From Aridibaculum aurantiacum (GTDB lineage: Bacteria > Bacteroidota > Bacteroidia > Chitinophagales > Chitinophagaceae), in contig NZ_JAFEWC010000002.1 of assembly GCF_017355875.1 (NCBI RefSeq), positions 248,001 through 312,000 of the forward strand: a DNA stretch of 64,000 bases, in the 5' to 3' direction. The notes beneath the pieces were generated by a model. That model worked only from the letters and a program-made list of their open reading frames with translations. It made no database searches and was not told the origin of the DNA. Both the position numbers and the translations under genes were made by a program. Shown piece after piece: positions 1 to 64,000 of the stretch; within the stretch, counting starts at the first letter, position 1, and every line of letters starts with the position of its first letter.

Positions 1-983
1 GTAATTTTATTGACCACATCCGCATATTTTGTAAGAGCGGACATGGTGGAGCCGGCAGCAGGCATTTTATGCGTAATAAGCTTACTGCATATGGAGGCCC
101 TGATGGTGGAGACGGTGGACGAGGCGGTCATATTATACTGCGTGGCAACAGCCAGATGTGGACATTGCTGCACCTCAGGTATTTTAAAAATGTACTGGCT
201 GAAGACGGTCATCCTGGTGGCGACAACAACCGTACGGGCCGCGAAGGAAAAGACGTGATAATAGAAGTGCCGCTAGGTACAATAGCCAAGGATGAGGAGA
301 CAGGGGAGAAAGAGGTGGAAATTCTGGAACATGGACAGGAGGTGATATGGGTAAAAGGAGGTCGTGGGGGATTGGGTAATTCAAATTTTGCTACACCTAC
401 CAACCAGGCGCCAGAACATGCACAACCCGGTGAGCCTGGCTCGGAAGGATGGAAAGTGTTGGAACTGAAAGTACTGGCAGATGTGGGATTGGTTGGTTTT
501 CCTAACGCTGGTAAATCAACTTTGCTTTCTGTTATCACCGCAGCGAAACCTAAAATAGCTGATTATGCTTTTACCACGCTTACACCTCAACTGGGGATGG
601 TGCAATATAGAGGCAACAAGAGTTTTTGCGTAGCAGACCTTCCGGGTATAATAGAAGGTGCTGCAGAAGGTAAAGGCTTGGGTCATCGTTTTCTACGGCA
701 TATAGAAAGAAACTCATGCTTGTTGTTTCTTATTCCTGCTGACAGTGCTGATCATAAAAAGGAGTTTGACATACTGTACAATGAATTGGAAGAGTACAAC
801 CAGGAGCTACTTCAAAAAGATTTTATTATAGCTATTAGCAAAAGCGATATGCTGGATGATGAACTGAAAGAAGCTATTGCTAAAGAACTTCCACAGGATA
901 TTCCACATATTTTCATTTCGTCTGTTACCCAAACTGGTCTCACAGAATTGAAAGACCTGCTTTGGAAGACACTGAACAAGTAG
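1..983 (+). CDS. obg: GTPase Obg (5' end cut by window edge)
   Basis: Obg-family GTPase linked to ribosome assembly. The in-frame sequence runs upstream of the first ATG (position 69) to the window edge and already reads [20 protein letters not shown], the glycine-rich Obg fold, so only about two or three codons are missing. P-loop GFPNAGKST, switch [14 protein letters not shown], a G4-type SKSD in place of NKxD, and an SSV G5 region are visible. The protein ends soon after the G domain and lacks the C-terminal OCT domain of some Obg proteins, which I believe is usual in Bacteroidota. Only the exact start is uncertain. Confidence 0.96.
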
Positions 984-1028
984 TTATACGTTCTTAGACG
1001 AATTGAATATTATTATAATGTTACGAAG

Positions 1029-1056
1029 GCAGCCAAAGCAGGCTGCTTTTGTTTTT
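1029..1056 (+). terminator. Rho-independent terminator of obg
   Basis: Stem GCAGCC / GGCTGC with a 6-nt loop, followed by TTTTGTTTTT. It starts 45 nt after the obg stop codon. Confidence 0.8.
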
Positions 1057-1335
1057 AGGCATAGTTTTTACTTCTTCTACTGCAGAAGGATGAATAGAAG
1101 CAGGATCGGATAGCATAGGTTACCTTTTTCGTTCTGCTGTATTAAAATCAAATCGTCCCTACTTCCTTCAGCGATTTCTCACCATAGGCGCTTGCCATCA
1201 TTGCCTGCCATACAGGTTGCTTTAGCCACATCTATTTATTATTTGCCTTACCATCCTCTCGGTTGCTTTACCGTATACTACTGATTGTTTTGCCATAGCA
1301 AGATTGCTTCCATGCAACTTTTAAATTTTTGAATT
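1057..1335. other. Non-coding gap between obg and a small secreted protein
   Basis: No credible reading frame on either strand. The second half holds several degenerate copies of a TTGCTTTACC-like string (near 1210, 1244, 1262, 1287 and 1305). They are too divergent and irregular to call a repeat array. It presumably contains the promoter of the next gene. Confidence 0.4.
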
Positions 1336-1749
1336 ATGAAGAACAATCAATCAGGAAAAACAATGACAAGTTTTGTGGTAGCATTTGCTGTTGTAGTGCT
1401 CTCTGTTATGCAACCAGCTATGGCGTCTACACCAGACACACTTAAAAAAGTAGCTGATGTACAGTACGCAGGTGTAAGTAAAAAGCTGATGCACTTCGTG
1501 GTACGGTATGCCAATGAAGATGAAAAGCCTTTCATTCTTTGCGTTACCGGGCAGGAAGGTGAGCTACTGTTTCAGCAAAAGTTTTCGCAGAAGAATTTCA
1601 CAAAGACCATTGCTATAGATAAGAGTGGTCAAACTGCAGGTGAAGTAAGCTTCATCATCAAAGCGGGAAAGCAAGAGTACAAGGAAACCTTTAGTTTTAA
1701 AACAGAAGCACCACAGGTGTATGAGGAGGTATTCATCAGCAGGTTGTAA
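1336..1749 (+). CDS. Small secreted beta-rich protein, unknown function
   Basis: 137 residues. An N-terminal signal peptide (basic MKNNQSGK, then a hydrophobic stretch to about residue 30, AMAS cleavage region) indicates export. The remaining roughly 105 residues alternate hydrophobic and polar residues, which suggests a single beta-sandwich like those in many short Bacteroidota periplasmic or surface proteins. No catalytic motif, lipobox or membrane anchor is seen. It stands alone between the obg terminator and a convergent lipoprotein gene. I do not recognise the family. Confidence 0.7.
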   Translation: MKNNQSGKTMTSFVVAFAVVVLSVMQPAMASTPDTLKKVADVQYAGVSKKLMHFVVRYANEDEKPFILCVTGQEGELLFQQKFSQKNFTKTIAIDKSGQTAGEVSFIIKAGKQEYKETFSFKTEAPQVYEEVFISRL

Positions 1750-1840
1750 ATCTTTAGCTGGTCAACATTAGCAGTTTTAAAAAAGCTAATGTGATTAAAT
1801 GGCGCTAACATTTTCAAACTAAAAAACAAACTTTTAATTG

Positions 1841-1874
1841 GTAAGGCAACTGCATGCTATTGCAGTTGCTTTAC
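1841..1874 (-). terminator. Hairpin at convergent gene ends
   Basis: Inverted repeat GTAAGGCAACTGCA / TGCAGTTGCTTTAC with a 6-nt loop. It overlaps the last codons and stop of the minus-strand lipoprotein gene. On the minus strand it is followed by AATTAAAAGTTTGTTTTTT. It probably terminates the minus gene and could also stop transcription from the plus-strand gene at 1336. Confidence 0.55.
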
Positions 1875-2411
1875 CTCTTTCTTTTGTGCCGGAATGTTTA
1901 GCTCGTTGCTCAGGTTTGGTTTGATGTCTTTAGGTGTTACCAGTCCATTGCTTGATGCGTCAAAGAATGTCCAGTTCTTACCTTCATCAACTGATTCGCC
2001 AACCAGGTATGTTGTAGTATTAATGTTGATGCCTTCAAGCAACATATGCATATGCTGCTCTAGCACGCATTGATGATCAGTTTCTGTTTTTACTACCTGT
2101 AAAATATTACCAGCTGCCATCACTTTTATGGCTGTATCCGGTATGTGTTTCATTTGTTCTTTTATAAAAAAAACAAAGTTTTCCGCACCACCCATCATGC
2201 GCATCATTGCGGGGTGATTGTATGATGCAAATGTTTGCCAGTCTTGTCTTTTGAAAGCTGTCATCATACTATCGGCCGAGCGATAAATATTTTCTTCTAT
2301 ATCGTTAGCTGCTTTATTTCTTTTGATGCCATCGTTTCCGTTGCTGCCATCATTGCTTTTGCAGGCAAGAAAAGAAAAAAGAAAAACAAGGAGGATCAGT
2401 CTGTTCATCAT
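1857..2411 (-). CDS. Lipoprotein, possible NTF2/SnoaL-like fold
   Basis: 184 residues with a clear lipoprotein signal (hydrophobic LILLVFLFSFLAC, lipidated Cys17) and an N/G/D-rich linker after the cysteine. The mature part (about residues 38-165) has the look of an NTF2-like single domain: a helical start (SADSMMTAFKRQDWQTFASY), then alternating strands ending WTFFDASS. No enzyme active site can be assigned, and the fold call is inference from pattern only. Two adjacent ATG codons could both start it. It is followed upstream on the same strand by the YbjQ-like gene, 49 nt away. Confidence 0.7.
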   Translation of the reverse strand: MMNRLILLVFLFSFLACKSNDGSNGNDGIKRNKAANDIEENIYRSADSMMTAFKRQDWQTFASYNHPAMMRMMGGAENFVFFIKEQMKHIPDTAIKVMAAGNILQVVKTETDHQCVLEQHMHMLLEGININTTTYLVGESVDEGKNWTFFDASSNGLVTPKDIKPNLSNELNIPAQKKEVKQLQ

Positions 2412-2460
2412 GTAATGTGCTGGTGTTTGTGCCAGTCGTGCAAATATTAAACCTTCAGGC

Positions 2461-2778
2461 TTATATTCTTACAGCAGTTCCGGTCGCTATTACCATTAGC
2501 ATACTTCCACCGCTACCTACCGTTTCAAAATCAAGGTCAATACCTATAACCGCATTTGCTCCCAATGCCTGTGCCTTTTGTACCAGTTCATTCATAGCAT
2601 TGGTTCTTGCTTCGTCTATCACTCTTTCGTAGGTGCCACTGCGGCCACCAACTATATCGCGTATACCTGCAAACAGGTCTTTAAAGATGTTAGCGCCAAT
2701 GATTGATTCTGAACTTACAATTCCCAGGTATTGTTTTATCGGTTGTCCTTCTATAACATTTGTTGTTGTAGTTATCAT
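2461..2778 (-). CDS. YbjQ / DUF74 family protein
   Basis: 105 residues from the ATG at 2778, the usual length of this family; longer upstream readings to 2877 add a non-conserved extension. The family pattern is visible: TTTNVIEG near the N-terminus, then [19 protein letters not shown], a helix ending [20 protein letters not shown], and a final strand with [12 protein letters not shown]. YbjQ proteins form pentamers and are often labelled heavy-metal-binding, but their role is not settled. Cytosolic. It may be co-transcribed with the downstream lipoprotein gene. Confidence 0.9.
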
Positions 2779-2951
2779 ACTATATGTTTTTATAAATGTA
2801 GATAAACGAATGACACAAGCAGCTTGTTTCCGGCAGGTAAATGAGTAGAAGATGATGGTCTTCATTTTCATGAGCATTGTCAGTTTTGTATATGAGCATG
2901 GTCAGCAGGGTTGGCTATGGCTGCAAATATTTTTGCAGATAATTCATAGGT

Positions 2952-5363
2952 ATGCTTAGCGGTAAACAAACAACAGGAAATAAAACAGCTTGCTATCACT
3001 GCGGTGAAGATTGTGGAAGTAATGTGATAGTGGCAGCAGAAAACAGCTTTTGCTGCGAAGGTTGTAAGATGGTGTACGAGATACTGAACCGCAGCGGCCT
3101 GTGCGATTATTATTCAATTAATCAAAACCCAGGTACCAGCCAGCGGGAGCCTCTACGAAAAGATAAGTTTGCTTTTTTAGATGATGTAAAGATCAGGCAA
3201 TCGCTCATAAGCTACCACGACACAGCTCAGACGCATATAACTTTTTACCTGCCGCAAATGCACTGTAGCAGCTGCCTGTGGCTGCTGGAAAATTTGCACA
3301 GGCTTAATGAGCATGTACTTTCCTCAAAAGTGAATTTTACCAGGAAAGAAGCGGATGTAATATTCGATCATACAAAAGTATCGCTGCGGCAGGTGGCAGA
3401 ATTACTCGCTGCTATAGGTTATGAACCTTACATAAGTTTAAGTGATGTAAAACAGGCCAAACCACGTTTCAATAAATCGAAGATCTATAAACTTGGTGTT
3501 GCAGGATTTTGTTTTGCAAACATTATGTTGCTCAGCTTTCCTGAATATTTAGGTATAGATGCCAAGGAGCACAACCTGGTGGGACTGTTCCGCTACCTGA
3601 ACTTGCTTCTCAGTCTTCCTGTATTTTTTTATAGTTCATCTGAGTTTTACAGCAGTGCATGGAAGAGCCTGCGCCATGGATTTCTAAACATTGATGCTCC
3701 TATTGTACTTGCTGTGGTAGTAACCTTTGGACGTAGTGTGTTTGAAGTATTGACAGACACTGGCGGCGGTTATTTTGATAGCATGAGCGGCATTGTTTTC
3801 TTCATGCTGGTGGGGCGTGTATTGCAGGATAAAACTTACGAGCAGCTAAGCTTTGAGCGTGATTACACTTCTTATTTCCCTGTTGCCGTTACCAAGGTTG
3901 GTAGGGGCGAAGAGACACCCGTTGCCCTTCCTGATATAAAGCTGGATGATACACTGCTGATACATAACCAGGAGCTGGTGCCTGCAGATGGTATTCTTAC
4001 ACGCGGCTCTGCTTTGATTGATTATAGTTTTGTGACTGGCGAAAGTGTGCCTGTACAAAAGGAGATGGGGGAGATCATTTATGCAGGCGGAAAACAGATT
4101 GGAAGCAACATTGAACTGCTGGTGATAAAGGAAGTAGCGCAGAGTTATCTTACCAGGTTGTGGAACAGGGAAGAACTGAAGAAGGATAAGCGTGATGAAG
4201 AAAGATCATTTGTTCATTTGCTTGCTCGTTACTTCACCTGGGTTGTTCTGGCTATTGCCACCACCAGTGCGCTTTATTGGTATTTCAACAATGACTATGC
4301 AAAGATCTGGAACAGCGTTACTGCTGTATTGATTATTGCTTGCCCTTGCGCGTTATTGCTAAGCAACACATTTACCAATGGAAACGTACTTCGGTTGCTT
4401 GGTAGAAATAAATTGTACCTGCGCAATGCACAAAAGATAGAAGATATAGCTGCTGTAGATCATATCGTTTTTGATAAAACAGGGACATTAACTACAGGGC
4501 AGTACCAGCATATTGAATATTCAGGTGAAGCTCTTACACCTTCGCAAAAAGCTAAGGTTGCAATGTTGGCTTCTCAATCTACGCACCCTATGAGCAAGGC
4601 TGTAGCGGCTTATTTAGGTGATAAGAAAAGAGGTACCATAGCAGGTTTTAAAGAAGTACCCGGTAAAGGAATAGAAGGCATAGTAGAAGGCGATCTTATT
4701 ACAATAGGGTCAAAACAATTTGTGTTTGGAAGCAAGGATCATGAAGAAGAGACCTGCGTATATGTGGCAGTGGAGGAACAGGTGCTTGGTAAGTTCAGGT
4801 TCAAAAATCATTATCGCGATAATGTACCATCACTCATCAGGCGCTTGAAGCGAAAGTATAAGAACAATCTTTCTATCCTGAGTGGTGACAATGCTGGTGA
4901 GAAGCACTACCTGCAAAAACTACTGGGTAATGGCGCTGAAATAATGTTTCATCAAAAGCCTGAAGACAAACTGGAAACTATAAAGCGCCTGCAGCAGCAA
5001 GGTAAGAAAGTGATGATGGTGGGTGACGGCTTGAACGATGCCGGAGCACTCAAACAAGCAGATGTAGGCATTGCTGTTACCGAAAACTCTAACACATTCA
5101 CACCCGCCAGTGATGGAATCATAGAAGCCAGCAAGTTGCCTGTATTGTATAAGTTTATCAAAATGTGTAAGATCAACAAGCGTGTGGTTATGGCAAGCTT
5201 TGTTGTTTCTATCATGTATAATATTGTGGGTATCTATTATTCTGTGCAGGGAGATCTTTCGCCTATGATAGCGGCTATCCTAATGCCCAGCAGCAGCCTG
5301 AGTATCATGCTCATTACCTTTGGTGCCAGCAACATTGCTGCCTGGCAAATGAAGATGAAGTGA
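2952..5363 (+). CDS. Copper-translocating P-type ATPase, CcoI/FixI type
   Basis: 803 residues. It starts with the cysteine-rich domain typical of FixI/CcoI (C14, C17, C21, then CCEGC near 34-38), followed by an HMA domain with CSSC at 105-108. The P1B-ATPase core shows TGES (362-365), the CPC transport motif (464-466), the phosphorylation site DKTGT (508-512), HP (545-546) and GDGLND (691-696). CcoI proteins export copper for assembly of cbb3 cytochrome oxidase. In most Bacteroidota the gene is followed by ccoS and ccoN/O/P, but here it is followed by 420 non-coding bases and an unrelated sigma factor, so the oxidase genes must lie elsewhere if this assignment is right. Confidence 0.93.
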   Translation: MLSGKQTTGNKTACYHCGEDCGSNVIVAAENSFCCEGCKMVYEILNRSGLCDYYSINQNPGTSQREPLRKDKFAFLDDVKIRQSLISYHDTAQTHITFYLPQMHCSSCLWLLENLHRLNEHVLSSKVNFTRKEADVIFDHTKVSLRQVAELLAAIGYEPYISLSDVKQAKPRFNKSKIYKLGVAGFCFANIMLLSFPEYLGIDAKEHNLVGLFRYLNLLLSLPVFFYSSSEFYSSAWKSLRHGFLNIDAPIVLAVVVTFGRSVFEVLTDTGGGYFDSMSGIVFFMLVGRVLQDKTYEQLSFERDYTSYFPVAVTKVGRGEETPVALPDIKLDDTLLIHNQELVPADGILTRGSALIDYSFVTGESVPVQKEMGEIIYAGGKQIGSNIELLVIKEVAQSYLTRLWNREELKKDKRDEERSFVHLLARYFTWVVLAIATTSALYWYFNNDYAKIWNSVTAVLIIACPCALLLSNTFTNGNVLRLLGRNKLYLRNAQKIEDIAAVDHIVFDKTGTLTTGQYQHIEYSGEALTPSQKAKVAMLASQSTHPMSKAVAAYLGDKKRGTIAGFKEVPGKGIEGIVEGDLITIGSKQFVFGSKDHEEETCVYVAVEEQVLGKFRFKNHYRDNVPSLIRRLKRKYKNNLSILSGDNAGEKHYLQKLLGNGAEIMFHQKPEDKLETIKRLQQQGKKVMMVGDGLNDAGALKQADVGIAVTENSNTFTPASDGIIEASKLPVLYKFIKMCKINKRVVMASFVVSIMYNIVGIYYSVQGDLSPMIAAILMPSSSLSIMLITFGASNIAAWQMKMK

Positions 5364-5783
5364 TGAATAAAGAAAAGTATGTTTGATTCAGTATGATATG
5401 CTCCAGGTTGTATTGAGCAGAAACGGTGCGTATGTTATCATTTAGCAGAAATCAACATATTCGAGTTCTACTTGATTTTATTTTGAGGTAAATAGATCAC
5501 TTTTATGCAGAAGAATAAACTCCTTCTATTTAAACCGATCTGCTATGCCTTGCAAAAATGCTATTCATAAAGGAGAACCGCTTCTGCGTTCGCATTTCCT
5601 ATTGCTTTACCGAATCGTGTATCGGATATGGCGGACACTTGATATCTCTGGCAGGAGAATATATTGACAATATCGGGTGAAGCTAATTCATATGGTATTA
5701 AAATATTTTCATAAGCTTCAGACTTAGATCATTTGTTCCTTCTTTTGCGCATGAATTAACACCTCCAGTGTTTTAAAAAATTT
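5364..5783. other. Intergenic region before the polysaccharide locus
   Basis: 420 nt with no convincing reading frame and no ccoS-like sequence. It must hold the promoter of the sigma factor gene, but no clear TTG / TAnnTTTG pair (the Bacteroidota primary sigma consensus) could be fixed. Confidence 0.4.
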
Positions 5784-6380
5784 TTGCCGACGCCAGACAA
5801 CGATATTGCCATTGCCAATTGGAATGCCATGCTTAGTGGTAGCCAAGAGGCTTTTACCAAACTCATGCAGGAGTTTTATGCAGAGCTATTCCGGTATGGC
5901 TATAGTCTTCACCAGGATGATGACGCGGTGAAGGATTGCATTCAAAACCTCTTTCTTAACCTTTGGCGTACCAAAGGCAATCTTCGGCCAATTACCAATG
6001 TAAAGTTTTACCTTCTCAAGTCACTAAGGCGCGAATTACATAAAGAAGTGCTTCGTGATTCTTCCCAGGCCGAAAAACAAGAGCAGTTCCTGCGTGTACA
6101 GGACGATCAATCCTATAGCAGGGAAGACCTGATGATAAGTAAAGAGGAACAGGCTCAACTGGTGAGTAGGGTTACAGAAGGCATACTTACTTTATCTGCA
6201 AGACAGCAAGAGATCATTTACCTGCGCTTTTACATGGATATGAAACCTGAGGAAATAGCAGAAATAATCTCGTTGCAGCGGCAGTCGGTTTATAACCTGC
6301 TGTCAGATGCGCTAAAGCGTTTAAAAGAAAATATTCAGCTCCCGGTGAGTGGCGAAAAGCCGGCAGAAAAAAATTTTTAA
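5784..6380 (+). CDS. ECF-type RNA polymerase sigma factor (FecI-like)
   Basis: 198 residues. Region 2 spans about residues 20-90 (AFTKLMQEFYAELFRYGYSL, then DAVKDCIQNLFLNLW). Region 4 spans about 130-185 (LSARQQEIIYLRFYMDMKPE, with helix-turn-helix IAEIISLQRQSVYNLLSDAL). The start is a TTG at 5784: an in-frame stop lies at 5757 and the next ATG (5826) would remove conserved N-terminal residues. The gene is followed after 66 nt by the FecR gene and then an STN-bearing SusC, the usual order of a trans-envelope signalling unit controlling a glycan-uptake operon. Confidence 0.92.
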   Translation: MPTPDNDIAIANWNAMLSGSQEAFTKLMQEFYAELFRYGYSLHQDDDAVKDCIQNLFLNLWRTKGNLRPITNVKFYLLKSLRRELHKEVLRDSSQAEKQEQFLRVQDDQSYSREDLMISKEEQAQLVSRVTEGILTLSARQQEIIYLRFYMDMKPEEIAEIISLQRQSVYNLLSDALKRLKENIQLPVSGEKPAEKNF

Positions 6381-6446
6381 AAAAAGTTTACAAAAGTCCA
6401 GTAGATTTTTTTCTCCTGCTGCTTTATAGTATTAACTGATTGTTAT

Positions 6447-7550
6447 ATGAATTCGCCCACAGCTCCCTTACTCACCATCGAGGACTTTCTCACCAACGCG
6501 TACTTCCGCCAGTGGGTGTTCAATCCAGACGAGGAATCCATTGGTTACTGGACAAAATGGATGAAAGAACATCCAACACAGCAACCAAATTTGAATTATT
6601 CATTCAGTATCTTACACAGCCTCTACATGCATAACAAAAATATTTCGGATGATGAGGTAAACAACGAGATAGCTAAGATCCTGGCTAAACTAAAGGATGA
6701 AGAGGCTAAAGAAGCAACTCCGGCTACCGCAAAAGTATTCACCATTAAGCCTGCAGTACGATGGGCCGTTGCCGCCGCTGTTATCTTATTAGTTGCCTCT
6801 ATATATTTCTTAAATCAGCCAGCTACTCCTTCAGCATCATACCAGGCATTCATTCAAAAAATGCAAGATGCCTCCACTGAGTATACCAATACCTCAGATA
6901 CTACAAAAACTTTCACTCTTCCTGATGGCAGCTCGCTTACATTGTATCGCAACAGTAAAGCCACTTATGCATTTGCCGATCAAAAGCGGCAGGTTTATAT
7001 GGAAGGAAAGGCATTCTTCGATGTAAAGAAAAATCCGGCACAGCCATTTGTTGTTTATACAGATAAAATAGTCACCAAGGTATTGGGTACTTCATTTTTT
7101 GTAGATGCATACCCTGCTACCAAAGTTCTTTCAGTGGTAGTCCGTTCAGGAAAAGTATCAGTATACAATAAAGAAGATTTTTCTGAAACTGCTGCACGTC
7201 CTCGGCATTTAGGAGGCTTATTGCTTACACCTAACCAACAGGTGGTTTTAGATAAGAATGAAAATCTTTTAGTGAAACAGCTGGTTGAAAATCCTGTATT
7301 TGTTAAGCCGGCTGCAAGTACAAAATTCCATTTTGAAGAAACGCCTGTGGTGCATGTGCTGCAGGCACTGATGGAAGAATATGGTATACAAATATTGTAC
7401 GATGAAGAAGCAATGTCAACCTGCACACTTACTGCCATGTTTGATAACGAAAGCTTCTTTGACAAGCTCAATATCATGACAAAAGCTATTGGTTCTACAT
7501 ATGTAGTTATAGATGGAAACGTGGTAATAAACAGCAACGGATGTAAGTAG
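6447..7550 (+). CDS. FecR-family anti-sigma factor
   Basis: 367 residues, single-pass inner-membrane protein. The N-terminal about 100 residues are cytoplasmic and would bind the sigma factor (conserved W-rich segment WTKWMKEHP). A membrane helix spans about 105-122 (WAVAAAVILLVASIYFL). The periplasmic FecR domain carries FTLPDGSSLTLYRNSKATY near 155, and the C-terminal DUF4974 portion (about 295-365) resembles an STN fold and would contact the STN domain of the downstream SusC. It pairs with the sigma factor at 5784. Confidence 0.94.
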   Translation: MNSPTAPLLTIEDFLTNAYFRQWVFNPDEESIGYWTKWMKEHPTQQPNLNYSFSILHSLYMHNKNISDDEVNNEIAKILAKLKDEEAKEATPATAKVFTIKPAVRWAVAAAVILLVASIYFLNQPATPSASYQAFIQKMQDASTEYTNTSDTTKTFTLPDGSSLTLYRNSKATYAFADQKRQVYMEGKAFFDVKKNPAQPFVVYTDKIVTKVLGTSFFVDAYPATKVLSVVVRSGKVSVYNKEDFSETAARPRHLGGLLLTPNQQVVLDKNENLLVKQLVENPVFVKPAASTKFHFEETPVVHVLQALMEEYGIQILYDEEAMSTCTLTAMFDNESFFDKLNIMTKAIGSTYVVIDGNVVINSNGCK

Positions 7551-7665
7551 AACCCACAAGAGAAAATTCCAAATTTTTTAGTGCAAACAATATTGCTGCA
7601 GGACGAAAAGCTTGTGGCCTGGTAACCCTTTATTTTAAAATTAAGCCCAAAAAGCGATTGCAGAC

Positions 7666-10600
7666 ATGCGAAACAAAATCCCAAATCTACGGCTAGTCTT
7701 CTGCCGGATGCTACTCTTCAGCTCGTTGCTTTTTATGGTAACTGCCACCCATGCTCGTGAAGAGCAAGTACAGCAGTTGCTGGAGAAAGAGATAACATTG
7801 AATGCAAGGAATGAGTCTCTTAAAAACATCCTCAATAAAATTCAAGAGCAAAGTGATGCACGTTTTGTATATAGTGCAGAGGTAATAGAGGCTACCCGCA
7901 AAGTAACTCTGAAGGTAAATAAGAAGCAGCTTAAGCAGGTGCTTAACGAACTTTTTGCTCCTATGAATGTGGTGTTTGAACTCCAGAATAATCAATACAT
8001 CATCTTAAGCAAAAAAGGCCGTGATGCAGCAGCTCAACTAGCACAGGTACAATCTTCACAAGTTTCTTTTAATAACGCCGACCCGGATTCTTCCATCATA
8101 CGCGGAGTGATAACCGATACATCCGGTAATCCCATGGAAGGCGTAACTGTGAGTGTAAAAAGTAGTGGTAAAGCAACTGTGTCGGGCAGAGATGGCCGCT
8201 TTGCTATAACCGTAGGACGTGCCAGGACTATACTGGTATTTACCTATGTAAACTATATTATTGAAGAAAGAGAGGTAAGTGGTGGCGCATCGCTTGTAAA
8301 TGTTACAATGAGGCGTAGCACTACTTCACTTGATGAAGTGGTAGTAGTGGGTTATGGTACGCAAAAGAAAGCTACCGTAACAGGCGCCATTTCTACTGTG
8401 TCCAGCCAGGAGATATTGAAGTCGCCTGTTTCCAATGTTACCAATAGTTTAGTAGGAAGACTTACAGGTCTGTCAGCAGTGCAGCGTAGTGGCCAGCCGG
8501 GCAACAACGAAGCCTTGATAAACATAAGAGGTAGCGCTACCTATAACAACAATGCAGCAATAGTAGTAGTAGATGGAGTAGAACGTTCTGGTTTCGGTGA
8601 TATAGATCCAAATGAAATTGAATCTATTACCGTACTAAAGGATGCTGCATCTACTGCAGTATTTGGTATAAGAGGTGCTAATGGTGTAATAGTTATAACT
8701 ACTAAAGCAGGTAGAGAAGGTAAACCAAGGATCAGCTACAGCTCAAACTTTAGTTTACAAAGCTATACAGGTATACCTAGAGCGTTGAATGCATTTGACA
8801 ATGCAACATTGATAAATGAAGCAAACAGGAATGATAATATACCTGAAACATGGACTGCTGATGAGTTGCGTAAATTCAAAGATGGTTCCGATCCTTTAGG
8901 TTATCCTGATATTAATTGGTTTGAGTATGTAACGAGGAAATATTACCCGCAAACACAGCACAACATCAACGTAAGTGGTGGTACTAAAGTGGTTAAATAT
9001 TTTGCCTCAGTTGGTTACCTGTTTGAAGATGGAATATTCAAAGAATTTGAATCGCCTTATGGCTTCAGAACTACTCCATCTTATCATCGTTATAACTTCC
9101 GTTCAAATGTTGACTTCACATTAAGCAAAGACCTTACTGTGGGTGTGCGATTAGGCGGTAAAATGGGACAACGTTACCAACCTGCAGGTCTTGCCGGCGC
9201 TACCTTTTCATTCGACAATGCAGAAGCTATGATATCAAGGATTGTACAGACGCCGGCGTTTGCTTATCCTGTCATGCTTCCTGATGGTCGTATAGCGCAA
9301 AACCCTAACGTTGGTACCAATATCCTGAACCCTTACGCGGTGCTTACCAGGTGGGGTACACGAAACGATGATAACAATACACTTGAAAGCACCTTCAATC
9401 TTAGTTATAAACTTGACAGGATAACAAGAGGCCTGTCATTTAAAACAGTATTCGGTTACGACTCTTACTTCTCCAGCACTACAAGAAGAAATGCCAGCTG
9501 GGCAGCGTATGTTATAGATCGTCAGACTAAAGAAATCTCCCTGGCATCTGACAGGCCAAGAGATGAACCATTAAGCGGCTTGAACACCAGTTATGGTGGT
9601 ATGATCAGTTCAAACCTTCAGACGGGCTTTAATTATGATCGCAATTTTGGCGCACATAGCTTCACAGGTCTTGTACTTTATACACGCCAGTTAATAGATC
9701 AGCCAGGTTCAGGATTAAATGCTCCTCCAAGAGCATCTCAGGGCGTAGTAAGCCGTGTAACCTATAATTACAAGCGCCGCTATTTTGCTGAGGTAAATGC
9801 TGCCTATAATGGTTCTGAACAATTTGCTCCTGGTAAGCAATACGGTTTCTTCCCTGCTGTTTCAGCAGGATGGACTCTGAGCAATGAAAAGTTCATGGAC
9901 AACATAACATGGATATCGAACCTGAAGTTGCGTGGTTCTTATGGATTGGTTGGTAACGATAAATTGAACAACAGGTTCCTGTTCCTTGATAACTATTCTG
10001 TAGCCACGGGTGGTGTTACTAACAACCCGGCGTGGTCAAGACCAGGTAATGCCGTTCAATTTGGTCTTCCTACTTCTTTGGTTTCTTATCCTGTAGTTAT
10101 ACCTACTTCTTTTGGTAACCCTGAAGTTACCTGGGAAAAAGGTGTGAAGAGAAATATTGGTTTAGAAGCAAGCTTCTTCAAAAATGTATTGTCACTTACT
10201 GTTGATCTGTTTGATGAGATCCGTAGCGACATTCTGACCAACAGGTCATCCGGATTATTGACCTATGGCCAGACATACCCGGCGCTAAATATTGGTGAGG
10301 TATACAACAAAGGATACGAGGTTGAGTTGAACTTCCAGCAAAAGTCAGGAGCCTTTAATTATGGTCTTGTTACCCAACTATCCTTTGCCCGCAATAGGAT
10401 AATCAGCAGGGACGAGCCACCAGGACGACCTGCTTATATGAAGCAGGAAGGTAAACCTGTGGGCCAATTTTTTGGCTATATGACCGAAGGCTTCTACCAG
10501 TCAGAACAGGATATTGCTAACTCGCCGGTTAATACTTTGGGTAGGGTTATACCTGGTGATCTTAAATATAAAGACTACAACGGTGATGGCAAAATAGATG

Positions 10601-11124
10601 CGGATGATATTGTGCCTATCGGTTACTCACGTACACCTGAGTATATCTACAGCTTTTCTCCTTCTGTAGGTTATAAAGGACTTACGCTATCTGTACTATT
10701 CCAGGGTGTGGCAAATGTTAGTTCAGATGTTATACTAAGTGAACAGAACAACGGTCAGCAGATGTATGAGTTCCAGAAAGGCAGGTGGACACCTGAAACA
10801 GCAGGAACGGCTACATGGCCGGCATTGCACTCAAGAGGAAATGCATTTATCAATTATAGGTTGAATGACTTCATTCTGCAGGACGCATCTTACCTGAAGA
10901 TCAGGAACATTGAATTGTCGTATAACCTGCCTCAGTCACTACTCCGCAAGTTTAAAGTGCCGGGATTGAGAATCTATGTATCAGGACAGAACCTGGTTAC
11001 CTGGACCAAATACAGGATGTACCTGGACCCGGAGAACATCAACTTGTCAAATACAGACTTCTCAAAGCAGTCAATCTATCCTACTCCACGCATCATGAAT
11101 TTTGGTATCAACCTTCAATTGTAA
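7666..11124 (+). CDS. SusC/RagA-family TonB-dependent transporter with STN signalling domain
   Basis: 1152 residues. Signal peptide to about 30, then an STN domain (about 43-115, ITLNARNESLKNILNKIQ) that relays occupancy to FecR. Next come a carboxypeptidase-regulatory-like domain (145-217), the SusC signature SLDEVVVVGYGTQKKATVTG, the plug (about 223-345, ending VLKDAASTAVFGIRGANGVI) and a long beta-barrel ending GINLQL. It imports oligosaccharides with the SusD encoded immediately downstream. The STN domain ties this one of the two SusC proteins in the locus to the FecI/FecR switch. Confidence 0.96.
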   Translation: MRNKIPNLRLVFCRMLLFSSLLFMVTATHAREEQVQQLLEKEITLNARNESLKNILNKIQEQSDARFVYSAEVIEATRKVTLKVNKKQLKQVLNELFAPMNVVFELQNNQYIILSKKGRDAAAQLAQVQSSQVSFNNADPDSSIIRGVITDTSGNPMEGVTVSVKSSGKATVSGRDGRFAITVGRARTILVFTYVNYIIEEREVSGGASLVNVTMRRSTTSLDEVVVVGYGTQKKATVTGAISTVSSQEILKSPVSNVTNSLVGRLTGLSAVQRSGQPGNNEALINIRGSATYNNNAAIVVVDGVERSGFGDIDPNEIESITVLKDAASTAVFGIRGANGVIVITTKAGREGKPRISYSSNFSLQSYTGIPRALNAFDNATLINEANRNDNIPETWTADELRKFKDGSDPLGYPDINWFEYVTRKYYPQTQHNINVSGGTKVVKYFASVGYLFEDGIFKEFESPYGFRTTPSYHRYNFRSNVDFTLSKDLTVGVRLGGKMGQRYQPAGLAGATFSFDNAEAMISRIVQTPAFAYPVMLPDGRIAQNPNVGTNILNPYAVLTRWGTRNDDNNTLESTFNLSYKLDRITRGLSFKTVFGYDSYFSSTTRRNASWAAYVIDRQTKEISLASDRPRDEPLSGLNTSYGGMISSNLQTGFNYDRNFGAHSFTGLVLYTRQLIDQPGSGLNAPPRASQGVVSRVTYNYKRRYFAEVNAAYNGSEQFAPGKQYGFFPAVSAGWTLSNEKFMDNITWISNLKLRGSYGLVGNDKLNNRFLFLDNYSVATGGVTNNPAWSRPGNAVQFGLPTSLVSYPVVIPTSFGNPEVTWEKGVKRNIGLEASFFKNVLSLTVDLFDEIRSDILTNRSSGLLTYGQTYPALNIGEVYNKGYEVELNFQQKSGAFNYGLVTQLSFARNRIISRDEPPGRPAYMKQEGKPVGQFFGYMTEGFYQSEQDIANSPVNTLGRVIPGDLKYKDYNGDGKIDADDIVPIGYSRTPEYIYSFSPSVGYKGLTLSVLFQGVANVSSDVILSEQNNGQQMYEFQKGRWTPETAGTATWPALHSRGNAFINYRLNDFILQDASYLKIRNIELSYNLPQSLLRKFKVPGLRIYVSGQNLVTWTKYRMYLDPENINLSNTDFSKQSIYPTPRIMNFGINLQL

Positions 11125-11134
11125 TTCCCTAACA

Positions 11135-12790
11135 ATGAGAACTTCCATATTATCTGTATTGATCATGCTGATGCTTTTGCCAGGCACAGCATGTAAAAAA
11201 TTCCTTGACAGGGCACCAAGTGTAAACCTGAACGAGGAGGCAATATTCGCTGATCCAATTCTTGCTTCGCAATTTGCTGATAATGCATACAACCACCTGG
11301 TAGATGAATATGCACGTTTCAATAATCACCGTGGTATTACAGGACAAGCTGCCGACGAAGCAGTATCTGGCAATAGTGATGTAGGTGTTCGCACGCTGGT
11401 AACCGGTTCGTACCACGATCACTATGAGCGTGGTGGATCTGCACTTAATGACATCAGCGATATATGGGCCAGGGCATATTCCGGCATAAGAGTGACCAAC
11501 AAAATGCTGGAGAACATTGACAGGATACCCTGGACGCTTAACCAGTCACCTGCAAGGATCAGGGGTGAGATGCACTTCTTAAGAGCTTTCCTGTACTTCG
11601 AATTGATAAAGCGTTTTGGCGGTGTTCCGCTCATCACCCGCACATATGGTGTGAACGAAGACATTGACATCCCTCGTAACACTTATGAAGAATGCGTGAG
11701 CTTCATTGTAAACGATCTGAATACAGCTGATCCTTTACTGCCTTCAGATTACAACAACTCTAACAATGGCCGTGCTACTGCAGGTGCTGCAAGAGCTTTG
11801 AAGTCGAGGGTTTTGTTGTACGCAGCAAGTAAGTTGAACAATGAGTCGAATGATGTAAGCAAGTGGCAGGCAGCTGCAGCCGCAGCTAAAGCTGTAATGG
11901 ATATGGGGCAGTACAGCCTGCAGTCTACTTATGCTGACATTCTGAATGTTGCGAGCTCTCCTGAATACATCATGATAAAAGTAAGAGGACCAAGAAGCAT
12001 AGATGGTTTCCTGCTTGACTTTGCTATGTCACCAGGATCGGGCGGAGCGCAAGGACAATTAAATCCTACGCAAAACCACGTAGATCTTTACGAGATGACA
12101 AATGGTAAAGCCATCACCGATCCTACTTCAGGATATAACCCACAGATGCCTTACCAGAACAGGGATCCACGCTTACGTGCAAATATTTTATACAACGATG
12201 TAGACTGGCAGGGCCGTAAGATACAAATGTGGAGTGGTGGTAGAGACTACCTGTCAGGCAACGTAACATATACTGCGACCCGTTATTATAGCCGCAAAAT
12301 GTGGCCAGAGCCTTACATCAGGAATGTGGCAGGTACTGCTATTTTGAACTATGTCTTCTTCCGCTACGCAGAAATATTGTTGAATTATGCAGAAGCACAA
12401 AATGAAGCATTGAGTTCACCTGATCAAAGTGTGTATGATGCCATCAATCAAATTCGTGCAAGGCCAAGTGTTGCTATGCCTCCACTGCCTGCGGGTTTAA
12501 CCAAAGATGATATGCGCAAGCGCATTCGTAACGAACGTGCTGTTGAATTAGCTTTTGAAGACATCAGGTGGTACGACATCATGCGTTGGAAGGCAGGGCC
12601 AGAAATAGTAGCGCAGCCTATGTACGGGATGAACGTTGTCAGGAATGCTAACGGCACATTTACCTACAACAGGGAATTGCTGCCAGCAAACCTGCAGAAG
12701 GTTTACCAGGATCACATGCATCGTTATCCTATTCCTCGCTCAGAGATCTACAAAAGCAAAGGCATCTTAGTTCAAAACCCAGGTTGGTAA
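11135..12790 (+). CDS. SusD/RagB-family surface glycan-binding lipoprotein
   Basis: 551 residues from the ATG at 11135, 10 nt after the SusC stop. A TTG reading from 11102 would overlap SusC and destroy the signal peptide. Lipobox PGTAC with Cys20 followed by KKFLD. SusD hallmarks: a helical TPR-like N-half (IRGEMHFLRAFLYFELIKRF, GGVPLITRTY), RDPRLRANILYN in the middle and NPGW at the C-terminus. It forms the lid of the preceding SusC channel and binds polysaccharide at the cell surface. Confidence 0.96.
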   Translation: MRTSILSVLIMLMLLPGTACKKFLDRAPSVNLNEEAIFADPILASQFADNAYNHLVDEYARFNNHRGITGQAADEAVSGNSDVGVRTLVTGSYHDHYERGGSALNDISDIWARAYSGIRVTNKMLENIDRIPWTLNQSPARIRGEMHFLRAFLYFELIKRFGGVPLITRTYGVNEDIDIPRNTYEECVSFIVNDLNTADPLLPSDYNNSNNGRATAGAARALKSRVLLYAASKLNNESNDVSKWQAAAAAAKAVMDMGQYSLQSTYADILNVASSPEYIMIKVRGPRSIDGFLLDFAMSPGSGGAQGQLNPTQNHVDLYEMTNGKAITDPTSGYNPQMPYQNRDPRLRANILYNDVDWQGRKIQMWSGGRDYLSGNVTYTATRYYSRKMWPEPYIRNVAGTAILNYVFFRYAEILLNYAEAQNEALSSPDQSVYDAINQIRARPSVAMPPLPAGLTKDDMRKRIRNERAVELAFEDIRWYDIMRWKAGPEIVAQPMYGMNVVRNANGTFTYNRELLPANLQKVYQDHMHRYPIPRSEIYKSKGILVQNPGW

Positions 12791-12810
12791 ACTCTTAGTC
12801 GTAATTATTA

Positions 12811-15800
12811 ATGTACAGCCACATGAATGTTTATCTTAAATCTATAGTTATAGCGCTTTGCCTGTGCATAGCTTATACCGGTAGTGCGCAATCCCCCAAT
12901 ACTCCTATCACTGCTATAGGAACCATCATCGACATCAACAAAAAGCCTCTTGAAGGCGTGCAGATATACCTGCAGGAAAAAACTTCAGGAGTTGTTACAG
13001 GCACTGATGGAAAATTCTCCATCAAGTGTAACTCTACTGATGTTCTTATATTTAAAAAAGAAGGTTATAACACGCTTATCAAAAATGCCACTGCCTTTTT
13101 AGGAGGTGAAGTAATGATGATTGAAAGCCTTGTAGAGGCAGGAGATGATGACAATGTTTTTATTCCTTTTGGTGTGCGGAAGAAGCGTGCAGTTACTGCT
13201 TCTATCAGCACCATAAAAGGGACAGAACTGCCACAGCTTCCTCTTTCAACTCTTAATAATGCACTTGCAGGCAGGTTGCCGGGTTTGTATGTCAGGCAAA
13301 TGGGTACTCGCCCGGGTACTGATGATGCAAACTTCCTTATCCGTGGCCGATCATCTTTTAACGATGGACAACAACCACTGGTACTGGTAGATGGTGTAGA
13401 AAGAGATTTTGCAAACATGGATATCAGCGAGATAGAAGGTATCAGTGTTTTAAAAGATGCTGCCTCACTTTCATGGTATGGTATGAGAGGAGCTAACGGC
13501 GTTATTTATGTAACTACCAAAAGAGGAAGCCCTACCTCTACGCGTGTTACACTTGATGTACAAGGTGGTGTGCAAACACCACAACATATGACAAGACCTT
13601 TGGACTCGTATACGTATGCTACCCTTGTAAACCAGGCTGCACAAAACGATGGCAATGCACCTCGTTACAACCAGGCTGCTCTGGATGCATATAAATCAGG
13701 TTCCAATCCTTACCTGTATCCTAACAATAATTTCGTTGATCAATTTATAAAACCTGCTGCACCTGTACAGCGTTATGTAGCTACAGTGAGTGGCGGTAAT
13801 GCATTTGCTAAATATTATACTGTTCTAAGTTTTTTCAACCAGGACGGTTTGTACAAAGGAGCTAACAACGATAAGTACAACGCAAACACAAACTATAAGC
13901 GATACAACTTTCGCACTAATCTTAACCTGCACATCAATAAGTCGCTGGATGTGATATTGGATGTAGGTGGCCGTGTAGAAAATCTTCGTTATCCATTTTC
14001 AGGCAACGCAACTTTCCTAAACACCGTATATAATACACCGGCCAATGCATTTCCTATAAAGAACGAGAATGGCTCTTATGGTGGCAGTGCATTGTTTCGC
14101 AACAACCCGTTGGCTATGCTAAACGAGGATGGAAATGTAACAGACCTTTATAGAACATTGCTGGCAACTGTTGATGTAAGGCAGAAGCTTGACTTCATTA
14201 CCAAAGGCCTTACTGCAAATGTTTTTTATACGTATGACATCAATGGTATGTACCAGTCGGGTTTCAACCAGTCGTATGAGGTGTATGAATTTTCACCTAC
14301 TGGCTCGTCTGTGCGCTTTGGAAATAAAGCACCTCTTAGTTACAGGAACACAGGCTTCAGTGGCAACGAGAGGAGAAATGAATTTTGGGGAGGACTAGAT
14401 TATGACCGCATGTTTGGTCAACACGACTTCAAGATTTCATCGCGTGTACAATCGGCTGTAAGTGCACAGCCAGGACGACTGGATAATACACGTCTGAACT
14501 TTGCTAACAGGGTGTCTTATAGCTTTAGGCAAAAATATTTTGCTGATCTGGTAGCTGCTTATTCTGGCTCACAGGTATTTGCACCTGGCAGGCGCTTTGG
14601 CTGGTTTCCTGCAGTATCAGCCGGTTGGATCATTTCTGAAGAGTCTTTCCTGAAGTCGGTTAAAGCTCTTGATTACTTAAAGCTACGTGCTTCTACAGGT
14701 ACAGTAGGTAGCGATGCATTGGGTGTAAGAAGGTATCCTTACAGGAGCTACTTTACACGTGGTGGTGCACAGTATACATTTGGTACAGGTTATACATCTG
14801 TTGCTAATACTACAGAACTGGAACTCGCTAATCCAAATCTAACCTGGGAAAAAGCTATCAAGACAAGTGCGGGATTTGATGCAAAATTATTCCGCCAGTC
14901 TCTTAGCCTTACGTTCGACTATTTCCACGAAAGAAGAAATGACCTGCTGACTCCTGCACTGTTACCAAACGTGCTTGGACAAACAACAGTGAATGTGAAT
15001 GAAGGAAAGGCAGAATACAAAGGTTTTGAAGCAGGTTTATTGTTCACCAAGAAAGTTGGTGCTTTCACCATCACATTGAATGGTAACTACACACATGCAA
15101 ATAGTAAAATACTTGCAATAAATGAAGAGGCTGGTTTGCCTGAATACCAAAAACAAATAGGACAGCCTATTGGTAACATTGTGCATGGTAGTAACTTCTT
15201 ACGCAGGTTCCTGATAGCAGAAGGTTTATTCCAGTCGCAGGCTGAAATTGATGCAGCACCTGTTCAGCGACTTTCCGGAACGGTGCGCCCTGGTGATATC
15301 CGCTACAAAGATGTAAACGGTGATGGCCAGATAGATTTTCTAGATTTTGTGATGACGGATTATACTGATATCCCGCCTACTTATTTTGGATTTGGATCTT
15401 CCATCAGCGTTAAGAATTTTGATATCTCTTTCCAGTTCCAAGGTATCAATGGGAGGTCAATTCAAATCAATGACCTGATCAATTCTGGTACAGCAGCTAC
15501 AGGTTTTATCAACCAGTTTAGTGTAGATGCTTGGACGCCTTCAAATCCTACTGCCAAGTATCCGCGCCTAACCTCTGGTGACCGCGGAAACAATACAGCC
15601 AATTCAACCTTCTGGATACGTTCTGGCGACTACATGCGACTAAAGGCTGCTGAGGTTGGTTATTCTCTTCCAGCATCTACGCTTAAGAGAATGAACATTC
15701 GTTCTGCACGTGTATATATAAGTGGGTTCAACCTGCTTACGTTTAGCAAGCTGAAGGATTTGCCTATAGACCCGGAAATGCCTACAACTGGTTATGGCTC

Positions 15801-15852
15801 TAATTACCCTTACCTGAAAACTTTTGCCGCAGGCCTAACCCTCAACTTTTAA
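12811..15852 (+). CDS. SusC/RagA-family TonB-dependent transporter (second of locus)
   Basis: 1013 residues. It lacks the STN domain: a signal peptide ending GSAQ is followed by a carboxypeptidase-regulatory-like domain (about 30-105), a plug with ALAGRLPGLYVRQMG, VLVDGVERDF and VLKDAASLSWYGMRGANGVI, then the barrel ending AAGLTLNF. The start could be the ATG at 12811 or the one at 12823. It is 20 nt after the first SusD and 20 nt before the second, so both pairs belong to one transcription unit. Paired SusC/D sets usually import different-sized or differently decorated fragments of one polysaccharide. Confidence 0.95.
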   Translation: MYSHMNVYLKSIVIALCLCIAYTGSAQSPNTPITAIGTIIDINKKPLEGVQIYLQEKTSGVVTGTDGKFSIKCNSTDVLIFKKEGYNTLIKNATAFLGGEVMMIESLVEAGDDDNVFIPFGVRKKRAVTASISTIKGTELPQLPLSTLNNALAGRLPGLYVRQMGTRPGTDDANFLIRGRSSFNDGQQPLVLVDGVERDFANMDISEIEGISVLKDAASLSWYGMRGANGVIYVTTKRGSPTSTRVTLDVQGGVQTPQHMTRPLDSYTYATLVNQAAQNDGNAPRYNQAALDAYKSGSNPYLYPNNNFVDQFIKPAAPVQRYVATVSGGNAFAKYYTVLSFFNQDGLYKGANNDKYNANTNYKRYNFRTNLNLHINKSLDVILDVGGRVENLRYPFSGNATFLNTVYNTPANAFPIKNENGSYGGSALFRNNPLAMLNEDGNVTDLYRTLLATVDVRQKLDFITKGLTANVFYTYDINGMYQSGFNQSYEVYEFSPTGSSVRFGNKAPLSYRNTGFSGNERRNEFWGGLDYDRMFGQHDFKISSRVQSAVSAQPGRLDNTRLNFANRVSYSFRQKYFADLVAAYSGSQVFAPGRRFGWFPAVSAGWIISEESFLKSVKALDYLKLRASTGTVGSDALGVRRYPYRSYFTRGGAQYTFGTGYTSVANTTELELANPNLTWEKAIKTSAGFDAKLFRQSLSLTFDYFHERRNDLLTPALLPNVLGQTTVNVNEGKAEYKGFEAGLLFTKKVGAFTITLNGNYTHANSKILAINEEAGLPEYQKQIGQPIGNIVHGSNFLRRFLIAEGLFQSQAEIDAAPVQRLSGTVRPGDIRYKDVNGDGQIDFLDFVMTDYTDIPPTYFGFGSSISVKNFDISFQFQGINGRSIQINDLINSGTAATGFINQFSVDAWTPSNPTAKYPRLTSGDRGNNTANSTFWIRSGDYMRLKAAEVGYSLPASTLKRMNIRSARVYISGFNLLTFSKLKDLPIDPEMPTTGYGSNYPYLKTFAAGLTLNF

Positions 15853-15872
15853 CCCTAATCAAGTAATTGGAT

Positions 15873-17552
15873 ATGAAAAATATGAAGCAAAGACTTTGGT
15901 TACTCCTGGTACCGGTAACACTATTCGCCTGCAAAAAGAATTTCCTGCAGGATGGTAGTACTACAGAAGGAGCAATTACTGAAGAGCAGGTTTGGGGTAA
16001 TGATAGCTATACCCGTGGCTTTATCAACAATGCCTATTTCCATGTTCCTTCAGGATTTGATATGGATGGTGATGGCGCTATGCTGGCATCAGGTTCAGAT
16101 GAGGCAGTTAATTCAAACTTGAATTCCTCTATCAATATTTTCAACAATGGTACATGGGCACCTGTACGCACAGTCAACAACATATATGCAGACATGTATG
16201 AAGGACTGCGCAAGGTGAACCTGTTCCTGGAGAAAGTACCTACAGCTGTGCTTATACCTACAGCAGAGCTTACTACCATGACGCCTGCAGATACCGGCTA
16301 TGCCGCACAACTGAACCGTTTAAGAGGTGAAGCATTTTTCCTGAGAGGGATGTTCTTTTTTGAATTGGTGAAAAGGTATGGTGGTGTGCCGTTGGTTACA
16401 AGAGTGCTTAGTCCAAATGAGAACCTTAACCTGCCTCGTAATTCGTTCGAGGAATGCGTAGCACAGGTGGTGAAAGATTGTGATTCTGCTATAGCACATC
16501 TACCTACCTGGACCCAATCGTGGAATACACAAAACAGGGGACGTGCTACTAAAACCGCAGCACTTGCGCTAAAAGCAAGGATGTTGCTGTATGCAGCCAG
16601 TCCACTTTTTAATACTACCAATGATGCCAGCAAATGGCAGGCAGCAGCCAACGTAGCAAAAGCTGTGATTGATAGTAACAAGCATTCGTTGATGACTAAC
16701 TACACCAATATCTTCAACTTTGGTGCTGCGCAATACAACAACGAAGTAATATTTGCTACCCAGGCTTTGAACAGGAACGACATTGAGATAAACAATGCAC
16801 CCATTGGTTATGATGGAGCCAAAGGCCGCACCAATCCTACACAAGAGTTTGTAGATGCTTTTGAAATGACAAATGGCAGATCCATTTCTGATGCTGCTTC
16901 AGGTTATAATCCAAACAATCCATACAACCAGCGCGATCCAAGATTGGCGCTTACGGTAAACTTCAATGGTCGTTCTTTTAAAGGACGCGCTGTAGAGACG
17001 TTTGTAGGTGGTGCAGATGGATTAGACAAAAATGTGAATGCAACAAAGACTGGTTACTACATGCGCAAGTTCTTAAGCGAAGCTGCTACATGGAACCAGG
17101 TTTCTAATACAAACGCACGCAGGCCATGGGTGGTGCTTCGCTATGCTGAAGTACTGTTGAATTATGCTGAAGCACTGAATGAGGCACAAGGTCCGGTAGC
17201 GGATGTATACAAGTATGTAAACATGGTAAGGCAACGTAGTGGTGTGGGTATGCCTGCACTACCAGCTGGATTAAATAAAGAACAGATGCGTGCCCGTATA
17301 CACAATGAGCGCCGAGTAGAGCTTTGCTTTGAAGGACATCGCTTCTTCGATGTGCGCAGGTGGAAATTGGCTGATGTGTTTTTCAACAGATCTGTGAGCG
17401 GAATGCGCATCACACCCAATACCAATGGCACATTTAACTATACCAGGTTTACAGTGGAGTCGCGTGTGTTTTTTGAAAAGCACTACCTGTTTCCTTTTTC
17501 TCAAAATGATATGAACCGTCAGCCGGCATTGGTGCAGAACCCCGGCTACTAA
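15873..17552 (+). CDS. SusD/RagB-family surface glycan-binding lipoprotein (second of locus)
   Basis: 559 residues from the ATG at 15873. Lipobox TLFAC with Cys20, then KKNFLQDG. The typical SusD segments LRGEAFFLRGMFFFELVKRY, GGVPLVTRVL, RDPRLALTVNF and terminal NPGY are present. It is similar in plan to the first SusD of the locus and partners the SusC just upstream. It carries the same RIHNERRVEL / FDVRRWK C-terminal block as other RagB proteins. Confidence 0.95.
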   Translation: MKNMKQRLWLLLVPVTLFACKKNFLQDGSTTEGAITEEQVWGNDSYTRGFINNAYFHVPSGFDMDGDGAMLASGSDEAVNSNLNSSINIFNNGTWAPVRTVNNIYADMYEGLRKVNLFLEKVPTAVLIPTAELTTMTPADTGYAAQLNRLRGEAFFLRGMFFFELVKRYGGVPLVTRVLSPNENLNLPRNSFEECVAQVVKDCDSAIAHLPTWTQSWNTQNRGRATKTAALALKARMLLYAASPLFNTTNDASKWQAAANVAKAVIDSNKHSLMTNYTNIFNFGAAQYNNEVIFATQALNRNDIEINNAPIGYDGAKGRTNPTQEFVDAFEMTNGRSISDAASGYNPNNPYNQRDPRLALTVNFNGRSFKGRAVETFVGGADGLDKNVNATKTGYYMRKFLSEAATWNQVSNTNARRPWVVLRYAEVLLNYAEALNEAQGPVADVYKYVNMVRQRSGVGMPALPAGLNKEQMRARIHNERRVELCFEGHRFFDVRRWKLADVFFNRSVSGMRITPNTNGTFNYTRFTVESRVFFEKHYLFPFSQNDMNRQPALVQNPGY

Positions 17553-17743
17553 GAAATTATACACTTGCTTAAAAAACTGATGGTATGAAGAAGTTTGGCA
17601 ACCAGCCTCTTTATACCGTACGGGCAAGCTATGCTCTGATGCAAGAACATCACCATGATTTGTATGCTTAGCGTGCAGATCGTAAACCGGATAACAACAC
17701 CATCCAAACCATCATCATTCAATAAGTAGAAACAAAGCATAAC

Positions 17744-18811
17744 ATGAAGTATTTAATTGTATTGGTCGCAGGGATTTTATTGGTGGCAGTAGGGTGTAAG
17801 AAAAACGACACGATTGCTCCGCCACCTACACAGCCTGTAAATCCTGCAGATACATCGCTGCAAAAGATGCTGCCATTTAAAGTAGGTGCTGCTGTAAATG
17901 TAAACCTGATGCAGAATAACACCAGGTATAACAATCTTGTAAAAGCAGAATTCAATAGCATAACCGCTGAAAATGCTATGAAGTTTGGAACGCTGCACCC
18001 GGGGCAGTTTACGTACAACTGGACGCAAGCTGATTATCTGGTATCATTTGCCCAGGCTAACAACAAACGGGTGCATGGTCATACGTTGATATGGCATCAA
18101 TCTATTCCTGATTGGGTTACCAATTTTGCCGGTGACTCAACAGCATGGGAAAACTTAATGAAGACCCATATACAAACTGTTGTTACACATTATAAAGGAA
18201 AGGTAACCTCATGGGATGTAGTGAATGAAGCATTGAATGATGATGGCACTATGCGCAATAGCATCTGGCGCCAGAAGTTGGGAGACGATTACATAGCACG
18301 TTGCTTCCAGTATGCTCACCAGGCAGATCCGACTGCGCTTTTGTTCTACAACGATTATGGTCATGAGTACAGTGCTACTAAGCGCACAGCTATCAACAAC
18401 TTGCTGGTAAGTTTAAAGAACAGGAATATCCCAATTCATGGTACTGGCATGCAGTTTCATACACGTTACAACCAGACGGATGCAAACATTGCTGCTGCCA
18501 TCAACACAGCTGCTGCAACAGGTTTATTAGTGCATGTTTCTGAATTAGATATAGCCATGAATCCTGATAATGTGCAAGGCTTAGTGTTCACAGCCACTCT
18601 TGCCGAGCAGCAAGCTGCTAAATACAAATTCGTAGTAAGAACATTTAAAAACATTCCACAGGCTCAGCAGTTTGGTATTACTACCTGGAATGTTACCGAT
18701 GGCGACTCATGGATACCAACTCAATATAATCGTCCTGACTGGCCACTGCCTTTTGATAGGAACTATGCCAGGAAACCTGCTTATTACGGTATGCTGGAAG
18801 GGGCCAAATAA
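17744..18811 (+). CDS. Endo-1,4-beta-xylanase, GH10, lipoprotein
   Basis: 355 residues. Lipoprotein signal with Cys18 (VAVGC) and a proline-rich linker, then a GH10 barrel from about residue 40. The GH10 blocks are all visible: FNSITAENAMKFG, RVHGHTLIWHQSIPDW, WDVVNEAL with acid/base Glu162, and VSELDIAM with nucleophile Glu267. Ends ARKPAYYGML, as in GH10. It would cut the xylan backbone, probably at the cell surface given lipidation. No carbohydrate-binding module interrupts the barrel. It is the enzyme that most directly identifies the substrate of the locus. Confidence 0.96.
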   Translation: MKYLIVLVAGILLVAVGCKKNDTIAPPPTQPVNPADTSLQKMLPFKVGAAVNVNLMQNNTRYNNLVKAEFNSITAENAMKFGTLHPGQFTYNWTQADYLVSFAQANNKRVHGHTLIWHQSIPDWVTNFAGDSTAWENLMKTHIQTVVTHYKGKVTSWDVVNEALNDDGTMRNSIWRQKLGDDYIARCFQYAHQADPTALLFYNDYGHEYSATKRTAINNLLVSLKNRNIPIHGTGMQFHTRYNQTDANIAAAINTAAATGLLVHVSELDIAMNPDNVQGLVFTATLAEQQAAKYKFVVRTFKNIPQAQQFGITTWNVTDGDSWIPTQYNRPDWPLPFDRNYARKPAYYGMLEGAK

Positions 18812-18858
18812 CGTGCTGCAGAAACAAGAAACTATTGCTCAATGAAGATCTGTTGTAC

Positions 18859-18916
18859 AAGTGTGCGACGCAAGTAAAGCTGCATAGAATTTCTATGCTG
18901 GTACCATAAAGAAGAA
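18859..18916 (+). repeat. Bipartite repeat element, copy A (upstream of GH2 gene)
   Basis: AAGTGTGCGACGCAA (18859-18873), exactly 25 variable bases, then TGGTACCATAAAGAAGAA. The variable part contains the hairpin GCATAG-AATTT-CTATGC directly before the TGG. A second copy with the same spacing lies at 56708-56765. This copy ends 12 nt before the GH2 start codon. Function not recognised; it could be a dispersed repeat or an RNA-level regulatory element. Confidence 0.65.
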
Positions 18917-18928
18917 AAAGAAAGATTA

Positions 18929-20752
18929 ATGAAAGTTCAAATGAAATGGGTGCTGCTGCTACTGGTATTATGTAATGTGGCACAGGCGCAAAGTGATCTT
19001 ATTCAAAATATTCATGGGCGCAAATTGCAAAGCCTGAATGGTCGCTGGAATTACATTATGGATCCTTATGAAATGGGATACTACAATTATCGTCATGAAC
19101 CTTTTGACCAAACAGCAACTGGTAAGGGAGGTTTTTATGAGGCGCTGAATCCAAAGGATAAAACAGAATTGATAGAATACAATTTTGATGTAGCACCCAC
19201 GCTGGATGTACCCGGTGATTGGAACTCGCAGGCAGATAAACTGGAGTTTTATGAAGGTACGATCTGGTACAGGCAAAAGTTCAATAGCAAGCCGCAGGCT
19301 AACAAGCGTTACATCTTGTATTTCGCTGCTGTTAACTATGAGGCGCATGTATACCTCAACGGGAAGAAACTAGGAGTTCATAAAGGTGGCTTCACTCCAT
19401 TCCAGTTTGATGTAACAGGTAAGCTGAAAGAGGGTGAAAATTTTGTGGTAGTAAAAGCAGACAACACACGCAAGCAAGATGAGATACCTACCGTAAACAC
19501 TGACTGGTGGAACTATGGCGGCATTACGCGTGATGTATACCTGGCTGAATTGCCTGCATCGTATATATCTGATTACAAGATCCAGTTAGCAAAGTCAAAT
19601 CCAAAATTGATAGAAGGATATGTGCAGTTGGCAGGTGCTAATAAACAGCAGTCAGTATTGATAAACATACCAGAAGCAGGAATAACCACGCGTGTAACAA
19701 CAGACACATCGGGAAGAGCTACCATCAATATTCCTGTAAAGAACATGGTCTATTGGTCGCCTGAAGTGCCAAAGCTTTACAATGTTTCTATTGCTTCTAA
19801 TACTGATACACTTAATGATCGCATTGGATTTAGAACCATAGAAGTAGTGGGACAAAACATATTGCTGAATGGTAAATCCATTTACCTGCGCGGTATTTCT
19901 ATGCACGATGAAAATCCGCTTATTCCTGGTCGTCTTCGTGGGCAGGGTGATATACGTATGATGCTGGGATGGGCCAAAGAACTGAACTGTAATTATGTTC
20001 GGCTGGCACACTACACGCACAACGAAGAGATGATGCGTGCCGCTGATGAGATGGGATTGCTGGTATGGGCTGAAGTGCCTGTATACTGGACTATTTCCTG
20101 GAACAATCCTGACACGTACAAGAATGCACAACAACAGCTAAGCGATATGATCATGCGCGACAAGAACAGGGCAAGCGTGATCGTGTGGTCTATAGGTAAC
20201 GAAACACCACTCAGTGAGCCACGTCACCAGTTCATGGGAAATCTTGCTGCACATACACGTTCACTTGATAATACAAGATTGGTTGCTGCGGCTTTGGAGC
20301 TTCATAGAAATGGCAACGAAGTAATAGTGGATGATCCGCTGGGTGAAAAAATTGACCTGGTAAGCTTCAATGAATATGCAGGCTGGTATTGGGGTGGAAC
20401 ACCAAAAGAAATTACCAAGTACCACTTCAACATAAAGTACAAGAAGCCGGTGGTAATATCAGAGTTTGGTGGCGAAGCACTGGAAGGTTTTCATGGTGAT
20501 GAAGACACACGCTGGACCGAAGAGTGGCAGGAGGCAATGTATGTAAACCAGATAAAGATGTTATCGACCATAGAAGGTCTGCGTGGAATGACACCGTGGA
20601 TCTTGGTAGACTTCAAATCGCCTCGCAGGCAGCATCCTTACTTCCAGGATTTCTGGAACAGGAAAGGTGTGATATCAGCATTGGGTAAAAAGAAGAAAGC
20701 TTTTTATGTGTTGAAGAATTACTACGACCAGATGCAGTTGAAGTACAGGTAG
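18929..20752 (+). CDS. GH2 family glycoside hydrolase, beta-glucuronidase-like
   Basis: 607 residues with a signal peptide ending AQAQ and no lipobox, so probably periplasmic. GH2 order: sugar-binding jelly roll (about 30-210, WYRQKF and TDWWNYGGITRDVYL), immunoglobulin-like middle (about 215-305), TIM barrel with RLAHYTHNEEMM, acid/base Glu425 in WSIGNETPL and nucleophile Glu512 in VISEFGGEA. An N-x-K pattern (Asn577, Lys579 in WNRKG) resembles the glucuronate-recognising motif of beta-glucuronidases. It may remove glucuronic acid or another decoration from xylan fragments. A beta-galactosidase activity cannot be excluded from sequence alone. Confidence 0.88.
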   Translation: MKVQMKWVLLLLVLCNVAQAQSDLIQNIHGRKLQSLNGRWNYIMDPYEMGYYNYRHEPFDQTATGKGGFYEALNPKDKTELIEYNFDVAPTLDVPGDWNSQADKLEFYEGTIWYRQKFNSKPQANKRYILYFAAVNYEAHVYLNGKKLGVHKGGFTPFQFDVTGKLKEGENFVVVKADNTRKQDEIPTVNTDWWNYGGITRDVYLAELPASYISDYKIQLAKSNPKLIEGYVQLAGANKQQSVLINIPEAGITTRVTTDTSGRATINIPVKNMVYWSPEVPKLYNVSIASNTDTLNDRIGFRTIEVVGQNILLNGKSIYLRGISMHDENPLIPGRLRGQGDIRMMLGWAKELNCNYVRLAHYTHNEEMMRAADEMGLLVWAEVPVYWTISWNNPDTYKNAQQQLSDMIMRDKNRASVIVWSIGNETPLSEPRHQFMGNLAAHTRSLDNTRLVAAALELHRNGNEVIVDDPLGEKIDLVSFNEYAGWYWGGTPKEITKYHFNIKYKKPVVISEFGGEALEGFHGDEDTRWTEEWQEAMYVNQIKMLSTIEGLRGMTPWILVDFKSPRRQHPYFQDFWNRKGVISALGKKKKAFYVLKNYYDQMQLKYR

Positions 20753-20813
20753 CTTATACAATTACACTCAGAAAGAGATCGATTTCAAAATACAAAAACA
20801 ATAAAAGTTGCTT

Positions 20814-22463
20814 ATGAAAAGAGGATTACTATTTGCCTGCATGTTATCAGCGATGACATCATTTGGACAATCGTTCACGCCTGGAAACCTCGTGGTTTAC
20901 CGGTATGGTGATGGACAGGCGGCATTGCCTGCAAGCACCACAGTTCCTGTATATCTTGATGAATATACACCCACCGGAACTTTGGTTCGTACACGCGTTA
21001 TACCTACTACGGACAATGGTGCCAACCACAAGCTTACAGGTATAGCTAAACTATCTAATGGTACTTACCAGCAAGAAGGTATATCTACACTTTCACAAGA
21101 TGGTAAGTACATCACCATCTTTGGTTACAACCAGGCACCTGGTGGTGTAGTTCCTGCTACAAGCGATGCTTTTGTTGTAGGCATTGTAGCTGCAGATGGT
21201 AGCTACAATAGCACCACTACATTATCTAACGAACCTACTGTAGGCTTGGGTTCTCCACGTTCGGCTGTAACAAAAGACAACAATATTTGGGCGAATGGTT
21301 TCCAGAATGGTGTTCGTTATACCACGCTTGGCAGCAATACTTCTACCAGGGTATCTACGCAGCAAAATGCTCCAAGAACATTAACCATGTTCAACGATGC
21401 TTTGTATGCGCCAATCGGTAACAGCGCTAACCTGGCAGTAGCAGATCCTGCTCCTACTACTTCTACTACTTTTACTACTCATGCTGTATCAGCACCAACT
21501 CCTACTGCTAACCAGGTTGCCCTGTTTTATGTAGGCGGAAGGCTTAGGTTATACATAGCTGATGATGGCGCAACCACAGGTAGTACCATCAGGAGATATT
21601 ACATGAAGGATGCAGGCAGCACCTGGGTAGCTGATGGCACCATTTCTACTGCATCTACAGCTTTTGTGAAAAGCGTAGTTTGTGTAGCATCTGAGTCTGG
21701 AAGCAATACAGTAGTAGATGTTTATGCTACTACATGGGGTAATGATGGCAACGGAACAGAGTCATCTAAACTGTTGCATTTTCAAGATACTTATGTAACC
21801 GCATCGCCTAAAAATGCACCAAGTACAACGCCTGTTACAGTACTTGCCACTGCACCTTCTAATACATTGTTCAGAAGTGTCACATTGGCTCCAATCAATA
21901 GTTCTTCTATAGGTACTGCTATTCTTCCTTTATCGCTGAAGTCTTTCAATGCAGCTGTTGATGGCAAGCATGTAAAGATCTGGTGGAATACAACCAATGA
22001 AGTGAATACAAAAGATTTTACAATTGAAAGAAGTGCTGATGCGGTTTCTTTTGAAAGAATAGGAACACAAGTAGCAAACAACAGGCAACAAGAGAATGCT
22101 TATTCTTTCATCGATTTTACCAATACGCATGCAGTAGTTTATTATCGTCTAAAAATGAATGATAAGGATGGTAAGTTCTCATTCAGCCCTGTTATTCGTG
22201 TTGCATTGAACAAGATCAATAAAACACTTTCTGTTGCTCCAAATCCTGTTGTAGGCTCTTCAATGAATGTATCGCACGATAAAGCAGGTAAGGGTGCTAC
22301 ATTGAAAGTTGTTTCTTTAGATGGTCGTGTAATGCAAAGCATGCAGGTACAGGAAGGAGCTACTCAAACAGTAGTACTACTAAATCAACTGTCAAAAGGA
22401 AATTACATAGTTGAGCTTTCTGATGCTTCAGGTAAACAGATAACTACCATAGTTAAACAATAA
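20814..22463 (+). CDS. Secreted protein with type IX secretion sorting domain
   Basis: 549 residues from the ATG at 20814; the TTG 6 nt upstream is less likely. A signal peptide ends TSFGQ. The long middle region (about 20-370) is rich in T, S, G and N with short recurring strand patterns, as in a beta-propeller or beta-helix, and has no recognised catalytic motif. A second region (about 375-465, LPLSLKSFNAAVDGKHVKI) is typical of the domain that precedes sorting signals, and residues about 472-549 form a type A T9SS domain (SVAPNPV, then GNYIVEL). The protein would be exported across the outer membrane. Its place among xylan enzymes suggests a substrate-binding role, which is inference. Confidence 0.85.
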   Translation: MKRGLLFACMLSAMTSFGQSFTPGNLVVYRYGDGQAALPASTTVPVYLDEYTPTGTLVRTRVIPTTDNGANHKLTGIAKLSNGTYQQEGISTLSQDGKYITIFGYNQAPGGVVPATSDAFVVGIVAADGSYNSTTTLSNEPTVGLGSPRSAVTKDNNIWANGFQNGVRYTTLGSNTSTRVSTQQNAPRTLTMFNDALYAPIGNSANLAVADPAPTTSTTFTTHAVSAPTPTANQVALFYVGGRLRLYIADDGATTGSTIRRYYMKDAGSTWVADGTISTASTAFVKSVVCVASESGSNTVVDVYATTWGNDGNGTESSKLLHFQDTYVTASPKNAPSTTPVTVLATAPSNTLFRSVTLAPINSSSIGTAILPLSLKSFNAAVDGKHVKIWWNTTNEVNTKDFTIERSADAVSFERIGTQVANNRQQENAYSFIDFTNTHAVVYYRLKMNDKDGKFSFSPVIRVALNKINKTLSVAPNPVVGSSMNVSHDKAGKGATLKVVSLDGRVMQSMQVQEGATQTVVLLNQLSKGNYIVELSDASGKQITTIVKQ

Positions 22464-22465
22464 AA

Positions 22466-22529
22466 AGTAATCCCCATACTCAGTGGTACCCGGTAGAATT
22501 CACTTCCGGGTAACCACACGAGTATTACT
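22466..22529 (+). other. Imperfect long hairpin between two genes of the xylan locus
   Basis: Paired blocks AGTAAT/ATTACT, ACTC/GAGT and TGGTACCCGG/CCGGGTAACCA enclose a 12-nt loop, with small bulges between blocks. It lies directly after the T9SS gene stop and 19 nt before the next start codon. There is no U-tract, so partial terminator, processing site or mRNA stabiliser are all possible. Confidence 0.55.
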
Positions 22530-22548
22530 AGCACCTCTTACCTACAAG

Positions 22549-24027
22549 ATGAATATGATACGCGTAAAAAACTTTGCAGGAAAAACATTACGTACAACTG
22601 TTAGTGTGGCATGTATATGCATGGCCACAGGATTGTTGAATGATGCAAACAGCCAGGCTGCTGCAGAATATTCTTTGCAAGTAGAGTCAATGGTGCCGAA
22701 TAGTTCGCAGAAAAAATACGGAGAGTGGAAGTGGTATCCTACACGATCAATGGAAACATTGAAAGGTTATAAGCCTGTAAAAGTTAAGCAGGATAAGTAT
22801 GGAGGCAGGTTGGATAAAAAGGCAAATGCTACAGGATTTTTTAGGACTGAAAAAATAGACGGACGTTGGTGGATAATAGATCCGGATGGACACCTGCTGG
22901 TGAACATAGCTTTGAATAATATAGCTACTGGCGGATCAGATAGCAGTAACCAGTTGCTGACAAACACCTACAGCAACAAAAAGAATTGGGCTGCTAAAAC
23001 AAAGCAACAGATCAATGCGCTTGGATATAATGGACTGGGAGCATGGTCAGATAATGACAATTTTCTTCAACTGGCAGACCAGGAAACGAAGCCGCTATCT
23101 TATACGATTATCAAAGGGTTTATGAGCGATTATGGTAAAAAGCGCGGAGGTACTTACCAGCTTCCGGGCCACACAGGCTATCCTGATAATACCATATTTG
23201 TTTTCGACCCTGAATTTGAAATCTTTTGTGATGAGTACGCTAAACAACTAGCTAAATACAAAGATGACAAGCATCTGTTAGGTTATTTCTCCGATAATGA
23301 AATGCCTTTCCAGCGGCTTTCACTAGACAGGTATTTAGCTAAAAAAGATACAAACGATCATGGGCATTTAGCTGCTAAAAAATGGCTGCTTGAAAAAGGC
23401 CTGGACGTAAAAAACATTAACGATAAAGAACGAAATGCGTTCTTAGGATTTATGGCAGACCGATATTATTCTATCGTTTCAAAAGCCATAAAAAAATACG
23501 ACCCTAATCATATGTATTTAGGTAGTCGTTTTCATTCTTACGAAAAAAAGGTACCTGAAGTGTTTAGAGCTGCAGGAAAATATATAGACGTTATTGCAAT
23601 CAATTATTACCGCGAATGGACACCACTGCAGGAAGATGTAGTGAACTGGGAAGCATGGAGTGGTCGACCTTTCATCATTACCGAATGGTATACCAAAGGC
23701 GAAGACAGCGGTATGCCAAATTACTCAGGAGCAGGTTGGATAGTGCGCACACAAAAAGACCGTGGACTCTTCTACCAAAATTTTGCATTAGCACTTCTTG
23801 AATCAAAGAACTGCGTAGGTTTTCATTGGTTCAAATACCAGGACAATGATCCTACCAATACTAAAGTTGATCCATCTAATACCGACTCGAATAAAGGTAT
23901 TGTAACCTTAGGCTATAAAGAGTATACAGGTATGACAGACAAAATGAAGGAGTTGAACACAAACGTGTATTCACTGATCGACTTCTTTGATAAGCGCAAT
24001 AAAAAAGCAGTGGCCGCAAAAAAATAA
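22549..24027 (+). CDS. Agarase-like clan GH-A glycoside hydrolase
   Basis: 492 residues from the ATG at 22549; a GTG at 22483 would put 22 extra residues before the signal peptide. The signal peptide runs to about residue 36. The catalytic barrel begins near 95 with GFFRTEKIDGRWWIIDPDGH, a motif shared with beta-agarase-type enzymes (GH50/GH86 neighbourhood). LLGYFSDNEMPF supplies the putative acid/base Glu251 and FIITEWY the putative nucleophile Glu379. Such proteins are commonly annotated agarase, but the xylan context here makes agarose an unlikely substrate; a beta-galactoside or xylan side chain is more plausible. Family number and specificity remain open. Confidence 0.75.
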   Translation: MNMIRVKNFAGKTLRTTVSVACICMATGLLNDANSQAAAEYSLQVESMVPNSSQKKYGEWKWYPTRSMETLKGYKPVKVKQDKYGGRLDKKANATGFFRTEKIDGRWWIIDPDGHLLVNIALNNIATGGSDSSNQLLTNTYSNKKNWAAKTKQQINALGYNGLGAWSDNDNFLQLADQETKPLSYTIIKGFMSDYGKKRGGTYQLPGHTGYPDNTIFVFDPEFEIFCDEYAKQLAKYKDDKHLLGYFSDNEMPFQRLSLDRYLAKKDTNDHGHLAAKKWLLEKGLDVKNINDKERNAFLGFMADRYYSIVSKAIKKYDPNHMYLGSRFHSYEKKVPEVFRAAGKYIDVIAINYYREWTPLQEDVVNWEAWSGRPFIITEWYTKGEDSGMPNYSGAGWIVRTQKDRGLFYQNFALALLESKNCVGFHWFKYQDNDPTNTKVDPSNTDSNKGIVTLGYKEYTGMTDKMKELNTNVYSLIDFFDKRNKKAVAAKK

Positions 24028-24064
24028 TTCACAACAACAGGGGGATAAGCAGAACAGTTTCATT

Positions 24065-26311
24065 ATGTATAAGTGTAAAACATTCATGCTGGCAACATTG
24101 CTGGTATTGGGCAGTGCATCTATAGCACAAAAGAAAGTTATAGCTACGAAGAAGACTATTGATCAACGTGTGGATTCTGTAATGAAGCTGATGACGTTGG
24201 AAGAAAAGATCGGTCAGCTGAACCAGTATTCAAGTAAAGATGAAGTGACGGGTCCAATGAGCGACAATGGTAGCCGTAAGCAACAACTGGTAGCTGGCAA
24301 AGTAGGCTCTATGCTGAATGTGCGCGGTGCAGAACGTACCCGTAAAGTGCAGGAGCAGGCAATGCAGTCAAGATTGAGGATACCGCTGCTGTTTGGGCAG
24401 GATGTTATTCATGGTTACAAAACAACCTTTCCAATACCGCTTGCTGAAGTAGCGAGCTGGGATATGCAAGCCATAGAAATGGGCAGCCGCATTGCAGCTA
24501 TAGAAGGCGCTGCGGCAGGTTTACATTGGACGTTTGCTCCTATGGTAGATATAAGCCGCGACCCACGCTGGGGACGCGTAATGGAAGGCGCAGGTGAAGA
24601 TACTTACCTGGGAAGTATGGTTGCAAAAGCGCGTGTAAAAGGTTTCCAGGGAACCAATACGGGCAAGCTTGATGAGATGCTTGCGTGTGCCAAACACTTT
24701 GCTGCATACGGAGCAGCAGCTGGCGGAAGAGATTATAATTCAGTAGATGTAAGTGAGCGCACATTGTGGGAGGTTTACCTGCCACCTTTTAAGGCAGCAG
24801 TAGATGCGGGTGCAGCTACGTTTATGAATTCTTTCAACGACATCAATGGAGTACCCGCTACTGGCAACAAGTACTTGCAGCGCGACATATTGAAAGAAAA
24901 ATGGGGCTTCAAAGGATTTGTAGTAAGCGATTGGGGTTCTATTTCAGAAATGGTAGATCATGGTTATGTAAAAGATAAAAAAGATGCTGCCCTTTCTGCT
25001 TTGTCAGCAGGTAGCGATATGGATATGGAAGGTCAGGCTTACTTGCCACACCTTGCCACATTAGTTAAAGAAGGGAAAGTACCCGTTGCACTTATTGACG
25101 ATGCTGTAAAGCGTATCCTTCGCAAGAAGTTTGAGCTTGGTTTATTTGATGATCCCTTCAGGTTTAGTAACGAGGCAAGAGAGCAACAACAACTCAACAA
25201 CCCGCAACACCGAATAGCAGCAAGAGAGATGGCTGAAAAGAGTATCGTGCTGATGAAGAATGAAAAGAACATTTTACCGCTAAGCAAGAACATAAAGAAG
25301 CTGGCTATAATAGGGCCATTGGCCAAAAGTGAAGAAGATATGCTTGGATTCTGGAACGTAGCCTGGCCTGATAACAGCGATGTGGTAACGCAGTACGAAG
25401 GTCTGCAGAACAAGCTGGGTAACAACACAGAGCTACTGTATGCACAAGGTTGTGGTATCACCGATACATCACGTGCAGGTTTTGCTGAAGCCATTGCAGC
25501 TGCCTTACAAGCCGAAGTGGTAATAGTGAGCGTGGGTGAAGCAAGAGACATGAGTGGAGAAGCTAACAGCCGTGCGAACATTCACTTACCCGGTGTGCAG
25601 GAGGAGTTGCTGAAAGCAATACATGCTACAGGCAAACCAATAGTTGTACTCATTAATGCAGGTCGCCCGTTGGTCTTCAACTGGACAGCCGATAATGTGC
25701 CTGCCATTCTTTACACCTGGTGGTTAGGTAGTGAAGCTGGTAACGCTATTGCAAATGTTTTGTTGGGTGATTATAATCCTGGAGGCAAATTGCCTATGAC
25801 ATTTCCCCGTGGCGAAGGTCAAATTCCTATTCACTACAACTACCTGAATACTGGCCGTCCTTCACCTGATAATGATACCCATGCCCGCTACCGCTCCGGC
25901 TATATAGATATGGTGAAATCGCCTAAATATGCATTTGGTCATGGCCTTAGCTATACCACTTTTACCTATAGTAACCTGCAAATGAGCAAGCCAACTCTGG
26001 CGGCTAATGATTCTATTATCGTTCAGTTTACGCTCACTAATAGTGGTAAGGTAGCTGGCGAAGAAGTGGCGCAACTATACCTGCGCGATGAAGTAGCAAG
26101 CGTAGTACGCCCGGTGAAGGAACTAAAAGATTTTACCAAGCTGATGTTGCAGCCAGGCGAAAGCCGCACCATTCGTTTTGTTATCAATAAAGAGAAGCTG
26201 TCTTTTTACAACCAACAATTAGAATGGGCTGCCGAACCGGGAACTTTTCAATTGATGATAGGGAGCGCAAGTAATGATATCAGGTTACAATCAAAGTTTG
26301 AGCTTCAGTAA
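24065..26311 (+). CDS. GH3 beta-glucosidase/beta-xylosidase (BglX-like)
   Basis: 748 residues from the ATG at 24065, the first start giving a proper signal peptide (ending SIAQ); longer readings overlap the previous gene. GH3 features: MTLEEKIGQLNQ near the N-terminus, KHFAAYGAAAGGRDYN (KH at 210-211), nucleophile Asp289 in GFVVSDWGS, second alpha/beta domain (AEKSIVLMKN, IGPLA, VVIVSVGEARDMSGEA) and a C-terminal fibronectin-III-like domain ending near DIRLQSKFELQ. Exo-acting, it would release xylose or glucose from oligosaccharides in the periplasm. It is the last gene of the locus and is followed by a strong terminator. Confidence 0.94.
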   Translation: MYKCKTFMLATLLVLGSASIAQKKVIATKKTIDQRVDSVMKLMTLEEKIGQLNQYSSKDEVTGPMSDNGSRKQQLVAGKVGSMLNVRGAERTRKVQEQAMQSRLRIPLLFGQDVIHGYKTTFPIPLAEVASWDMQAIEMGSRIAAIEGAAAGLHWTFAPMVDISRDPRWGRVMEGAGEDTYLGSMVAKARVKGFQGTNTGKLDEMLACAKHFAAYGAAAGGRDYNSVDVSERTLWEVYLPPFKAAVDAGAATFMNSFNDINGVPATGNKYLQRDILKEKWGFKGFVVSDWGSISEMVDHGYVKDKKDAALSALSAGSDMDMEGQAYLPHLATLVKEGKVPVALIDDAVKRILRKKFELGLFDDPFRFSNEAREQQQLNNPQHRIAAREMAEKSIVLMKNEKNILPLSKNIKKLAIIGPLAKSEEDMLGFWNVAWPDNSDVVTQYEGLQNKLGNNTELLYAQGCGITDTSRAGFAEAIAAALQAEVVIVSVGEARDMSGEANSRANIHLPGVQEELLKAIHATGKPIVVLINAGRPLVFNWTADNVPAILYTWWLGSEAGNAIANVLLGDYNPGGKLPMTFPRGEGQIPIHYNYLNTGRPSPDNDTHARYRSGYIDMVKSPKYAFGHGLSYTTFTYSNLQMSKPTLAANDSIIVQFTLTNSGKVAGEEVAQLYLRDEVASVVRPVKELKDFTKLMLQPGESRTIRFVINKEKLSFYNQQLEWAAEPGTFQLMIGSASNDIRLQSKFELQ

Positions 26312-26387
26312 ATAACAGTAGAGTATAATTCAAAAAGAAAAAATAAACCACAGCAGCAAATCAAGGTGTGGTTGTTACAAATGGATT

Positions 26388-26423
26388 AATAACTAATGCC
26401 TGCCTATGCAGGCATTAGTTATT
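26388..26423. terminator. Bidirectional terminator between GH3 gene and gldA
   Basis: Perfect 16-bp inverted repeat (AATAACTAATGCCTGC and its complement) around a 4-nt CTAT loop. It lies between the convergent GH3 gene (+) and the gldA stop codon (-), which touches its edge. The U-tract is weak on both strands, but position and symmetry fit a shared terminator. Confidence 0.8.
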
Positions 26424-27325
26424 TAAGCAGTAAGGTTCCTGAATATTTCTTCTAAGCTTCCACCTTCGGTTTGAAGCGAAACAATATTAAGATTATGATG
26501 GAGTGCCAGTTCAAGCAACTGCTTGCGAACTTGTCCTTCATCAGGTGATTGTATGCGCCACGAGTAAGTATTAATCTTTTCAACTGATTGAACATGCTTC
26601 ATCCGTTGTAGCCACTCCGCTTCCAGTGGTTCTCTAAAGGTGACACGAATGGTGTTGGAGTGAGCACGCTGTTGCAGATTAGCAAGTGTGTCGTTTGCCA
26701 CCATTTTGCCTTTGTTGATGATAATTACCCGGTCGCAGATGGCTTGTACTTCCTGCAGTATATGCGATGAGAATAGAACAGTTTTATGTTGCCCCTGGTC
26801 TTTTATCACCTTTCTTATTTCCAATATCTGGTTGGGGTCAAGACCTGTTGTAGGTTCATCCAGTATTAGCACTTCAGGATTATGAATAAGCGAGGCTGCA
26901 AGTCCAACACGTTGTTTATAACCTTTGGATAGTTGCCCTACTTTTTTGCGTTGCTCCACGGTCAGCCCTGTAAGTTCAATTACATCTTTTATCCGCAGCT
27001 TGGTCTCCTTCACTTTATGAATGCCTGCTATAAATTCCAGGTACTCCTTTATGTACATGTCATAGTACAGGGGATTGGCTTCGGGCAGGTAACCAATACG
27101 CTGTTTCGTAGCTATAGGGTCATCCGCCACATTTATACCACCCACATGTACTGTCCCTGCATCAGGCACCAGGTAGCCAGTGATCATTTTCATGGTGGTA
27201 GATTTACCTGCACCATTGGGTCCTAAAAAACCGACTATCTCACCTTTATTCACCGAAAAAGATATATGGTCTACAGCTACTTGTTCACCATATTTTTTCA
27301 AAAGGTCTTTTACTACTATAGACAT
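26423..27325 (-). CDS. gldA: Gliding-motility ABC transporter ATP-binding protein GldA
   Basis: 300 residues. ABC ATPase with Walker A GPNGAGKST (35-43), signature LSKGYKQRVGLA, Walker B VLILDEP followed by TTGLDPNQ, and a C-terminal part of about 80 residues. The segment RIGYLPEANPLYYDMYIKEY is characteristic of GldA. In flavobacteria GldA works with the membrane proteins GldF and GldG in gliding; neither is in this window. It is 27 nt downstream of a small membrane protein gene on the same strand. A general ABC-2 type exporter is the alternative, but GldA fits best. Confidence 0.88.
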   Translation of the reverse strand: MSIVVKDLLKKYGEQVAVDHISFSVNKGEIVGFLGPNGAGKSTTMKMITGYLVPDAGTVHVGGINVADDPIATKQRIGYLPEANPLYYDMYIKEYLEFIAGIHKVKETKLRIKDVIELTGLTVEQRKKVGQLSKGYKQRVGLAASLIHNPEVLILDEPTTGLDPNQILEIRKVIKDQGQHKTVLFSSHILQEVQAICDRVIIINKGKMVANDTLANLQQRAHSNTIRVTFREPLEAEWLQRMKHVQSVEKINTYSWRIQSPDEGQVRKQLLELALHHNLNIVSLQTEGGSLEEIFRNLTA

Positions 27326-27352
27326 CCGGGCAGAAAGATTTTCAGTAAGAAT

Positions 27353-27640
27353 TTATTTTCCTAAAAACAATAACAACAAACCAGCCGCAAAAGTAATGAC
27401 AAGAATAAGTAGTATAAAGAACGTAAGAACATTCAGAGCGTTCATAGTTTTTATTCTTCCTGGCTCTTCTTCCAGATCTTTTTCATCGCGGCTATACCAT
27501 TTAAAAATAGAAACGAGCATGTTATTGATGCTTTCCAAACTGCCATGAAAACCGTACGACAAGATGATCTTCAATAAGGCAAAAGCCCCGAAAGTCATCC
27601 ATAGGTATTTGTAATATTTGGCTAGTAAATCGAGTAACAT
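27353..27640 (-). CDS. Small membrane protein, unknown function
   Basis: 95 residues with two likely membrane spans (about 12-30 and about 68-92), separated by a charged loop containing RDEKDLEEEPGR. No signal peptide or conserved motif recognised. It starts at ATG 27640 and is followed after 27 nt by gldA on the same strand, so the two are probably one transcript. That makes it a candidate partner of the ABC ATPase, which is inference only. Confidence 0.65.
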   Translation of the reverse strand: MLLDLLAKYYKYLWMTFGAFALLKIILSYGFHGSLESINNMLVSIFKWYSRDEKDLEEEPGRIKTMNALNVLTFFILLILVITFAAGLLLLFLGK

Positions 27641-27957
27641 TATCTGGTAATTTCCATTCTATTCTAATTGTTCATCTGTATAAAAACAATTAAGCCAGCC
27701 TGCAAACTTACTGCTTAATTATACAATGCAGCAGGTAGTGGCTTTCCGGGTTCTCTGAAAGCATCAGGAACATTACCAGTTTATAAAGCCGAAAACATCT
27801 TCCTAAACTGCGTTGGCTCTAGTTTAATGGACAAACCGCTGTGTGTTGAATATGAATAATTTGTATCTACTAGCAGGTTGAAATCGAACTATAGAATACC
27901 CTTTGGTGAAACCTCATTCATTTCATAGGTTTGTTAGTAGCCAAAAATGAAACACAC
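27641..27957. other. Divergent intergenic region between the gldA operon and acs
   Basis: 317 nt without a credible gene. It should contain promoters in both directions. TTG (27878) and TACCCTTTG (27897-27905) upstream of acs resemble the Bacteroidota -33/-7 boxes, but the spacing is short and the -7 box has one extra base. Confidence 0.35.
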
Positions 27958-29871
27958 ATGAGTTATCCTTACCAGATCAAGTCTTTGGAACAATACTATG
28001 AGCAATATGAAAAAAGCGTTCAGGATCCGGAAGGCTTTTGGAGCGAAATAGCCAGCCATTTTGTTTGGCGCAAAAAATGGGATAAAGTGCTGGAGTGGAA
28101 TTTTGAAGAGCCACGTGTAGAGTGGTTCAAAGGAGCAAAACTGAACATAACTGAAAATTGTCTTGACCGTCACCTTGCTGATAAAGGCGAACAACCTGCG
28201 CTGATGTGGGAGCCTAATGATCCCGAAAACCATCACAGGGTCTTTACCTACAACCGGTTGTATGAGCATGTTTGTAAGTTTTGCCATGTTTTAGCCAACA
28301 ATGGCGTGAAGAAAGGTGACAGGGTATTGATATACATGCCTATGATTCCACGCCTTGCTATTGCAGTGCTGGCATGTGCCCGTATCGGTGCCATACACAG
28401 CGTGGTTTTTGGTGGCTTCAGCGCGCAAAGCATTTCCGATAGATTACGCGATGCTAGAGCTGAATTTATCATTACCAGCGATGGTGCTTTCCGCGGACAG
28501 AAAGACATTCCCCTCAAAAGTATCATTGACGATGCCCTGATAGGGGTTGATTTTGTAAAAAAAGTAATAGTAGCCACTCGTACTCGCATACCGGTAAGTA
28601 TGCTCAAAGGTCGCGACGTATGGTGGGAAGATGAATTTGAAAAAGTAGAGACTTTAGGTTTGAGCGATTTTCCTGCCGTAGAGATGGATGCGGAAGATCC
28701 TTTATTCATATTATATACATCGGGTTCTACCGGCAAGCCAAAAGGAGTGGTGCATACCTGTGGAGGATATATGGTTTATACTAATTATACCTTCATAAAC
28801 ACCTTCCAGTACCAGCCCGGCGATGTTCATTTTTGTACTGCAGACATTGGATGGATAACAGGACACAGCTATATTGTATATGGTCCTCTCAGTGCCGGAG
28901 CTACTTCGCTTATGTTTGAAGGTATTCCTACCTGGCCAGATGCAGGAAGGTTCTGGAGTATTGTGCAGAAGTACAACGTGAATATTTTATATACCGCACC
29001 TACCGCTATCCGTAGCCTGATGAGCTATGGCAAAGATCCCCTGGAAGGCAAAAACTTAAGTAGCCTGAGAATACTAGGTACCGTGGGTGAACCTATAAAT
29101 GAAGAAGCCTGGAACTGGTACTACGAGAACATTGGTAATAAAAAGTGTCCCATCGTAGATACCTGGTGGCAAACCGAGACAGCCGGCATCCTCATTACAA
29201 ATCTTGCAGGTGTAACGCCAGCCAAAGCAGGATGGGCAACTTTGCCTATGCCGGGATTGCAACCAGTATTGGTAGATGAAAAAGGAAATGAGATTGAGGA
29301 AACCGAAGCAAGCGGCAACCTTTGTATAAAGTTCCCGTGGCCAGGGATATTGCGCACTACCTACGGCGACCACGAAAGATGCAGGACAGCCTATTTTTCT
29401 GCTTACCCTGGCTATTACTTTACTGGTGATGGCGCTTTGCGCGATGCAAATGGAAATTACAAGATCACTGGGCGTGTAGATGATGTACTAAACGTAAGTG
29501 GCCACCGTATTGGTACCGCTGAAGTGGAAAATGCCATCAACATGCACGCAGGTGTGGTAGAAAGTGCCGTGGTAGGTTACCCGCACGATGTAAAAGGACA
29601 AGGAATTTATGCATACGTAATACTTTCAGGTAAACACCTGGACGAAGAGCATACGCGTAATGATATAAATATGACTGTTTCTCGCATTATTGGTCCAATA
29701 GCCAAACCTGATAAGATCCAGTTTGTAACCAATCTGCCGAAGACAAGAAGCGGAAAGATCATGCGTCGCATACTCAGAAAAATAGCTGAAAACGAGCTGG
29801 GAAGTTTTGGCGATACATCCACTTTATTGGATCCTGGTGTGGTAGAAGAAATAGTGCAGGGAAAATTGTAA
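27958..29871 (+). CDS. acs: Acetyl-CoA synthetase
   Basis: 637 residues from the ATG at 27958; a TTG nine codons upstream is less likely. AMP-forming acetate-CoA ligase: converts acetate, ATP and CoA to acetyl-CoA in the cytosol. Motifs: YTSGSTGKPKGVVHT (A3), the DTWWQTETAG acetate/adenylate site, YFTGDGALRDANGNYKITGR (A7/A8) and terminal PKTRSGKIMRR with the acetylatable catalytic Lys600. Length is close to the family norm of about 650. Transcribed alone, divergently from the gldA operon. Confidence 0.97.
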   Translation: MSYPYQIKSLEQYYEQYEKSVQDPEGFWSEIASHFVWRKKWDKVLEWNFEEPRVEWFKGAKLNITENCLDRHLADKGEQPALMWEPNDPENHHRVFTYNRLYEHVCKFCHVLANNGVKKGDRVLIYMPMIPRLAIAVLACARIGAIHSVVFGGFSAQSISDRLRDARAEFIITSDGAFRGQKDIPLKSIIDDALIGVDFVKKVIVATRTRIPVSMLKGRDVWWEDEFEKVETLGLSDFPAVEMDAEDPLFILYTSGSTGKPKGVVHTCGGYMVYTNYTFINTFQYQPGDVHFCTADIGWITGHSYIVYGPLSAGATSLMFEGIPTWPDAGRFWSIVQKYNVNILYTAPTAIRSLMSYGKDPLEGKNLSSLRILGTVGEPINEEAWNWYYENIGNKKCPIVDTWWQTETAGILITNLAGVTPAKAGWATLPMPGLQPVLVDEKGNEIEETEASGNLCIKFPWPGILRTTYGDHERCRTAYFSAYPGYYFTGDGALRDANGNYKITGRVDDVLNVSGHRIGTAEVENAINMHAGVVESAVVGYPHDVKGQGIYAYVILSGKHLDEEHTRNDINMTVSRIIGPIAKPDKIQFVTNLPKTRSGKIMRRILRKIAENELGSFGDTSTLLDPGVVEEIVQGKL

Positions 29872-30200
29872 GAAAATACCACTTACAAATTTTCAAGCAA
29901 AAGCTTTCTTTTCTTCTTCATTATTAGGTATATAGGAGCCCAATTTTCATTTCATCATATTCACCACCTTACATATTTACATATATAGATTGATGCTGCA
30001 TATTCTATCTATGTAAGGTTGTTGTTATGCAACCAGGCTTTGCACGTTGTAGGGGGCCTGCGTTCTGAAGAAATCCACATTTTTACCGGAAAAAATAAAA
30101 TTCTACCTAATGCAGCATAATTTATTCTCCATTTGTCAACTTTAATCTTTTGTAAACATTTCCACTTATATTGCGAACCTTCTAAACAAATCAATGCATC
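29872..30200. other. AT-rich intergenic region upstream of second SusCD operon
   Basis: 329 nt, no gene seen. It contains the short inverted repeat GGTTG...CAACC near 30020-30037. The last 80 nt are T-rich and must hold the promoter of the strong SusC gene. TTTGTCAAC...TTTTGTAAAC near 30140-30165 is a possible but unproven promoter. Confidence 0.35.
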
Positions 30201-33200
30201 ATGAGAAAACTAGTCTTGTTTGTGTTGTGTATGGCTATGATTGGATCACAGCTATTTGCACAAACCCGGTCTCTTACAGGCCGGATTACCGATGAAGCAG
30301 GTAATCCGCTGGTAGGAGCAACCGTTTCCGTAGTAGGTGCTACCCGTACCTCTACAACCACCAATGCTTCAGGTGTGTACACCCTTACAGTTCCTGCCAA
30401 TGCACGCGAACTGGAAGTAACTTATGTAGGTTTTACCACGAGGAGGATTGCTATTGAAGCAGGTACCACCCAGAATGTAAGTCTTACAGCAGCCACAGGT
30501 AGCTTAGGCGATGTGGTAGTTACAGGTTATACCCGGGAGAAAAAAACACAGTTTGCCGGTGCTGCAACAGCTATTAGTGCTAAAGCAGTAGAACTTGTAC
30601 CGGTAGGTTCATTTGACCAGGCTCTACAAGGTCGTGCACCGGGTATGTTGGTTAACTCAGGATCAGGTCAGCCTGGTTCTAGTCCAAACATCATCATCCG
30701 TGGTGTACAATCAATCCAGGGTGCTGGTGCTCAGCCACTCTATATATTAGATGGAGTACCTATTCCTGCTGGTGATTTCCAAACAATTAACCCGAACGAT
30801 TTTGAATCGATCACTGTATTGAAAGATGCGGCTGCTGCTGCTCTTTATGGTGCTCGTGGTGGTACCGGTGTTATTGTTATCACTACCAAGAAAGGTCGTG
30901 CTGGCCAAACTAACTTTACTTTCCGTAGCCAATTAGGTTTCACCCAAGCTCCAAACCTGAACAATTTCGATTTGATGAACACAAACGAAATTCTTCAGTA
31001 CGAAGAGCAACTTGGTCTTTCTGGTGCTCCAACCAACACTCCAGGTTGGACTTACAGCAAGCGCAATCCAGCTTATGCTAACCTTCCTGCTACTTCTCCA
31101 GCTAATAATCCTTGGGCTGCAAGCCAGGCTCGTTACGATGCTATGCTTGACAGTATCAGGAGAATTGATATGGATTGGCAGAAAATCTTCTTTAGAAGAG
31201 GTATCTCTCAAACGCATGAATTGAACATGAGCGGTGGTACAGAAAGAACAAGGTTCTTTATCTCTGCTGGTGTATTCGATCAGCAAGGTACTGACCTTAA
31301 ATCTGCTCTGAAAAGATATACTACCAGGATCAACCTTGATCATACAGCTAATAAGCTGAATGTTCAGTGGAACACAACTGCGGGTTATTCTAAAACAACA
31401 CTATCTGAAGGTGAGTGGCAGGGTAACTCTCCACGTAACTCATTCCAGATGGCTTTCCGTGCTAAGCCTTACGAAAATCCTTTCAAACCAGACGGTACTT
31501 ACAACTGGGGTGCAAATACAACGCTTGCACTACGCCAGGTTGGTAACCTGTTAGAAGGTATTGAGAATACTACATGGGATTTGAACCAGATCAAGATCAA
31601 CTCTGGTCTTACCGTTAATTACAAATTGTTCCCTACTGTTACATTAATGAACAGGTTGGGTGTTGACGTAAGAAGCGAATACCACCAGCGTTTTGTAAAT
31701 CCAAATTCTTACATCGGTACCCTACAGCAGTTTGCTGATACAGCTACACTTGCTGGTGGTACAAATGCAGAGGCTTACCGTTTGATCACTCAATTGATCA
31801 ATACTACAGGAGCTATCTACAACGAAAGATTTGGAACAAGACACGAAGTAGAAGTAGGTGCTTATTTTGAAGGTGTTAGAGGTTACCAAAAAGGTATGGG
31901 TTTCCAAATGTTTAGGTTAGACCCACGTCTTCCAGGTACAGGACAAGGTGCTGCTGCTTTACCAGTAGGTACTGCGCAAACTTTCCCTCAGTATGCATCT
32001 AGTGCATCTAGCGGATTTGGTATCAGGTCTTACTTCGCTACTGGTAGATATTCATTAGACAACAAGTATAGCTTCAACTTCAACTTGAGGCAGGATGGAA
32101 CTTCTCGTATTGCTAACGAAGAAAACAGGGAGATCTTTACATGGTCTGCAGGTTTTGTATGGAACGCAATGCAAGAGCAGTTCATGAAAAATCAGAATAT
32201 CTTCTCTGACCTGCGTTTCAGAGCATCTTATGGTATAGTACCTAACATTGGTAGTATCACTGTAGGTTCTTATGGTATCCCAGGTTCACTTTTAAGCGTT
32301 ACTAACTTCCAGGGTCCTCAGTTACCTCAGTTCGGTGCTACAACTTATGCAGGTAGCACAGTTGGTGGTCTTGTACCATCTACACCAGGTAATCCAAACC
32401 TGAAAATTGAGAACATTCGCAAGACTAACATTGGTTTAGACTTCAGCATGTGGAGAAACAGGGCAAGGTTCAATGTGGATGTTTACAAAAACAAAACTGT
32501 TGACCTGTTCGTAAACCAGCCTTTGGCTGCAACAACCGGTTTCGGTAATACTTCTACACCTATCAATGCCGGTACAATGACCAACAGAGGTATCGAGCTA
32601 CAGGTGTCTGTAGATGTAGTTAAAACAAGAAACTTTGATCTGACTCTTGGTGGAAACCATTCAATCAACGTCAACAGGATCGAAGATCTTGGATTGGTTA
32701 ATGAATATCAACTAGGTACTTTCATCATCAGACCAGGTCTTCCATACGGTAGCCACTACACTTACGATTACCAAGGTGCAGATCCTGCTACTGGTCGTCC
32801 AACATACAAAACACTTGATGGTGGTATCACTACTGACCTGGCACGTGCTGGCCGTTTTGCACATTTCGGAACTTATCTTCCTAAGCATATCGGTGGTTTT
32901 ACTGCTGATGTACGTTACAAAGCATTTACTATTAGCGCATTGTTCTCTTACCAGACTGGTTCAATCAGAAGCAACAACACTGAGAACTGGATCACAAGAG
33001 GAACTGCTGGTTACCATGCTTCTGTGAACGCTGCAAGAAGAATGCTTACTGACCAATGGCGTCAACCAGGTGATGTAGCTAAATATCAAAACCCACTTTA
33101 CGACAGAGACTTTACTTCTGACGTATTGCAGGATGCAAGTTTCCTACGTTTCAGAAACCTGAACATTGGTTACCAAATACCAGCTATCGGGCCTGCTGCC

Positions 33201-33359
33201 AGGAGATACATCAAATCTGCACGTGTTTACATGCAAATGCAGAACGTATTCATCTGGAGCCCATGGCGTGGACCAGATCCAGAGGATAACAACAATATCA
33301 GCTTGAACGAGTTCCCTAATCCAAGGATGACCGTATTCGGAATTGATATTAATTTCTAA
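30201..33359 (+). CDS. SusC/RagA-family TonB-dependent transporter (stand-alone operon)
   Basis: 1052 residues. Signal peptide ending LFAQ, carboxypeptidase-regulatory-like domain (about 24-95, GRITDEAGNPLVGATV), SusC motif GDVVVTGYTREKKTQFAG, plug with ALQGRAPGMLVNSGSG, YILDGVPI and VLKDAAAAALYGARGGTGVI, then a barrel ending FGIDINF. No STN domain. Codon choice is visibly biased (AAC, TTC, GGT, GCT, and a high share of AGA/AGG) compared with neighbours, as expected for an abundant outer-membrane protein. No enzymes follow, so the substrate is unknown. Confidence 0.95.
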   Translation: MRKLVLFVLCMAMIGSQLFAQTRSLTGRITDEAGNPLVGATVSVVGATRTSTTTNASGVYTLTVPANARELEVTYVGFTTRRIAIEAGTTQNVSLTAATGSLGDVVVTGYTREKKTQFAGAATAISAKAVELVPVGSFDQALQGRAPGMLVNSGSGQPGSSPNIIIRGVQSIQGAGAQPLYILDGVPIPAGDFQTINPNDFESITVLKDAAAAALYGARGGTGVIVITTKKGRAGQTNFTFRSQLGFTQAPNLNNFDLMNTNEILQYEEQLGLSGAPTNTPGWTYSKRNPAYANLPATSPANNPWAASQARYDAMLDSIRRIDMDWQKIFFRRGISQTHELNMSGGTERTRFFISAGVFDQQGTDLKSALKRYTTRINLDHTANKLNVQWNTTAGYSKTTLSEGEWQGNSPRNSFQMAFRAKPYENPFKPDGTYNWGANTTLALRQVGNLLEGIENTTWDLNQIKINSGLTVNYKLFPTVTLMNRLGVDVRSEYHQRFVNPNSYIGTLQQFADTATLAGGTNAEAYRLITQLINTTGAIYNERFGTRHEVEVGAYFEGVRGYQKGMGFQMFRLDPRLPGTGQGAAALPVGTAQTFPQYASSASSGFGIRSYFATGRYSLDNKYSFNFNLRQDGTSRIANEENREIFTWSAGFVWNAMQEQFMKNQNIFSDLRFRASYGIVPNIGSITVGSYGIPGSLLSVTNFQGPQLPQFGATTYAGSTVGGLVPSTPGNPNLKIENIRKTNIGLDFSMWRNRARFNVDVYKNKTVDLFVNQPLAATTGFGNTSTPINAGTMTNRGIELQVSVDVVKTRNFDLTLGGNHSINVNRIEDLGLVNEYQLGTFIIRPGLPYGSHYTYDYQGADPATGRPTYKTLDGGITTDLARAGRFAHFGTYLPKHIGGFTADVRYKAFTISALFSYQTGSIRSNNTENWITRGTAGYHASVNAARRMLTDQWRQPGDVAKYQNPLYDRDFTSDVLQDASFLRFRNLNIGYQIPAIGPAARRYIKSARVYMQMQNVFIWSPWRGPDPEDNNNISLNEFPNPRMTVFGIDINF

Positions 33360-33381
33360 AAACAGTAACTGTTACTGGCAT

Positions 33382-33420
33382 GATATTGTGTCTTGAGAAT
33401 CCATTTCAAGACACGATATC
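33382..33420 (+). other. 15-bp hairpin between SusC and SusD genes
   Basis: GATATTGTGTCTTGA (33382-33396) pairs with TCAAGACACGATATC (33406-33420) with a single G-U pair and a 9-nt loop. It lies in the 91-nt SusC-SusD spacer, 30 nt before the SusD start, and has no U-tract. Just upstream, CAGTAACTGTTACTG (33363-33377) is also palindromic. It probably acts at RNA level (partial termination, processing or stabilisation). Confidence 0.7.
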
Positions 33421-33450
33421 AAGTAATCTTAAACTATTAAAATTTTCAAA

Positions 33451-34872
33451 ATGAAATTTTTGAAACTATTCTCTACAGCTTTCTTAGTTCTTACGCTGTT
33501 CTCTTGTAAGAAGCTGTTAGAAGTACCGGAGACCGATAACATCGGTGGTGATATAGCGCTTCGTACGGTTTCGAACAACGAGAGTGCGATAATGGGAGCT
33601 TACACTCAACTGAACCCAGAAATGGCTATTCTTTTGAACTCTACTTTCTCTGATGAAGTAAAGGTGGGAGAATTCTATAACGCGGCAACCACTCACGAGT
33701 GGCAGTTTGCAACACAGGATGTTACCATTCGTGATAACTTTAATGCGATGGTGGTTCTTTACAGGGCAGTTGACAGGGCTAACCGTGTTATACAAGCTCT
33801 TCCTAATGCTACTGCTTTAAAGGCTTCTGATGAGGCTACCCGTTCAAGAGTTTTGGGTGAGGCTTACTTCGTAAGAGCGTATGCACACTTCGAACTTGTT
33901 AGGTATTACAGCGGCAACTACGATCCAAATGGCCTGGCTATGACTTATATGGAGTCTCCTACTTTGTTACCTCAAACAAGGATCACTCAAGGACCATACT
34001 ACCAGAAGATCATTGCTGACATCAACGCTGCAAAGCCTTTGTTGCCTAATAACCAAAATGACATCTACCGTGCTAACAGGTCTGCTGCTGTAGGTCTGCA
34101 TGCAAGAGTTGCTTTGTACATGAGGGATTGGGCTACTGCTGCTGCACAGGCAACAGAATATATCAACGCTCTTCCTCTTGCATCAAGAACAGCTTTCCCT
34201 GGTATCTGGCAAGATGTGAACAATACCGAGGTTGCATTTAAATTGGCAAGAACTGCACAGATCGGTGGCCGTGTAGGTTCACTTTTCCGTGGTACTTCTG
34301 CTAACTCTACCAACATCGGTACAATCACATGGTCTCCTTCAGACAAAATCTGGAATGCTTACGACCAGACAAATGATATCCGTTTCCCAACGTATTTCAA
34401 AGTTGAACCAATCCTGGTTGCTGCTAACAGGCCTGCTCGCCTGATCAACAAATATGCTGGTGGTTCTTACGGTTCTCCTAATGAGAATGTTGCTGATATC
34501 AAAGTATTCAGAACAGGTGAAATGATCCTGATAAGAGCTGAAGCAAGAGCTGAGCAAAATGACCTTGCTGGTGCAGCTGCTGATGTTAATGCACTAAGAA
34601 ATGCAAGGATCACTGGCCACACCAACGTTACTTATGCTACAAGAGATGCTGCTATCAATGATATCTTGTTAGAAAGGTTCAGAGAGTTGCCTTACGAAGG
34701 ACATAGGTTCTGGGATCTGAGAAGGAAAAACATGCCAGTAGAAAGATTGGCAAGTGATGCACCATCAGCTACTTCACAAACTTTACCTGCTGGTCATTTC
34801 CGTTTCGTTATGCCAATTCCTCAAACTGAGATACAGGCAAACCCTGCGTACCAGCAAAATCCTGGTTACTAA
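33451..34872 (+). CDS. SusD/RagB-family lipoprotein (stand-alone operon)
   Basis: 473 residues, shorter than the two SusD proteins of the xylan locus. Lipobox TLFSC with Cys19, then KKLLEVPET. SusD features: GEAYFVRAYAHFELVRYYSG, a helical N-half, FRELPYEGHRFWDLRRKNM and terminal NPGY. It partners the SusC upstream. The same biased codon usage suggests high expression of the whole operon. Confidence 0.94.
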   Translation: MKFLKLFSTAFLVLTLFSCKKLLEVPETDNIGGDIALRTVSNNESAIMGAYTQLNPEMAILLNSTFSDEVKVGEFYNAATTHEWQFATQDVTIRDNFNAMVVLYRAVDRANRVIQALPNATALKASDEATRSRVLGEAYFVRAYAHFELVRYYSGNYDPNGLAMTYMESPTLLPQTRITQGPYYQKIIADINAAKPLLPNNQNDIYRANRSAAVGLHARVALYMRDWATAAAQATEYINALPLASRTAFPGIWQDVNNTEVAFKLARTAQIGGRVGSLFRGTSANSTNIGTITWSPSDKIWNAYDQTNDIRFPTYFKVEPILVAANRPARLINKYAGGSYGSPNENVADIKVFRTGEMILIRAEARAEQNDLAGAAADVNALRNARITGHTNVTYATRDAAINDILLERFRELPYEGHRFWDLRRKNMPVERLASDAPSATSQTLPAGHFRFVMPIPQTEIQANPAYQQNPGY

Positions 34873-34899
34873 TTCCATTAACTAACTAAAATTGTAAGC

Positions 34900-35673
34900 A
34901 TGTCTTTTTCACGAAAAATAGTCTTTTCTTCATTGGCTGCAGCTTTGGGTCTTATGGGCCTGAAAAGCTGTAAGCCGCATGAATTTATGCAAGAGTCCCT
35001 AACAAGTTTCGCTGTTACCAATACAATTCCGGGCGATACTTTGCATGTGGTGTTGGATGGCCAACTGCATACACCACCTAATGCCCTGGGTGTTCTTTTT
35101 GGAGGTACCAGTATCTCTCATACAGGTGCTGCTACTCCTTATCTTCCAGCTATTGCGGGAGGACATACTATAGGTTTGTCAAGGGATACAGGTAAAACTG
35201 TATATGCTAACCACCAGGTAAATCTTGAGCGTGGTGTAGCTTATACCTTCTTTGCTGTAGGTACCCAGGCGCAGAGGAACTTTATTCAACTGAGAGACAA
35301 TCTTTCATTGCCAGCTGAGAACACAATCAAAGTACGTTTTGTGCATGCAGCTCCATCTACAGGTCCTGTGGATGTAACATTTGCAAGAGGTACTACAGAT
35401 AGCGTTACCCTTACCAACAGAACAATGTTGAGCAGTGGTAATGCAGGTACAGCTGAGGTTTTCACGCAAATTCCAGTAACAAGAGGTACAACAACTCATG
35501 CTACTTCTTACACAATAAGAGTGAAAACAGCAGGTACTGGAAACGTGATTGCATCTGGTACTACCAACCTGGGTGGTGTTTTCACCAGCCCTCAAAACAA
35601 GATCTATACTTTTTACCTGAGAGGTGGTGTTAGCAACACTGCACTTGGCTTAGGTGTTACAAGGAATTACTAG
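34900..35673 (+). CDS. DUF4397-domain lipoprotein
   Basis: 257 residues. Hydrophobic signal followed by LKSC (Cys24 probably lipidated). The mature part fits DUF4397: VRFVHAAPSTGPVDV near 145-160 is the hallmark, preceded by a related beta-rich half containing LHVVLDGQLH. Function of the family is unknown; it is often found as a surface lipoprotein beside SusCD pairs. It is the third gene of the operon, 27 nt after SusD, and is followed by a strong terminator. It could be an auxiliary surface glycan-binding protein (inference). Confidence 0.82.
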   Translation: MSFSRKIVFSSLAAALGLMGLKSCKPHEFMQESLTSFAVTNTIPGDTLHVVLDGQLHTPPNALGVLFGGTSISHTGAATPYLPAIAGGHTIGLSRDTGKTVYANHQVNLERGVAYTFFAVGTQAQRNFIQLRDNLSLPAENTIKVRFVHAAPSTGPVDVTFARGTTDSVTLTNRTMLSSGNAGTAEVFTQIPVTRGTTTHATSYTIRVKTAGTGNVIASGTTNLGGVFTSPQNKIYTFYLRGGVSNTALGLGVTRNY

Positions 35674-35695
35674 TAGTTCTCAAGATCTAAATATG

Positions 35696-35731
35696 AACAG
35701 GCTGCCTATCAAGGCAGCCTGTTTCGTTTTG
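35696..35731 (+). terminator. Rho-independent terminator of second SusCD operon
   Basis: 11-bp stem AACAGGCTGCC / GGCAGCCTGTT with a 6-nt loop, followed by TCGTTTTG. It begins 22 nt after the DUF4397 gene. Confidence 0.85.
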
Positions 35732-35772
35732 TCCATAACTCTAAATGTGAATAATGATGATGTATGGAGTTC

Positions 35773-36816
35773 TTATACCGCTTGTTTTTCCATATGTCGT
35801 TTCATCACCCAAAAGAATAGTGGCGGAATGTGCGCCAGTATCATCATACCAGGATAGCCAGTAGGCAATTGTGGTGATTGATCGTGGTGGCGAAGAACCT
35901 GGTACTTGCGGCTGGCCATGAAGTGATGGTCGCTGTGGCGGCTCAGCTCAAATAGCATCAGGCGGCCAAGCACGTGGTTGCTATTCCAGCTATGGTGCGG
36001 CAAAGCACGTTCATATTTTCCCGGTACTATCTCCTTTCTTACCAGTCCATAATGCTCAATATAATTTACCGTTTCAAGTAATATAATACCTACTACTGCC
36101 GCCGCCAGGTAGCAGGCGAAAATGAATATTCCATAGGTAATAAGGACAAGGCTGATAAATAGGAACTGGTAGATCGTAAACCTCAACATTTCATTTTGCC
36201 AATGAAATTTCGGCCTTCTTTTCTTCTTCATGTCGGTATTAGCAATTTGCCATGCATGCACATATCCATTGAATACAGAGCGAAAGAAGAAGCTATACAG
36301 CCATTCATTTTCCCTTGCTGTATTAGGATCGTTATGGGTAGCCACATGCTTATGATGGCCACGATTGTGCTCAATAAAGAAGTGCATGTAAAGCGCCGGG
36401 AGTAAAAGTATTTTCGCCAGTGCCTGCTCCTGCTTATTTGCACGGTGGCCAAGTTCGTGGCCTACATTTATACCAAAGGCACCAAGCAGTAATCCCATGC
36501 TCAATATCCTGCCTGTAACATCCAATATAGTTAAGTCATTCTCCTTTAGAGAATCGAGAAATGTAAATAGCAACAAGTAGAGAACAACAGGTACTGCATA
36601 CAATATGTAGTCATAGGTTTTGTCTGCGTTGGCTACTTCCTCTTCGGCTTGTTCCAGATTTTTTGCACTCGGCGGTAGTAACAATTCTGCAAGCGGAATA
36701 AGCACGTAAGCCCACAGAACCGGCAGGTAACAATATGTTCCTGTACGAGTAAATGCTAACCATGCGAGTACGCCAACTATAAAAGGTGAAGCATATTTAT
36801 AAGCCCGCAGTTTCAT
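35773..36816 (-). CDS. AlkB-type membrane non-heme diiron monooxygenase (alkane 1-monooxygenase)
   Basis: 347 residues, integral membrane protein with about six helices. The histidine boxes that bind the diiron centre are all present: HELGH (120-124), EHNRGHH (149-155), the AlkB-specific NYIEHYG (251-257) and RHSDHH (293-298). AlkB enzymes hydroxylate alkanes or fatty-acid-like chains with electrons from rubredoxin. No rubredoxin or reductase gene is nearby, so the natural substrate and donor are unclear. Transcribed alone; its stop faces the terminator of the SusCD operon. Confidence 0.92.
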   Translation of the reverse strand: MKLRAYKYASPFIVGVLAWLAFTRTGTYCYLPVLWAYVLIPLAELLLPPSAKNLEQAEEEVANADKTYDYILYAVPVVLYLLLFTFLDSLKENDLTILDVTGRILSMGLLLGAFGINVGHELGHRANKQEQALAKILLLPALYMHFFIEHNRGHHKHVATHNDPNTARENEWLYSFFFRSVFNGYVHAWQIANTDMKKKRRPKFHWQNEMLRFTIYQFLFISLVLITYGIFIFACYLAAAVVGIILLETVNYIEHYGLVRKEIVPGKYERALPHHSWNSNHVLGRLMLFELSRHSDHHFMASRKYQVLRHHDQSPQLPTGYPGMMILAHIPPLFFWVMKRHMEKQAV

Positions 36817-36842
36817 CTACCAAACCTACAAATAATGGCAAA

Positions 36843-36870
36843 CAAAAAGAGGAGGTGAAACACCTCCTCT
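36843..36870 (-). terminator. Rho-independent terminator of the 36894-38648 gene
   Basis: 10-bp stem AGAGGAGGTG / CACCTCCTCT with a 3-nt loop. On the minus strand it is followed by TTTTTGTTT. It lies 23 nt downstream of the stop codon. Confidence 0.88.
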
Positions 36871-36893
36871 TACATGCTATTCTAAAAAAATTA

Positions 36894-38648
36894 TTATTGA
36901 TTCCTGCGCACTCTGAATGATACCTGTACGCTTCTAGTAATTGAACTGTCGGTGATATTTCCTGAGAAACTACCTGCTACATAACCTCCAACATTTCCAT
37001 ATTCTGTAATGGTGGCAGGAATGGTAGTGTTCTGATCCAATCTGCCACTTCCGCTTGGAGAAGATATGGAGAGAAAGGTGACGTTCGTATTTCCTGTAGT
37101 GTTACCATTGAACAGGATGGTGATGCTTTTCGTTTGTCCTTGCGACATGCTAAAGCCGCCAATGTTAGTTGAATTATTCTGCGGGTTGTAATACATCATC
37201 AATGAATCTGCTGGTGGTAAAAAGTTATGCTGCGTACCATTTACCGTAAGATTGATGAACTCATTGATAGTAGTACCGCATGCAGTGGTATTACCAGTAT
37301 TGTTCAATCCTGCAGATAATGTAATGGTTTGTTGAGCCTGCTGGTTAGCTGCGGTATCTATCACTACAAGAGTAGCAGTTTGGTTAGCGTTGCACACTGA
37401 TATATTGAAAGAGAAAGCACCATTGATGATGTTGGTCCTGTAAGTACGCTGGCCGGTAATCAGGTCAGCTAAACCACTTACAATTGGAGCACCCGAGCAG
37501 TTGGTAGCCGTACCTGTTATGGTAGCTGCCTGCATATTTGTACCAGTAGTAGTTACAGAAATATTTGCAGGGCTGCTGAATGGTCCTATGTTCTGCGTAT
37601 GTAAAACACTCTGGCAGTTATTGATCAATTCCAGCACCAATGCTTCATTAGCCGGTACTAAACCAGTAACTACACCTGCAGTATCAGTAAACGAATACGA
37701 ATAGCTGTTGGTGGTGGTTCTTTTGATTTTTACTTTGGTATGTACAAGTGGTTTACCTGCCTGGTCTTTGATGGATGCAGTAAAATTTACCAGTGGAAAT
37801 GGTGCATCACAATTCCAGAAGGAGAAGTGAGAAACTTCTGCATTATAAAAATTACCAGACTTAGTTGCGGTACCTTCTTGCTTCCACAAGCCGGTTGATT
37901 CTGTAAAACTCCATAAAGCAATTTCTGCAGGCGCTGTTGCTACTATAGAAGATGGAAGGAAGAATTTTAAGGTAGCTTTTTTGCCTTGTGCTATCTGTAA
38001 TTTTTGACCAGCTGATCCACGTAATTCTACTGCTACCATTCCATAGCTTTCAAGTCCAACTTCATTGTTAGACGCATTAATTCCTCTCAGATCTCCCGGC
38101 ATTTCTCTCTCAAGATTTGCTGATGTAGGATCAATCCATGCAAGCGATACGTTTACATCTCCTGTGTATGGAGCATTAGTGGAAGCAACTACAACAGAAG
38201 ATGCAGGAAGCGTAACAGTAGTACCATTTGTAAGGCTTACTGAACCCCCGGTTGCCATGCTTATAGTACCTGCACTTTGTTTTGGAAGCAGTTTCATTTC
38301 TACATAATGAACAGCACCTTGCTTAGCTACAATTGTGCGGCTTCCGGTAAAATATCCTTGTTTGGTAGCCTGCACGAACGCAGCACGATCAAATACACGT
38401 ACATCATTAAGGGCGAATTCACCATTCACATTGGTAACTACATTAGTGCTTCCAGTTCTTATCATAGCACCAACTACGGGCTTGTCTAATTCATCCACTA
38501 CACGTCCACGAATGGTAGTAGTGATGTTGGGTGTAAAAGATGGCTCCGGTGTAGTAGGATCAATATCTGCCGAAAATTCTTTTTGGCATGCAAAGAAAGA
38601 AGTAGCCGCTATGAGCAGTATGGCTATCAGTAGTTTGGTTTGTTTCAT
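36894..38648 (-). CDS. Large lipoprotein with carboxypeptidase-regulatory-like domain
   Basis: 584 residues from ATG 38648; a TTG 19 codons upstream is rejected because it precedes a perfect lipoprotein signal (SFFAC, Cys21, then QKEFSADID). A carboxypeptidase-regulatory-like fold follows at about 45-115 (GRVVDELDKPVVGAMI). The middle (about 125-290) has VSLTNGTTVTLPASSVVV and WSFTESTGLWKQEG, resembling a ZU5/propeptide-type module of surface proteins. A second Ig-like repeat region runs to the C-terminus. Rich in T, S and N, no catalytic residues seen. Likely an outer-membrane surface protein, role unknown. Confidence 0.8.
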   Translation of the reverse strand: MKQTKLLIAILLIAATSFFACQKEFSADIDPTTPEPSFTPNITTTIRGRVVDELDKPVVGAMIRTGSTNVVTNVNGEFALNDVRVFDRAAFVQATKQGYFTGSRTIVAKQGAVHYVEMKLLPKQSAGTISMATGGSVSLTNGTTVTLPASSVVVASTNAPYTGDVNVSLAWIDPTSANLEREMPGDLRGINASNNEVGLESYGMVAVELRGSAGQKLQIAQGKKATLKFFLPSSIVATAPAEIALWSFTESTGLWKQEGTATKSGNFYNAEVSHFSFWNCDAPFPLVNFTASIKDQAGKPLVHTKVKIKRTTTNSYSYSFTDTAGVVTGLVPANEALVLELINNCQSVLHTQNIGPFSSPANISVTTTGTNMQAATITGTATNCSGAPIVSGLADLITGQRTYRTNIINGAFSFNISVCNANQTATLVVIDTAANQQAQQTITLSAGLNNTGNTTACGTTINEFINLTVNGTQHNFLPPADSLMMYYNPQNNSTNIGGFSMSQGQTKSITILFNGNTTGNTNVTFLSISSPSGSGRLDQNTTIPATITEYGNVGGYVAGSFSGNITDSSITRSVQVSFRVRRNQ

Positions 38649-38772
38649 TGTGTAAGAAATTTGATAAGTAGATACGTGCCCAATATTTGCCGTTGCCTGT
38701 TTCAAAATATTTTTTCTGTTAGTAAATAAACAAGCCTAGCTTAATAGCGTCTTAAGCACCCACACCTTCCTC

Positions 38773-40248
38773 ATGGTAAACCAGCAAATTAAAAATCAGC
38801 ACCTGCTTTGGCGCGCTGGATTTGGACCAGCAGCTGATCAACTTACAACACAATTTTCTATCGCTACTCACCAGCTATATGCTTCAATGGTCAAGGCTTC
38901 TAAAAAGCCACCTTCCTTCATTAATGTAGCTGCAGATATTTACGAGGACCTTGTTCCGGGTTCTGCTTCAATGAGCATGCAGGAGATACAAAAAGAATTG
39001 CAGGATGAAAAAAAGAGAGCCTTCCAGCGCAAGAGCAGGGAAGCAATCAAAGACCTGAACCTTGTTTGGCTACATGAAATGGTGAATAGCGAAGCGCAGC
39101 TGCGCGAAAAAATGGCTTTCTTCTGGCATGGCCACTTTGCCTGCAGGAACCAGAATATTTTCTACCAGCAAAACCTGCTTCACGAAATACGCACCAATGC
39201 ATTGGGTAGTTTCAAAGACCTGCTGCTGGCTGTAAGCAAGAGTGCTGCTATGCTTGCTTTTTTAAATAACCAGCAGAATAAGAAACTACATCCAAACGAA
39301 AATTTTGCACGTGAAGTAATGGAGCTCTTCACACTGGGCAGGGGACATTATACAGAGACAGACGTGAAAGAAGCTGCAAGAGCATTTACAGGCTGGGGGT
39401 ATAATGCAGCAGGCGAATTCCATTTTAGAAAAGGACAACATGATGATGGAAAGAAATCCATCCTTGGCAGGTCAGGAAACTTCAATGGAGATGATGTGAT
39501 CAATATGCTGCTGGAGCAAAAGCAAACAGCTATTTACATCAGCCGCAAGTTGTACAGGTTTTTGGTAAATGATATTCCCGATGAAGAAAAGGTGCAATGG
39601 CTTGCGGGAAGATTTTATGAAAGTGGTTATAACATAACAAAGTTGTTAGATGATATTTTCACCAGCAACTGGTTTTATAATGAAAAAAATATCGGCACAC
39701 GGATCAAATCTCCTGTAGAACTGGTAGCAGGTATACGCAGGTTGTTGCCAATGAAGTTAGAGAATGATGATGTCCAGTTGCTGATGCAGCGGTCGTTAGG
39801 GCAGGTGTTATTCATGCCGCCGAACGTAGCTGGTTGGCCGGGCGGAAAGAATTGGATCGATAGTTCTTCGCTGGTATTGCGTATGCGTATTCCGCAGCTC
39901 ATTCATGATAATGATGTGTTTTCCATTCAGCCTAAAACAGACGATGACACAGGTATGGGAATGATGGAAAAAGCTGTGGGTAAAACAAAGATGCAGCCGC
40001 AAATGGCGAAGCAAAATGACCGGTTCAGGTTGAATGCTGATGTGTATTGGGAGCAGTATGTAAAGCAATTTGAAACAACATCGCGTGAACAGCTATACCC
40101 GGTGCTGGAGGCTTCGGTACTTCAAACCAAGCGTGGTCTTTTGCCAGGAGGTGTAGTAGAAAATGCTGCAGATAAAAGCAGCAGGCACAACTACATTAAA
40201 TCAATTACTATAGCTTTTATGAGTACACCTGAATACCAGTTGTGCTAA
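38773..40248 (+). CDS. DUF1800 family protein
   Basis: 491 residues. The DUF1800 signatures are clear: HLLWRAGFGP at the N-terminus, KMAFFWHGHFACR, HPNENFAREVMELFTLGRGH and ARAFTGWGYN. The function is unknown. The family is widespread in Bacteroidota and Planctomycetes and is nearly always encoded next to a DUF1501 gene, as here (27 nt downstream). No classical signal peptide is obvious, while the partner has a twin-arginine signal, so the pair could be exported as a complex. That is inference. Confidence 0.9.
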   Translation: MVNQQIKNQHLLWRAGFGPAADQLTTQFSIATHQLYASMVKASKKPPSFINVAADIYEDLVPGSASMSMQEIQKELQDEKKRAFQRKSREAIKDLNLVWLHEMVNSEAQLREKMAFFWHGHFACRNQNIFYQQNLLHEIRTNALGSFKDLLLAVSKSAAMLAFLNNQQNKKLHPNENFAREVMELFTLGRGHYTETDVKEAARAFTGWGYNAAGEFHFRKGQHDDGKKSILGRSGNFNGDDVINMLLEQKQTAIYISRKLYRFLVNDIPDEEKVQWLAGRFYESGYNITKLLDDIFTSNWFYNEKNIGTRIKSPVELVAGIRRLLPMKLENDDVQLLMQRSLGQVLFMPPNVAGWPGGKNWIDSSSLVLRMRIPQLIHDNDVFSIQPKTDDDTGMGMMEKAVGKTKMQPQMAKQNDRFRLNADVYWEQYVKQFETTSREQLYPVLEASVLQTKRGLLPGGVVENAADKSSRHNYIKSITIAFMSTPEYQLC

Positions 40249-40275
40249 AAAGATCTAAATCTAAATGCAGGTGTT

Positions 40276-41475
40276 ATGCTTATTAAGCGTCGCGAATTTT
40301 TACAGGTAGGATCTCTGGCTACAGCCTCGCTGATGCTCCCAAAATTCTTAAAAGCCCTTGAACAGGGCAACCTGGTGCCGGAGGGAAACAAGGTGGTTGT
40401 GATACTGCAACTAAGCGGTGGCAACGATGGCTTGAATACGGTTATTCCTGTACGTAATGATATATACTATAAGCAGCGGCCAGCACTGGGTATAGTAAAA
40501 GATAAAGCGCATCAACTTACTGACGAGGCTGCACTGCATCCTTCTTTAACGGCTTTCAAAAGCTTGTACGATGATGGTAGCCTCGGCATCATTAACAGTG
40601 TAGGATATCCGAATCCTGACAGGAGCCATTTTAGAAGTATGGATATCTGGCACAGCGCCAGCCTTAGCACCGACTACTGGAACACCGGCTGGCTGGGCAG
40701 GTATTTAGATGCCCAATGTAAAGGATGCGATAAGCCAACACATGGTTTGGAAATTGATGATGTGCTAAGCCTGGCACTAAAAGGAGAAGAAGTAAAAGGG
40801 TTGGCTTTAAGAGATCCGCGCAGGTTGTATGGCACCAGCCAGGAGAATTATTTTAAAGAAATAGCAAAGCACCACAAGCACGATCACGATGAACAGCCGG
40901 TAGATTACTTATATAAAACACTCAGCGAAACGCTCAGCAGTGCCGACTATATTTACAAGCAAAGCAAGTTGCGCCCATCCACTACAGATTATCCAAAAAC
41001 GGGTTTGGGAAATAGTTTTAAAACAATCGCCTCACTTATTTTTTCTGATATCAATACCAAGGTGTATTACGTAAGCCTTGGCAGTTTTGATACACATGTA
41101 AACCAGCAGAACCAACAACAGAAATTGTTTGCTGAAATGAATGATGCTGTGGCTGCATTTGTAAAAGATCTAAAAGCTAACAATCGTTTCCAGGATGTAT
41201 TGTTGATGTCGTTCAGTGAATTTGGTAGAAGAGTAGCGCAGAATGCAAGTGGCGGCACCGATCATGGAACGGCGAATAATATGTTCCTGGTGAGTGGCGG
41301 CTTAAAGCAGCAAGGCATACTGAATGAACTGCCTGATCTAACAGACCTGCAGGATGGCGACCTGAAACATAAAGTAGATTTTAAACAGGTATATGCTACC
41401 ATACTAGATAAATGGCTGGCCGCTGATGATAAAGCTATTTTGAAAGGCAGCTATGAGAAAATGGCCTTTATATAG
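40276..41475 (+). CDS. DUF1501 family protein with twin-arginine signal
   Basis: 399 residues. The N-terminus KRREFLQVGS followed by a hydrophobic stretch is a Tat-type signal. DUF1501 features: VVVILQLSGGNDGLNTVIPV, PNPDRSHFRSMDIWHSA, SFDTHVNQ and FSEFGRRVAQNASGGTDHG, a sulfatase/alkaline-phosphatase-like fold with Asp/His residues that could bind metal. The biochemical role is unknown. It is co-transcribed with the DUF1800 gene. Confidence 0.9.
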   Translation: MLIKRREFLQVGSLATASLMLPKFLKALEQGNLVPEGNKVVVILQLSGGNDGLNTVIPVRNDIYYKQRPALGIVKDKAHQLTDEAALHPSLTAFKSLYDDGSLGIINSVGYPNPDRSHFRSMDIWHSASLSTDYWNTGWLGRYLDAQCKGCDKPTHGLEIDDVLSLALKGEEVKGLALRDPRRLYGTSQENYFKEIAKHHKHDHDEQPVDYLYKTLSETLSSADYIYKQSKLRPSTTDYPKTGLGNSFKTIASLIFSDINTKVYYVSLGSFDTHVNQQNQQQKLFAEMNDAVAAFVKDLKANNRFQDVLLMSFSEFGRRVAQNASGGTDHGTANNMFLVSGGLKQQGILNELPDLTDLQDGDLKHKVDFKQVYATILDKWLAADDKAILKGSYEKMAFI

Positions 41476-41568
41476 AAATATGTTTGCAAGTTTTCAGCAA
41501 TTGTAAGAGACAAGCTTTGCCTGTTGTTACAGGTATGAAGTTTCTGTTTCAATAGAATAATACATATA

Positions 41569-41604
41569 GAAGATGCCATCTGTTTAAAAACAAATGGCAT
41601 CTTC
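41569..41604. terminator. Convergent-end hairpin, probable bidirectional terminator
   Basis: GAAGATGCCAT / ATGGCATCTTC with an inner TGTTT / AAACA extension and one C-A mismatch, total stem about 16 bp. It lies between the DUF1501 gene (+, ends 41475) and the stop of the large minus-strand gene (41611). U-tracts are poor. Confidence 0.65.
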
Positions 41605-41610
41605 AAACAC

Positions 41611-44600
41611 TCATTTCTGGTCTTCTATTTTCACCTTTCTTATCTCGTTCCTGCCAAAGAATGTTGGGAAATACATCAGCTCTGCTTTGGCAGGATTGAG
41701 TGTAAAACTTCCGCTGTAGCGAGGTTCCAATTCTATTTCGAATGTATGTGTGCCGGTGCGCAGGCTGTTGGCAAACACTACTAGTTTGTCTTTGAAGTAT
41801 TCCTTATGCACAGCCCACTGATCCTGCTTGCGACTGCTATAGTTGCATCCTGCAGGTATGGGTATATGTATCATCACATACTCTGCATCTGCACGTACAT
41901 TCACTTTTACCACCATTTTTATTTTTTCACCGGCTGGCAGTTTCAGCACCTGCTGCCCATTTTTTTCAAAATAGGTAGTGATATCAAATTTGCCTGTTGC
42001 TGGCTTAGCACTATCATTCCACCACTTCTGGTACAAGGTAATGTAGGTGTACCCACCACCAGACCTGCTCACCTGGTAATTGCCACCTGCAGGTAGTGTT
42101 GTTTTAAATGGAAACGTGTTAACGGAAAGGGTGGTGTCGCCTTTCACTACAACCTGTGCAGGAGCGGTTGCATTTGCATTTTGCTGTAGCATCTGCGGAA
42201 GGATAGCATCTACAATAGAAGCCGATTCTACTGTGTTGCGCCAATAGCCGCCGCGCTTGTGCTCCATAAAAAATTGGATGATTTTTGGAACGAGGTGCTG
42301 GTACTCTTTTTCATTTTTTATAGTGTGAAAAGCTGCCAGGGTAGTAGCCACATGATTGCTGTACCACAAGTAGTTTTCTTCTCCCCAGTACATACCACCT
42401 GTCATAGTTTCCTGAGGTTTTGATACCAGCCTTTTCAATTCCTTTTCACCACCAGCTTTTTGTTTGCGCATTACCTGCACCCATAACCACTGCTGGTGGA
42501 TGCCCAGTGAATCGTAAGGTGTTTTTTCAAGCTCTGTTTTATAATCCATAACATGGCCAGCATTGGATAGGGTGGCAATGATAGAAAGCTTGTTTCTCCA
42601 ATGCTGATGCGGCAGCTGGTTGTTCAGGTACAATAACCCATTGCGGATGGTAGATTCAACCAAAGGTTGTTCGCGCAGCGGAAGCAATGCCTGCACGATG
42701 TATGCTGTAATATTAAGGTCAGGCTTTCCACTGCCCCACCAGCTCCAGCCGCCCTCATAATGCTGTGCGTCCTGCAGTTTTTTAAGCAGGGCATTCATTT
42801 CTTTTTGATTTTCAAAAGGCTGCTGCAATGCTGCTCTTATCCGTTGCTCCAGGGCAAGCCCCTTAAGTTTGGAAGCTGTTTGTTCCATGCAGTAAAATGG
42901 ATATTTCTTCAGGTGATCCAGTTCCTGTAGCAGTAGATCGAGTGTGTTGTTTTGCAGGTAAAGCGAAATAGGCAGCCCGTTCTTTTTACCTGCATATTCA
43001 AATGTAGTATCCCTATAAGCCACGGTAAATATGCCTTCTGTTTCTTCGCTGCCTTGCCTGAACACCGGCAGCTTTCTTTCTTCACCATCATTGAAGCCTG
43101 TGGTAGCTGAAACAGTAAATCCAATGGTTGCGGTATCAGTAGTAGCAGGCGCAACTACATGCTGTTGTATAACTGAAGAGGCTGCCTTAAGATCGAAAAC
43201 AGATGGTGGCGCAGTGGCTTTATTATAGATAAAACGAGCTTCAATTTTATAATCATCATTTGTGTGATTGAGTGCTTTGCCAACTACTTTGACAGAGTCT
43301 CCAACTACAAGAAATTGCGGCAGGCTTAGCTGTGCAGCTACTGGTTTAAATGCTCTTGTAAAACTTGTGCCTTTACCCACACGTTTTTTCTTGTCCATGG
43401 CCAGTACAAACATTTGCCAGCCTGTAATGTTATCAGGATAAATTGCCGTGAAATGAGCCTTACCATCAGCATCGGTGAATAGTTGTGGTTCCCAGAAAGC
43501 ATAATCACGAAAAGCGGTACGCTGCGTCTTTACGCCGGTGATTATGAGGATTACACCGTTAGCCCCTCTTGCTCCATAGATAGAAGTTGCTGCTGCATCT
43601 TTCAGCACTTCCATGCTGCCGATCATTTCAGGCTTTATATGCAAAGGAAGCTCGTTGTAAATTATTCCATCTATTACATAAATAGGAGGAGCAGCACCAT
43701 TAATGCTGCTGGCACCACGGATACGAATGAAACCATCTGCAGCACCCGGTGCTCCCCGCACTTGTACCCCAGCAGCCCTTCCCTGGAGTTCATTAGCAAA
43801 AGTCAATGATAAATCTTCTGAACTGGTAGTAACTACAGAACCTGTCATACTCTTCATTCTTTTATTGCTATAGCCCACTACCACTACTTCATTCAATTCC
43901 ATATTAGACGCTTCCAGTTCTACAACAAGATTTGTTGTTTGGTTGCTGAATGTTTCTACAATCACTTCTTTGTGTACATAACCCAATGATGAGATCACCA
44001 AAGTATACCTGCCTGGTTGAATATGGGCTATTGAAAAATTACCACCCATATCAGCAGCAATAGAGAATGAAATACCTTTCAAGCTAACAGCACCACCGGG
44101 TATAGCATTGCCTCCTTTCCTGTCTTTTACTATTCCTATAATATTACTATTTCCTTTAGGATAAGTGCGCAACACTTCTTTTTGAGGCTCCACAACAGGT
44201 TGAGTTATGGGTGCAGGTATAGGAGTATCTAACTGCGTTAATATTTTTTTTATGATTGAATTATTAGGTTTATAAACAGCTCTATGTGTTTGAATACATA
44301 ATGTACTATCGGCTGCAATGCGTACACGAACATGTGCTGTTGACCAATCTTTATTTACCAGCAGCAATGAGTATATGCCGGGTTTAATGTTGTTGATCTG
44401 CCTGGTATGTCCTGGCAGAACGAGGTTATTCATGCCAGAATCAGGATGGTACAGCACTACATACCTGAGGTTGACAGAAGTATCCTGCTTCACCGTAAAC
44501 ATTAGTTTTCCATTGCTTGGATGCTGCAAGTAAGAACTGTAGTGAGTAAGTTTTAAATAAGGCTCATGTTTTATTGGTTCATACTTTATAACAGGCGGCG

Positions 44601-47385
44601 AAACAAGTGTATCGCCTAATCTCCATTTGGTTTTAGAAACATGTTCTAGTGGCACCTCTTTTTGTAAAGCAGGAAATATGGGTTTCCTTTCTAGCCTGGT
44701 TATCTGTTTTGATAAATTATACTCATAGCCGGGTTCGAAGATGAATGAAATATCAAAATTACCGGGAGCAAAAAATTGTACATAATTCATAGGAGTAAAG
44801 GGACCAACCAGGTGCCTTATGTTTCCATTGAGCTTTACCAGTTTATTTGCTTGCCATAAATAACCATAATTGGTTTGATAATTATTATCTAATTGCAAAA
44901 TGGATGATTCAATTAATCTTCTTTCTGCATCAGTATAGTGAACCGGTCGATCTTCCACCAGCGCTTTTGCTGGCAATTTGTCTACATCAATCACTATATC
45001 ATGCTTGTAAAATGGCTGCAGGTAAATGCTGTCTATTTGAATGTATTTATTACGAAGTCGAATGCCTACCTGCGCATATCGTTGCACCGATGGCCAAACA
45101 TAATTCATGGCATCAGTTACGCCGTTGTAGTACACCAACTGTCTGTTGAGGTAAAGAAGATATATCTCTTGCGGCTTACCTTTTTGTACCACATGTACAC
45201 TCACTTGCGGTATAAATTCAGCTATAGGAGTAACTACATCGTAAGGTGTTGTAGATGGGAAAAGCATGCGGTAGTACAGGGCTGTATCGGTAGATAGTTT
45301 TTTATTCCAATGCGCATACTTACCTAAGCTATAGCGGGAAGAAACGCCTGGTTCGTCCACTTCGTATTTGTTTCTCAACACCAACCGCTTGCTTTTGTAT
45401 GTGGCCAGGTATGGCGGATCCTGTACCTGTATGGCATCTTTGAATTGTGCATTGTATGCTACTGCAGAAAGATTCACTCCTTGAGCCGGCCGCCCTTTAT
45501 AGTCTTTAACTTCTACTACCACAGAATCTTGTTGCCCGGGAAACACAGTGGAATTATGATGCAGGTCTACTTTCAGAAGTTTATACAACAGGCCAATGTT
45601 TTCTTGTCCCTGCTGGTGGTTTCCGCCCCACATATAGCTCCACTTCACTTGCAGCATTTTTCTTTTATTCGAAATAGCTTTCTCCCACTTAATAGCCGGG
45701 TGATCACTTTTACCTTCAGCTATTACATTACTTCCATAAAGCACGAGATAATTAACCGGTATCTTATAAGGATTGTGCAATACAAAGCCGAGTGTATCGC
45801 CGCGGCTAATTCGAGAGAGAGAAGGGGAATACCGGCTGTTGATCTTTGTAGAGTTCTTTAAGGTATCTTTTTCGTGAATAGCTTTGAATAAGTATTTGTC
45901 AGCTAGTGGATCTATTTTTAATTTAACCGGATATAATACTTCTATTTCTTTATCAATTAAATCACCAGTAATATATACTGAACCTTTTGCTGCTATTTCT
46001 TTTCCATTATTTCTGAAAATAGCCACAATGCTATCATCTACTAACTTTACATCTAATTCCTCGCTTTTTACTTTATAATCTATTTCAAGCTTTTTTTCCT
46101 GGAGCTCGTTGTTGCTGTTTTTGAAAATAGCATTGGCTGCAATTTTTAAATCAGCATGTGGTAATGCGGATGATGGTATGGAGAATGTTGTTTCGCCTGT
46201 TGTTACCAGATCTTTTTCTACATTAAATAAAGTGTCTGCTACATACAAACTGTCCTTGTAATAATTATTGATTGTAGAGGTTAATAGCAGTAGCCTCACT
46301 TGACCATCAAGCAGGTTGTTGCCATTCGCGTCTTTAGCAGTGGCAGTAAACCTTAAGCTGTCGCCTAAGTAATAACTGGTTTTATTGGATGAGAAGTTAT
46401 AGCTGCCAATATCATCCAGTACATAGTCTTCGGTAGAAAAGGTTTTATTAAGCAGCGTCTTCTGCTTTTTGCTTTTGAATGCGATGGTGTATTTGATATC
46501 AGACACCAATGTATCGCTAAGTGGAAAACTATAGATATAAGCGCCCGGTGATGTAGGTGCAAGATTTGCCAGCAATTGCAGGAGATTCTTTCCACGGGCA
46601 TAATACGAAAGAAACACATCCAGCTTTTCCTTGGAAGGCTTTTGTTTTTTATCGAGAATAAATGCTTTTAGTTTTACGGTATCAGTCAATTTATATTTTG
46701 GCTGGTTAAATAAAACATAACCTGTTCCTTCAGCCTTGTATCTCTTATATCTATATCGCCTTTTAAACAGCGACTTGATATTATTAGGTAACCACAATAA
46801 GGATCGGCCAAATTTGCTATAAGTGAAATTCTTCCAACGCTGCTTCCAAACCGGCACCTCAAATGATTCATCATCTTCTAGTGTAACGAAATTGGTATCG
46901 CCGGGTGCATATACTTTCACCAGGGCTTCTTTTATCTTGTTTTGCCTTGGCCAATAAGATCTTGATGCTGCATTATATTTTGCTTTTTTGCCGGCGACAT
47001 ACACATCTGCCTTTTCAATGAAATTTCCATCTGCATCGCGTACATCAAGCTGTATCTTCTGCTGGTGATTAACCGGGTAAACGATCAACCTGGATACCGT
47101 TTCTATTCTTGCCAATACATCGTTTTCCATCACCTGTATAAGTACATAGTTACCTACAGGTAGCCTCTCTACATCCACAGCATTTGAAGGAAAAGAATCA
47201 AACACAGGCGCATCTAAAAACATATTGATCGGGATGCTATCCCACACTATAAACTTTTCAGCCCATGCTGCTGTTGTTCTATAAACCAGTACTTTTTCAC
47301 TTTGTTTTCTAACCTGCTTCAAGTTGACCTGCCCATGTAGCTGTAAGGAAAACATAAGCAGTAGGAGAGTAATTAATTTGTTCAT
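41611..47385 (-). CDS. Alpha-2-macroglobulin-like protein with inserted SusC-type plug segment
   Basis: 1924 residues from ATG 47385, which gives a signal peptide ending LHGQ. An earlier start at 47523 would overlap the divergent bcp gene. An MG2-type domain lies near 225-320 (FNQPKYKLTDTVKLKAFILD). At about 1078-1160 there is a carboxypeptidase-regulatory-like domain (IIGIVKDRKGG), and at about 1163-1290 a SusC/RagA plug: NEVVVVGYSNKRMKSMTGS, ELQGRAAGVQVRGAPG, YVIDGIIYN, EVLKDAAATSIYGARGANGV. The A2M part resumes with WEPQLFTDADGKAHF, then the thioester-type motif CMEQ (Cys1499-Gln1502), and an alpha-toroid with EGGWSWWGSG. The barrel of a transporter is absent. Bacterial A2Ms are thought to trap proteases; what the plug adds is unknown. 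No penicillin-binding partner gene lies beside it. Confidence 0.9.
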   Translation of the reverse strand: MNKLITLLLLMFSLQLHGQVNLKQVRKQSEKVLVYRTTAAWAEKFIVWDSIPINMFLDAPVFDSFPSNAVDVERLPVGNYVLIQVMENDVLARIETVSRLIVYPVNHQQKIQLDVRDADGNFIEKADVYVAGKKAKYNAASRSYWPRQNKIKEALVKVYAPGDTNFVTLEDDESFEVPVWKQRWKNFTYSKFGRSLLWLPNNIKSLFKRRYRYKRYKAEGTGYVLFNQPKYKLTDTVKLKAFILDKKQKPSKEKLDVFLSYYARGKNLLQLLANLAPTSPGAYIYSFPLSDTLVSDIKYTIAFKSKKQKTLLNKTFSTEDYVLDDIGSYNFSSNKTSYYLGDSLRFTATAKDANGNNLLDGQVRLLLLTSTINNYYKDSLYVADTLFNVEKDLVTTGETTFSIPSSALPHADLKIAANAIFKNSNNELQEKKLEIDYKVKSEELDVKLVDDSIVAIFRNNGKEIAAKGSVYITGDLIDKEIEVLYPVKLKIDPLADKYLFKAIHEKDTLKNSTKINSRYSPSLSRISRGDTLGFVLHNPYKIPVNYLVLYGSNVIAEGKSDHPAIKWEKAISNKRKMLQVKWSYMWGGNHQQGQENIGLLYKLLKVDLHHNSTVFPGQQDSVVVEVKDYKGRPAQGVNLSAVAYNAQFKDAIQVQDPPYLATYKSKRLVLRNKYEVDEPGVSSRYSLGKYAHWNKKLSTDTALYYRMLFPSTTPYDVVTPIAEFIPQVSVHVVQKGKPQEIYLLYLNRQLVYYNGVTDAMNYVWPSVQRYAQVGIRLRNKYIQIDSIYLQPFYKHDIVIDVDKLPAKALVEDRPVHYTDAERRLIESSILQLDNNYQTNYGYLWQANKLVKLNGNIRHLVGPFTPMNYVQFFAPGNFDISFIFEPGYEYNLSKQITRLERKPIFPALQKEVPLEHVSKTKWRLGDTLVSPPVIKYEPIKHEPYLKLTHYSSYLQHPSNGKLMFTVKQDTSVNLRYVVLYHPDSGMNNLVLPGHTRQINNIKPGIYSLLLVNKDWSTAHVRVRIAADSTLCIQTHRAVYKPNNSIIKKILTQLDTPIPAPITQPVVEPQKEVLRTYPKGNSNIIGIVKDRKGGNAIPGGAVSLKGISFSIAADMGGNFSIAHIQPGRYTLVISSLGYVHKEVIVETFSNQTTNLVVELEASNMELNEVVVVGYSNKRMKSMTGSVVTTSSEDLSLTFANELQGRAAGVQVRGAPGAADGFIRIRGASSINGAAPPIYVIDGIIYNELPLHIKPEMIGSMEVLKDAAATSIYGARGANGVILIITGVKTQRTAFRDYAFWEPQLFTDADGKAHFTAIYPDNITGWQMFVLAMDKKKRVGKGTSFTRAFKPVAAQLSLPQFLVVGDSVKVVGKALNHTNDDYKIEARFIYNKATAPPSVFDLKAASSVIQQHVVAPATTDTATIGFTVSATTGFNDGEERKLPVFRQGSEETEGIFTVAYRDTTFEYAGKKNGLPISLYLQNNTLDLLLQELDHLKKYPFYCMEQTASKLKGLALEQRIRAALQQPFENQKEMNALLKKLQDAQHYEGGWSWWGSGKPDLNITAYIVQALLPLREQPLVESTIRNGLLYLNNQLPHQHWRNKLSIIATLSNAGHVMDYKTELEKTPYDSLGIHQQWLWVQVMRKQKAGGEKELKRLVSKPQETMTGGMYWGEENYLWYSNHVATTLAAFHTIKNEKEYQHLVPKIIQFFMEHKRGGYWRNTVESASIVDAILPQMLQQNANATAPAQVVVKGDTTLSVNTFPFKTTLPAGGNYQVSRSGGGYTYITLYQKWWNDSAKPATGKFDITTYFEKNGQQVLKLPAGEKIKMVVKVNVRADAEYVMIHIPIPAGCNYSSRKQDQWAVHKEYFKDKLVVFANSLRTGTHTFEIELEPRYSGSFTLNPAKAELMYFPTFFGRNEIRKVKIEDQK

Positions 47386-47489
47386 TTGTTTGGTGTTGGC
47401 ACAGGCAGGATGCAGTTTACATGATAATTGCATAACTGGTAGGGAAATGATTTGTCGACCAATCATCATTAAAATAAAAAAGTAAAGAC

Positions 47490-47963
47490 ATGGCAGTAAA
47501 AGAAGGCGGTAAAGCTCCGGCATTTAAAGGCGTAGACCAGGATGGAAAAACTATTTCTCTTGCAGATTATAAAGGAAAGAAGGTGGTAATGTTTTTTTAC
47601 CCTCGCGACAATACACCCACCTGTACTGTTCAGGCATGTAACCTGCGCGACAATTTTGGGCTGCTACAGCAAGAAGGTTTCCACGTTATTGGCATTAGCA
47701 CCGATAGCGTTAAAAGCCATAAAAAATTTGAGCAAAAGTTCAGTTTGCCTTTTCCCCTTATAGCCGATGAAGACCTTGTTATTGTTCAAAAATATGATGT
47801 GTGGGGTGAGAAGAAGTTCATGGGTAAGACCTTTGATGGCATCCATCGCACCACTTTCATCATAGATGAAGAAGGTAAAATCAGGAAGATCATTAAGAAG
47901 CCAAACACAAAAGATCACGCACAGGAAATAATAACAGCGTGGAATGATTCATTAGGCGGTTGA
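47490..47963 (+). CDS. bcp: Thioredoxin-dependent thiol peroxidase (Bcp/PrxQ)
   Basis: 157 residues, cytosolic peroxiredoxin that reduces hydroperoxides. Peroxidatic Cys45 lies in FFYPRDNTPTCTVQAC, and Cys50, five residues later, is the resolving cysteine typical of the PrxQ/Bcp group. The rest of the fold (VIGISTDSVKSHKKFEQKF, HRTTFIIDEEGKI) is standard. Transcribed divergently from the alpha-2-macroglobulin gene across a 104-nt spacer. Confidence 0.96.
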   Translation: MAVKEGGKAPAFKGVDQDGKTISLADYKGKKVVMFFYPRDNTPTCTVQACNLRDNFGLLQQEGFHVIGISTDSVKSHKKFEQKFSLPFPLIADEDLVIVQKYDVWGEKKFMGKTFDGIHRTTFIIDEEGKIRKIIKKPNTKDHAQEIITAWNDSLGG

Positions 47964-48108
47964 TGTTGTTTTTGTTGTCATGCCTCTGTGGCAACCTGCT
48001 CTTATCAGGCATATTTTATAAAACAGAAGGAAGCAACTATAGGGGAGCATAAAAAGTTAATATATTCGTCCTACCCCCACTTATTATTCCAATTTCAACC
48101 TGATCCTA

Positions 48109-48429
48109 ATGACTATAGTACGAATTAAGGAGAATTCGTGGCTGGCAAAAATGGCTGCCAGGCAACTTAAAGCAAACAAAGTGGCTATGGTTTTGGGTAG
48201 CACCATCCATTTGTGGGAGGCCTCTAAAGAAGAATTTTTAAATAATAAAAAGTGGGTACGGCACGAAGTGGCTCATGTAAAACAATACCAGCGCCTGGGC
48301 TTTGTTCGCTTCATTTTCCTATACCTTATTGAAACCTTCAGCAAAGGGTATGAGCATAACAGCTTTGAGGTAGATGCCCGCAAGAAGGAAAGGGATGTGA
48401 ATGTGATGCAGGGAGTCGAGTTCAGTTAA
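48109..48429 (+). CDS. Small HExxH protein, DUF4157-like
   Basis: 106 residues with no signal peptide. A HEVAH motif (52-56) fits a zinc-metallopeptidase-type helix. WVRHEVAHVKQYQRLGFVRF and FEVDARKKE match the pattern of DUF4157-like proteins, where the third metal ligand would come from the FEVDAR region. The protein is far too small for a full peptidase and may be a minimal zincin or a degenerate one. Its stop codon overlaps that of birA on the other strand. Confidence 0.75.
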   Translation: MTIVRIKENSWLAKMAARQLKANKVAMVLGSTIHLWEASKEEFLNNKKWVRHEVAHVKQYQRLGFVRFIFLYLIETFSKGYEHNSFEVDARKKERDVNVMQGVEFS

Positions 48430-49178
48430 CTCAAGATCCATTCAACGGAACCGAACGGGATAGCGGTCACACTGCCGGTGTAAATAAGTAGCTCACCCTG
48501 TTCGTTCACGCCGAGAACTTTTGCTTCAATTACTGCATTGTCTTTTTTAAGCCTTACCAGTTCGTTGCTTTTATACAGTCGTTGGTTATAATCCTGCAGT
48601 ATTTGAGCCAGGTTACCTTCTGCTAGTTGTCTCCATCGTGCTTCCAGGCAACCACAAAGCTGTTTGGCCAGATTAACAATGTCAAACGTTTTCCCGGTCA
48701 GTTGCTTCAGCGAAACCGGGTTTGGTAAAGAAGGATCAAATGAAACCTGGTTGATATTTATCCCGATGCCGATAATGGCAAACTTCCACTCAGCGCCTTG
48801 CAAAACGTTCTCAATTAAAATTCCGCCTGCCTTTCTGTCTTTCCAATAAAGGTCGTTCGGCCATTTAATGCAAGTATATTGTGGGGCATGTACCAGGAAA
48901 AAGTCGTGGCAGGCTAATGCCACCAGCATGCTTAGATAAAATTGTTGAGCTATTTGCAAACCTGGGGGTACTACGGCTATACTAATGGCCAGGTTCTCAC
49001 CTGGGGCATCTTTCCAAGATTTTCCGCGCTGGCCGCGGCCTGCCGTTTGATGCTTTGCTAGCCATGCTGTACCATGGTCTGCCAAAGAGGCTTGCACCTG
49101 TGCCATGGCATAGTTGTTGGAACTATCAACAGTATCCAGTTGTATAAGCGGTGTGCCTATTGGAGTTACAGGTGGCAA
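48426..49178 (-). CDS. birA: Biotin-[acetyl-CoA-carboxylase] ligase, class I
   Basis: 250 residues. Attaches biotin to carrier proteins such as the acetyl-CoA carboxylase subunit. Motifs: biotinyl-AMP loop AGRGQRGKSW (GRGQRG at 47-52), KWPNDLYW (105-109 onward), KAGGILIE and IGIGININ. No N-terminal DNA-binding domain, so enzyme only and not a repressor. The start is a TTG at 49178: conserved residues LIQLDTVDSSNNYA begin at residue 11 and no ATG lies nearby upstream. Stop codons of birA and the converging small gene share the palindrome TTAA. Confidence 0.94.
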   Translation of the reverse strand: MPPVTPIGTPLIQLDTVDSSNNYAMAQVQASLADHGTAWLAKHQTAGRGQRGKSWKDAPGENLAISIAVVPPGLQIAQQFYLSMLVALACHDFFLVHAPQYTCIKWPNDLYWKDRKAGGILIENVLQGAEWKFAIIGIGININQVSFDPSLPNPVSLKQLTGKTFDIVNLAKQLCGCLEARWRQLAEGNLAQILQDYNQRLYKSNELVRLKKDNAVIEAKVLGVNEQGELLIYTGSVTAIPFGSVEWILS

Positions 49179-49370
49179 AGAATTACTATTTTTGCCGCGA
49201 AGTTATAGAAGGAAGTGCCGGTTTAACAATTGGTAGTACACGGTTTCCAAAAAACAAACGGAAATTTGTTGCTGGACTAAGATGAAAACATCCCTGATCG
49301 TTTATATTCTAAGCCCTCTTAATTGTATTTGATACTTATTTAAAAAAGAATTTATTTGGAACCACTTGAA

Positions 49371-49760
49371 ATGTTGTCGAACCGGAAAAAGAACCCGGCT
49401 ACTAAGATCAACAGGAACTCAAAGCTTTTTAAGACAATCATAAAAGCCATACAGGAAAAAAAAGGTGAAAACATTGTTTCGCTCGACCTTCGTAAGATTC
49501 ATGAAGCGGTAGCGGACTTTTTTATTATATGTGAGGCCACCAACCCGCAGCAACTACGTGCGATAGGTGAATCGGTAGAAGAAGAAGTGAAAAAACAATG
49601 TGATGAACTACCTTACAAGCATGAAGGTTACCAGGCACTACAATGGATACTAATTGATTATGTAAATATTGTAGTACATGTGATGCTACCCGAACCACGC
49701 AAATTCTATGGATTAGAAGAAATGTGGAGCGATGCTGAACGCATGGAACACGAAGGGTAA
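49371..49760 (+). CDS. rsfS: Ribosomal silencing factor RsfS
   Basis: 129 residues from ATG 49371; a TTG five codons earlier is possible. RsfS (Iojap family) binds ribosomal protein uL14 and blocks subunit joining in poor nutrient conditions. Core visible: KAIQEKKGENIVSLDLRKI, ADFFIICEATNPQQLRAIGE, WILIDYVNIVVHVMLPEPRK and terminal YGLEEMWSDAE. It precedes ftsH by 54 nt, a gene order often seen in Bacteroidota. Confidence 0.96.
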   Translation: MLSNRKKNPATKINRNSKLFKTIIKAIQEKKGENIVSLDLRKIHEAVADFFIICEATNPQQLRAIGESVEEEVKKQCDELPYKHEGYQALQWILIDYVNIVVHVMLPEPRKFYGLEEMWSDAERMEHEG

Positions 49761-49814
49761 ACCTTTTTCGCCCGTACATACACGGGAATAAAATATCTAA
49801 CAGAGAAGACATTT

Positions 49815-51884
49815 ATGGCACAAGACGATAAAAAACCTAGAGATATCAGAAACATCCCAGGTATCCCATCAGGCGATGACAAACCATCGCGGAAGGGACC
49901 AAAGTTTAGCATATACTGGATCTATGCGATCATTGCTGTGGTTCTGATAGGAGCCCAGTTTTTTAATATGACACCCGACGCGGTCAGGACTACAGAGCTT
50001 GAATTCAGGCAGCAGATGCTTGCTAAAGGCGATGTAGAAAAACTTGATCTTGTAAAAAACAAGGAACTTGTTCGTGTCTACGTTAAAAAAGAAGCATTAT
50101 CCAAACCATTCTATTCACAGAAAATAAAGCGACCATCTACCGGCGTTGCCCGTGGACCGCATTTCGAATTTTCTGTAACAGACTGGGAAAGTTTTAATGC
50201 TGCACAGACCAAGTTTTACAATGATCCTACGGCTAATCCACTGCAGATACAGCAGGTACCGGAGAATGTAATTAACGAAGGCGAATGGTTTGGACCAGTA
50301 GCCAACACATTAGTTACCATCTTGCTTTTTGTGGGTCTTTGGGTATTGCTAATGCGTAAAATGGGTGGCCCTGCCGGTGGTGGTGGACCAGGCGGTATCT
50401 TCAATATCGGTAAATCGAAAGCTACTTTATTTGAAAAAGGTACACGTGTAAACATAAATTTTGGTGATGTAGCCGGTTTGGACGAAGCCAAAGTTGAGGT
50501 AATGGAGATCGTGGACTTTTTGAAGAACCCAAAGAAATATACTGCGCTCGGTGGTAAAATTCCAAAGGGTGCTCTGTTGGTAGGCCCTCCGGGTACTGGT
50601 AAAACCTTACTGGCAAAAGCCATGGCAGGTGAAGCACAGGTGCCTTTCTTTAGCCTTAGCGGTAGCGATTTCGTAGAAATGTTTGTGGGTGTGGGTGCAA
50701 GCCGTGTTCGCGACCTGTTCAAGCAAGCTCGTGAAAAAGCACCATGTATCATTTTCATTGATGAGATAGATGCAATCGGTCGTGCTCGTGGCAGAAATGC
50801 AATAATGAGTAACGATGAGCGTGAGAATACCCTGAACCAGTTGCTGGTTGAGATGGATGGATTTGGAACGGACATTGGCATTATCATACTAGCGGCAACC
50901 AACAGGCCGGATGTACTGGATACAGCTTTACTTCGCCCGGGTCGTTTTGACAGGCAGATCTCTATTGATCGCCCGGATGTAAAAGGACGTGAAGCTATTT
51001 TCAAAGTGCACCTGAAGCCGATAAAGATCTCAGAAACTTTAGATATTCATAAGCTGGCTGAGCAGACACCTGGTTTCGCGGGTGCTGATATTGCTAACGT
51101 TTGTAACGAAGCTGCTTTGATTGCAGCCCGTAAAGACAAGCAAGCTGTTGATATGAGCGATTTCCAGGATGCTATTGATCGTGTTATCGGTGGTTTGGAG
51201 AAGAAGAACAAGATCATTCTTCCTGAAGAGAAAGAGATCATTGCTTACCACGAAGCCGGACATGCTATCTGTGGTTGGTTCCTTGAGCATGCTTACCCGC
51301 TGCTTAAAGTTACCATTGTACCACGTGGTACAGCAGCTTTAGGCTACGCCCAGTATACTCCAAAAGAGCAATATCTATATAATACAGATCAACTGTTCGA
51401 CCAGATATGTATGACCCTTGGTGGACGTGCGGCAGAACAGATCTTCTTCGGTAAAATATCTACCGGTGCAAGTAATGACCTGCAGCAGATCACCAAAATG
51501 GCTTACTCTATGGTTACTGTTTATGGTATGAATGATCGTGTAGGTAACATCAGCTTCTACGATCCACAGGCAGATAATTCTTTCACCAAACCATACAGCG
51601 AGGAAACAGGTAAAATAATAGATGATGAAGTAAGAAAGCTGATTGCTTCTGCTTACGAGTCTACCATTCGCCTACTTACTGAAAAGCGCAATGAAGTTGA
51701 GATACTGGCAAAAGAACTTCTTGAAAAAGAAGTATTATTCCAGAGTGATGTAGAAAAGCTAATTGGTAAAAGGCCTTACGACGATAAGAAACTACTGGAT
51801 GTAGCACACCAGGAACAGAATAGTGAACTTAGCGCTCCACCTGAAAAAACGGTGATAGATGCTACTTCAACAGAATTACCATGA
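49815..51884 (+). CDS. ftsH: ATP-dependent zinc metalloprotease FtsH
   Basis: 689 residues, membrane-anchored AAA+ protease. Two membrane segments (about 33-50 and 163-181) flank a periplasmic domain. A glycine-rich linker leads to the AAA module with Walker A GPPGTGKT (257-264), Walker B IIFIDE (312-317), and the second region of homology [18 protein letters not shown]. The zinc site HEAGH is at 479-483. It degrades unassembled membrane proteins and short-lived cytosolic substrates. Its stop codon overlaps the start of the next gene by 4 nt (ATGA), indicating translational coupling. Confidence 0.98.
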
Positions 51885-52519
51885 AAGTAACTTCAGCAAA
51901 AGAAAACATACTGAAGAAAATAAGACAGGCACTGGCGAACCCAGTGCCTGTTCCCTTTCCGCAAAGTGAGGGAGTTAATAGTGTATTTCAGCCCCTGGAA
52001 AAGGAGATAGAGGTGGAGTTTGCTGAGAACTTCACCAGCCTGCAAGGAAAATTCTCTTTTTGTGCTGATGAGCGTGAGTTGGCGGGGCAGTTGGTTGAGT
52101 TTGTAAAAGCCAGGCCTGCATCTAAAATCTTTTGTAATGAACCTGCGGTGGTTCAAACTCTTCAGCAAAATGGTTTTGACCATTTCAACTCAACTGACCT
52201 CAGCAGCTGCACTGCTGCAATAACCACCTGCGAATTACTCATTGCCCGTACCGGCAGCATCTTATTATCTTCTGCCCTGGCAAGTGGACGAACTGCAAGT
52301 GTATATGCACCGGTGCATATCTGCATAGCATATACCGACCAGTTGGTGTACGATATCAGGCATGGACTGCAGATCATGAAAGAGAAATATGGAGGATCAT
52401 TGCCATCACTGATCAGCCTGGCCACAGGTCCCAGCCGTACTGCCGATATAGAAAAAACGCTGGTTGTAGGCGTGCATGGCCCAAAAGAGGTTTACGTATT
52501 CCTGGTCGACAGGTCGTAA
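51881..52519 (+). CDS. LUD-domain protein (LutC/YkgG-like)
   Basis: 212 residues. LUD fold with conserved LLIARTGSILLSS and the C-terminal SLATGPSRTADIEKTLVVGV followed by HGP. LutC belongs to the lactate-utilisation complex LutABC, but LutA and LutB are not here. In Bacteroidota a stand-alone LUD gene commonly follows ftsH, so the role may differ from lactate oxidation. It overlaps ftsH by 4 nt and is presumably co-translated. Confidence 0.92.
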   Translation: MKVTSAKENILKKIRQALANPVPVPFPQSEGVNSVFQPLEKEIEVEFAENFTSLQGKFSFCADERELAGQLVEFVKARPASKIFCNEPAVVQTLQQNGFDHFNSTDLSSCTAAITTCELLIARTGSILLSSALASGRTASVYAPVHICIAYTDQLVYDIRHGLQIMKEKYGGSLPSLISLATGPSRTADIEKTLVVGVHGPKEVYVFLVDRS

Positions 52520-52609
52520 CAAGAATTGGAAATATGCCATAGACATCCTTTACCTCATTTCTCTTGCCTGAAGTAATGTAATAAGCAATACCTCGCTTAT
52601 CTTTAGCAC

Positions 52610-53038
52610 ATGGAAAATGCAGTTACTCAAATCTTTGTATATGGTTCATTGCGCAGTGGCTTCAAGCATCCTGCTTATGACTACGTAAGTAAATACTTCA
52701 CCTTTATTAGCAATGCTAAAGTGAGGGGTTGCCTGTACGACATGGGTAGTTTTCCTGCTGCCTTGCCTTGTGAAGATGATTCTTTCATCATTGGAGAGCT
52801 GTATGACCTGAAGGAAGATGCTGATTTTTCGTGGGCTATCGAACAGCTGGACGAATACGAAGGTGTGAATCCTGAAGAGGGGGAAACAGCAATGTATCGT
52901 AGAGACGTAACAGAAGTTTTTTATAACGACACTTCTACAACAGCTTATATCTATTGGTTCAACGGAGATGTTACCGGGAATCCCATCATAGCTTCAGGAG
53001 ATGTGCTGCAGTTTATACAACAAAAGAGTAAGCTGTAA
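52610..53038 (+). CDS. Gamma-glutamylcyclotransferase-like protein (AIG2 family)
   Basis: 142 residues, cytosolic. The BtrG-like beta-barrel signature FVYGSLRSGF lies at 9-18, and a candidate catalytic Glu is in LDEYEG (Glu82 or Glu84). MYRRDVTEV and AYIYWFNGDV complete the fold. Such enzymes release 5-oxoproline from gamma-glutamyl amines, but the substrate here is unknown. The stop overlaps the start of the next gene (TAATG), so both are one operon. Confidence 0.9.
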   Translation: MENAVTQIFVYGSLRSGFKHPAYDYVSKYFTFISNAKVRGCLYDMGSFPAALPCEDDSFIIGELYDLKEDADFSWAIEQLDEYEGVNPEEGETAMYRRDVTEVFYNDTSTTAYIYWFNGDVTGNPIIASGDVLQFIQQKSKL

Positions 53039-53796
53039 TGCAATTGCCTGTTGGTAAAAAAGTTTATTTCCTTTCCGATTTTCATCTTGGTACCCCTGGC
53101 CATGCTGCTAGTCTTCAACGCGAAAAGAAAATTGTAGCATTCCTTAATGAGATACAAGAAACAGCCGCTGCAATATTTATAGTAGGCGACATGTTTGACT
53201 TTTGGTTTGAGTACAAACATGTAGTACCAAAAGGTTATGTGCGCATACTGGGAAAGCTAGCTGAACTTACCGATGCCGGTATTCCAGTTCATTTCTTTGT
53301 TGGCAACCACGACATGTGGATGCGTGGTTACTTCGAGAACGAATTGAATATTCCGGTTTACCACGAGCCAAAGGTTTTCCACTTCAATGATAAGAAGTTT
53401 TTTGTTGGTCATGGCGATGGACTCGGTCCCGGTGATCATGGTTATAAAATGCTTAAATCAGTTTTCCGGAACAGGTTTTGCCAATGGTTGTTCGGATTAT
53501 TGCATCCATCGTGGGGTATAGGCCTGGCTAATTATTCCAGTAGGTCGAGCAGGAAAAAGACTGGTGCCTCCGATGAGCATTTTTTAGGCGATGATAAAGA
53601 ATGGCTGATCATTTTTAGCCGTGAAATGTTGGCTAAAGAACATATTGATTATTTCATTTTCGGTCATCGGCATCTTCCTCTCAACCATCCACTAACCGAC
53701 ACCAGCAGGTACATAAACCTAGGAGACTGGATCCGGTATTTTACCTACGCTGAATTTGATGGAAATGATGTTGAGCTGAAATATTGGGAGAAGTAA
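53038..53796 (+). CDS. lpxH: UDP-2,3-diacylglucosamine diphosphatase-like phosphoesterase
   Basis: 252 residues. Calcineurin-type phosphoesterase with metal ligands in SDFHLG (Asp14, His16), GDMFDFW (Asp51), GNHD (90-92), GHGDG (from 124) and FGHRHLP. The GDMFDFW sequence is typical of LpxH, which hydrolyses UDP-2,3-diacylglucosamine in lipid A synthesis. Other lpx genes are not adjacent. An LpxH-like paralogue of different function is possible, but the motif set is complete. Confidence 0.85.
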   Translation: MQLPVGKKVYFLSDFHLGTPGHAASLQREKKIVAFLNEIQETAAAIFIVGDMFDFWFEYKHVVPKGYVRILGKLAELTDAGIPVHFFVGNHDMWMRGYFENELNIPVYHEPKVFHFNDKKFFVGHGDGLGPGDHGYKMLKSVFRNRFCQWLFGLLHPSWGIGLANYSSRSSRKKTGASDEHFLGDDKEWLIIFSREMLAKEHIDYFIFGHRHLPLNHPLTDTSRYINLGDWIRYFTYAEFDGNDVELKYWEK

Positions 53797-53821
53797 CCTC
53801 TGCAATTAATTTGAATAAACA

Positions 53822-54643
53822 TTGAAAAGAATCTTGTTCATATATATGATGGTGATGTTTTCAGCTGCAACAATGGCTGCAGGTGATAGCACACTTCATT
53901 TAAAACTGCAGCGGGTTTATCCTGAGGTGATTTCTGATTTCACCACCGATAACCTTGGCAATATCTACCTTGTTTCCACTTCCAACCATGTAAAGAAAAT
54001 TGATGAAAAAGGCGACTCGCTGGCAGTGTATAACGATGTTCGCCGCTATGGTAAAATATCATCGGTAGATGCTACCAACCCACTGAAGGTGTTGGTGTTC
54101 TTCAAAGATTTTTCGACCATTGCCGTACTTGATCGGCAACTGAGTGTGCGTAAAACAATTGACCTGCGAAGGCAGAATATCCTGCAGGTAAAGGCTGTCA
54201 CCACCAGTTACGACAACAATATCTGGTTGTATGACGAGATGGAAGCCAAACTAAAAAAGCTCGATGATAATGGACGTGTAATGCTTGAATCGGTAGATAT
54301 GAGGCAGGTGTTTGATGTGGCTCCATCGCCGGAAGCATTATTCGATCGCGATGGTTTTTTGTATATGTACGACACCACAAAAGGCTTATTGGTTTTTGAT
54401 TATTATGGCGCACAAAAACAGAAGCACGGATTGCCGGTAATTCAAGATCTGCAGGTTATAGATAAACAAACCGTTACCGGGCGTGATAATGACCGCATCT
54501 TGCTGTACAAGCCTGCTACTTTACAACTCTATTCTTTTAAGGCTTTTGCTGATCCGGCTGTGTATAAGAAGATAAGGTTCAACGATAAAAAAGTATATGC
54601 CCTTACTAAGGAAGGTAAGCTGGAACTTTACTATGTACAATAG
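53822..54643 (+). CDS. Secreted beta-propeller-like protein, unknown function
   Basis: 273 residues. Start is TTG at 53822: an in-frame stop is two codons upstream and the TTG gives a good signal peptide (basic KR, hydrophobic core, cut near AMAAGD), while the first ATG would trim the basic N-terminus. The mature part has repeated short strand blocks such as DNLGNIYLVS, DNNIWLYD, DRDGFLYMYD and KKVYALTKEGKLELYY, as in NHL-like propellers. Function unknown. It follows lpxH by 25 nt and may be co-transcribed. Confidence 0.78.
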   Translation: MKRILFIYMMVMFSAATMAAGDSTLHLKLQRVYPEVISDFTTDNLGNIYLVSTSNHVKKIDEKGDSLAVYNDVRRYGKISSVDATNPLKVLVFFKDFSTIAVLDRQLSVRKTIDLRRQNILQVKAVTTSYDNNIWLYDEMEAKLKKLDDNGRVMLESVDMRQVFDVAPSPEALFDRDGFLYMYDTTKGLLVFDYYGAQKQKHGLPVIQDLQVIDKQTVTGRDNDRILLYKPATLQLYSFKAFADPAVYKKIRFNDKKVYALTKEGKLELYYVQ

Positions 54644-54730
54644 ATCGTTAACACGCTTTCCTCCAGGCTGCTTTAGTTTTTAAATTTTCTCCTACACTCA
54701 TTCAACGTATAGCAAACTGGTATCAGAACA

Positions 54731-54754
54731 AAGATTATTTTACACGATAATCTT
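54731..54754. other. Small perfect inverted repeat before the DUF885 gene
   Basis: AAGATTAT / ATAATCTT with an 8-nt spacer, 13 nt upstream of the start codon. It could be an operator or a 5' UTR hairpin; no protein family can be tied to it. Confidence 0.4.
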
Positions 54755-54767
54755 CAAAAGGCTACAC

Positions 54768-56522
54768 ATGAAATTGATCTGCATAATTATTCTTCAGCTA
54801 TTGCTGGCACCAGTAGCATTACAAGCTCAACAGCAAAAAGTACATAAGCAAATAGCTGCCGTTTTAGATGATATAAAAAATTTCAGGGAGAAGGAATGGA
54901 AGCGGGATAGTGCACTAGGGTTTGTACTCCTTTCTCACAATGAAGAGGCCAATGCGCGTAAATATGCTTTTTACAAAGGAGCTAATGCAAAGCTGAAGGC
55001 CATCAATAAAGACACTCTTTCTTTTGACGACCAGGTAAACCTGGAGCTACTGCACCACCAGGTACTGGATGCTGTTGCTGAATACGAGTACCAGGCTTAC
55101 CTAAACCCGATTTTATCTGATGAAGGTTTTCATACCGGGCTGCCACGACGTGCCGCCATCACTATCCGCAACAACAGGGATGCAGAGCGGTACCTGAAGC
55201 AGCTACAGGATATGCCGCGCTTTGTAAATGAGTACCTGCAACTGATGCGGAAGGGTGTGGCATTAGGTATCAGTCAGCCTGCTGTTATTTTAAAAGGTTA
55301 TGAAAATACCTATGCCCAACATATAGTAGACAGTGTAGAAAAATCTGTTTTCTGGAAGCCATTTGTAAAGAAGCCTGCAACTATAACTGATGCTGACTGG
55401 CAGAAATACCAATTAGCAGGCAGAACTGCAATAGAAAAAGATGTGTTAGGAGCGTACAAGAGTATCCAGCAGTTTTTTGATAAAGAATATTTACCAAAGA
55501 CAAGGAAGTCGCTCGGTGCATCTCAATTCCCTAAGGGTAGAGCATATTACGAGGATCGGGTTCGCCATTATACAACAACCAATCTTACCTCAGAAGAAGT
55601 TTACCAAATAGGTTTGAAGGAAGTAGCAAGGATTAAAGCAGAGATGGATGCAGTAATGAAGCAGGTTAATTTCAAAGGCAGCTTCAAGGAGTTCATAGAG
55701 TTTCTTCGCACCGACCCGCAGTTTTACCCTAAGACTGCGCTGGAGCTTTTGAAAGAAGCTTCCTACATAGCTAAGAAGGTGGATGGTAAGCTTTCATCAA
55801 TGTTTGGGAAATTGCCCCGCCAGCCATATTCCGTGGCTCCCGTTCCGGATTACCTGGCGCCAACCTATACTACCGGCCGCTACTCCGGCGGAACCAATGA
55901 GTACTGGGTGAATACTTACAATCTACCAAGTCGTACATTATATACACTAGAAGCTCTTACGCTGCATGAGGCGGTACCAGGCCATCACCTGCAGACTGCT
56001 CTTTCTCGTGAGTTGGATCACCTGCCCGACTTCAGGCGCAGCTTGTACATCAACGCCTTTGGTGAAGGGTGGGGTTTGTACAGCGAATACCTTGGTCATG
56101 AGATGGGCTTTTACCAGGATCCATATAGCTTGTTTGGCCGGTTGACATACGATATGTGGCGTGCCTGCAGGCTGGTAATAGATGTAGGTGTTCACACCAA
56201 AGGATGGACACGGGAACAGGCGGTAAATTACCTGGCTGATCACACTGCATTATCTATGCATGAGGTGAATACAGAGATCAACAGGTATATATCATGGCCG
56301 GGCCAGGCACTTTCGTATAAAATTGGCGAGATCAAAATAAAGGAGATGCGCAAAAAAGCAGAGGAGGCATTGAAAGGAGACTTTGATGTGCGTGCTTTTC
56401 ACGATATGGTACTTTCAAATGGATCGGTGACTTTATCAATACTGGAAAAAATGACCGACAGGTTCATAAAGCAAGAGCTGGATAGGGTAAGTGAAAGGTC
56501 AAAAGGTGAAAACCAAAAGTAA
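54768..56522 (+). CDS. DUF885 family secreted metallopeptidase
   Basis: 584 residues with a signal peptide ending LQAQ. The DUF885 zinc motif is LHEAVPGHHLQ (HEAVPGHH at 400-407), with further ligand candidates in FGEGWGLYSEYLGHEMG. LPRRAAITIRNN and NLPSRTLYTLEALTLHEAVP are typical of the family. Probably a periplasmic zinc peptidase; substrates of the family are mostly unknown. Transcribed alone, upstream of icmF. Confidence 0.92.
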   Translation: MKLICIIILQLLLAPVALQAQQQKVHKQIAAVLDDIKNFREKEWKRDSALGFVLLSHNEEANARKYAFYKGANAKLKAINKDTLSFDDQVNLELLHHQVLDAVAEYEYQAYLNPILSDEGFHTGLPRRAAITIRNNRDAERYLKQLQDMPRFVNEYLQLMRKGVALGISQPAVILKGYENTYAQHIVDSVEKSVFWKPFVKKPATITDADWQKYQLAGRTAIEKDVLGAYKSIQQFFDKEYLPKTRKSLGASQFPKGRAYYEDRVRHYTTTNLTSEEVYQIGLKEVARIKAEMDAVMKQVNFKGSFKEFIEFLRTDPQFYPKTALELLKEASYIAKKVDGKLSSMFGKLPRQPYSVAPVPDYLAPTYTTGRYSGGTNEYWVNTYNLPSRTLYTLEALTLHEAVPGHHLQTALSRELDHLPDFRRSLYINAFGEGWGLYSEYLGHEMGFYQDPYSLFGRLTYDMWRACRLVIDVGVHTKGWTREQAVNYLADHTALSMHEVNTEINRYISWPGQALSYKIGEIKIKEMRKKAEEALKGDFDVRAFHDMVLSNGSVTLSILEKMTDRFIKQELDRVSERSKGENQK

Positions 56523-56626
56523 ATACTACCGGTACCCATTTGAGTGCAGATATTTAGGTAACAACTTCCTGGCAACAGAAGGCAAAACAATAAGCTGGGA
56601 AGCTGGTTGAAACCTTATAAACCCGA

Positions 56627-56648
56627 AGGGGCAAAACCCCTAATTTTG
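56627..56648 (+). terminator. Weak terminator after the DUF885 gene
   Basis: AGGGG-CAAAA-CCCCT stem-loop followed by AATTTT, 105 nt after the stop codon. Short stem and short U-tract. Confidence 0.45.
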
Positions 56649-56707
56649 CTGCGTCTGCTGCTTGCCGTTTCCTGCTGTATTATGTGCTGAAAAAACTACT
56701 TCAGCAG

Positions 56708-56765
56708 AAGTGTGCGACGCAACGGATGCCCGGTCATGTGCTGTCGCTGGTTCCATAAAAAAGAA
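56708..56765 (+). repeat. Bipartite repeat element, copy B (upstream of icmF)
   Basis: AAGTGTGCGACGCAA, exactly 25 variable bases, then TGGTTCCATAAAAAAGAA. It matches copy A at 18859-18916 in both conserved blocks (32 of 33 positions outside the degenerate sites) and in spacing. GCGAC in the first block can pair with GTCGC at the end of the variable part. A separate hairpin TGCTGAA / TTCAGCA lies directly upstream (56685-56706). It ends 38 nt before the icmF start. Confidence 0.65.
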
Positions 56766-56803
56766 CTCCTGCAAAGGCAGTGGCCTGAGAAAATACACAT
56801 ACA

Positions 56804-59800
56804 ATGTCTACACAAGAGCAAAAAGTAAGAATAGTAACAGCGGCTTCGCTGTTTGACGGTCATGACGCGGCGATCAATATCATGCGCCGCATATTGCAAA
56901 GCAAAGGCGCCGAGATCATTCACCTTGGTCACAACCGGAGTGTGGCCGAAATAGTGGAATGTGCTATCGAAGAAGATGCGCACGGTATAGCCATCACCAG
57001 CTACCAGGGCGGTCATGTTGAGTTCTTTAAATACATGAAAGACCTGCTGGAAGAGAATGGCTGTGGTCATATAAAGATCTTTGGCGGCGGCGGCGGAACG
57101 ATACTGCCAAGCGAGATAAAAGAGCTGCATGATTACGGCGTTACCCGCATTTATAGCCCCGACGATGGACGTGCAATGGGATTGGAAGGAATGATACAGG
57201 ATGTGATTGATCAGTGTAGCCCCCTCCTTGCCTCCCCCGGTGGGGGAGGAGACTGGCAGCAGGTGGATTACTTCCGGGCTGCTTCAGCTTGGAACGGGAA
57301 ACTGCCGTTAAACGAGAAGAAGGATGTAAGGCGCATTGGCAGAGCTATCACTTTAGCTGAAATGGGACAAAGCTTTGCGGAGGTGATAGCTCCAATCAAC
57401 GGTAATAACAAGAACAGTGAGCATACACAGGCGACCGGCCAATCTTCCATCACTGTGGGTCAGTTCATGGCTGATCCGATGCTTTATGGAAAGTTGAAGG
57501 AGTTTGCTCTTGAACATAGAAAGCATGCAACACAAGCTGAAGAACTTTTATGGGATAAACTAAGAGCGAAGAAAGAAGGTTACAAGTTCAGGCGGCAACA
57601 CATCATAGGCGCTTTTATTGCCGATTTTGTCTGCTTATCTCGCGGAGTTGTGATAGAGGTAGACGGAAATTATCATCAACTTCCTGAAATGCAGCTAAGT
57701 GATGCAGAACGTACGGCTGAATTAAATAAGCTAGGCTTCGATGTGCTGCGTTTTACCAACGAAGAGGTAATTTATCAACTTGACGAGGTGGTTGAAAGAA
57801 TCCACAAGCACCTGGCAGACCTGCCGGAGAAAAACGTTGACGTAGATACTCATGGTGCTAGCCACTCCTCCCCCGCTGGGGGAGGCCGGGAGGGGGCCAT
57901 TCTCGGCATCACAGGTACCGGTGGTGCGGGCAAGTCTTCAGTAACAGATGAGATTGTTAGGCGTTTTTTGAATACGTATACTGATAAAACAATTGCTGTT
58001 ATTTCAGTAGATCCATCTAAAAAGAAAACAGGTGGAGCACTGCTGGGCGATCGTATTCGTATGAACAGCATCCACAATGGACGCGCTTACATGCGAAGCC
58101 TGGCAACTCGTGAAAGTGATAAAGCCTTAAGTAAATACGTGCAGGAAGCGCTGGACATTTGCCGCAGTGCAGGCTTTGACCTGGTGATACTGGAAAGTGC
58201 GGGTGTGGGTCAAAGTGATGCATCCATCCTTGACTACTGCGACGTGAGCATGTATGTAATGACGCCGGAATACGGTGCGCCATCGCAGCTGGAGAAGATC
58301 AACATGCTGGATTATGCGGATGTAGTTTGTATCAATAAGTTTGATAAGGCCGGTGCACTGGATGCGCTGCATGATGTGCGGAAGCAGTTTAAGCGTAACC
58401 ACCAATTATGGACTGCCAAAGATGAAGAATTGCCAGTAGTGGGTACCATAGCTGCACAGTTCAATGATGCGGGCATCAACGAATTATTTGAAAAACTGAT
58501 GCTGGCGATAAGTACAAAAACTGGTAAGCAATTTGGTGTGCTGGAAGATCATGGACATACTGCTGATACTTCTACAAAATCGCAGATCATACCACCAAAG
58601 CGTGTACGTTACCTGAGCGAAGTGGCTCAAACCAACCGCGAGTACGACCAGTGGGTGAACGAGCAGGCAACCATTGCTTCTAAACTTTACAAGATAAATG
58701 GTGCCGCAGAGGCGCTGCAGGAAACAGGTGCTTCGTCAGCCGATCTTGATAATGTTCGTAACCATTTTGAAGAAAAGCTGCACACTGAGTGCAGGAAGTT
58801 GATAGAGGCATGGCCGCAGGTGGTAGCTAAATATGCTGCTGATTTTTTTGAATATAAAGTAAGAGACAAGATCATTAAGCAGCCACTGACGTCGGTGTCG
58901 CTGAGTGGTACACGTATACCAAAAGTGGTGCTGCCAAAATATAAAGACTGGGGCGACATTCTTCGCTGGCAGCTGCAGGAAAATGTGCCGGGTGAATTCC
59001 CGTACACTGCAGGTGTGTTTGAACTGAAACGCCAGGGTGAAGATCCTACCAGGATGTTTGCCGGAGAAGGTGGACCTGAGCGTACGAACAAGCGCTTTCA
59101 CTATGTTTCATTGGGGCAGCCGGCAAAGCGATTGTCAACAGCCTTTGACAGCGTAACGCTATACGGAGAAGATCCTGCAGTGCGACCAGATATCTACGGA
59201 AAAGTAGGAAACAGCGGTGTGAGCATAGCAACAGTAGACGATGCCAAAAAATTGTATAGCGGTTTCGACCTGTGCAGCCCAACCACATCGGTAAGTATGA
59301 CCATCAATGGTCCGGCGCCTATGCTGCTGGCGTTTTTCATGAATGCTGCTATTGATCAGCTATGCGAAAAATATATTGAGGAGAATAATCTTTGGGACAA
59401 GGTAAACGAGGTGTTTCAACAGAAATATGAGCATGCTCCACGTCCTTCCTATTACAATCCCTCTTCGCCGGAAAGACTGCCGGAAGGTAACAATGGTTTA
59501 GGGCTAAAGCTGCTTGGACTAAGTGGTGATGAAGTGCTGCCAGCTGATGTTTACCAGAAATTAAAAGCAGAAGCGCTGAGCCAGGTACGTGGTACGGTGC
59601 AGGCGGATATTTTAAAGGAAGACCAGGCGCAGAATACCTGCATCTTCTCTACGGAATTTGCGCTGAAGCTAATGGGTGATGTGCAGCAATATTTTATTGA
59701 CAAAAAGGTGCGCAACTTCTACAGCGTTTCTATTTCAGGATATCATATTGCAGAAGCAGGAGCTAATCCTATTACCCAGCTTGCTTTCACTCTTGCCAAT

Positions 59801-60688
59801 GGTTTTACTTATGTAGAGTACTACCTGAGCCGCGGCATGAACATAGATGATTTTGCGCCAAACCTTTCGTTCTTCTTTAGCAATGGCATGGACCCTGAGT
59901 ACAGCGTGATTGGCCGTGTGGCGCGTCGCATTTGGGCCAAGGCAATGAAGTACAAGTACAAAGGCAACGACAGGAGCCAGAAGTTGAAGTATCATATTCA
60001 AACATCGGGTAGAAGCCTGCATGCGCAGGAGATCGATTTCAACGACATACGTACCACGCTGCAGGCGCTGTATGCCATCTACGACAACTGTAACAGTCTT
60101 CACACAAATGCGTACGACGAAGCCATTACCACACCAACAGAAGAAAGTGTGCGCAGGGCAATGGCCATCCAATTGATCATTAACCGCGAGTTGGGTACAG
60201 CAAAAAATGAAAATCCAAACCAGGGAAGCTTTTTGATAGAAGAACTGACAGACCTGGTAGAGGAAGCTGTGCTGGCAGAATTTGACCGACTAACAGAACG
60301 TGGCGGAGTGCTGGGTGCAATGGAAAGAATGTACCAGCGCAATAAGATTCAGGAAGAAAGCCTGTTTTACGAGCACCAGAAGCATACAGGTGAGTTGCCG
60401 CTGATTGGGGTGAATACTTTCCTGAACAAAAAAGGTAGCCCGACCATTTTACCTTCAGAAGTTATAAGAAGTACAACCGAAGAAAAAGAGCAACAGATAC
60501 ATAACCTACAGGGTTTCCAAAAGCGGAACGAAGCCAAGAGCCAGGAGGCGCTAAAGCGCCTGCAACAGGTAGCCATCAACAATGGAAACCTTTTTGAAGA
60601 ACTGATGGATACGGTAAAGTACTGCAGCCTTGGGCAGATAACACATGCACTTTACCAGGTAGGCGGGCAGTACAGGAGAAACATGTAA
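56804..60688 (+). CDS. icmF: Fused isobutyryl-CoA mutase (IcmF) with internal DUF559 domain
   Basis: 1294 residues, about 170-200 longer than IcmF proteins as I recall them. N-terminal B12-binding domain (1-138) with DGH (18-20). Linker with [13 protein letters not shown] (about 177-188). Inserted DUF559 domain (about 222-340). MeaI-type GTPase chaperone with P-loop GTGGAGKSS (371-379) and [19 protein letters not shown]-terminal mutase barrel with [10 protein letters not shown] and [16 protein letters not shown]. Phe752 in RMFAGEG aligns with the Phe of isobutyryl-CoA mutases where methylmalonyl-CoA mutase has Tyr (RQYAGF), so isobutyryl/butyryl-CoA isomerisation is favoured. Adenosylcobalamin-dependent. 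The frame stays open across the insertion and all IcmF motifs inspected are intact. Confidence 0.93.
57219..57251 (+). repeat. GC-rich palindromic repeat, left copy, inside icmF
   Basis: 33 bp containing the palindrome CCTCCCCC-GGT-GGGGGAGG preceded by GCCCCCTCCTTG. It is read in frame as [10 protein letters not shown] right after the B12-binding domain (residues about 140-149). Its reverse complement matches 57865-57897 at 29 of 33 positions. No other copy was noticed in the window. It resembles the abundant REP-like palindromes of Bacteroidota genomes. Confidence 0.85.
57467..57897 (+). mobile_element. Candidate REP-associated DUF559 endonuclease module inserted in icmF
   Basis: An internal ATG (57467, residue 222) begins [19 protein letters not shown], which looks like the natural start of stand-alone DUF559 proteins. 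The domain keeps its nuclease-like pattern: [40 protein letters not shown] and [13 protein letters not shown]. It has no IcmF counterpart. It ends in the right palindromic repeat, after which the GTPase domain starts at once. DUF559 is related to Vsr-type (PD-(D/E)XK) nucleases. The boundaries are inferred: no target-site duplication could be fixed. Confidence 0.6.
57865..57897 (-). repeat. GC-rich palindromic repeat, right copy, inside icmF (inverted)
   Basis: 33 bp with the palindrome CCTCCCCC-GCT-GGGGGAGG followed by CCGGGAGGGGGC, the inverted counterpart of 57219-57251 (29/33 identical). It is read in frame as [12 protein letters not shown], directly before the [15 protein letters not shown]-loop segment of the IcmF GTPase domain. 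Confidence 0.85.
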
Positions 60689-60712
60689 AAACAGTATATA
60701 GATTTTTAAAAC

Positions 60713-60749
60713 GAGAGGCTGCCAGTAATGACAGCCTCTCTTGATTTTT
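60713..60749 (+). terminator. Rho-independent terminator of icmF
   Basis: 9-bp stem GAGAGGCTG / CAGCCTCTC with a 10-nt loop, then TTGATTTTT. It lies 24 nt after the icmF stop. Confidence 0.85.
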
Positions 60750-60874
60750 ACCATGATAAGTAGTAGCCGCTGGAGGTAATACTTTTGATTAGTTCAGAAA
60801 AATCCATTATTCTATCTGAATCTTGCTGCTTCACGCATCCCAATCTAAAATCCGCAATCGCAAATCAACAATTG

Positions 60875-61255
60875 TTACTCTACTCCATAAAACTCATCTA
60901 ACGAGCGGAAGTAGGTCCCATTCCAACCATCTACCACATCATCATATTCCTCATCCGGGATATTTACATGGCGCAGCTCAAGAGAAGTTCCGTGCTTATG
61001 CGTATGTAGTTTTATCGTAACTATAGATGGCTCTTCTTGGTCGAAATACCATTGCTGTACGATCTTTTTTCCTTCTTCGAACTCAAGATTAAGTCCAACA
61101 ATGCTGCCTTCCCACAGGCTGAACTCACTTCCCGGTTCTGTAGACATTTCTGCCGGTTCACCCGTCCAAAGCTGGATGGTAGCCGGGTTGGTAAGGGCAA
61201 CATATACTTCTTCGGGTGGCGCAGGTACTATATAGTATTTTTTAAAATCCTTCAT
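60875..61255 (-). CDS. AHSA1/SRPBCC-domain protein
   Basis: 126 residues, a single START-like (SRPBCC) helix-grip domain of the Hsp90-activator-homologue type. YYIVPAPPEEVYVALTNP at the N-terminus, IQLWTGEP, GSEFSLWEGSIVG and KIVQQWYF are typical, as is the long C-terminal helix with WNGTYFRSLDEF. It probably binds a hydrophobic ligand; the role is unknown. Transcribed alone on the minus strand, converging on icmF. Confidence 0.9.
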   Translation of the reverse strand: MKDFKKYYIVPAPPEEVYVALTNPATIQLWTGEPAEMSTEPGSEFSLWEGSIVGLNLEFEEGKKIVQQWYFDQEEPSIVTIKLHTHKHGTSLELRHVNIPDEEYDDVVDGWNGTYFRSLDEFYGVE

Positions 61256-61365
61256 TGTGCTTTGATATTCGGCAGCAAATTTACCTTTTACTACCTGTAG
61301 TTACTGTATTAGTTACGCTTGCTGCATAGCTGCAATAGTTTGCATTGATTTACGTTTACAAATCC

Positions 61366-61866
61366 ATGAACCAATTTTTTAAGCTTAACTGGATGCTGCT
61401 GCTGTTGATTGTAGCAACACCTTCGTTAGCACAATCAAAAAAGACGCCGCAGGAAGTGGCGGCAAAAGTGGTGAAGATAATAGATGGTGATACGGTAGAT
61501 GTAACGGAAGCTGACAGCACCTACAGGATACGCTTGTACGGTATAGATGCACCGGAGAAAGGACAGGAATTCTTTTCTCAATCACGCGATCTGCTGCGGC
61601 AGCTCACGCAGGATGAGCGGGTAGTGCTGCAACTGCATGGAAGAGACAGGTACGGCAGAACTTTAGCCACCATCATCAGGTTGAGTGATAGGCTGAACAT
61701 AAATTACCATATGGTGAAGAGCGGAATGGCGTGGCATTTTGTTCAATATTCGGATGACCCGGAGCTGGCAAAGCTGGAAAAGCAGGCAAAGAAACTAGAA
61801 CTTGGAATTTGGTCGCTATTCAATTATGTAGAGCCGTGGGAGTTTAGGAAGAACATGCGCAACTAG
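61366..61866 (+). CDS. Secreted thermonuclease (SNase family)
   Basis: 166 residues from ATG 61366, which gives a signal peptide ending SLAQ; the upstream TTG is rejected. Staphylococcal nuclease fold with all key residues at family spacing: Asp42 (IDGDT), Arg56, Asp61 and Glu64 in RIRLYGIDAPE, and an Arg in GRDRYGR (93-98). A calcium-dependent nuclease, exported, probably for nutrient DNA/RNA or defence of the surface. Ends shortly after GIWS, without extra domains. Confidence 0.93.
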   Translation: MNQFFKLNWMLLLLIVATPSLAQSKKTPQEVAAKVVKIIDGDTVDVTEADSTYRIRLYGIDAPEKGQEFFSQSRDLLRQLTQDERVVLQLHGRDRYGRTLATIIRLSDRLNINYHMVKSGMAWHFVQYSDDPELAKLEKQAKKLELGIWSLFNYVEPWEFRKNMRN

Positions 61867-61882
61867 AGGAACTAGTGAATAA

Positions 61883-61915
61883 AAAAACAGCAGGCCTTTA
61901 GGACCTGCTGTTTTT
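61883..61915. terminator. Bidirectional terminator between thermonuclease and repeat lipoprotein
   Basis: AAAAACAGCAGG / CCTGCTGTTTTT, 12-bp stem including A/U tracts on both sides, 9-nt loop. Serves the plus-strand nuclease (T-run) and the minus-strand lipoprotein gene (T-run on the other strand). Confidence 0.9.
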
Positions 61916-61935
61916 GTTTATAATGCTTAACAAGA

Positions 61936-62454
61936 TTAGTTCAAAGGAGCACCTACAGGTACTGCGCAATCATGACCTGGTTCGCCATGTGCAGGGTTTA
62001 CCCTTCCGCTACCTGCAGTTGGTAATGCAGGTTTTGCTGGCTGTATAGGAGTGATTTGTGGTCCTACCTGTACCTGTTGATTAGCAGGAGTTACTTGCTG
62101 TACCTGTGGTTGTGCTGTATTAGCTACCGGTGAATTGAGCGGCGCACCTACAGGAATATCGCACCTATGGCCTGGCTGACCATGCTCAGGGTTCATTCCC
62201 TTTGCAGCTTTCGCTTGTTGTGCGGGTGCTTGTTGCGGTGTAGGCACTGCTGTTACAGTCTGTGCACCTGCAGCAGGATTTACAGGAACTATTGTTTGAC
62301 CTGTAGAATCTGTTTGAAATGCATTGGCAGGAGCTGTTCCTGGCATTGGCATTGGTTGGGTAGCAACCGGCTCGTTATAAGCTGGCGGATTGCCTGAACA
62401 GGCTGTTAACGTAGCGGCGGCGCAAATACATGCACCCAGGAAGAATTTATTCAT
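61936..62454 (-). CDS. Lipoprotein with two HG-PGH-C repeats
   Basis: 172 residues. Lipoprotein signal LTACSG (Cys19), then a long P/Q/A/T-rich low-complexity stretch. Two near-identical 20-residue repeats at 88-107 and at the C-terminus 153-172 follow the consensus NPxHGxPGHxCxxPVGAPLN. The conserved His, His and Cys suggest metal or heme-like ligand binding, but no family function is known to me. Repeats of this kind appear in many Chitinophagaceae lipoproteins (from memory, unverified). Confidence 0.82.
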   Translation of the reverse strand: MNKFFLGACICAAATLTACSGNPPAYNEPVATQPMPMPGTAPANAFQTDSTGQTIVPVNPAAGAQTVTAVPTPQQAPAQQAKAAKGMNPEHGQPGHRCDIPVGAPLNSPVANTAQPQVQQVTPANQQVQVGPQITPIQPAKPALPTAGSGRVNPAHGEPGHDCAVPVGAPLN

Positions 62455-62776
62455 TGTAGGTTTTTGCTTTTTGTGAGAAAGTGGGTAAAGCTAAAGGATA
62501 ATTTTCACTCGCTGTTGCCACCTGCTATAGAAGCTGTGGTAGTTAATGTTAAAACTTTGATGTAGCTACAGAACGTGTTGAATATGAAACTTATTGTATG
62601 GGTAATGCACCAGTTTGATTTTGAAGAGCGTTTTTGGAAATGATGTTTGTGAGGTTGGCTTCATCTTCCGCAGCACCAGGTTTATTAGAATAACCTACGG
62701 GTATTCATTAAAAAAATGCACTGAAAGCTTGGGTTGGTTAAATCGGTTTATATTGCACCTCCTAAAAAATGAACTT
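62455..62776. other. Divergent intergenic region before the DUF5606 gene
   Basis: 322 nt separating divergent genes. A TTG-initiated reading from 62615 can be drawn but its 54 extra residues look random and the conserved domain starts at 62777. No RNA gene seen. Confidence 0.4.
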
Positions 62777-63292
62777 ATGGAATATGGAAGAATAATTTCC
62801 GTGACAGGTATTGGCGGGTTGTTTGAACTGGTGGGTAGCAAAAAAGATGGCGCAATTGTTCGTTCGCTGGAAGATAAAACCACTCGTTTTGTTGCAAGTC
62901 GCATACATAACTTTTCGCATCTTGAGAGTATAGAAGTATATACGCAGCGCGATAATGTAAACCTCGTGGAAGTTTTCCAGGCTATGGACGCAAGCAGTGA
63001 AGCGTTGCCATCAGAAAAAGACAATGCAGCTATTAAGGCATATTTCCAGAAAGTTTTTCCTGATATGGATTTTGAGCGTGTATATGCCAGCGATATGAAA
63101 AAGATGGTGAAGTGGTATAATGTATTGAAGAAAAATAAAGTAGAGCTAAAACTGACTGATCATCCTGAAGAGGAAGAAGAAGCCAGTGAAGAAACACCTG
63201 AAAGTAGTGCAGCCGCTGATGTAGTAGCAGAGGAAACACCTGAAGAGGCTCCTAAGAAAAAAGCTACCAGGAAAAAGAAGACTGAAGAATAA
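62777..63292 (+). CDS. DUF5606-family protein with acidic/lysine tail
   Basis: 171 residues from ATG 62777, the first residue of the conserved N-terminus MEYGRIISVTGIGGLFELVG. This Bacteroidota-specific family (DUF5606) has a compact fold to about residue 125 (SKKDGAIVRSLEDK, YFQKVFPDMDFERVYASDMK, WYNVLKK). The last 45 residues are Glu-rich and end in a lysine-rich patch (APKKKATRKKKTEE), a disordered tail that could bind nucleic acid or a partner. Function unknown. Confidence 0.88.
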   Translation: MEYGRIISVTGIGGLFELVGSKKDGAIVRSLEDKTTRFVASRIHNFSHLESIEVYTQRDNVNLVEVFQAMDASSEALPSEKDNAAIKAYFQKVFPDMDFERVYASDMKKMVKWYNVLKKNKVELKLTDHPEEEEEASEETPESSAAADVVAEETPEEAPKKKATRKKKTEE

Positions 63293-63314
63293 GTAGTGTA
63301 GAAAATAATTATAG

Positions 63315-63350
63315 AAGCTGCGGTTGTCATAGATGACCGCAGCTTTTTTT
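63315..63350 (+). terminator. Rho-independent terminator of the DUF5606 gene
   Basis: 10-bp stem AAGCTGCGGT / ACCGCAGCTT around an 11-nt loop, followed by a T-run (TTTTTTT). It starts 23 nt after the stop codon. Confidence 0.92.
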
Positions 63351-63587
63351 ATTGGTTGAAAAGGTAGCAGCGTTTTTGCGGCACCTTTCCAATGGCTTAT
63401 CAAATGCGCCTCTCCAACAAGAAGCAACTATCGAAAATAGATTGTGCTCGCCACTCTTAAACTTAAAGCTACCGGTGCTATACATGCTTCCTCTCTGCCA
63501 TCTAAATCTTACACCTAAATTTGCACACCCTACAGTAAGGCTGTAGTGGCTTACACATTGCATTACCAGAAGCTAAAAAAAACGATT

Positions 63588-64000
63588 ATGGAATTAAGTG
63601 CTGATATAAAGAAACTGGAAAGGAAGTACCTGCCTAAGGATTTTTCTGTAACAGATTGGGCCGGATTGGAGCCTTATTTTAAAGAGCTGCTGGAGCGTCC
63701 GATCAACAGCCGCGAAGACCTGGAGCAGTGGCTGAAAGACTCAAGTGAGCTCGAAGCAGTAATAAGTGAAGATGCATGCTGGCGCCAGATACGCATGACC
63801 TGCGATACCACCGACAAATCGCTGGAAGAAGCATTCAATTACTTCTGCATGCACATTCAGCCGCATATGCAGCCATATGCAGATAAGCTGAACCGCAAGC
63901 TCATTGAGAATCCTTTTACACAGGAACTTGATAAGGAAGAGTATTTTACTTACCTGCGCAATGTGCGCAAGAGCATCGATCTTTTCAGGGAAGAGAATAT
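63588..64000 (+). CDS. M3-family oligoendopeptidase (N-terminal part, cut by window edge)
   Basis: The reading frame from ATG 63588 stays open to the window end, giving 137 codons. The start MELSADIKKLERKYLPKDFS, DWAGLEPYFKELLERPINS, EDLEQWLKDSSELEAVISED and RMTCDTTDKSLEEAFNYF match the helical N-terminal region of Bacteroidota M3 oligoendopeptidases (PepF-like). The zinc site HExGH would lie beyond the window, so catalytic competence cannot be judged. Confidence 0.82.
   Translation, partial: MELSADIKKLERKYLPKDFSVTDWAGLEPYFKELLERPINSREDLEQWLKDSSELEAVISEDACWRQIRMTCDTTDKSLEEAFNYFCMHIQPHMQPYADKLNRKLIENPFTQELDKEEYFTYLRNVRKSIDLFREEN

Follow-up and report, generated by a model that had tools for sequence, protein, structure and literature searches.

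How does a nuclease domain come to lie, in frame, inside a B12-dependent mutase? The question is raised by icmF of Aridibaculum aurantiacum, which lies in a window (the whole stretch of DNA analysed) of 64,000 nucleotides. An earlier note made from these letters alone described a DUF559 domain between the linker and GTPase of IcmF, bracketed by inverted palindromes, and took it to be a mobile module associated with REP repeats. We find that the gene, 1,294 codons with zero stops, is unbroken as the note had claimed, and that its product clears the NCBIfam equivalog cut-off for IcmF despite the insert (1,759 versus 1,500 bits). The domain at residues 231–337 belongs to DUF559 (PF04480; E 1.6e-30, 105.6 bits versus a curated cut-off of 20.6) and sits where the note had placed it. 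The inverted partner that the note had seen 613 bp upstream is likewise there: two arms of 33 nt, 88% complementary and spaced by 613 nt, each contain a 19-bp palindrome (Table 1).

Table 1. Features of the filled icmF locus, in positions of the window
Feature	Position	Strand	Basis or remark
icmF, fused isobutyryl-CoA mutase/GTPase, host of the insert	56804..60688	+	1,294 aa; ORF, Pfam, NCBIfam
B12-binding domain, PF02310	56828..57142	+	Pfam
Left end: outer tag GCCCCCTCCTTG and 19-bp palindrome 57231–57249	57219..57251		codes for 12 residues
IcmF linker segment, W-type, between the two palindromes	57252..57372	+	borders approximate
N-terminal lead-in of the module, ADPxxYG type	57446..57493	+	common to many modules
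DUF559 nuclease domain, PD-(D/E)XK / EDxHD-like	57494..57814	+	conserved residues intact
Right end: 19-bp palindrome 57867–57885 and outer tag	57865..57897		the left end, inverted
MeaB-type GTPase domain of IcmF	57896..58501	+	restarts right after the right end; Pfam
IcmF mutase domain, best Pfam stretch	59570..60664	+	Pfam

The bracketing held in part. Inverted ends are present on both sides, but the left palindrome and the nuclease are not adjacent; the linker segment between them is of the W-type (WNGKLPL...), an ordinary IcmF type that is present in many uninterrupted IcmFs and in 20 of the 43 IcmF linkers examined, genes with a DUF559 module ('filled' genes) counted in. Only about 57373–57897 is therefore foreign to IcmF as such. 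The mobile reading also survives with a correction. The segment is insertion-like, its palindromes are REP-like and the frame is kept, but the palindrome is not abundant: at up to two mismatches the genome holds three sites, the two icmF ends and one other, and we reject the idea of an abundant REP in A. aurantiacum. The internal ATG at 57467 does not recur in the five other filled IcmFs examined, and a role for it is not supported. To judge from the sequence, the DUF559 segment looks like an insertion that has been mobile over evolutionary time.

The module consists of little beyond a catalytic domain. Its predicted structure covers 129 residues with a mean pLDDT of 86, and the Pfam scan of the A. 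aurantiacum IcmF gave no additional domain over cut-off inside the insert. A profile search returned as its top two matches PDB 3hrl, a DUF559-type protein (4.8e-31), and 3r3p (2.1e-7), the catalytic domain of I-Bth0305I; Foldseek on the model matched both as well, 3r3p with E 6.4e-4 and probability 1.00; for Vsr of Escherichia coli (1vsr) it gave E 0.21 and a TM score of 0.41. By profile and by predicted fold, the module is thus related to an EDxHD homing endonuclease. One paper assigns a Thermosynechococcus DUF559 gene to the same EDxHD homing family. R35, Q36, D45, E56, D58 and H62 (module numbering) are all intact in 119 of the 126 non-solo copies. The embedded domain is under purifying selection: median pN/pS is 0.24 in 58 same-site pairs, most of them near saturation and not independent, versus 0.15 in the host stretch, and the least diverged pair (L190 and L191) has dN 0.04 versus dS 0.49.

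The module is not unique to icmF or to this genome. A. aurantiacum has two DUF559 matches, and the second, also between inverted palindromes, lies in frame inside a 1,124-aa ORF read as leucyl-tRNA synthetase (LeuRS), itself a single match in the genome to a 56-aa LeuRS probe. DUF559 is present in 76 of 147 genomes of the same family. From the matches listed we took 60 further family regions with a listed open frame of more than 250 aa, a choice that skews them towards embedded copies; at least seven other matches with such a frame (G020, G036, G062, G065, G085, G089:C8 and G142) were left out. A named set, the best 80 of 564 relatives, was selected independently of frame length. Here 60 of 81 domains are embedded, that is, have an open frame of more than 90 aa on either side. 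Pooling gave 145 domains, 143 of them distinct; of these, 113 are embedded, 17 are solo, and 10 and 3 lie close to the N and C ends, respectively. By title, 79 of the 80 named records are Bacteroidota, and as the best 80 of 564 relatives they say little on other phyla. The remaining record, a contig of a Candidatus Nitrotoga metagenome-assembled genome (L203), holds a MetH with a Flavobacteriia-like DUF559 and is probably contamination.

The hosts are encoded by unrelated, conserved genes. We checked 24 representative host proteins, the A. aurantiacum IcmF included, against NCBIfam, and 16 families scored over cut-off among the hosts sampled: adenine deaminase, chorismate synthase (AroC), IspG, LeuRS, CinA, IleRS, MetRS, MazG, RecG, WecB, HsdR, a DEXH helicase, MetH, UvrA, RdgB and IcmF. 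Three proteins (L050, L231, L234) received no name over cut-off, and two (L095, L215) are cut frames that fell below it. A single LeuRS can hold two modules (L076, L077), as can a single MetH (L189). That many unrelated genes carry the same kind of module in frame suggests a selfish element that is ordinarily translated as part of its host protein; selfish element and real fusion, offered by the earlier note as alternatives, may thus both hold. At or near the C end of the helicase-like proteins L074 and L075, a DUF559-like domain without paired flanking palindromes is something different, an ordinary fusion.

Palindromic ends recur at many of these modules. Palindromes rich in G+C flank 76 of the 113 embedded modules on the left, 68 on the right and 52 on both sides, versus 7.2%, 3.3% and 0.8% at 1,900 fake positions in 95 module-hosting ORFs, and with 0.8% at such positions the pair at icmF is beyond chance. 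The palindrome scan covered 220 nt, so that the left icmF palindrome falls outside it and is scored absent; overall, a palindrome went undetected on at least one side in 61 of the 113 embedded copies and on both in 21. Family loci have palindromes on both sides in 30 of 55 cases and on neither in 3, the named set in 22 and 18 of 58. Solo DUF559 genes, too, have them on both sides in 12 of 17 cases. The flanks are inverted with respect to each other: across 129 embedded or solo modules the inverted score exceeds the direct score in 104, is lower in 19 and ties in 6, and mean scores are 32.7 for inverted, 23.6 for direct and 18.8 for swapped partners. By eye, a typical end consists of a tag on the outer side (GCCTCACCCC or GCCCCCTCTAA, for example), a few bases and then a stem-loop. 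The more alike two nucleases are, the more alike are their ends, even where the host sites differ (rho 0.23, 0 of 500 permutations, 84 of 143 modules), a correlation to which shared genome ancestry could contribute.

The ends also occur without a nuclease. The IcmF at L258 has both palindromes and no DUF559, which makes it a precursor or a relic, and that at L116 has the right palindrome alone. In A. aurantiacum itself, two G+C palindromes about 230 bp apart and inverted by eye (L007, 5006–5250; C1 near 747011) lie between genes that we read as mraY and murD and enclose no DUF559; this pair is possibly a nuclease-less form and may extend the start of murD. No convincing palindrome-only LeuRS was seen at sites A or B, the only palindromes called there, those of L152 and L156, falling in conserved coding sequence, and lone G+C palindromes lie elsewhere in the LeuRS genes of G086 (L267) and G091 (L272). 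Genome-wide, tags average 3.8 in the 76 genomes with DUF559 versus 1.3 in the 71 without (p 1e-4), a weak enrichment because the reversed control pattern is more frequent there as well (1.9 versus 0.93). Among four plasmid-borne solo DUF559s of other phyla, that of Pseudanabaena lies between long inverted ends, nearly identical and of the GCCCCCTAAATCCCCC..GGGGGACTT type (L275, 1270–1900; score 106), that of Deinococcus has a 21-nt pair, and those of Synechocystis and Azospirillum gave no convincing inverted ends. On the strength of the Pseudanabaena ends, the association of palindromes with DUF559 may reach cyanobacteria.

At IcmF, occupancy is patchy. The earlier note had named a DUF559 carried throughout the family without palindromes as the sign of an old fixed domain; instead, 132 of the 147 genomes match a B12-domain probe and six filled IcmFs are known from them, a count that leaves out several frames cut by contig ends, and all six have palindromes, on both sides in four and on the left only in two. 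An empty congener exists for three of the five genera with a filled IcmF (L101, L123, L253). In a host tree of 44 IcmFs built without the linker (of 45 intended rows, L104 missing; the L262 label assigned by eye), the filled genes require five changes, and the AU test rejects their grouping as one clade (p 5e-45). The sister of the A. aurantiacum gene is an empty one with the same linker type (L122, support 97/89), and the filled L067 and L102 are sisters to the empty congener L253 (100/97) and the empty L120 (100/95), respectively. The nucleases of the filled IcmFs nevertheless form one group in the DUF559 tree (SH-aLRT 94), and the host and nuclease trees are discordant.

Beyond IcmF, the same tree (143 domains, 109 columns, SH-aLRT support, with many forks open and host labels taken from motifs read by eye) joins nucleases of different hosts. 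Those of AroC group with LeuRS sites A and B, and those of CinA with MetRS, MetH and adenine deaminase (SH-aLRT 94 each). Without a shuffled control of host labels, we count 25 changes among 11 host states versus a minimum of 10. Many host sites keep their own DUF559 type, and with this much clustering by site, some of the pattern may go back to old vertical descent with losses.

The linkers bear on what may have moved. Between the filled L067 and its congener L253 the flanks are 91% and 94% identical and the linker 41%; between L102 and L120 the flanks are 92% and 87% and the linker 44%. The filled L067, L102 and L068 have the W-type linker, and the nearest empty genes L253, L120 and L254 another type, a mismatch that fits transfer of a palindrome-to-palindrome unit together with a piece of host linker. 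We also considered whether the linkers of filled IcmFs are most alike among themselves (43 of 45 IcmFs compared, L104 and L107 missing), and rejected this, as it held only with palindrome-coded residues counted; with these excluded, three of four filled IcmFs (L067, L098, L102) find their nearest linker in an empty gene. Over the final 33 nt ahead of the palindrome, identity to the sister is 67–91% at the DNA level, similar to the remaining flank. Both the IcmF linker and the LeuRS A site vary in length among empty genes.

Taken together, these patterns make it probable that the module is one copy from a large family of selfish, homing-like nuclease elements whose ends are palindromic and which reside, translated and unspliced, in tolerant linkers and loops of conserved genes. 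The element is laid out as a tag and stem-loop, the DUF559 nuclease, and an inverted stem-loop and tag, open in frame throughout. The nuclease would be made within the host polypeptide and would cut cassette-less alleles at the palindrome or the conserved target, or close to it. Repair would then copy the cassette in, with the palindromes as its likely borders, sometimes together with a piece of host sequence, and occasional cuts elsewhere would carry it into new genes. As there is no splicing, an insertion would persist only where it lands in frame in a tolerant loop, and residence in an indispensable gene would supply expression and make sloppy deletion harmful.

Other explanations can be set against this one. 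The ends might be moved by other machinery, for example Y1/RAYT transposases as for REPINs, with DUF559 as cargo or a later hitch-hiker. The ends are REP-like, tags and stem-loops in an inverted pair; Y1_Tnp is found in 9 of 12 selected genomes, with five matches, two of them weak, in A. aurantiacum; and palindromes lack a DUF559 at L258, at L116 and in the mraY/murD pair. Yet no Y1_Tnp match was found in the module-carrying genomes G141 (one contig, with an IcmF module), G052 and G012 (72% complete), end type follows nuclease type across host sites, and solo DUF559 genes lie between palindromes as well; we consider a separate mover unlikely, though with some real chance of being correct. An old insertion inherited vertically, lost many times and no longer mobile would agree with the single group of IcmF DUF559s, with the several sites that hold one DUF559 type over many genera, and with the lack of a special linker tie among filled IcmFs once palindrome-coded residues are set aside. 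It is improbable in view of the scatter of filled IcmFs over the host tree, the W-type linkers of L067, L102 and L068 beside sisters of another type, and the groups of mixed hosts in the DUF559 tree.

The fusion might instead be domesticated, with DUF559 adding a useful function to the enzyme and kept for the benefit of the host. Purifying selection on embedded copies speaks for this, as does the presence of modules at one and the same position across many genera, MetH in Flavobacteriia being an example. The hosts, however, have no pathway in common, empty sisters accompany filled IcmFs, and one LeuRS or one MetH can hold two copies, and we give this account only a slim chance. Removal of the module from mRNA or protein, as by an intron or intein, would leave the host protein normal and would suit residence in LeuRS, an indispensable gene with a single match. 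We reject it as extremely improbable: the Pfam scan of the A. aurantiacum IcmF shows no intein (Hint) domain, the borders are palindrome-coded and vary in frame, with no constant Cys/Ser start or His-Asn-Cys/Ser/Thr end by eye, and the preserved frame would be needless for an intron.

Homing nucleases in essential genes are best known from self-removing introns and inteins, the latter lying in frame in conserved genes and carrying a nuclease of the homing type. The module shares both of these traits with inteins and differs in having neither a splicing domain by Pfam nor constant splice residues by eye. Here, homing-type nucleases seem to manage without self-removal, in frame and in loops that accept an extra folded domain.

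The module shares with the EDxHD homing endonucleases (I-Bth0305I, 3r3p) a related catalytic domain and, at one site of a conserved gene, an occupancy that is patchy and discordant with the tree. I-Bth0305I is treated in PMC3943268 among endonucleases of mobile group I introns, whereas the present analysis turned up neither intron nor intein; the nuclease remains part of the host protein, and palindromes form the ends. The same source describes EDxHD enzymes as having a separate DNA-binding region tethered to the catalytic domain; the module, by its 129-residue model, roughly equals the catalytic domain. Stand-alone DUF559/Vsr-like proteins such as 3hrl and Caulobacter VsrA belong to the same domain family but are separate genes, VsrA being required for the SOS response in cells lacking the methyltransferase ScmA, according to PMC12907096. 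Rickettsia palindromic elements, as described in PMC10969869, place palindromic DNA in frame in many unrelated coding genes, just as is seen here; unlike the present module, a folded nuclease with hosts across Bacteroidota, they are about 150 bp long and carry a conserved peptide. REPINs, which PMC3116915 presents as non-autonomous inverted palindrome pairs that are defined from extragenic repeats and connected with Y1 transposases, have the same inverted pair of tagged palindromes. They differ in that a DUF559 lies between the ends here, 113 of 143 units are intragenic (partly from the choice of loci), and neither high copy number nor extragenic location applies, the three sites in A. aurantiacum including two inside icmF.

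A full-text search of open-licence PMC papers found none that ties DUF559 to palindromes or to in-frame insertion, and prior work elsewhere is possible. Homing endonucleases, REPINs and Rickettsia palindromic elements are each known; their combination in an unspliced homing-like nuclease with palindromic ends in Bacteroidota core enzymes was not found in that literature. If the reading is right, it would explain a class of oddly long Bacteroidota core enzymes, give the DUF559 family a function and a testable substrate, provide a source for G+C-rich coding palindromes, and yield a natural catalogue of sites in essential enzymes that tolerate a foreign domain. Going further, a minimal DUF559 between paired tagged palindromes could constitute a general mobile class that homes without splicing and becomes a permanent domain of Bacteroidota core enzymes, and maybe mobilises G+C-rich palindromes in other phyla, given the two plasmid-borne solo cases; from sequence comparison we hold this wider claim tentatively, as quite possible but short of an even chance.

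Two observations lie to the side of these results. At L250, a single frame (4563–7550) comprises RdgB with a DUF559 insert and the type IX secretion protein PorZ, either a fusion or a quirk of assembly. The nuclease also has relatives in phage sequences: phage records contain two at E 1e-5, and 15 IMG/VR contigs with DUF559 relatives (L158–L172), several of them 6–7 kb long, are perhaps small phages that carry nucleases.
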